Shown piece by piece: positions 1 to 25,088 of a DNA stretch of 25,088 nt. The translations under genes were made by a program, and so were the position numbers. Within the stretch, counting starts at the first letter, position 1, and every line of letters begins with the position of its first letter. The notes below the pieces were generated by a model that saw only the letters and a program-made list of their open reading frames with translations, had not been told where the DNA came from and made no database searches. This DNA comes from a virus, in IMG/VR virus record IMGVR_UViG_3300031565_000336, positions 1-25,088 of that record; one strand, given 5' to 3'.

Positions 1-212
1 CATTGAAGAATTTACAGAACGCGGAAAAGAAGTGGTAATTGATTTCGAACATAAAACGCTTTCCGGCGAAGAAGCGCCCGCGGCAAGTTGGATTTCAGAA
101 ATTTTCAAAACAACTGACGGCATGTTTGCCAAGGTAGCGTCCTGGACTGATAAGGCAAAAGGCTACCTTAAAAACCGGGAATACCGGTATTTCTCCCCTG
201 TTTTCACGCTAT
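1..212 (+). repeat. Terminal direct repeat, left copy (circular overlap)
   Basis: The first 212 bases repeat the last 212 bases of the window (24877-25088) with one difference, A86 versus G24962. The reading frame of the protease gene runs unbroken across the join. This is the overlap of a circular or circularly permuted genome, not a genomic repeat. The single mismatch shows that the two ends were not collapsed from identical assembly k-mers. Confidence 0.95.
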
Positions 213-793
213 CACGGACGGGAAAAAGCTTTCGGTCGGTTCATTCCGTTGCACTGACAAATCACCCCGCTATGCACAATATTCCGGCGCTGGTCGCCGA
301 CGATACCGCTAGCGAACAAAAACACAAGGACACAAAAAACATGGAAAATACCATCTTATCAAAGTTGGCAGAATTGGCGGGAATCGTTGCATTCAGCGAT
401 ACCCCGGAAAACATCCAATCGCTTTTTGAGGCAATGGAAAAAATCATTGCTTCACAGGCGGAACTCGTAAAGGAATGTGATTCCTTGAACGAAAAAATCA
501 AAAGCATGGTACCAGTGGAGGAAAAGAAAGCGCTTGAAGAAAAGCTTGCCCTTACTGATGCCGAATCAACTGTGGATGCCTTTATCAGGGACGGCAAAAT
601 GTCACCTGCCCAACGTGAATCGGGCATTAAACTTGCCCTTACTGACAGTGGCAGTTTCAAGGCGTTTTATACTGCCTCAAAATCCATCATCCCCAAAACT
701 CCGGAAGTGAAAACTGACGAAGTGAAAACGGAAGCGTTCAGCGACTTAACAAAAGAAATTGCCGCGAATTGTGGCGTAACACTGGAAGGGTAA
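1..793 (+). CDS. Mu gpI-like capsid maturation protease/scaffold (C-terminal part, 5' end lies at 24725)
   Basis: This is the rest of the gene that begins at 24725. Window base 2 is in frame with that start, and joining the ends gives a 314-residue protein. The N-terminal half resembles the Mu gpI prohead protease family (PF10123): the stretch VIDFEHKTL and the RYFSPVF and NHPAMHNIPAL segments match the family layout. The C-terminal half (joined residues about 165-314) is charged and helical, as expected for a scaffold that is removed during head assembly. It sits directly after the portal and before the decoration and capsid genes, as in Mu-like phages. At base 86 the codon reads Ser, while the duplicate at 24962 reads Gly within an AAGW motif. 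Gly looks ancestral, so the Ser may be a variant or an assembly-end error. Confidence 0.88.
   Translation, partial: IEEFTERGKEVVIDFEHKTLSGEEAPAASWISEIFKTTDGMFAKVASWTDKAKGYLKNREYRYFSPVFTLSRTGKSFRSVHSVALTNHPAMHNIPALVADDTASEQKHKDTKNMENTILSKLAELAGIVAFSDTPENIQSLFEAMEKIIASQAELVKECDSLNEKIKSMVPVEEKKALEEKLALTDAESTVDAFIRDGKMSPAQRESGIKLALTDSGSFKAFYTASKSIIPKTPEVKTDEVKTEAFSDLTKEIAANCGVTLEG
341..793 (+). CDS. Putative internal-start scaffold protein (Mu gpZ-like)
   Basis: An in-frame ATG at 341 lies exactly at the junction between the protease domain and the helical C-terminal half. AAGGA at 326-330, ten bases upstream, could serve as its ribosome binding site. The product would be 150 residues, rich in Glu, Lys and Ala, with a probable coiled coil around its residues 20-75. 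In Mu the scaffold Z is made from an in-frame start inside gene I, so a nested scaffold product is expected here. What I see is the ATG, the SD-like site and the domain boundary; actual internal initiation is inferred. Confidence 0.55.
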   Translation: MENTILSKLAELAGIVAFSDTPENIQSLFEAMEKIIASQAELVKECDSLNEKIKSMVPVEEKKALEEKLALTDAESTVDAFIRDGKMSPAQRESGIKLALTDSGSFKAFYTASKSIIPKTPEVKTDEVKTEAFSDLTKEIAANCGVTLEG

Positions 794-797
794 TCAA

Positions 798-1157
798 ATG
801 ATCAGAGAAGGAAAAACTAGAAGCCTTATCGTGAAAGAGGGCGTCACCATTGAACGTGGCGACCTTGTCGGGCATATGCAGGATGGCCAGGCCATTCCCG
901 CTACCAATACCGCCGGGCTCGTTGTCCTGGGACATGCAAAGAACACCGTCACGGGCGATGGCGCAAAAACCATTGATATTGAATCAACTTGTGCTGTTTT
1001 CACCAATGGCGTTGATTCTCAGGAACTCACTCAGGCAGACCTGAATCATGTTTGCTATGTAGTTGATGCCAAAACAGTTGGCAAAACTGCTACTGAATCC
1101 ATCATCGCCGGTTCTGTTTTCGCTATCGACGCTGATGGGGTTTGGGTAATCGTTTAA
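798..1157 (+). CDS. Putative capsid decoration (cement) protein, DUF2190-like
   Basis: A 119-residue, beta-rich protein with no signal peptide or membrane segment. The N-terminal GDLVGHMQDGQAI segment, followed by a Gly/Val/Thr-rich body and the closing FAIDADGVWVIV strand, resembles small DUF2190-type capsid cement proteins. These bind the outside of the head lattice. The ATG is four bases after the protease stop, with GGAAGGG just upstream as SD. Its place between scaffold and major capsid is where decoration proteins usually lie. The family match is by pattern only, so another head-stabilising protein is possible. Confidence 0.65.
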   Translation: MIREGKTRSLIVKEGVTIERGDLVGHMQDGQAIPATNTAGLVVLGHAKNTVTGDGAKTIDIESTCAVFTNGVDSQELTQADLNHVCYVVDAKTVGKTATESIIAGSVFAIDADGVWVIV

Positions 1158-1185
1158 CACGCAACAATCAAAAGGAATTCATATT

Positions 1186-2064
1186 ATGGATATTACGGCA
1201 GAAAGCATGCAAGGACTATTCACCGTCTACAGTATGGCGCTGAGTACCGGAATGGGCAAGGTGAGCAAAGAGCACACGAAATTCTGTATGGAAATGAATC
1301 ACAAAGGTTCTAAACTTTCCCTACCCTGGATTGAAGCCGGTTCCGGAATGAAGGAATGGAGCGGTGAACGTAAGACATCAAACGTTGACGCAAAAAAGCT
1401 TGATCTTGCGGCACGTATGTTTCAGGATTCGGTGAGCGTTCCAAAAACCGTCATTTCGGACGATGAATATGGCGTTTACGCATCAATGTTTGAACAACTT
1501 GGTTTCAGTGCTGAAAGTCTTTGGGGACAACTCGCAGCGCAAGTGTTGGTTGACATGGGAACATCAAAATGGGTGGACGGCAAAACGTTTCTGTCCGATA
1601 CCCGCAAATACGGCAACAACGTATTGAACAACAAAGGTACGGCGCCCTTCAGTTATGATGCATATGCCGCCGCTCGTGTGGCGATGTTGTCCTTCAAAAA
1701 TTCGGCAGGTTCAGCCATGAACATTGTTCCGAATCTGTTGATTGTAGGTCCGGAAAACGAACTGGCCGCGGCAGACGCCACAATGGGCACACGCAGAGAA
1801 GCAAGCGGAGTTGCCATTGATAACCCGTTGGCGGGGAAAACCACCTATACAGTGGTTCCCGAACTTGGTTCGCAATGGTTCCTTGCGGCTTGCAATGGCG
1901 TATACAAACCCGTTGTTGTCTGGAAGCGCACAACACCAGTGTTCACGGCTGACGATGACGTCAGTAAGTTCCGGGAAACACCTGATTTCAAATATGGTGT
2001 GGAAGCACGTGGCGAAGCTGCCGCAACGCTGCCGCACCTGATCTACGGAAGCATCCCGGCGTAA
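1186..2064 (+). CDS. Major capsid protein, Mu gpT-like
   Basis: A 292-residue protein matching the Mu major head subunit family (Mu gpT, PF10124): an N-terminal helix followed by a segment around KEHTKFCMEMNHKGSKL, a central region with LFEQLGF-type helix and VLVDMGTSKWVDGKTF, and the C-terminal PNLLIVGP strand seen in this family. It has HK97-type fold by family knowledge. AAGGA lies seven to ten bases before the ATG. The gene follows protease/scaffold and decoration genes and is followed by a perfect 18-bp hairpin. That hairpin probably separates the abundant capsid transcript from the connector genes. Confidence 0.88.
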   Translation: MDITAESMQGLFTVYSMALSTGMGKVSKEHTKFCMEMNHKGSKLSLPWIEAGSGMKEWSGERKTSNVDAKKLDLAARMFQDSVSVPKTVISDDEYGVYASMFEQLGFSAESLWGQLAAQVLVDMGTSKWVDGKTFLSDTRKYGNNVLNNKGTAPFSYDAYAAARVAMLSFKNSAGSAMNIVPNLLIVGPENELAAADATMGTRREASGVAIDNPLAGKTTYTVVPELGSQWFLAACNGVYKPVVVWKRTTPVFTADDDVSKFRETPDFKYGVEARGEAAATLPHLIYGSIPA

Positions 2065-2070
2065 ACGTAA

Positions 2071-2111
2071 AAATTTTGGCGTATCGGGCCAATCCCGATA
2101 CGCCAAAATTT
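2071..2111 (+). terminator. Perfect 18-bp hairpin after the capsid gene (terminator or attenuator)
   Basis: Bases 2071-2088 are exactly complementary to 2094-2111 around a five-base loop. The stem begins seven bases after the capsid stop and ends just before the SD (AGGGG) of the next gene. The run after the stem is only TTT then AGGGG, so it is a poor classical terminator in the + direction. It may act as a partial terminator, or as a 3' stabiliser of the capsid mRNA that lets capsid exceed connector proteins. Confidence 0.75.
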
Positions 2112-2122
2112 AGGGGCAAAAC

Positions 2123-2518
2123 ATGTATATCACCATAGAACAGATTAAATCTGAAGTAAAAGAAAACCTATTGACGCAATTACCCAACAAAGGCTCTGAT
2201 TCTGAAATTGAGTCTTTAATAGGTAAGGCTGAATCACGCATAAATGCGCATCTCAGCTCACGGTATGCCGTTCCGGTTGCACCGAACACACTTTGTACAG
2301 CCTGGACGCTTTCAATCTTCAGATACGAATTGTCTGCCCACGCTGTAAAAATCTCCGAATGGATCAAAGACGACTACAAAAGCACGATTAGAGAACTTGA
2401 ACGCCTTGCTGATGGCAAGCTGCATTTACCCGGCATCACCCCGAGCTCTACCGCACCGCAGGAAAAGCGTACCAATGGCGGCATAACAATGGGATCATAT
2501 GAACCAATATGGGCTTAG
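2123..2518 (+). CDS. Head-tail connector protein, Mu gp36-like (DUF1320)
   Basis: A 131-residue protein of the DUF1320 type (Mu gp36). The pattern is an N-terminal YITIEQIKSEV helix, then ESLIGKAESRINAHLSSRYAVPV, then TAWTLSIFRYEL. Family members form a ring on the portal and join head to tail. The ATG has AGGGG upstream, directly after the capsid hairpin. The last 10 bases overlap the start of the next gene, so translation is probably coupled. The C-terminal 30 residues are Pro/Gly/Thr-rich and likely disordered. Confidence 0.78.
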   Translation: MYITIEQIKSEVKENLLTQLPNKGSDSEIESLIGKAESRINAHLSSRYAVPVAPNTLCTAWTLSIFRYELSAHAVKISEWIKDDYKSTIRELERLADGKLHLPGITPSSTAPQEKRTNGGITMGSYEPIWA

Positions 2519-2991
2519 GCGTGATCAATAACCCGTTTCCCGCAATGGCGCGATCAATCAAGCGCAAACAACGGGATGAATTGAAATCCCTTGCGGATAC
2601 TGCCTACAGGCTGGCGGCGGATAATGCCAAACGTAAAATAGGTGGCAACCTGGGAAACAAGATAGCTGCAACAATCCAAAAACAGATTTTCCCTGCCTAT
2701 GCAAGTATTGTTGTCACCCATAAGCTTGCACGCCACAAGGATAAAGGCGGCACCATACGAGCTAAAAACAAGTTGCTGGCCATACCGATATCGGAAGAGT
2801 CCCGGAAACGATCGCCATCATTTTTTCCAAATCTGTTTTCCTTCCGTAGCCGCAAGGGAAATTTGATACTTGCCGAAAAAGATGGGAAAGGGGTAAAACT
2901 ACTTTTTGTATTAAAGAAATCTGTTAAACAGAAGGGCCTAAAATGGTTCCCGACAATCAAAGACATACGGAGAGCACATGGAATCACCTGA
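2509..2991 (+). CDS. Putative tail completion/connector protein
   Basis: A 160-residue, strongly basic protein (many Lys and Arg) with a helical N-terminal third followed by a beta-rich part that includes RAKNKLLAIPIS and GVKLLFVLKKSV. The layout resembles phage gp10/gpG-like proteins of the minor tail or head-tail joining class. Position also supports this, between the DUF1320 connector and the tail terminator-like gene. The start is uncertain: ATG 2509 overlaps the previous gene by 10 bases, while ATG 2545 would give 148 residues. Function is inferred mainly from context. Confidence 0.6.
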   Translation: MGLGVINNPFPAMARSIKRKQRDELKSLADTAYRLAADNAKRKIGGNLGNKIAATIQKQIFPAYASIVVTHKLARHKDKGGTIRAKNKLLAIPISEESRKRSPSFFPNLFSFRSRKGNLILAEKDGKGVKLLFVLKKSVKQKGLKWFPTIKDIRRAHGIT

Positions 2992-3400
2992 TTCACGCAG
3001 TCACCTGCTAAAACCGATTGTGGACGTTATGACCGCAATAAAGACCTATCTGGGAGATTCTGAATTATTCCCTACCACATGTTACTATGGATCGGACACC
3101 GGCAGTATTGTTGAAACCCTTGGTTCCATGGCCGTACCGGGTGCCGTCCTTATGCATACCGAATCAGAATATGGAAACCGACCGTTGCGAAACAGTAAAT
3201 TTCTTGTGTTTCTTATCACGGAGTATGGTGGGATTGATGACCCGGCAAACCTACAGCCGATGATTGACGAAGTCGTGAAACTACTCGACAAACAAACTTT
3301 TGACATGATTACCTTAAATGTAATACAACACAGTCAATTTGACCTTGAAGCACCTGGTTATGCTGCCGCAATTGTCGAAATTGAAGCTGCCGACCACTAA
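2978..3400 (+). CDS. Putative tail terminator protein (Mu gp37/DUF1834-like)
   Basis: A 140-residue alpha/beta protein. HLLKPIVDVMTAIKTYLG at the N-terminus, a central beta strand pair containing FLVFLITEYGG, and a C-terminal AIVEIEAADH strand recall the DUF1834/gp37 and tail terminator folds. Such proteins cap the tail tube at its head end. GGAGA lies four bases before the ATG, and the gene overlaps the preceding one by 14 bases. It precedes two small tube-like genes, which fits a terminator role. The family match is moderate. Confidence 0.6.
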   Translation: MESPDSRSHLLKPIVDVMTAIKTYLGDSELFPTTCYYGSDTGSIVETLGSMAVPGAVLMHTESEYGNRPLRNSKFLVFLITEYGGIDDPANLQPMIDEVVKLLDKQTFDMITLNVIQHSQFDLEAPGYAAAIVEIEAADH

Positions 3401-3417
3401 ACAAAGGAAAAAAGAAA

Positions 3418-3768
3418 ATGATTCGAACAATCAACGTCCAGGATGGAACAGACCTTGGCACGTTCAATATCGTCCCTGGAACACCGTCACACGGTGAAGG
3501 TGACGAAATACGCGGTGGCGGTGTAATACCTTTTGCAAGGGTATCCAATGCGCGAAACGGTTCCTGTGAAGTGATCATCAATGACACAGATACAACGCTT
3601 ACCGCAATGGTTGCCTTGCGTAGCACCGCAGGCGAGGGAAAAGCGGTTGTCACCTTATCGGATGCAGACGGGGTTGTCTATACCTCGTACCATGCGTTGG
3701 TTGATGTATCCATTACAGGCAACGACGTACAAAAAGCAAAAATCACCTGGAAAGGAACTGTCGCGTAA
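3418..3768 (+). CDS. Small beta-rich tail protein, possible tail tube subunit
   Basis: A 116-residue, all-beta, Gly/Thr/Val-rich protein with AAGGAAAAAAG upstream. It has no clear family motif. Its C-terminal half (GSCEVIINDTDTTLTAM, then GKAVVTLSDADG, then KAKITWKGT) has the strand rhythm of a tube or immunoglobulin-like fold. It resembles the same part of the next gene product. The stop overlaps the next ATG by one base. Position between tail terminator and tail chaperones is where the major tail tube protein is normally found. Confidence 0.5.
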   Translation: MIRTINVQDGTDLGTFNIVPGTPSHGEGDEIRGGGVIPFARVSNARNGSCEVIINDTDTTLTAMVALRSTAGEGKAVVTLSDADGVVYTSYHALVDVSITGNDVQKAKITWKGTVA

Positions 3769-4106
3769 TGAGCAAACTACCATTCAACAGTATCACGATT
3801 GACGGGCAAACATTCGGGCCGGATAAATTCGTTGCCGGTTCGGGCAGTATTGAAGAAAAGGGATCGGATAAGGCCGTAATCCTTGCGGATGGCCATATCA
3901 TGAACATCCGCGAAGCTGTAAACTGGCAATGTACCTGTGAGCTCTACAATGATCAGACCGACCTTAATGGTGCGATCGGTACCGGAATTCCAGTGTCAGT
4001 CAGTTATGGTGCTACTGCGTTACGTTCAGGCACCGGCATTGTTACCGCATCCTACAATGAATCCAGCTACACGACAAGTGTAACTATTCAAGGGGATCCG
4101 GAATGA
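3768..4106 (+). CDS. Putative tail tube protein
   Basis: A 112-residue, beta-rich protein directly upstream of the tail chaperone genes, the usual place of the tail tube gene. It starts ITIDGQTFGPDKFVAGSGSI and ends with GTGIVTASY and SVTIQG strands. The one-base overlap with the previous stop and the four-base ATGA overlap with the next gene indicate tight translational coupling. It seems distantly related to the preceding protein. Which of the two forms the bulk of the tube cannot be settled from sequence alone. Confidence 0.55.
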   Translation: MSKLPFNSITIDGQTFGPDKFVAGSGSIEEKGSDKAVILADGHIMNIREAVNWQCTCELYNDQTDLNGAIGTGIPVSVSYGATALRSGTGIVTASYNESSYTTSVTIQGDPE

Positions 4107-4549
4107 ACGGCATACCATGCAATATTAAACTGATCGACGCCGACGGAAAAGAGTCCATCAAGTCAACTTTCTATTTTGCGACTTTTCGTAAGTGTAAGAA
4201 GTTGGCGGAACTGGCAAAAGAATATACCCAACTTGAAATGGAAATCCCCGGCATAGCAAAACGATTGGAGCTTGCCACTAAAGCTCTGGGCGCTGCTACC
4301 GAAGAAACCTTCGAGAAAGCGAACCTGCATTTCATCTCGGTCCAGGAGGTCTTGCACGCCAACGGTGAAAAACAGGGTGAACTCTTTTACGAGTTCGTAT
4401 GCACCGGATTGCAGGAGGCGGGATACTCTAAGGAAGATGTTGAAAAGTACCTGCCTCATATTGAGCCGGAACGATTCGGGGATTTGGTCGCAAAATCCCG
4501 CATTGGTGCCGGCCGGTTGGATTTTTTCTGGGAAGGGATCCAACCATAA
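4103..4549 (+). CDS. Tail assembly chaperone (short, unshifted form)
   Basis: A 148-residue helical protein of the kind encoded between tail tube and tape measure. It begins with a beta part (IPCNIKLIDADGKES) and continues with charged helices. It starts at the ATGA overlap with the tube gene. The frame passes through the slippery heptamer at 4522-4528 and stops seven codons later. This arrangement is typical of the lambda G/GT-like chaperone pairs conserved in phage tails, which coat the tape measure during assembly. Confidence 0.72.
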   Translation: MNGIPCNIKLIDADGKESIKSTFYFATFRKCKKLAELAKEYTQLEMEIPGIAKRLELATKALGAATEETFEKANLHFISVQEVLHANGEKQGELFYEFVCTGLQEAGYSKEDVEKYLPHIEPERFGDLVAKSRIGAGRLDFFWEGIQP

Positions 4550-4737
4550 TCGATCTTGAGGTTTGGGCCAAACAACAACGTTGGCTGAAATCTCTTGCCA
4601 TCGACTTCGGTATGGATCCCGACAACGCATTACCAGAAGATATCCTTCTTATGCACCGGGAAGAAAACGGTTCGCTGGTAACGTCTACAGAATACCTTGA
4701 CGCAGATAAAAAACAGAACGCTTTACGGAGGCAATAA
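4103..4737 (+). CDS. Tail assembly chaperone, -1 frameshift fusion product
   Basis: Slipping by -1 at TTTTTTC (4522-4528) joins 142 codons of the upstream frame to an open frame running to the TAA at 4735, giving about 211 residues. The downstream part (DPTIIDLEVWAKQQRW and onward) has no ATG-led start with an SD near the junction. It ends one base before the tape measure ATG. The feature spans both frames. The open second frame, the heptamer in exact register and the location before the tape measure support programmed frameshifting. Efficiency cannot be read from the sequence. Confidence 0.75.
4522..4528 (+). promoter_or_regulatory. Slippery heptamer T TTT TTC for -1 ribosomal frameshift
   Basis: In the upstream frame the codons read GAT TTT TTC TGG, so the site has the canonical X XXY YYZ register. 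The zero-frame stop is at 4547. Downstream, CCAACC (4540-4545) could pair imperfectly with GGTTTGG near 4560-4566 as a weak stimulatory stem. Confidence 0.78.
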
Positions 4738-6534
4738 ATGCTGAATACATACACATTGGCCTTGAAGATCATAGCAGATAACAAAGGCGCATTGCAGGCT
4801 ATTGAGCAGATTAACCGGAAAGCAGGGAAGGCGGGTCCGATAGGTAGTATGTTCAGCGGAGTGTCGACCGTGGCGAACGGATTACTTGAAACTGCTACCA
4901 AAACACTTGGGGTAGTTGGTTCCATCGGTGGTGCGTTGATGGGCGCGTTCAGTAGCGCACTTTCCATCGTTGGAAAGATTGGCGTTGCGTTGTTAAAACT
5001 GCCTATGGCAGGGTTGAAATTTGGTCTGGCAGGGGTAGCGGGGGTTGCTGCTGCCGGATACGTTGCGCATAAATCACTGGGACCGGCCGCGCAGATGGAA
5101 CGGGATAAGATAAAACTTGGCGCATTGGGTAAAGGGCATTTATTCGATTTTCTGTCTACGGCATCGGCCGGAAAACCGTTCCAATCTGATGAGGTGATTC
5201 AGGCGGGTGTTTTACTCGAAGCGTTTTCGCTCAGTAGCGTAACCGTACTTGGCACCGTAATGGACGCGGCAGCGGCCATGAATAAGCCACTTGAGCAGAT
5301 TGTAACCATGCTTGGATATGCAAAGAGCGGTCAATCCGGGGAAGCCGTTCAGTCTGCCGGTAAAATCGGGATATCTCGCGACATGTTGAAAGCAATGGGA
5401 ATCAAGTTCAACAACGCCGGGGCAGTGACGAACAAAGACGACTTGGCACAGGCACTTGTTAAGGCCATGAGCGGGCGGTTTGGGGGTGTGGCAAACAAAA
5501 TCGGTACTGAATCATATTCCGGCGCAGTGTCCGACCTTGGCGATTCAATGTTCAGAGCGTTTTCGAATGCTTTTGAAAACCTGTTGCCATATGCTACGCA
5601 GGTAGTTCGCGGAATAAGTGAAATGGTCACTACAGCAGGTGAATTTATATCCGGGCTCAATTGGGATGGATTCGGCCAGTCGTTTCTGAAGTATTTCACG
5701 GCTGCAAAAACAGTCATGAACGGCATGTTTACCGGGAGCGGCCGGGAAGCAATAAAGAGCGCTTTCAAAGATGCCTGGGACATACTGGTAGAAGATGGTC
5801 CGTTATTGTGGGACACCTTCAAAATCACCGCACTTTCCGTTTTTAATACGGGATCCGGATTGGTTGGGAGTGCAATACTTACCGCATTTGGCTATGGGGT
5901 AGAATTGATGATCGCTGCCGGACCTTCACTAATGACCGCGTGGGAAACTGTAAGCCATTCAGTCTACAAAAACCTCCTTGGGGCCGCTAAATACTTGACG
6001 TCGGGGATTCTTACGGCAGTTACCTATCTGATTAAAGGTTTGAACGCAATTCCAGGTATTAATGTGGAAGGTAGTGGCCGTATGCAGCAAAGCCTGAAAG
6101 AAGAAAATGTATTTGATTACTGGAAGAAAGAATCTGATAAGATGACCAAAAAAGAAATGTCCGGAGGCGACACCGTAGGAACTACGCTTTTAAAAAACAA
6201 GTTCCAGGCGTTGGAAACTAAAGCAATGGAATTCAAAAAGAATGGTGTTGATTCTTCTTTCCTGGTACAGGCGGGGAAAACCTATGACAGACAGGTAGAA
6301 TCCGGTAAAAAGAACTTGGCAAATATTGAGAAAGCATCACCCTCAAAAGATGACAATTTAGACGGGATGTTGTTTGATGCTACGAAGTTGGATGCAAAGC
6401 TGGAAGCGCAGGCAGCAGAAACCAAAAAGCAGACTCAACTTTTTACGGAACAGAGAAACTTAACTATCCAGCAGAATAACCTCATTACAAAATTGACTAA
6501 GGCGCTGGTCGAACAAGGTACCTACTCGGAGTAA
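4738..6534 (+). CDS. Tape measure protein
   Basis: A 598-residue protein, the longest in the tail block, right after the chaperone frame. Features are Ala/Gly-rich hydrophobic segments near residues 55-120 (including LPMAGLKFGLAGVAGVAAAG), further hydrophobic stretches around 375-430, and a charged coiled-coil C-terminus ending in an amphipathic Gln-rich helix. This is the usual tape measure layout. At about 1.5 angstrom per residue it would set a short tail of about 90 nm. GGAGG stands immediately before the ATG, which overlaps no stop. Confidence 0.85.
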   Translation: MLNTYTLALKIIADNKGALQAIEQINRKAGKAGPIGSMFSGVSTVANGLLETATKTLGVVGSIGGALMGAFSSALSIVGKIGVALLKLPMAGLKFGLAGVAGVAAAGYVAHKSLGPAAQMERDKIKLGALGKGHLFDFLSTASAGKPFQSDEVIQAGVLLEAFSLSSVTVLGTVMDAAAAMNKPLEQIVTMLGYAKSGQSGEAVQSAGKIGISRDMLKAMGIKFNNAGAVTNKDDLAQALVKAMSGRFGGVANKIGTESYSGAVSDLGDSMFRAFSNAFENLLPYATQVVRGISEMVTTAGEFISGLNWDGFGQSFLKYFTAAKTVMNGMFTGSGREAIKSAFKDAWDILVEDGPLLWDTFKITALSVFNTGSGLVGSAILTAFGYGVELMIAAGPSLMTAWETVSHSVYKNLLGAAKYLTSGILTAVTYLIKGLNAIPGINVEGSGRMQQSLKEENVFDYWKKESDKMTKKEMSGGDTVGTTLLKNKFQALETKAMEFKKNGVDSSFLVQAGKTYDRQVESGKKNLANIEKASPSKDDNLDGMLFDATKLDAKLEAQAAETKKQTQLFTEQRNLTIQQNNLITKLTKALVEQGTYSE

Positions 6535-6541
6535 CACACGC

Positions 6542-7564
6542 ATGGAAATGAAAGAAACTATCGACGGACAAGGGTCCATAACCGACCAGGGGACACAATA
6601 CACAGGCACTTTTTATGTACTTGAGGAAAACATGCCGGCAGTTATGGCGGAACTTTCCGAAAAAGAAAATGATCCTTCATGGTTGCCCGAGGCATTTAAA
6701 GGTAATAATCTCAAGGTAAAGGATTATCATCCAACACGATTAAGCTCTGATAGTTGGACCATTCAGGTCGTTGCAAACAATTACGTCGATGATTGGTCAA
6801 CAACCGGTGACGGAGATTTGAGGGATCAAGTTGACTTGGAATACTCCCAGAAATCTTTGAAATTCCCTCCGCAATGGTTCGGACTTCGAAAGGCTTCATG
6901 TGCCGAAGATAAGTACAAAGCGAAACAGTCTTTAGATGTCAAGAACGACCTTTCCAACCCTACGTCCGACTATTGGCCAGGGAAGTATAACGCATATACG
7001 CATTATATCGTATATGACAGTGGGGTAGATTCAATCAATTCCGGAACTAAAGCCGATATGTCAATAGCTGCAAAACAGGGCGATTACTTTTTCATTAACG
7101 CCACACCTGCAATTTATTGGAAATGGGTTGCATCCAACGGTGATGCAGAAGGAAACCCTCACGGTGATGGTTGGAAATGGGAATGGTATTCAGAGGGTGG
7201 AACGAAAGGTGAAGTCGACTATGAATCCAGCCCGTTTGACACGGCAGGCGATACCCCGAAACCTAGTATGGATTTGGTCGATAGAACCGAATCAATCCTA
7301 CAATGTACCATCGTGTTTTATGTTGATGTCGATAACTATCGGATCCAATTGTTTACGGGCATCAGTCCGCAGAATAACGCTTTTCCGAATTACATAAAAA
7401 TATTCGATAAATCACAATCAAAATGGCGTGCGGTTGATCAACGTATTTCAAAAGCCATCAACAACAACGGCAACCAGCTATGGAAAGTTACCCGTACCAT
7501 GGAATATGCTCCGTTTGATCTTCTATGGAGTCGTGAGAATAATGGAGGTGACTGGAAATGGTAA
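6542..7564 (+). CDS. Putative distal tail / baseplate protein, family not recognised
   Basis: A 340-residue, beta-rich, Trp/Tyr/Asp-rich protein without signal peptide or membrane segment. It begins with an ITDQGTQYTGTFYV strand pair and has an LSSDSWTIQVVANNYVDDW segment, then a Trp-rich central part (WKWVASN, GWKWEWYSEG). Its place right behind the tape measure is that of a distal tail or hub protein. I recognise no family. The ATG at 6542 has GGAG about ten bases upstream; ATG 6548 is an alternative. It overlaps the next gene by seven bases. Confidence 0.65.
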   Translation: MEMKETIDGQGSITDQGTQYTGTFYVLEENMPAVMAELSEKENDPSWLPEAFKGNNLKVKDYHPTRLSSDSWTIQVVANNYVDDWSTTGDGDLRDQVDLEYSQKSLKFPPQWFGLRKASCAEDKYKAKQSLDVKNDLSNPTSDYWPGKYNAYTHYIVYDSGVDSINSGTKADMSIAAKQGDYFFINATPAIYWKWVASNGDAEGNPHGDGWKWEWYSEGGTKGEVDYESSPFDTAGDTPKPSMDLVDRTESILQCTIVFYVDVDNYRIQLFTGISPQNNAFPNYIKIFDKSQSKWRAVDQRISKAINNNGNQLWKVTRTMEYAPFDLLWSRENNGGDWKW

Positions 7565-8088
7565 CAATCAAACAGAAGATCGCCGACCTTGATAAGCTTA
7601 TTACCAGACAAGCGAGGGTGATTGCGGATCTGCAAGAAGAGCTTACAGAAATCCGCGAAGGTCTTAACCAGCCTGAATTTATACCTTCCGGATCGGGCGT
7701 TGAAGCCGACGAAGGGCTTAAACATGAATTCTACTTTCACCCTGAGATCAGCGGTAACGGACTGTCAATATCCATAGTTGACGGTATGCTCCCCCTTGGT
7801 GCTTTTTGTGGCGAAGTCAAAATAGGCATGAACGTTGTAAACGTGGAACGGGTCACACTTAACCTGCCTGAATTGTGGATCGGCCAGGGGTATGTCTGGT
7901 TGGCAATACGGTATGTCATTAACGGTGGGTTCACTGCAACTATGGAAATAGGTGATATACAGCCGTTGCCTAACGATAACCTTGATGTTTTTTCGATAGC
8001 ATGGTTTACTACCAATGATGAAGGTGGCGTTGACAGGTTGGTTCCTTTATGCTGGTCGGTTCCTACTGTTGCAGGGAGGCTTGTATAA
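7558..8088 (+). CDS. Tail-tip protein with N-terminal coiled coil, unknown family
   Basis: A 176-residue protein: residues 1-40 form a likely trimer-forming coiled coil (IADLDKLITRQARVIADLQ), followed by a beta-rich domain. GGAGGTGA precedes the ATG and gives one of the strongest ribosome binding sites in the window. The gene overlaps its neighbours by seven bases upstream and one base downstream. The coiled coil plus beta head layout fits a tail-tip or baseplate component. No lysozyme or peptidase motif is visible. Confidence 0.6.
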   Translation: MVTIKQKIADLDKLITRQARVIADLQEELTEIREGLNQPEFIPSGSGVEADEGLKHEFYFHPEISGNGLSISIVDGMLPLGAFCGEVKIGMNVVNVERVTLNLPELWIGQGYVWLAIRYVINGGFTATMEIGDIQPLPNDNLDVFSIAWFTTNDEGGVDRLVPLCWSVPTVAGRLV

Positions 8089-9077
8089 TGGCTGGTTGGG
8101 AAGATTACGCAGATTGGACCAGTGCGGAGACTTTGAAGCTCGCACCATTGGATAAGGTGGTCAAGGCTCTGGCCTTGGCAACCAATGAACGCACGAACGC
8201 TCTTTTCGGAAACTCTGAAATCCCGCCAATGCTATACCGGTATCTGAATCTGGATCCACACCCTTTGGCACAAACCAATACACTCTTCAAGATACGTTTT
8301 GTTGTGCGGCATATGATCGACTTCCCTTTGTGGCTGGATACGGCACACGAAAAAGGACTTGATTTTGAAGGGTTGCCTTTTGAAAACTATGCAACCGTCT
8401 GGCACTCTGCCGGATGGGGGCCGCGGTTATTGAAAAAAGAGCGGATCGAGGAACTTCTCAGAGAACCGTTACTTGATATTGGTGTATACAACTTTATCAC
8501 GGCGGAGTATGCGTTTCAGCTATACCAGATCCTCAATATGATGACTGCCAGTCACAGAATCTTCGGCGCATTTCCAAACTACAATGTAATTTCCACCCGG
8601 CATTCACACCGGGGCTGGGAAAGGAATTGGGACGACTGCTTGACCGAACTCCGCGAAAAAGATCCTGTCATTACAAACAACGTTATCGGGGACGGTGGAT
8701 CAGTGTACGTCTATAGCGGCGATTCTTACAATGTGAGCATAGACCACTTTGCCAGTACGACGTATACAGGATGGAACACGTCAAAAAATCACAAGCTTAC
8801 TTTGTGGTGGCCTTATGGACCTTATGACGGAGCTGAATACCCGAATCCAGACAATGCTGTCAGCGGAACTTATCACAAAGTCAAAGAATTCGGACCGAAT
8901 AAGCTCGCGACACACACAATATCCGCTCCCGATCCGATACCCCTTGAAAGGAATACCCCTCCACCACCGGATTGGGGTTACAAATACGGTACCCGTTATA
9001 TGGGCATGTCGAATGCCATAATGGAATGGGACGTGCAAGGCGGATTTGAATTTACAAAACCAAAAGAAGAGGAATAA
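8088..9077 (+). CDS. Putative tail-tip protein, family not recognised
   Basis: A 329-residue protein, rich in Trp, Tyr, His and Pro. The first 200 residues appear helical, the rest beta-rich (VYVYSGDSYNVSIDHF, TLWWPYGPYDG). I chose ATG 8088, which overlaps the previous TAA by one base and has GGGAGG nine bases upstream; an upstream in-frame start would lie inside the previous gene. It lies between the tail-tip gene and the fibre gene, so a structural role at the tail tip or in fibre attachment is inferred. It ends with an acidic Lys/Glu tail. Confidence 0.6.
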   Translation: MAGWEDYADWTSAETLKLAPLDKVVKALALATNERTNALFGNSEIPPMLYRYLNLDPHPLAQTNTLFKIRFVVRHMIDFPLWLDTAHEKGLDFEGLPFENYATVWHSAGWGPRLLKKERIEELLREPLLDIGVYNFITAEYAFQLYQILNMMTASHRIFGAFPNYNVISTRHSHRGWERNWDDCLTELREKDPVITNNVIGDGGSVYVYSGDSYNVSIDHFASTTYTGWNTSKNHKLTLWWPYGPYDGAEYPNPDNAVSGTYHKVKEFGPNKLATHTISAPDPIPLERNTPPPPDWGYKYGTRYMGMSNAIMEWDVQGGFEFTKPKEEE

Positions 9078-9079
9078 CG

Positions 9080-10615
9080 ATGGAAATCATTATAGACACG
9101 ACCACACGCAAACAGGTTTATTCTGACAACAGACCAGTGCGAGATGAAACCACGCAACTTACTTTCTACCCGTTCCAGGCGGGGAACTTAACTATCCTAT
9201 TCATGGACGGATCAAACAACCCTGTTGAGTTTCAGGCTGGCGTTGACACATTCAGTCTGGCAGTGGATAACGACTATGACCACACCGAATCTCTGTTGAT
9301 GTTCTCTGATGAGTTCACGATTGACGGGAACGCGGTTACATTCCAGATCAATACCTACACCGATGCTATTGCGGAACTACTTACCGATAACACGAGCGGT
9401 AAAGAGTCCGCTATTTTCGAGGTTCACCGATTCTCAGCCGGAGTTGAGAGCGTTATAGCGCAAGATACCTGCCACATTAAAAACGTGGTGCTCCATACAG
9501 AAGGTTCTCCGGTGACGACAGATCCTGAATACCGGACTGCTGCGGTACAGGATCTGCTTGACTCAACAAAAATGAGCAGGCTATCTGGCGCAACCCCAGG
9601 GTTCCTTCCGGTCATTGGTCCTGATGGGGAGCAGGTTGACGGGGTTGCCATTGATCCGGACACACTTGGTCCATCACAGGCGATGGTAGACAAGCTGGCC
9701 GCGATTGATGAGAACATAGCCGACCAGGCAGAAGCCGAAGCGGGAACCGATAATAGTAAGCGTATGACTCCGCTTACCGTGAAATATGCGGTTGACAAGT
9801 CCATTGACGAACACACACACGCAGTATCGGACGTTGCGAACCTTCAATCGGAACTGAATCTAAAAACCAACGTGGCTACGCATGCCTCAGATATCGCTGG
9901 ATTGATGCCAAAAATGGTTGGCGTACCAGAGGGCTATATTCCCTTGGTTGGTCCTGATGGATCGACGTTCAGCGGGTCTGTGGACCCCGACACACTTGGT
10001 GAGAATAATCCGGACACAGCAACTCAGGTAGAAATGGAGTCCGGAACAGAGGCAGCTCTTCGGAGTGTATCACCATTACTTATTGCCCAGGCTATCGCGG
10101 CACAGACCGCGGACGCCGGTCTATCTGAATCTGAGGTACAGGCATTGATTGACGCTGCCGGTACCGGAACCGGTTTGTCTACGGCTGATGTACAGACGTT
10201 GATTGACGCTGCCGGCGGACAGACCGAGGCTGAGGTACAGGCATTGATCGACGCTGCCGGCGGACAGACTGAGGCAGAAGTACAGGCATTGATTGACGCA
10301 GCAGTGGACGCCGGGGTAACTGTGCTCACCGGAGCTGCAAACCTTGTCGCTACGGATGCAGGCAAAACTCTGGAGCTCACAGACAACGCAGACCAGACGG
10401 TTACGATCCGGACGAACGCGGTTGAAGCCATCCCTGTAAACAAACAGTATGTGGTAACTGGTATTGGAACCGGTACAAAAATGATACTGGCCGCAGATGG
10501 CGTGCTCCTGAATGGTGTTGATGGTGGAAGTCAGTCCATAGCGGCGCAATGGCAGTCCGTCACCCTTCGTAAACGTGCAACAGATGAATGGATAATTGAG
10601 GGGGCTTTGGCATGA
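9080..10615 (+). CDS. Tail fibre protein with repeated modules
   Basis: A 511-residue acidic protein. The N-terminal 160 residues look like a BppU-type attachment domain (beta-rich, QAGNLTILFMDG). Then a module appears twice: GFLPVIGPDGE..DPDTLG near residue 175 and GYIPLVGPDGS..DPDTLG near 285, each followed by a Q-x-E-x-E-x-GT / PL....A segment common in phage fibres. Four EVQALIDAAG-type repeats follow at about 352-412. The last 100 residues form a small beta domain. It ends in an ATGA overlap with the LamG gene. It likely forms a trimeric fibre that presents the receptor-binding protein. Confidence 0.75.
   Translation: MEIIIDTTTRKQVYSDNRPVRDETTQLTFYPFQAGNLTILFMDGSNNPVEFQAGVDTFSLAVDNDYDHTESLLMFSDEFTIDGNAVTFQINTYTDAIAELLTDNTSGKESAIFEVHRFSAGVESVIAQDTCHIKNVVLHTEGSPVTTDPEYRTAAVQDLLDSTKMSRLSGATPGFLPVIGPDGEQVDGVAIDPDTLGPSQAMVDKLAAIDENIADQAEAEAGTDNSKRMTPLTVKYAVDKSIDEHTHAVSDVANLQSELNLKTNVATHASDIAGLMPKMVGVPEGYIPLVGPDGSTFSGSVDPDTLGENNPDTATQVEMESGTEAALRSVSPLLIAQAIAAQTADAGLSESEVQALIDAAGTGTGLSTADVQTLIDAAGGQTEAEVQALIDAAGGQTEAEVQALIDAAVDAGVTVLTGAANLVATDAGKTLELTDNADQTVTIRTNAVEAIPVNKQYVVTGIGTGTKMILAADGVLLNGVDGGSQSIAAQWQSVTLRKRATDEWIIEGALA
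10133..10315 (+). repeat. Four in-frame 45-bp-type repeats in the tail fibre gene
   Basis: Units begin at 10133, 10187, 10232 and 10277. The two middle units are 45 bp (15 codons, consensus EVQALIDAAGGQTEA); the first is 54 bp and the last is truncated to 39 bp. Nucleotide identity is high, which indicates recent unit duplication. The length may vary between isolates by recombination. Confidence 0.8.
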
Positions 10616-11361
10616 TCAGAATATCACGTAAAGCCGCACTTTTCGCCATCAGACCACGTGAACCAGTCACAGATCAAAATACTGTACTATTATTGCATTG
10701 TGATGGAACCAATGGGAGTATGGTATTTCCGGACTCAGCCCTGGCAGGTGATGCGCCACACACTATAACGCCATCAGGTAGTACTCAAGTCAGTACAGCC
10801 CAGAGTAAATTTGGCGGCTCCAGTGCACTGTTTAATGGCACTACGGACTATATGTCTATTGCGGACAGTCCGTCATGGGCGTTAGGATCTGATGATTTTA
10901 CGATTGAGATTCAGGTACGGTTTAATACGTTGGCAGTCAATCAGTATTTTATTACACAACGAACATCCGACGGGTCCAATCGTGCCTGGGGGCTGGCGCG
11001 TCAAAATCCGAATAAACTGGTATTTAATTACTCCACAAGTGCCGGCGTCAGTTGGACTGACGAGCACGTTGTTAGCTGGACTCCCGTTGTGGATACCTGG
11101 TATCACATCGCAGTTTGCCGGTCAGGTTCGAATTTACGTATTTTTGTTGACGGGACACAGGTTGGAGCAACGTATAACGCATCCACTGATACAATTATCG
11201 ATGTCACCGAAATGGTATCTATTGGCTGTAATTCTGCACCTGGAGGATCTGAGTATTTCGATGGGTATATGGATGAGATACGTATCTCAAATGGAAAAGC
11301 GAGGTATACCGCCAACTTTACGCCACCATCAACACCGTTTACACCTTACATAGGATCATGA
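10612..11361 (+). CDS. LamG/concanavalin-like domain protein, probable receptor-binding protein
   Basis: A 249-residue protein. Residues about 20-245 match a laminin G-like (Laminin_G_3) jelly roll: LLLHCDGTNGS, then FGGSSALFNGTTDYMSI, DFTIEIQVRF, WYHIAVCRSGSNLRIFVDGT and YFDGYMDEIRIS, ending in ARYTANFTPPS. Such domains bind glycans, and in phages they occur at fibre tips. The gene starts at the ATGA overlap with the fibre gene, with GAGGGGG upstream, so fibre and LamG protein are made together. Host-surface sugar binding is an inference from the fold. Confidence 0.8.
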   Translation: MIRISRKAALFAIRPREPVTDQNTVLLLHCDGTNGSMVFPDSALAGDAPHTITPSGSTQVSTAQSKFGGSSALFNGTTDYMSIADSPSWALGSDDFTIEIQVRFNTLAVNQYFITQRTSDGSNRAWGLARQNPNKLVFNYSTSAGVSWTDEHVVSWTPVVDTWYHIAVCRSGSNLRIFVDGTQVGATYNASTDTIIDVTEMVSIGCNSAPGGSEYFDGYMDEIRISNGKARYTANFTPPSTPFTPYIGS

Positions 11362-11438
11362 CTTACGGAACTGGAACTGGAACTGGAACCATAACCAACA
11401 ACAACAACAGGGGGGCAGCATGTCTCTTGAGGAGCTGA
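11358..11438 (+). CDS. Possible 26-residue micro-ORF with Gly-Thr repeats
   Basis: An ATG overlapping the LamG stop (ATGA) opens a 26-codon frame. It encodes a Gly-Thr run, then an Asn run, and ends inside the next gene. The DNA holds four GGAAC(T/C) hexamers at 11367-11390 and an (AAC)n run. The frame may be real but could equally be a coupling device that carries ribosomes to the next start at 11420. Coding status is uncertain. Confidence 0.3.
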   Translation: MTYGTGTGTGTITNNNNRGAACLLRS

Positions 11439-11644
11439 TGAAGGAGGCCATAGGGAATGGTCCGTATGCGGTCATAGCCATATATCTGATATGGCAAGGC
11501 CGGAAGGACTACGCAGGTGTCTGTTCTCGACTAAACAAGGTCGAAGACTATTGCAAAAACACCTTGCATAAGCAATTGGAACGTGCATCTACAGCTATCG
11601 AAAGATGCAACGGACTGATTGACAAGACCCTCGGAGGTAATTAG
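11420..11644 (+). CDS. Putative holin (BhlA/UviB-like)
   Basis: A 74-residue protein with one N-terminal hydrophobic segment (GPYAVIAIYLIW, residues 14-25) followed by a charged helical tail. This is the layout of the BhlA/UviB class of small holin-like proteins. It would sit in the inner membrane and take part in lysis. GGGGGG precedes the ATG. It is the last gene of the late block, where lysis genes are common, but no endolysin lies beside it. Its stop overlaps the convergent repressor gene by two bases. Confidence 0.55.
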   Translation: MSLEELMKEAIGNGPYAVIAIYLIWQGRKDYAGVCSRLNKVEDYCKNTLHKQLERASTAIERCNGLIDKTLGGN

Positions 11645-11964
11645 ACAGATTCCAATAATGTCGCAATGTACCTCCTTTGTTCGTCGGTTGGCAATTCGGC
11701 AAAATAAAGCGCAGTCATTCGAGCACATGATATAAGCAAGTCGATACGGAGCTTATCCCTCCCTTCGACTTGCTTTTTGTCCTTGTCAGCCTGTGCCATC
11801 ATCAGCATGATGTCGGGCACTTTCTTTTCAGGTATTGGATACTTCCCTGCCTCCCAATAGCTGACGATCGCCGGGCTTACATTTATAAGGCGTCCAAACT
11901 CCGATTGCGTTTCTTTTCGAAACTTTCTGAGACGTTTTAGGGCTCCAGGTGTGATGATGTCCAT
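11641..11964 (-). CDS. Cro/CI-type HTH repressor
   Basis: A 107-residue protein, the only clear gene on the minus strand. The N-terminal 65 residues form an XRE helix-turn-helix: ALKRLRKFRKETQSEFGRLI, then VSPAIVSYWEAGKYPIP. The C-terminal helices may dimerise; there is no LexA-like autoprotease. I chose the ATG at 11964, with AAGGAATATT upstream, over an upstream TTG-type extension. It faces away from the early genes across a 145-bp regulatory gap, the classic arrangement for a lysogeny repressor. This supports a temperate lifestyle. Confidence 0.82.
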   Translation of the reverse strand: MDIITPGALKRLRKFRKETQSEFGRLINVSPAIVSYWEAGKYPIPEKKVPDIMLMMAQADKDKKQVEGRDKLRIDLLISCARMTALYFAELPTDEQRRYIATLLESV

Positions 11965-11986
11965 AATATTCCTTTTTGATGTTTGA

Positions 11987-12017
11987 ATTATACTAATAGA
12001 ATGTAACACATTTTCAA
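11987..12017 (-). promoter_or_regulatory. Candidate promoter of the repressor gene
   Basis: On the minus strand TTGAAA (12017-12012) and a perfect TATAAT (11992-11987) are separated by 19 bases. The spacing is longer than ideal. The start would fall about 20 bases before the repressor ATG. A CAAG-TTTT-CTTG palindrome (12015-12026) overlaps the -35 box. Confidence 0.5.
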
Positions 12018-12066
12018 GTTTTCTTGTTCAAATATCAATATTAGCATAGAAATATAACCTTAATAC

Positions 12067-12083
12067 GTTATCTTATTGATAAC
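12067..12083. promoter_or_regulatory. Operator-like palindrome GTTATC-N5-GATAAC
   Basis: A perfect six-base inverted repeat with a five-base spacer lies between the divergent repressor and the first early gene, 27 bases before the early gene's ATG. It is the best candidate binding site for the repressor or the ribbon-helix-helix protein. Confidence 0.55.
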
Positions 12084-12109
12084 ATCACAAATATAAGGAA
12101 CACAACATA

Positions 12110-12379
12110 ATGGCCATGAAACTACTCTCAAATAGAAAGGATTTGAAAAGCGAATCCTTGAACCTGCGAATCACCAGCGGCGACAAACAGAAACTTACAG
12201 AAGTGGCGGAAAGTTATGGACTGCCTACAGGAACCCTGGTCGAAGCGCTATTAAACGGGGTTCTCGGAAAAATGGAAGGTGTGGAACCGCCGAGAAAACC
12301 GGCAGAAACCCCCTGCCAACGGAAAAAAGCAAAGAGGGATATTTTTGAATGGGTGTTCGGAGGGCTTATTCTGAAATGA
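12110..12379 (+). CDS. Ribbon-helix-helix-like regulator
   Basis: An 89-residue basic protein. Residues 15-55 (ESLNLRITSGDKQKLTEVAE, then LPTGTLVEALL) have the strand-helix-helix pattern of Arc/MetJ DNA-binding proteins. The rest is a Lys/Pro-rich tail. It is the first gene right of the repressor, in the position of a cro-like or early regulator. AAGGAA lies about ten bases before the ATG. A second ATG two codons on is an alternative start. It overlaps the next gene. Confidence 0.65.
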   Translation: MAMKLLSNRKDLKSESLNLRITSGDKQKLTEVAESYGLPTGTLVEALLNGVLGKMEGVEPPRKPAETPCQRKKAKRDIFEWVFGGLILK

Positions 12380-12999
12380 AATGTTACGGTTCATATTCCA
12401 TCAGGAAAAAGCTTTGCGCCAGTTGCGATCTAGCGGAATGGTGCAAAGACGCGGCAGACACTAAACTGTCAACGTGTGGGCTCTTTGAAGATTGGCGGAG
12501 TCCCGATGTCATCAAAGAGCAATCGGAGTCATTGGACGCAGCAAAAACACTTGCGGAGCTCCTGAGTTTGATAGTGAACGCAGAGCATCAAAAAAGAATG
12601 TCACACCTGTTAATGGAGATATTGAGCCTAAATGCTGTCAGGTTTCAGATTATCACAAAACGTTTGATATCACCGCAAGCAAATTGGTGCGATATCGCAA
12701 GGGAAGTCGGGTGTAGTCGCCAACTTGTATCGTACCATGTGGGGGAAATGCGCAAAGAACACCCGTTGATAATGCAGGTATTGCCTGGTTTCGATGACGA
12801 TACGGCCACCGAACAGACGACACTTGGGGAGCGTATCCGGATCAGGCGCAAATCTCGTAATTTGACTCAACGGGAGTTGGCGAACAAAGCCGGGATAAGC
12901 ATTAGATCCTTACAGCGGTTGGAACGGGGAGATTCTGAAAACAACAAACTCGCGGCCGCACTGATTCACGTTTTAGCGCAAAAGAAGAAAAGCGTATAA
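12376..12999 (+). CDS. Cys-cluster plus XRE helix-turn-helix regulator
   Basis: A 207-residue three-part protein. Residues 3-34 hold five cysteines (3, 14, 17, 23, 34), with CASC and EWC, suggesting a metal-binding knuckle. The middle has a separate HTH-like segment (DIAREVGCSRQLVSYHVGEM). The C-terminal part is an XRE domain (TLGERIRIRRKSRNLTQREL, AGISIRSLQRLERG). The ATG at 12376 overlaps the previous stop as ATGA; ATG 12349, in frame, has a better-spaced AGGGA and would add nine residues. A transcriptional switch role is inferred. Confidence 0.65.
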   Translation: MKCYGSYSIRKKLCASCDLAEWCKDAADTKLSTCGLFEDWRSPDVIKEQSESLDAAKTLAELLSLIVNAEHQKRMSHLLMEILSLNAVRFQIITKRLISPQANWCDIAREVGCSRQLVSYHVGEMRKEHPLIMQVLPGFDDDTATEQTTLGERIRIRRKSRNLTQRELANKAGISIRSLQRLERGDSENNKLAAALIHVLAQKKKSV

Positions 13000-13056
13000 A
13001 AACAGATAAAGGTCTACTTTTTACGGTTGTTTAATTTTGACAGTTTGTTTATAGGT

Positions 13057-13533
13057 ATGATTGACGTACTTGAACAATTAGGTGTTCCGGAATCGGATCG
13101 GAAGGCGGTAGTTGCGAAACTTGACGTGCTGAATGTCAAACAAGCCAAATTCGTTGCGCATTACGTGAGCACAGGTAAAAAAATGGCTTCTGCACTGGCC
13201 GCAGGATACCGCGAGGGCGCTGCCTCAACCAAATTGATGAAAAATCCGAAAGTAACGGACGCTATCAACTTGTTAAAAGCGTCCATTACAGGCGCAATTA
13301 TCGCACCATTTGCGCGTATTGCATTGGAACTCGTTGAAGAGTACGACAAAGATCATTCAGGCAAGGGAAACAAATTTATCCAGGTTGAAACAATCTCAAC
13401 CCCTACCGGAAAAACAATCAAGGAAAAAACGCCGGATAAAATGAAGGTCATCAAAGCCATAATCGAACTGGCAAAAGAAACGTCAACCGATCAAAAACAC
13501 GATGAAATTACCGTCATTCTTCCGAAAGTATAA
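13057..13533 (+). CDS. Small terminase subunit-like protein 1
   Basis: A 158-residue protein from ATG 13057; a TTG at 13027 would add ten residues, and neither start has a good SD. The segment NVKQAKFVAHYVSTGKKMAS, followed by ALAAGYREGAASTKLMKNPK, matches the N-terminal DNA-binding domain of Terminase_2-type small subunits (the ...FV..Y...A..AAGY...A....KNPKV pattern). The C-terminal part is helical with a Lys-rich end. It lies far from the large terminase gene. A second TerS-like gene is at 15281, so which one serves packaging is open. Confidence 0.62.
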   Translation: MIDVLEQLGVPESDRKAVVAKLDVLNVKQAKFVAHYVSTGKKMASALAAGYREGAASTKLMKNPKVTDAINLLKASITGAIIAPFARIALELVEEYDKDHSGKGNKFIQVETISTPTGKTIKEKTPDKMKVIKAIIELAKETSTDQKHDEITVILPKV

Positions 13534-13577
13534 TCGGGAATCGGTTAAAAGCCATTGTTACATAAGATAGTTAATTG

Positions 13578-13611
13578 CAACGACTTAAAATTGATGGTAC
13601 ATAAGTCGTTG
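13578..13611. repeat. Inverted repeat, 10-bp stem with 14-base loop
   Basis: CAACGACTTA (13578-13587) and TAAGTCGTTG (13602-13611) are perfect complements. The hairpin lies 45 bases after the first TerS-like gene. No T-run follows, so it is either a weak terminator or a protein-binding site in the AT-rich gap. Confidence 0.5.
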
Positions 13612-13693
13612 ATAGTCAACAACATTAAAGGTTTCAATATAGTAATACGCAAGCCGTTTATTTACAGTATGTTAGGTATTATAGTACACAAAC

Positions 13694-13797
13694 ATGTAAT
13701 TTTACATATCATATATTATGCGACCCTGAGAAATGTATACATAATAGGTGATAGCCGGTTGAATATTTTGGGTATGTGGGATATATTGTATACATAA
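13694..13797. promoter_or_regulatory. Promoter with TGTA/TACA palindromes before 13820
   Basis: TTGAAT (13759-13764) and TATATT (13782-13787), spaced by 17 bases, form a good sigma70-type promoter for the operon starting at 13820. Three palindromes surround it: ATGTAA-TT-TTACAT at 13694-13707 and two identical 11-mers TGTATACATAA at 13734-13744 and 13787-13797, 53 bp apart. The last touches the -10 box, so binding there should repress. Which phage regulator binds is unknown. The rest of the 286-bp gene-free stretch shows nothing else. Confidence 0.55.
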
Positions 13798-13819
13798 CCT
13801 AAATAAAGGAGGTTCCGTA

Positions 13820-14161
13820 ATGAGCAAACAACTAAAAGCCGTCGTGATTCGCACCTTGTCCAAAGAGGATCAGGACGGCTGGTTAAACAAACTGAAAGTT
13901 TACAGTGGACAACCGACCGCAAGTAAAGCCATTATTGCCGGGGCTCGTGCTTCCGTGGCATTGGCATCTGAAGTTGAAGAAAGGGGTCAATCATTGGCCG
14001 ATGCTGAAAAAGATAGGGCACGGCTGATGCTTCGCCTTGGAGTACTGGTGAGGATCAGAGAGTTGCAGGAATGTATAGGGGACGTTGAACCGATTCCGGC
14101 CAGTGTCATTATTGACCTGGTTGAAGATTTGGAAGAATTGAACCAATTGGAGAACGATTAA
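13820..14161 (+). CDS. Unknown small helical protein, first of a tandem paralogous pair
   Basis: A 113-residue acidic helical protein with the strongest SD in the window (AAGGAGG, eight bases before ATG). Residues 19-48 (DGWLNKLKVYS..TASKAIIAGARASVAL) resemble residues 2-31 of the next gene product. The middle is a coiled-coil-like helix, and the C-terminus is Glu/Leu-rich. The stop overlaps the next ATG by one base, so the pair is co-translated. Small subunit interaction or DNA modulation is possible, but I recognise no family. Confidence 0.6.
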   Translation: MSKQLKAVVIRTLSKEDQDGWLNKLKVYSGQPTASKAIIAGARASVALASEVEERGQSLADAEKDRARLMLRLGVLVRIRELQECIGDVEPIPASVIIDLVEDLEELNQLEND

Positions 14162-14475
14162 TGGATTCATGGATTCAGCAATTAAAAGAGCATCACAAGA
14201 CCAGTGACCCGAAGAAAGCAGTTATCGACGCTGCAAAGGCTTCTTTGTGGTTACGTGCCAATCTTCATGAACTGGTCGGGGAAAACGAAGCGTTGAAAAG
14301 AGAGTTGAAAAGGCACGAGGTCCGTTTTCAACTCTTGAATGAGCTTCATGCATATTCTGAAAAGCTCCGCAACGGGGAGTTAGATTGGCAGGACGGGTTG
14401 TCGATCAGAAACAGAATGGTTGAATTCGATGCATTCACACCGGAAGGAAACACAGAAGAAAAAGTGGTATATTGA
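14161..14475 (+). CDS. Unknown small helical protein, second of the tandem pair
   Basis: A 104-residue protein. Its N-terminus (DSWIQQLKEHHKTSD..KKAVIDAAKASLWL) parallels residues 19-48 of the preceding product, and both continue into a long charged helix. The shared W-(I/L)-(Q/N)-x-LK and KA(V/I)I-x-(A/G)A-(K/R)AS positions suggest tandem duplication followed by divergence. It is coupled to the first gene by a TAATG overlap. A hairpin follows its stop. Function unknown. Confidence 0.58.
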   Translation: MDSWIQQLKEHHKTSDPKKAVIDAAKASLWLRANLHELVGENEALKRELKRHEVRFQLLNELHAYSEKLRNGELDWQDGLSIRNRMVEFDAFTPEGNTEEKVVY

Positions 14476-14484
14476 TGGAAGAAA

Positions 14485-14514
14485 AAAGGCTGTAGTCACG
14501 AATCTACAGCCTTT
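14485..14514. terminator. 11-bp hairpin, terminator-like mainly for the minus strand
   Basis: AAAGGCTGTAG (14485-14495) pairs perfectly with CTACAGCCTTT (14504-14514) around an eight-base loop. On the + strand only TTTC follows, but on the minus strand the stem is followed by six T. It could block antisense transcription or act as an attenuator between the operon and 14552. Confidence 0.6.
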
Positions 14515-14551
14515 CAACAAAAACAACATAGATAGTATAGGAACAATACGC

Positions 14552-15226
14552 ATGAAACCGACAAAAACAAAACCTTTTTGTGGTAACTGTGATGGGATGG
14601 AAGGGGATCCGGAATATGACTGGTTATCCAAATCGTATTCCTCACCTTGCCGCGTGTGTAAGGTTGAGGATAGAATCAAATGGTACGTGTCCATGCATGA
14701 CAAACCTTGTATAGGGGACGTTATAGGAGTCGGAATAAGGGCAAAGCAATCAATTGAGGATTATTTTGGGGAATATTGGGATCCTATCTACCTGTCAATC
14801 TACAAGCCTTTATTGCATGATTACCTGATGGACAGTGATTATGAATATTGTGCAGATCACCAGTCGGCTTGTAATTATTGCGGTGGGAGGGGATATGAGG
14901 ATTATGTTGATTTCATTACCCGATTGAATCATTCCCCCTGTCCGGGGTGCAAAATTGCAGAACGGATTAGATGGTTTTTTAGTCCTCCGGTGGAGCCTGT
15001 CGGATGTCGTTGGCAAATGGGGTTCAACGTGATTAATGTTATTTCAGAGTTAGAATCGTATTTCGGCACCATGTGGGCGAAGGAATACCTTCGGATTTAC
15101 TCAAAACTTATCTCAACCTGTGCTGTAGATGCCTACAAAAAACATCTCGAAAGTGCAAATTTCTGTTCTCGTGAAGAGTTGGAACGGTGGCTACATCACA
15201 AGGCAGGAAAAATGTTCAAATATTGA
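14552..15226 (+). CDS. Duplicated zinc-knuckle protein, unknown function
   Basis: A 224-residue protein made of two copies of one module. Module 1 has CGNC (10-13), PCRVC (C33, C36), then RIKWY and SIEDYFGEYWDPIYLSIYKPLL-like helices ending near residue 88. Module 2 has CNYC (107-110), PCPGC (C130, C133), then RIRWFF and an ESYFG...YLRIYSKLI segment ending near 187. The CxxC-to-CxxC spacing is identical in both copies, and each should hold one zinc. I took ATG 14552 with AGGA upstream; an upstream in-frame start would overlap the previous gene and the hairpin. I know no family with this architecture. Nucleic-acid or protein binding is a guess. Confidence 0.65.
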   Translation: MKPTKTKPFCGNCDGMEGDPEYDWLSKSYSSPCRVCKVEDRIKWYVSMHDKPCIGDVIGVGIRAKQSIEDYFGEYWDPIYLSIYKPLLHDYLMDSDYEYCADHQSACNYCGGRGYEDYVDFITRLNHSPCPGCKIAERIRWFFSPPVEPVGCRWQMGFNVINVISELESYFGTMWAKEYLRIYSKLISTCAVDAYKKHLESANFCSREELERWLHHKAGKMFKY

Positions 15227-15234
15227 TGATAATC

Positions 15235-15263
15235 AAGGGCATCCACTTTTAGGGTGCCCTTTT
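15235..15263 (+). terminator. Rho-independent terminator
   Basis: AAGGGCATCC (15235-15244) pairs with GGGTGCCCTT (15252-15261) with one wobble pair and a seven-base loop; the T-run TTTT spans 15260-15263. It follows the zinc-knuckle gene stop by nine bases and should end the 13820 operon. Confidence 0.8.
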
Positions 15264-15280
15264 CATGTGTATATTAGGGT

Positions 15281-15931
15281 ATGAAGAAAACTGTAAGACC
15301 TGGATCCGCACCAAAAACGAAAGTTTCTTTGCATAGGTTACGGCATCGAATGACTGAACTCACCTGCCGGCATTCAGTCGGGAAGGCGGTAGACCTATTG
15401 AAAGAAGAGTTTTCATTGTCTACCGATGAAGCGTTGCAAATCTATCAGGAATTGGGCAAGTTCCATCTATCTAAGCGAGATAGCCTTTTCGTGAAAATGT
15501 ATGCCAAGGGTGGGGATGACAGGGAAACGGCTATTGACGTTACCTATTCGCACCTGAGCAAGCCTGATCGGATAACCCGTAAAGTTTCTCTTTTGAAAGA
15601 TCCGATTATCCAGGCGGCTATTCTCGATTATCAATCATGCAGAGAGTTCCAACCGGAAGATGTTTTTCAAGGCTTGGTGTCACTCGCAATAAATCCCTAC
15701 ACCAATGACAACGCTCGTGCAGGTGCTTATGATAAGCTGGCGAAATTGTTTGGCATGTATGATACGCCTTTGATGTCAAAGAAAGAAAAATTGAAAATAG
15801 CGGAAAGTCAACAACTCGAACTTTTATGTTTAGGGACTGGCATTGTCCCTGAGATCATATACGATTCTGCAAAGCAGGAATACAAAGTAGTTCAATCAAA
15901 AAGTGTTGATCCTGATTGGGATTTCGAATAA
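15281..15931 (+). CDS. Small terminase subunit-like protein 2
   Basis: A 216-residue protein. After a basic N-terminus come LSKRDSLFVKMYAKGGDDRE and LLKDPIIQAAILDYQ, the TerS-like DNA-binding layout. The later ...NARAGAYDKLAKLFGMYD segment corresponds to the A..LL.K..GM(F/Y) end typical of Terminase_2-type proteins. Compared with the protein at 13057 it keeps the C-terminal signature better and the GY motif less well. The ATG directly follows a terminator, with only a poor SD (GGG one base before ATG); a TATATT about ten bases upstream may mean a very short leader. It could be the true small terminase. Confidence 0.6.
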   Translation: MKKTVRPGSAPKTKVSLHRLRHRMTELTCRHSVGKAVDLLKEEFSLSTDEALQIYQELGKFHLSKRDSLFVKMYAKGGDDRETAIDVTYSHLSKPDRITRKVSLLKDPIIQAAILDYQSCREFQPEDVFQGLVSLAINPYTNDNARAGAYDKLAKLFGMYDTPLMSKKEKLKIAESQQLELLCLGTGIVPEIIYDSAKQEYKVVQSKSVDPDWDFE

Positions 15932-15951
15932 CCGGAAATAATGGAGTCAAT

Positions 15952-16416
15952 ATGTCAACCGGAAAAAAATATTATGAACTCACTGATTACCCAAAAATTT
16001 ACAAAGACACCTATTGGGGGTGTCTTTGTGATTCTGATGAAAGCCCTGTTGCGGATGAAATCATCAATTCCAGGAATGAATTTATCAGTAAGCTTAAAAT
16101 TACGGGGACATCAAGTGATTTTGGTAAAAGTGAGTTGACCAAAGGACGTGATGACACGTTATGGGATCATGTTGAAGTCTATAAGGCTGGTAAGGGTTAT
16201 GTAATGATCACAAGCCCGTATGATAAAGATTTTTCTGTTAAACGCCCTGTGAGTACACTAGTTAAGGTTGCAACATGTCTTGATTTTGAAGTGTATGATG
16301 ACTTGTACAGTTGTTACACGACGACATACATTCGGCAATTCGAAAGCAGGCGCGAGTGTAAGCTATTTTGCCAGAATGTGTATACCGCTTCTACGCGTAC
16401 TTATCCGGTAATGTAG
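15952..16416 (+). CDS. Unknown protein
   Basis: A 154-residue protein with mixed alpha/beta character, many Tyr and Asp, and five cysteines, but no CxxC knuckle. It starts at ATG 15952, five bases after GGAG; an upstream in-frame start would overlap the previous gene. Segments such as GKGYVMITSPYDKDFSV and a YTTTYIRQFESRRECKLF end do not match a family I know. It is more AT-rich than the structural genes. It is the last gene before the terminator and iteron region. Its stop lies within an 11-bp hairpin. Confidence 0.55.
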   Translation: MSTGKKYYELTDYPKIYKDTYWGCLCDSDESPVADEIINSRNEFISKLKITGTSSDFGKSELTKGRDDTLWDHVEVYKAGKGYVMITSPYDKDFSVKRPVSTLVKVATCLDFEVYDDLYSCYTTTYIRQFESRRECKLFCQNVYTASTRTYPVM

Positions 16417-16447
16417 AAAGATTGAATTTTGAAATGTTTCTACATTA
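16409..16447. repeat. 11-bp inverted repeat over the stop codon
   Basis: TAATGTAGAAA (16409-16419) and TTTCTACATTA (16437-16447) pair perfectly around a 17-base loop, and the left arm contains the TAG stop of the previous gene. It may stabilise the mRNA end or slow transcription before the strong terminator at 16504. Confidence 0.5.
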
Positions 16448-16503
16448 TTTCCTGCATTGATTTTTCGTTCCATGGGGGTATCTTTCTTTAAGGTTTGTTT
16501 TTT

Positions 16504-16527
16504 CCCCGGTCGCTAGCCGGGGTTTTT
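16504..16527 (+). terminator. Strong rho-independent terminator
   Basis: CCCCGG (16504-16509) and CCGGGG (16517-16522) form a GC-only stem followed by TTTTTC TTTT. It isolates the replication module from upstream transcription. A near-identical copy in the opposite orientation lies at 18561-18587. Confidence 0.85.
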
Positions 16528-16653
16528 CTTTTCTGATCGTTGGCAGGGATCCAGTTTTATGTAGTTCCCCCCTGGAGCGATTCCCCCTGTGCAGGAACTT
16601 CAAACAATCGCGGAACGTTCTCACGCCCGCTTGTTTCATTTCTCATAGTTTAA

Positions 16654-16773
16654 GGGGTGACCAGTGTCATACCACCGGCCAGCCTCAATAAGGGGTGACC
16701 AGTGTCATACCGGAACCGGCCGAAAAGGGGGAGGGTGACCAGTGTCATACCATGGGGTGACCAGTGTCATACC
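16654..16773 (+). repeat. Iteron array, four direct copies (candidate plasmid-type origin)
   Basis: The 19-mer GGGTGACCAGTGTCATACC occurs without mismatch at about 16655-16673, 16693-16711, 16733-16751 and 16755-16773. Three copies have an extra leading G. Copy starts are about 38, 40 and 22 bp apart, so neighbouring sites lie roughly on the same helix face for the close pair. Each contains the small inverted repeat TGAC-CAGT-GTCA. Direct repeats just upstream of a RepA gene are the hallmark of iteron-controlled plasmid origins, where RepA binds for initiation and copy control. Confidence 0.88.
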
Positions 16774-16783
16774 ATGAGCATAC

Positions 16784-16812
16784 TTGAAACCGTCGTATTT
16801 TAGACACATAAT
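16784..16812 (+). promoter_or_regulatory. repA promoter
   Basis: TTGAAA (16784-16789) and CATAAT (16807-16812) are separated by exactly 17 bases. The -35 box begins ten bases after the last iteron, so RepA bound to the iterons could regulate its own promoter, as in iteron plasmids. Confidence 0.65.
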
Positions 16813-16841
16813 AGGGGAGTACAAAACCAACCCGAGAGGTC

Positions 16842-17678
16842 ATGGCCATGAAAAACGATAGAGTATCCACGTTCCGCCGATTGTTGGGTGAGCCTGATCC
16901 TGCACAAAGGGACGCGGTCGGGTTCAGCTCGATACTGCTTTTAATGGCCTTGCCGTATAAAAAACCGGTTACCCCTGTCTATGTGCGGAAATTGGGGAAA
17001 GATCGCGGCAGGCTTATCCTTGACCCGTACAAGGAGGTTGATGACGAGGGTAATGTGATGGCGATGTATTTTCCCTATGGTGCCGTTCCACGCCTGGCAT
17101 TGATTTACATCTGGACGCAGGTGAAGCGGACCGGACAGAAACGGGTTAACCTTGGCAATTCCCTTTATTCGTTCCTTGAATCCATCGGATACACGCAGGA
17201 AAGCAGGAACTACAAACGGGTGCGGAACCAACTGGTATGGTTGTTCGGTAGTCAAATCAGATGGACCTATGCCGGAAATGGCCTACAGGCAGGCCGGATT
17301 GCGGCCATAGCGCATGAATATGCACTATGGTGGTCAAAAGATTGCACGGAGGGCCTATTCGATTCCTACGTTGTGATTACCGATGAACTGTTCAACCATA
17401 TCCAGTTCCATGCATGGCCGGTTGATCTGGACGTGTTGAAGGGGATTCACCGGAACACGTTGGCGATTGATCTTTACCTATGGTTGACCTATCGCGGCAA
17501 CGGTTCCCGCCGTTCCATCACATGGAACGAGCTGCAAGCTCAGTTCGGGAACTACAGCAACGCAAAAGCATTGAAACGGAAGGCGAAGATTGCACTTGCC
17601 GATATCAACCGCTTTTGCCCTACCCTACGAACAACATTAATCAAAGGCGGTTTCTCATGGCAGACTCAAATCCGATAG
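16842..17678 (+). CDS. repA: Plasmid-type replication initiator RepA (PF04796-like)
   Basis: A 278-residue basic protein that would bind the iterons and start replication. The core motif is FPYGAVPRLALIYIWTQ (77-93), followed by RVNLGNSLYSFLESIGY (101-117). It matches the YG-x-(I/L)-PRLLL...T.A.RT....L.LG.SL..F...LG pattern of plasmid-encoded RepA proteins (PF04796). A later YLWLTYR and a winged-helix-like end fit the same family. GAGAGG lies two bases before ATG 16842 and eight before ATG 16848, so the second ATG may be used. The gene overlaps the next by 22 bases. Finding this family inside a tailed-phage genome is the key hint of a phage-plasmid. Confidence 0.85.
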   Translation: MAMKNDRVSTFRRLLGEPDPAQRDAVGFSSILLLMALPYKKPVTPVYVRKLGKDRGRLILDPYKEVDDEGNVMAMYFPYGAVPRLALIYIWTQVKRTGQKRVNLGNSLYSFLESIGYTQESRNYKRVRNQLVWLFGSQIRWTYAGNGLQAGRIAAIAHEYALWWSKDCTEGLFDSYVVITDELFNHIQFHAWPVDLDVLKGIHRNTLAIDLYLWLTYRGNGSRRSITWNELQAQFGNYSNAKALKRKAKIALADINRFCPTLRTTLIKGGFSWQTQIR

Positions 17679-17893
17679 CATGTCCTACTTGCGGTGGATC
17701 CGGTTTCACTGGCGGAGCTCCGATCTGGAACAACGGGGAATGGAATACTTGTGAATGTCTTGGGGATTGTGAGTGTCAGACGTGGGCACGAACCGATATG
17801 ATGATTGCCGATTTGGAAAAACCGCCGACGCATCACCCGAAATGCATGGAAAAACTGCCGAAACATCACCCAAACATCACCCAAATATGTTGA
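17657..17893 (+). CDS. Small Cys/His-rich protein
   Basis: A 78-residue protein starting inside the end of repA, with AGGCGG six bases before the ATG. It opens with CPTCGGSGF, a DnaJ-type CxxCxGxG knuckle, followed by CECLGDCEC and a PPTHHPKC..HHPN tail rich in His, Pro and Lys. A zinc-bound fold is likely. Coupling to repA suggests a role in replication or copy control, but this is inference. The same knuckle type occurs in the protein at 14552. Confidence 0.6.
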   Translation: MADSNPIACPTCGGSGFTGGAPIWNNGEWNTCECLGDCECQTWARTDMMIADLEKPPTHHPKCMEKLPKHHPNITQIC

Positions 17894-17906
17894 ACCACAC
17901 CCGAGG

Positions 17907-18163
17907 ACCACACAACTACTACACCTGGTACCACAGGGTAAATATATGATCTATAAGTGTTTAACCCTATTTGTGGTAGTGTGGTAGCAAAAAAGGGGGG
18001 GGGTCCCTATATAGAAAAAAAAAATAATATTTTTAAATAATCCTTTCTTTTCTTTTTTTTTCTATATAAACATTAGACTTTTACTACCACACTACCACAA
18101 AAGATATAAGTAAGTAAAAGTAAAGGGTTTAAAGTGTGGTACCGGGTGTAGTAGTTGTGTAGT
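17907..18163. repeat. Nested 257-bp interrupted palindrome
   Basis: Three pairs of arms are nested around a centre near 18038: 17907-17935 with 18135-18163 (27 of 29 match), 17970-17987 with 18084-18101 (18 of 18), and 18008-18023 with 18053-18068 (16 of 16). A short AACCCT/AGGGTT pair lies between the outer and middle arms. The arms repeat ACCACA/TGTGGT units and GGTACC. The centre carries runs of nine G, ten A and nine T. Such a structure can extrude a cruciform or fold as ssDNA; an origin, a primase loading site or a partition site are candidates. No gene is visible in it. Confidence 0.8.
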
Positions 18164-18355
18164 AGTTGTTGTGGTACCCAAAAAATTACGAAAAATCGAA
18201 AATTATTTTCCCCTCGTCAAAAAACCGTCCCCGATGGAACGTTTTTGGGCGGATTTTGCGACCAGGACAGTACCGGACGAAATATGTATATTTGTGTCAT
18301 GTGTATAAGAGAAAAGTATGTACATTCCTGCCGTTCGATCAATTTCTTTGTTCTC

Positions 18356-18402
18356 AGATTAATTTACAAACCTTGTAAAGATTAATTTACAAAACTTGTA
18401 AA
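18356..18402. promoter_or_regulatory. Tandem 23-bp repeat with two TTTACAA-N3-TTGTAAA operators
   Basis: Two 23-bp units at 18356-18378 and 18379-18401 differ at one base. Each holds a perfect palindrome TTTACAA-N3-TTGTAAA (18363-18379 and 18386-18402). They lie about 100 bp before the primase gene, and a related site occurs after it at 21192. They look like binding sites for a dimeric regulator of the replication operon. Confidence 0.7.
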
Positions 18403-18427
18403 GGAAATATTAGTATATTCTTATTCA

Positions 18428-18465
18428 TATCGTTGATATTAAACAAGTTACGCTATTCAACGATA
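18428..18465. repeat. 9-bp inverted repeat before the primase gene
   Basis: TATCGTTGA (18428-18436) and TCAACGATA (18457-18465) are perfect complements with a 20-base spacer. They lie 34 bases before ATG 18499. It could be a leader hairpin or a split operator. Confidence 0.45.
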
Positions 18466-18498
18466 GGAAATAAGTGTATAAGGTTCTGAAGATTAAGT

Positions 18499-21189
18499 AT
18501 GCTTGACAACGTTTTAAGTAGTGAGTATACTGATGATAACGGAAGCCTGAAAAGGTGGAAAAAGAAAAACCCCGGCAGCGGCCGGGGTCAAAGTCAAAAC
18601 CTAACTAAAGATAAACCAATGAGCAAAAAAGTCAAACCGATAGCCTTCGGAAAAAGCGTCTCTTCAAAAACTCCCACAGTAGATCACAAAGAAATCACCT
18701 TCTCTCAGTTCTGCGAAATGTTCCGGGAACCCGGTAGATTGAACGTAACCGGTGAAGAATATTGGAAGTTGGGCAAGAAAGAACAGGGTGAATTGAAAGT
18801 AAAGGCATCAGGGAAAAGCGGTTATTGGACGCCTTGCAACTTCAAAAAACCTTTAAGGCGAAAAAACAATGCGGATAAGGTCCAGCTGGTCAATCTGGAT
18901 ATTGACACCGGAGAATTTGCCGGGAGCTTCGATCCGGCCACACTGGCGGACTCGTTGAAAGGTTTCTCATGGATGATCCATACAACTGCCAGCCATACCG
19001 TACAGGATCCCCGGTACCATGTGTTGGTTGATGCTGACGGGACCATTGAACCGCTTAAATACGCGGCATGTGTGGCGACACTCTCAAAGTTGATCGGTAT
19101 GCCTCCAGGACAGGTGACAAAAGAATCCTTCACCGTGTGCCAAGCCATGTTCATGCCTGTCATACCACAGGGCGCTGAGTATCTATTCGATTCCTGCGAC
19201 ACCGGCCGGCCATTTACAGCCGACGACATCTGTATGGATGCCCTTGAAGCGGTTCAACAGGCCACACTCAATAAGAAGCGCACCAATGGTGCAAAACCGC
19301 TCATGGCACCGCAAACGGTTGACGATGACCCTTTTGAATCCGCTATCAGTAGAACACCTGCGGATGAAAGTCCGGAACGGATCAAATCAGCATTGGATTC
19401 AATAGATCCGGATGGTGATCGGGAACAGTGGTACATTATCGCCGGATGTTTGAAGCATCAGTTTCAAGGCGATCCGGAATCTGGATTTCAGATGTTCCAT
19501 GATTGGAGTGCAACAGGGGAAAAGTATGTTGATGAGCAGGATTGCCGCAAACAGTGGGACCATGAAAAAGCGAATCCGGAAGATAAAGAGCCTGTCCGAA
19601 TCGCCACATTATTCGGGATGGCACGTGACGCCGGTTGGAATGAAAAGGCAACTCTCGAAGCGCGTATCGAATCCGTAGAAAGTTTGGAAGCTATGGAGTC
19701 AATTTACCTTGAACTCAAAAAGGCGAAGCTCGGAAGAGCGGTAAGGAATCACCTGTATAGGGCGATCAAGCAACGGCTGAAAGCTATCGGCCATGAATCG
19801 ACAATTCCGAAAATTCGCTTTGCATGCCAACCTGAAATAGCCGAAGCTGATTATGCATGGTTGGAAGATTGGATATTCGTGGAAGATAGCGACCCATACT
19901 ACCGGCAAGTATCCATTGACACTGTTGAACAGTCCACCGGCATACATCTCCGGGGTGCGATGAAAGTAAAGAAATTCAACGAAGCTTTCGGACATTTGTG
20001 CCCTCCTAACGACGAAGGAAAATGCATTTCCCCGCATGATGCCGCGGCAAGGCAGGGTATACCGCGTGTAGCGAGTGAGATCTATCATACAGGACTCGAA
20101 CCGGGATTATGCCTATATCAAGGCATGGAACGGTTCAACAGGTATCAATCCCCGACCGTTAAACCTGATCCGGCGCAACTGGATAAGGCAACCAGGCTAT
20201 TAGACCAGTTGCTGCTTAACCTATCCCCTTGTAAAGATGAACGGGATATGTTAATGAACTGGTTGGCATGTTTGGTACAACACCCTGAAATCCGTTTCAA
20301 TTGGGCACCAATACTGCAAGGCATACAGGGAACCGGTAAAGGATTCATCCACAAGCTCCTATCCAGTTTGTTAGGGAAAAGGCAGGTGGAATTTTTGGGT
20401 ACTCAAACATTAAAGGACAATTTTAATGGATGGGTTGGCAGTTGCCAGGTTGCATTCGTCGATGAAATCAAGATTTCAGGTGAGGGCAAATATGATGCAC
20501 TGGACAAACTCAAAGGGTACATTGGAAATGATCAGGTGAGAGTTCGGAAAATGCACACCGATTCAGTCGAAGTTGAAAATTTCATGTCCTTCATATTTAC
20601 CACTAACTATCATGATGCCATTCCAATAAATGACGGTGATCGCAGGTATTACCCCATATTCTCCGGGATGACAATCCCAGAACGTAATACACCGAAAATG
20701 AAAAACTTTTTCATTGATTTACACAGTGAAAAAACCTTGTCTGAATTGCTGCCTGCCTACATGCATATTCTGATGAATCACGCAATTCCGGCGGAGTTTG
20801 ACCCGAAAGGTTGCGCGCCTGATTCAGAATCCCGAAAACATTTGATCGAAGGCTCAAAAGATAGCCTCACCAATGCAATAGAGGACGCTATAGAAAACAC
20901 TGAAATTCCATTGGTTGGCGATGTCGTTTTGAGTATAAGGGCATTGCATGACTACCTTGAAAGCGAAGGGTTTAAGAAAAACAATGCTGTTTCAAAATAC
21001 TTGAATGACATGGGTTGGGAAAAAGCAATCGACCCAAAGGGCGGAGCACTCAAGAAAAGCATACGGCACCAATCTATCGGCTCTCGCAAACACCACCTAT
21101 GGGTCAACCGGGGAAAATTGGGTGCATGTGATCCCCTTGAGATATTCGAAAAAATGTGCCAAGATTCGGAGAGCAATGGCGAGCTGTAA
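18499..21189 (+). CDS. Primase-polymerase/helicase (NrS-1 type, with PriCT-2 and DUF5906-like domains)
   Basis: An 896-residue replication protein. Residues about 60-235 look like an archaeo-eukaryotic primase core: NLDID (D134, D136), TASH (165-166) and YHVLVD (D178) are in the expected order for the three catalytic motifs. Residues about 280-385 resemble PriCT-2 (ALDSIDPDGDREQWYIIAG). The C-terminal half is a superfamily 3-like helicase: Walker A GIQGTGKG (608-615), Walker B AFVDE (652-656), and FIFTTN further on. Nitratiruptor phage NrS-1 polymerase has the same order and makes DNA without separate primase. The true start may be ATG 18619, since the first 40 residues are low-complexity and contain a terminator-like hairpin. 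Confidence 0.8.
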   Translation: MLDNVLSSEYTDDNGSLKRWKKKNPGSGRGQSQNLTKDKPMSKKVKPIAFGKSVSSKTPTVDHKEITFSQFCEMFREPGRLNVTGEEYWKLGKKEQGELKVKASGKSGYWTPCNFKKPLRRKNNADKVQLVNLDIDTGEFAGSFDPATLADSLKGFSWMIHTTASHTVQDPRYHVLVDADGTIEPLKYAACVATLSKLIGMPPGQVTKESFTVCQAMFMPVIPQGAEYLFDSCDTGRPFTADDICMDALEAVQQATLNKKRTNGAKPLMAPQTVDDDPFESAISRTPADESPERIKSALDSIDPDGDREQWYIIAGCLKHQFQGDPESGFQMFHDWSATGEKYVDEQDCRKQWDHEKANPEDKEPVRIATLFGMARDAGWNEKATLEARIESVESLEAMESIYLELKKAKLGRAVRNHLYRAIKQRLKAIGHESTIPKIRFACQPEIAEADYAWLEDWIFVEDSDPYYRQVSIDTVEQSTGIHLRGAMKVKKFNEAFGHLCPPNDEGKCISPHDAAARQGIPRVASEIYHTGLEPGLCLYQGMERFNRYQSPTVKPDPAQLDKATRLLDQLLLNLSPCKDERDMLMNWLACLVQHPEIRFNWAPILQGIQGTGKGFIHKLLSSLLGKRQVEFLGTQTLKDNFNGWVGSCQVAFVDEIKISGEGKYDALDKLKGYIGNDQVRVRKMHTDSVEVENFMSFIFTTNYHDAIPINDGDRRYYPIFSGMTIPERNTPKMKNFFIDLHSEKTLSELLPAYMHILMNHAIPAEFDPKGCAPDSESRKHLIEGSKDSLTNAIEDAIENTEIPLVGDVVLSIRALHDYLESEGFKKNNAVSKYLNDMGWEKAIDPKGGALKKSIRHQSIGSRKHHLWVNRGKLGACDPLEIFEKMCQDSESNGEL
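18561..18587 (-). terminator. Terminator-like hairpin on the minus strand, inside the primase 5' end
   Basis: CCCCGGC (18570-18576) pairs with GCCGGGG (18581-18587). Read on the minus strand the stem is followed by TTTTTCTTT. It is an inverted near-copy of the terminator at 16504. If the primase starts at 18619 the hairpin is simply upstream of the gene. Confidence 0.65.
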
Positions 21190-21191
21190 AA

Positions 21192-21208
21192 TTTACGGAT
21201 CTTGTAAA
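21192..21208. promoter_or_regulatory. Third TTTAC...TTGTAAA site
   Basis: TTTACGGATCTTGTAAA matches the two operators at 18363 and 18386 at all outer positions; only inner bases differ. It starts two bases after the primase stop and overlaps the terminator that follows. It may place the downstream part of the operon under the same regulator. Confidence 0.5.
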
Positions 21209-21230
21209 GGTGGCATAATGCCACCTTATT
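21207..21230 (+). terminator. Terminator hairpin after the primase gene
   Basis: AAGGTGGCA (21207-21215) and TGCCACCTT (21219-21227) pair perfectly with a three-base loop; TTATTTATACCCTTTTTT follows. The T-run is interrupted, so termination may be partial, leaving some read-through into 21267. Confidence 0.7.
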
Positions 21231-21266
21231 TATACCCTTTTTTAACACGAATAATGAGCTGAAATC

Positions 21267-21824
21267 ATGAAAAAAGAACCATTCCCTGAAGGGATTACGA
21301 CGATGACCGGACAAACCAAGGTCGGGCTATCCTACCTGACAATGCAATTGGCTGATAGGATGCACAGGGGACAACCTACCCTGATGGGACAGGTGATCCC
21401 TTGTGGGCACATCATGTATATCACGCATATGGCAAAACCGGCGGTTGACCGTAGACGCTACAAGCTTGATTTGGACTGGTTACACCCTGTAGAAAGTGCG
21501 TATTTTATCACAACATTAGATCAGCCGGTGATTGATGCAATAGAGGATAATATTAACGGGTTGCCGTCCCCTTCCACGTTACCGGTTACCGTATTTCTAG
21601 ACTTATACACACCCCCTTCCATGTGGAAAGTGTTGAACGCTTTTTCTCTGAAATACGGGTTGCGAATCATTGCGTCACATTGCAAGGTAGGAAAAAACAA
21701 ATTTGTGAAACAACGAATGGTTTTGAATACTGATGGTGTACTTACGATCGAATGGGATGTACGCATAATCGCCTGGGAAACCTTAAAACTGAAGAAAACA
21801 GGTATCGGAGGCTTTGTATTATGA
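21267..21824 (+). CDS. RecA/AAA_25-like protein with defective Walker A
   Basis: A 185-residue protein resembling the RepA/AAA_25 group of RecA-fold ATPases found beside plasmid and phage primases: TMTGQTKVGLSYLTMQLADR, a HIMYITHMA strand, RRRYKL, a VTVFLDLYTP Walker B-like strand (D112), and LRIIASH. At the Walker A position GxxxxGK(S/T), the conserved Lys is Leu21, so it probably cannot hydrolyse ATP. It is short for the family. It may act as a structural partner of the primase-helicase. The start ATG has a weak SD; the gene ends in an ATGA overlap with the next. Confidence 0.6.
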   Translation: MKKEPFPEGITTMTGQTKVGLSYLTMQLADRMHRGQPTLMGQVIPCGHIMYITHMAKPAVDRRRYKLDLDWLHPVESAYFITTLDQPVIDAIEDNINGLPSPSTLPVTVFLDLYTPPSMWKVLNAFSLKYGLRIIASHCKVGKNKFVKQRMVLNTDGVLTIEWDVRIIAWETLKLKKTGIGGFVL

Positions 21825-22096
21825 CCTTGAAGAAAAACTATAAAACCTTCAACCGACGACGAAATCCGGCGGATTACACCCAGCAAAAATTCGGTGACTG
21901 GTTTTCATTGAAGCTAAAAGGCGCAGACGCGGACAAGGTCAAAAGAACAGATTTGGTGAAATACCTGTCAAAAGAATTGGGCCGGAAAATAACACACACA
22001 ATGGTTCGGGCGTGGTACAGGGGAATTGATATGCCCAAATATATGCACCGGTTCGTTGATTTTGAGTTATTATTCTGTATTGATGATCTGGATTGA
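21821..22096 (+). CDS. Small basic HTH-like protein
   Basis: A 91-residue, very basic N-terminus (KKNYKTFNRRR) followed by helices with an HTH-like pattern (DLVKYLSKELGRKITHTMVR, then AWYRGIDMPKYM). It starts at the ATGA overlap, with GGAGG nine bases upstream; an upstream in-frame TTG start is unlikely. DNA binding in replication or copy control is suggested by position at the end of the replication block. No specific family recognised. Confidence 0.58.
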   Translation: MTLKKNYKTFNRRRNPADYTQQKFGDWFSLKLKGADADKVKRTDLVKYLSKELGRKITHTMVRAWYRGIDMPKYMHRFVDFELLFCIDDLD

Positions 22097-22120
22097 TCCC
22101 GCAAAACATTTCCTAAGCAG

Positions 22121-22156
22121 AGGTCCGGCACATTTAGTGTCGGACCTTTTCTTTTT
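22121..22156 (+). terminator. Strong rho-independent terminator
   Basis: AGGTCCGGCAC (22121-22131) pairs with GTGTCGGACCT (22137-22147) with one wobble pair and a five-base loop, followed by TTTTCTTTTT. It ends the replication block before the terminase. Confidence 0.88.
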
Positions 22157-22193
22157 AATTTGGCGCTTTGTCAAAGAATTTGACGCTTTGTCA
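22157..22193 (+). repeat. Two 17-bp direct repeats, period 20 bp
   Basis: AATTTGGCGCTTTGTCA (22157-22173) and AATTTGACGCTTTGTCA (22177-22193) differ at one base. The 20-bp period puts them near the same helix face. Each holds a TGAC/GTCA-type half-palindrome resembling that inside the repA iterons. They lie just before the terminase gene and could be a packaging recognition (pac/cos) or regulatory site. Confidence 0.6.
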
Positions 22194-22219
22194 TATTAGC
22201 ACCAAGTTTTTCCCCTTTT

Positions 22220-22297
22220 AATGTCAATATTGTACATGTTTTTCGACTAATCGCTTATAGGCGGTTGACCAGATAATGTCAATATTGTACATGTTTT
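22220..22297 (+). repeat. Two 23-bp identical direct repeats before the terminase gene
   Basis: The same 23 bases occur at 22220-22242 and 22275-22297, 55 bp apart; the core is TGTCAATATTGTACATG, nearly palindromic around AATATT. The second copy ends 18 bases before the terminase ATG. TGTACA recalls the TGTATACA sites at 13734 and 13787. They may be operators for the late operon or part of a packaging site. Confidence 0.65.
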
Positions 22298-22315
22298 GAC
22301 ATTTTCACCTTTAGC

Positions 22316-23620
22316 ATGTCAACCATTGATCTATCAAATCGCGGCCTATACAATGAAGCCTATATCCCGATTATCCCCTGTAGGGATGAAACAATCATCT
22401 TATACGGTGGCCGGGATAGTGCCAAAAGCTACACTGCGGCTCAATTGGTGTTGATACGTATGTTGCAGGAGCTGTATTGCAAGGTAATATGTCTACGTAA
22501 AATCTATGCAGACATAAAAGATTCTCAGTTTTCAGCCTTATTAAAAGTCGTCGATTCGTGGGGTTTGCAAAGCCGATTCAAACATACTACGTCACCCTTG
22601 GCAATGAACACCCCCGGCAGAAAAAGCACGTTGATTGCGCGTGGACTTGACCGGGAAGCCAAAACAAAATCAATTGATGACCCTACAATACTTTGGATTG
22701 AAGAGGCAAACGAAATTACAGAGGATGACTACCTCACCGCCATCACCTCACTTAGATCATCAGTACCAGGCGCGTTGATTCAAACCATAATCACGTTCAA
22801 CCCTGAGAACGAGTCTAATTGGATCAACCGTCGATTCTTCCCGGACAAGGAAACCTATGAAGCAGTGGAGGGGGATTTTCATTTTGTGCAGTCCACACAA
22901 CCGAATACAACAATTCTGCATACCACGTACAAAGACAATCGGTATGTAGGGGAAAACCGTCGCCGAATATATGAGAACCTGAAGAATAGCCCGGACAGGA
23001 ATTATTATCGTGTATGGTGCCTTGGTCTTTGGGGAAATACTTTGAAGGGCTTGGTGTTTCCGGACGTCGAATTCGTTAACGAATTCCCCCCTGAAACGGA
23101 ATGGGATGAATCAGGATACGGGCTGGATTATGGATTCACCAATGATCCAACGTCTTTGGTAAAAGGCGTCATTGTCGGACAGGATATCTATTTGCAGGAC
23201 CTCATTTATGCGTGTGGGCTTGTCAACACCGGGAAGGCATCACCGAGCATTGAAACCGAATTCAAAAAGCTGGGCATTTCAAAACGTGCCCGAATATGTG
23301 CGGATGGATCGGAACCGAAATCATGTAAGGAATTGAGAAATTTAGGGTATGCGGTCAAATCTGCAACGAAAGGCAAGGGCAGTGTGGAAGCAGGCATTTC
23401 CGGACTGAGACAATACAACATACATATCGTCGGGGATTCTCCCGGTTTGAAGTTGGAACAGTCAAACTACAAGTATGCCATTGACCGGAATGGGGATCCG
23501 ACCAATAAGCCGATCGACAAATACAACCACGCATGGGACGCGGCAAGATATTTTCTGTCCGGGATAGCAGATAAAAAAGTCTATGCACTGGATTTCGCCC
23601 ATTTTGATACAGAAGATTAA
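22316..23620 (+). CDS. terL: Terminase large subunit (PBSX family)
   Basis: A 434-residue packaging motor. Walker A is GGRDSAKS (31-38), with Ala in place of the usual second Gly. Walker B is ILWIEE (125-130). An FNPENESNWI coupling segment is near 161-170. The RNase H-like nuclease has D271 (GYGLDYGF), D330 (ARICADGS) and D408 (YNHAWDAARY), all in family order. It starts the structural operon. There is no recognisable SD before ATG 22316. The paired TerS would be one of the small proteins at 13057 or 15281, far away. Confidence 0.92.
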   Translation: MSTIDLSNRGLYNEAYIPIIPCRDETIILYGGRDSAKSYTAAQLVLIRMLQELYCKVICLRKIYADIKDSQFSALLKVVDSWGLQSRFKHTTSPLAMNTPGRKSTLIARGLDREAKTKSIDDPTILWIEEANEITEDDYLTAITSLRSSVPGALIQTIITFNPENESNWINRRFFPDKETYEAVEGDFHFVQSTQPNTTILHTTYKDNRYVGENRRRIYENLKNSPDRNYYRVWCLGLWGNTLKGLVFPDVEFVNEFPPETEWDESGYGLDYGFTNDPTSLVKGVIVGQDIYLQDLIYACGLVNTGKASPSIETEFKKLGISKRARICADGSEPKSCKELRNLGYAVKSATKGKGSVEAGISGLRQYNIHIVGDSPGLKLEQSNYKYAIDRNGDPTNKPIDKYNHAWDAARYFLSGIADKKVYALDFAHFDTED

Positions 23621-23643
23621 TTTTGACACTTCCCCCTGTTAAT

Positions 23644-24732
23644 ATGAGCACGATATTTAACAATTTTTTTCCTGGCATACTCAAAAAATGGTCACGGACG
23701 CGAGACGGTAAGGATTCAGAAATACAAAGCGGTCAACAGACCAGCACCATACCTAATAACCTTTCACCGTCTCGCGTTACGTCCATTCAATCACTGGCCG
23801 ATACCGGATCCGCTTCCGATCAGGCCAGATACATTCTTGCTATGCAGGACAGCGATCCAATCTTGTCGGCACATATCCAGACGCGGAAACTTGCCGTTCA
23901 AAGTTGCCAATGGATTATCGAAAATGAAAATCCGGAAACGGCCGGCGCCTTGACCGATCGCATGAAAAAGCTCGGAATCAATGCGTTGATCAGCCATCTA
24001 CTCGACGCCATCCCGACGGGGTACGCGGGCGCACTACAGTACTGGAATTCTGAGGGTGTTTCAAAATGGGCCATGGAACACCCTTCTCAATTTTCCTTTA
24101 ATTCAGCGGGCAAACCAATTGTCCGATCTCAGATGGGAACCGGGGTGGAGCTTTTCGGCGAGTTCGAAGCTGGAACCATGATTCTGTATACCCCTTCAAG
24201 TAAACCCGGCATACCCTCAACACAAGGGTTGGGACGGGTACTCATGACAACATGGTTAAGAAAACAAATCGCTCAAATGCACTTAAACCGATTCCTTGAA
24301 AAATTCGGATCCCCCTTCCGCCACATTAAAATGTCGAACGAATCATACAACGACATTAAAATAAGGGAAGGCGTATGTATGGCAGCAAGGCGCATGGGGA
24401 ACGACGGGTTCGCAGTGACCAGTGAGGACACCGAAATAGAATTTACCTCTCAAAGTCAAGAAGGCGCGGATTCATACTTCACCCAGATTCAACAATGTGA
24501 CAATGCCTATGCGCTGACTTTGCTTGGTCAACTTGCCAGCTCCGGGGAGGCTTCCGGAATGTCAAATGGCCAGATGCAGGAAAATGTCAGAAATGACATC
24601 AGAGACGCTGATTGCCAGGGACTCACGGAGTGTTTAACACTTCAGGTATTGCACCCTCTCGAACACTTCTTATTTGGTACAACAGATTCAACCTTCACAC
24701 TAAAATCAAAACAGGGGATGGCTGATGCTTGA
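23644..24732 (+). CDS. Portal protein, Mu gp29-like (DUF935)
   Basis: A 362-residue portal. Matches to the DUF935 family include LAMQDSDPILSAHIQTRKLA, then SCQWIIE, then GYAGALQYW, and the C-terminal QGLTECLTLQVLHPLEHFLF. It is shorter than Mu gp29 (about 512 residues). I took ATG 23644, although TTG 23623 would add seven residues; no SD is visible for either. The upstream bases resemble those before the terminase ATG. The gene overlaps the protease start by eight bases. The Mu F-like (gp30) head morphogenesis gene usually found next is absent. Confidence 0.87.
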   Translation: MSTIFNNFFPGILKKWSRTRDGKDSEIQSGQQTSTIPNNLSPSRVTSIQSLADTGSASDQARYILAMQDSDPILSAHIQTRKLAVQSCQWIIENENPETAGALTDRMKKLGINALISHLLDAIPTGYAGALQYWNSEGVSKWAMEHPSQFSFNSAGKPIVRSQMGTGVELFGEFEAGTMILYTPSSKPGIPSTQGLGRVLMTTWLRKQIAQMHLNRFLEKFGSPFRHIKMSNESYNDIKIREGVCMAARRMGNDGFAVTSEDTEIEFTSQSQEGADSYFTQIQQCDNAYALTLLGQLASSGEASGMSNGQMQENVRNDIRDADCQGLTECLTLQVLHPLEHFLFGTTDSTFTLKSKQGMADA

Positions 24733-25088
24733 TCCATCGCGGTATGTCACTTTTGCAGACGGGGAAATCGATTCTGATGTTTCCAAAATTTTGCTTGCAC
24801 CATTCGGTAACGTTCGTGTTACCAAAGGAGGTAAACAAATCGAGTACACATTTTCCGAAGCTGACGCTGACGCATGCATTGAAGAATTTACAGAACGCGG
24901 AAAAGAAGTGGTAATTGATTTCGAACATAAAACGCTTTCCGGCGAAGAAGCGCCCGCGGCAGGTTGGATTTCAGAAATTTTCAAAACAACTGACGGCATG
25001 TTTGCCAAGGTAGCGTCCTGGACTGATAAGGCAAAAGGCTACCTTAAAAACCGGGAATACCGGTATTTCTCCCCTGTTTTCACGCTAT
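24725..25088 (+). CDS. Mu gpI-like capsid maturation protease (N-terminal part, continues at base 1)
   Basis: This is the start of the gene that continues at window base 2. ATG 24725 overlaps the portal stop by eight bases. The N-terminus (RYVTFADGEIDSDVSKILLAPF-like, then KGGKQIEYTFSEADAD) is typical of Mu protease I proteins. It runs to the window end without a stop and overlaps the first copy over the 212-base duplicated ends. Confidence 0.88.
   Translation, partial: MLDPSRYVTFADGEIDSDVSKILLAPFGNVRVTKGGKQIEYTFSEADADACIEEFTERGKEVVIDFEHKTLSGEEAPAAGWISEIFKTTDGMFAKVASWTDKAKGYLKNREYRYFSPVFTL
24877..25088 (+). repeat. Terminal direct repeat, right copy (circular overlap)
   Basis: Duplicate of 1-212 with G24962 in place of A86. 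See the left copy. Here the protease motif reads AAGW, as in relatives. Confidence 0.95.

Follow-up and report, generated by a model that had tools for sequence, protein, structure and literature searches.

A probable small phage-plasmid that combines a Mu-type head with an iteron replicon and a primase-helicase

We analysed the whole of virus record IMGVR_UViG_3300031565_000336, a window of 25,088 bases, and consider it likely that the record represents a small temperate phage-plasmid with two replicons that is kept as an episome in its host. This reading draws on the sequence and on analogy with related elements. A plasmid replication origin lies beside the element's own primase-helicase gene, so the phage probably lives as a small plasmid and is not inserted in the chromosome. 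Its head genes are of the Mu type, a combination with a PF04796 replicon that was seen in no other record examined.

The window begins and ends with a 212-bp direct repeat (positions 1-212 and 24877-25088) that differs at one position (211/212). From a terminal repeat this close to identity we strongly infer a circular genome of about 24,876 bp, most likely that of a complete or nearly complete phage. The circularity claimed by the first-pass annotation is upheld by the repeat, although the mismatch keeps the case from being perfect. All called genes but one lie on the plus strand, and an Rfam scan gave zero matches. It is highly improbable that the record is a chimera in which metagenome assembly fused a phage to a plasmid. 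The imperfect repeat would fit such an artefact, as would a single record with no near relative in any collection, but neighbouring genes overlap in a continuous order and GC skew is smooth and of a single direction across the window. The layout of a RepA_C gene joined to phage genes is moreover repeated in other circular records and in a closed isolate plasmid, described below.

The first replicon centres on a RepA replication initiator of 278 aa, encoded at 16842-17678 on the plus strand. An HMM search of this gene matched PF04796 (RepA_C) over residues 78-219 with an E-value of 5.3e-20 and 72.9 bits, against a curated cut-off of 26 bits. In a six-frame search the same family matched the window at 2.6e-22 and none of 14 control genomes. 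Directly upstream of repA are four perfect copies of a 19-bp iteron, GGGTGACCAGTGTCATACC, at 16655, 16693, 16733 and 16755, with a spacing of 22-40 bp. No such array arose in 100 shuffled sequences, even allowing three mismatches. A plasmid RepA with iterons, as proposed earlier, is therefore well founded on both the profile score and the repeats, and the refuting condition named with that proposal, a RepA that does not match PF04796, did not hold. The array (16655-16773, plus strand), located by repeat search, is a candidate plasmid origin; similar arrays accompany repA in related plasmids and phages, including several RepA_C plasmids from other bacteria, and the exact 19-bp iteron was absent from the other viral contigs scanned. 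A promoter-like site (TTGAAA-17-CATAAT, 16784-16812, plus strand), identified by consensus match only, occupies the gap between the iterons and repA. Upstream, an intrinsic-terminator-like hairpin at 16504-16522 on the plus strand might shield the repA unit from upstream transcription, a weak suggestion given that the consensus scan found 8 such hairpins in the region against 6.1 expected. The nearest relatives of RepA are plasmid proteins, from Paraburkholderia pPT70 (38%) and Rhodothermus plasmids (31-33%). A shallow fold model of RepA, examined for a RepE-like tandem winged-helix fold, has low confidence (pLDDT 55.7), and although its best PDB matches include the iteron initiators RctB and RepE54, these Foldseek matches have E-values above 0.001.

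Downstream of repA, an 896-aa ORF (18499-21189, plus strand) encodes an NrS-1-like primase-helicase with a putative AEP domain, a PriCT_2 domain and an SF3-type DUF5906 domain. Pfam matches are to PriCT_2 (PF08707; 3.2e-14, 53.5 bits against a cut-off of 22), DUF5906 (2.3e-19) and a VapE-like family (4.3e-7). Residues 541-728 match PDB entries 6k9c and 6k9e ('Primase') at 8e-14, which we take to be the helicase part of NrS-1 polymerase; the PriCT_2 and SF3-type helicase parts of that polymerase align with the window protein. The ORF shares an LDID motif with the homologue L038 and has no AEP family match in Pfam. The ORF is thus probably an AEP-type primase-helicase, as first annotated, with two domains above threshold, a sequence match to PDB entries and a putative AEP catalytic domain. 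The L038 homologue begins at a position that corresponds to residue 41, and the best promoter-like site sits within the first codons of the annotated ORF, so translation may in fact begin at 18619.

Between repA and the primase gene lies a 257-bp concentric interrupted palindrome with an AT-rich core (17907-18163), formed by inverted repeats I1 and I4. Folded as single-stranded DNA it has a z score of -9.87, and none of 200 shuffles was equally stable. We regard this palindrome as a candidate second, lytic origin. Between it and the primase gene are two 17-bp palindromes, TTTACAA-N3-TTGTAAA (18363-18402), at which primase expression may be controlled. The motif recurs in degenerate form at 21192, and a search of the immunity region found no more copies.

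These elements could alternatively form a single replicon, in which RepA both marks and melts one origin that serves all replication, and the primase-helicase has no task there beyond priming and unwinding; the palindrome would then be a transcript structure or a packaging or recombination site, and the phage could be lytic or temperate. We consider this arrangement unlikely. It would suit the adjacency of the repA and primase genes on one strand. No conserved copy of the palindrome was found elsewhere when relatives were folded on a coarse grid. Phages of the AH2/FoX4 type nevertheless have homologous primase-helicases (overall identity to the window protein 23-25%), and RepA_C is almost absent from deposited phages, which together indicate that such a primase usually needs no RepA of this kind. 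To our knowledge, no phage of the AH2/FoX4 or NrS-1 type carries a plasmid RepA. Iteron plasmid initiators also generally work with host replication proteins, which again argues against a single replicon.

The two-replicon reading leads to a specific life cycle. In the lysogen, the HTH repressor would silence the late genes while RepA would bind the four iterons, giving a low, self-limited copy number through iteron handcuffing and repA autoregulation. On induction, the primase-helicase would drive high-level replication from a second origin that it opens, for which the 257-bp palindrome just ahead of its gene is the likeliest candidate. The PBSX-type terminase would package the resulting concatemers or circles into a tailed particle with a Mu-type head. 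By analogy, RepA and the iterons would thus serve maintenance and the primase-polymerase lytic growth; RepA could instead serve lytic growth. The analogy is with P1, which uses oriR and RepA for maintenance and another initiator for lytic growth. Like the window, P1 combines a plasmid RepA/iteron origin with a separate lytic replication function, but its genome is about four times larger and carries partition and addiction genes.

A probable phage repressor with an HTH domain is encoded at 11641-12009, the sole gene called on the minus strand. The earlier assignment as a phage repressor gains from matches to PHROG regulators, but the HTH_3 score of 20.5 bits is just under the cut-off of 23. 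This gene points away from a second regulator region, across a 100-bp gap of 23% GC, in a layout that looks like an immunity switch. A Cro/activator-like HTH_3 regulator is encoded at 12349-12999 on the plus strand, its 34.4 bits exceeding the cut-off. Downstream of the primase gene, the plus strand carries a possible degenerate RecA-like ATPase (21267-21824), with a weak AAA_25 match of 14.5 bits that is under the cut-off, and a 114-aa ORF (21752-22096) that matches no family at threshold.

Functions for integration and partition were sought throughout the window. Six-frame searches gave zero matches to tyrosine integrase (PF00589), the rve transposase domain of MuA (PF00665), serine resolvase (PF00239) and ParA (PF13614), and the ORFs scanned contained no Pfam matches of integrase, rve, resolvase, ParA or MuB-like type. 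The first-pass annotation saw no integrase, transposase or partition gene, and these searches agree. No toxin-antitoxin system was found at threshold; a RelB-like match of 13.4 bits falls under the cut-off. With no ParA, toxin-antitoxin or lysis gene recognised, stable maintenance and lysis are left unexplained.

The virion and packaging genes, all on the plus strand, run across the ends of the record. A PBSX-type terminase large subunit (22316-23620; TIGR01547, 136.6 bits against a cut-off of 105, and PF04466) is followed by a 369-aa Mu-type portal (23623-24732; PF06074, Portal_Mu, 3e-48) and a 314-aa Mu-type head protease (PF10123), which starts at 24725, runs to 25088 and continues at 1-793 over the terminal repeat. 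The Mu-like_Pro profile matches the part of the protease at 2-790 with an E-value of 8.6e-49. Next come a putative head cement protein (798-1157), whose PF22758 score of 14.9 bits is under the cut-off and whose position is as in Mu-like phages, a Mu gpT-type major head protein (1186-2064; PF10124, 1.1e-32; 30% to Mushuvirus) and a Mu gp36-type head-tail protein (2123-2518; PF07030, 3.2e-17). The terminase small subunit is encoded separately at 13027-13533 (PF03592, 6.9e-7; phrog_51, 1.5e-11). These profile matches confirm the Mu-like virion genes and the PBSX-type terminase noted at first reading. The protease gene directly follows the portal gene, without a gpF head morphogenesis gene between them, and the tail-like genes downstream of the head genes are mostly unrecognised by profiles. 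The mismatch between the terminal repeats falls within the protease gene, at position 86, where A/G produces a Ser/Gly change; it may reflect population variation.

Scans of the ORFs recognised neither a lysin or holin gene nor one of the Mu gpF type. Together with the small genome (24.9 kb) and a portal of 369 aa compared with about 520 aa in Mushuvirus, this would be expected of a helper-dependent or decaying relic, a RepA-replicating plasmid that yields no infectious particles alone. We judge such a relic improbable, since the terminase, portal, protease, capsid and tail-like genes form a run that is open throughout, in canonical order and with intact frames, and since tail genes of novel phages often go unrecognised.

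A scan with a RepA alignment identified 16 IMG/VR records with RepA_C relatives, one of them a closed plasmid from an isolate. ParA is present in 11 of the 16 and a tyrosine integrase in 4, and plasmids or chromids may be among the largest records. In most of those examined, repA has a neighbouring array of 3-6 repeat copies. Where their virions could be typed, they are podovirus-like, contractile-tailed or of the P22-portal kind, with further terminase and portal families. Five circular phage records (G014, G015, G017, G020 and G023) share the PF04796 RepA with the window and have exact terminal repeats; none of the RepA_C relatives has a true Mu-type portal. G015 was considered as a second Mu-type case and rejected, its portal fitting PF04860 far better (1.4e-43 vs 3.6e-12). 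It is a 55-kb circular phage whose cargo comprises a histidine kinase, a response regulator and a cyclodipeptide synthase. G023, a 41-kb circular phage with RepA_C, two Rep_3 initiators and a PriCT_2 primase, resembles the window in joining RepA_C with such a primase.

The closed isolate plasmid (G019) is unnamed3 of the cultured strain Cupriavidus oxalaticus X32 (NZ_CP038638.1; 37,950 bp), which encodes RepA, ParAB, an S24 repressor, TerL, portal, capsid, sheath and holin. As in the window, a PF04796 RepA with an array beside its gene is combined with a repressor and terminase, portal, capsid and tail genes, and PF00589 is absent. Unlike the window, it has a contractile tail, a different portal and capsid, ParAB, recognised lysis genes and a size of 38 kb. 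This plasmid shows that PF04796 phage-plasmids are real and are maintained as plasmids. Episomal lysogeny of the window phage is likely because its PF04796 kin include this closed plasmid and phages with circular-type terminal repeats and arrays beside repA. The temperate episome proposed in the first-pass annotation accordingly holds for the plasmid replicon and the lack of recognised integration genes, while the episomal state itself is argued from these kin. Closer relatives did not emerge: when viral contigs were scanned with one protein at a time, RepA, the primase and the major head protein returned no relatives, those with the terminase and portal returned distant fragments only, and a scan of a genome collection returned a single distant terminase and nothing else.

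The head module has its own set of comparisons. Mu-like transposable phages (Mushuvirus, Alteromonadaceae phage B23 and Pelagibaca vB_PeaS-P1) share the order TerL-portal-protease-cement-gpT-gp36 with the window, but they have transposition and gpF-type genes, whereas the window lacks both and has a PBSX TerL. Salinibacter phage M31CC-1 (Kryptosalinivirus) also has a gp29/gpT Mu-type head and no annotated transposase; it differs in carrying a tyrosine integrase and a family B polymerase, and no RepA is annotated within 36 of its 53.8 kb. Head modules move between replication modules. The pairing was at first called unusual, and in one respect this needs narrowing, since M31CC-1 shows that a Mu-type head without transposition is known; a PF04796 replicon with a Mu-type head was not found elsewhere, and text searches of the open-licence literature turned up no report of a plasmid RepA together with a Mu-type head. 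Tentatively, a Mu-type virion lineage may have dropped transposition and stacked a PF04796 iteron replicon for the episomal state and an NrS-1-like primase-polymerase replicon with a palindromic origin for lytic growth, in 25 kb and with no partition genes.

Phage-plasmids are a recognised class (PMC11652158), and a survey lists 4,395 phage-plasmid-like elements in IMG/VR (PMC13221032). Roseobacter phage-plasmids combine ParAB and a P4-family primase with varied virion modules on one backbone (PMC10090143), a precedent, by analogy, for a modular reading of the window. Phage-plasmids, PF04796 ones included, and Mu-type heads without transposition are therefore already known; what appears to be new is the Mu-type head with a PF04796 replicon, and the 257-bp palindrome. 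PF04796 initiators, regarded as plasmid genes, recur as the replicon of phages whose virions differ widely. Among 50,697 deposited phage records, RepA_C relatives occur in one, a 3.9-kb fragment, and contigs that match PF04796 or other plasmid Rep families are removed as plasmid contamination by at least one virome pipeline (PMC8481466), a step that would take out phages like this one. Counts of the class are therefore probably too low. As a compact case, the window would allow the parts that two replication modules play in maintenance and in lytic growth to be told apart by experiment.

Several smaller features accompany the virion genes. Two identical 24-bp direct repeats, TAATGTCAATATTGTACATGTTTT, at 22219-22242 and 22274-22297 lie just upstream of the terminase gene and are possible binding sites of a late regulator. 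Where the major head protein gene gives way to that of gp36, an inverted repeat (2071-2111) with perfect 18-bp arms and a 5-nt loop is probably a terminator. Repeats of 45-54 bp at 10108-10305, inside a putative tail fibre gene, encode protein repeats of 15-18 residues (EAEVQALIDAAGGQT). Downstream of the fibre gene, a gene for a Laminin G/concanavalin A-like lectin (10612-11361) possibly encodes a receptor-binding or decoration protein.
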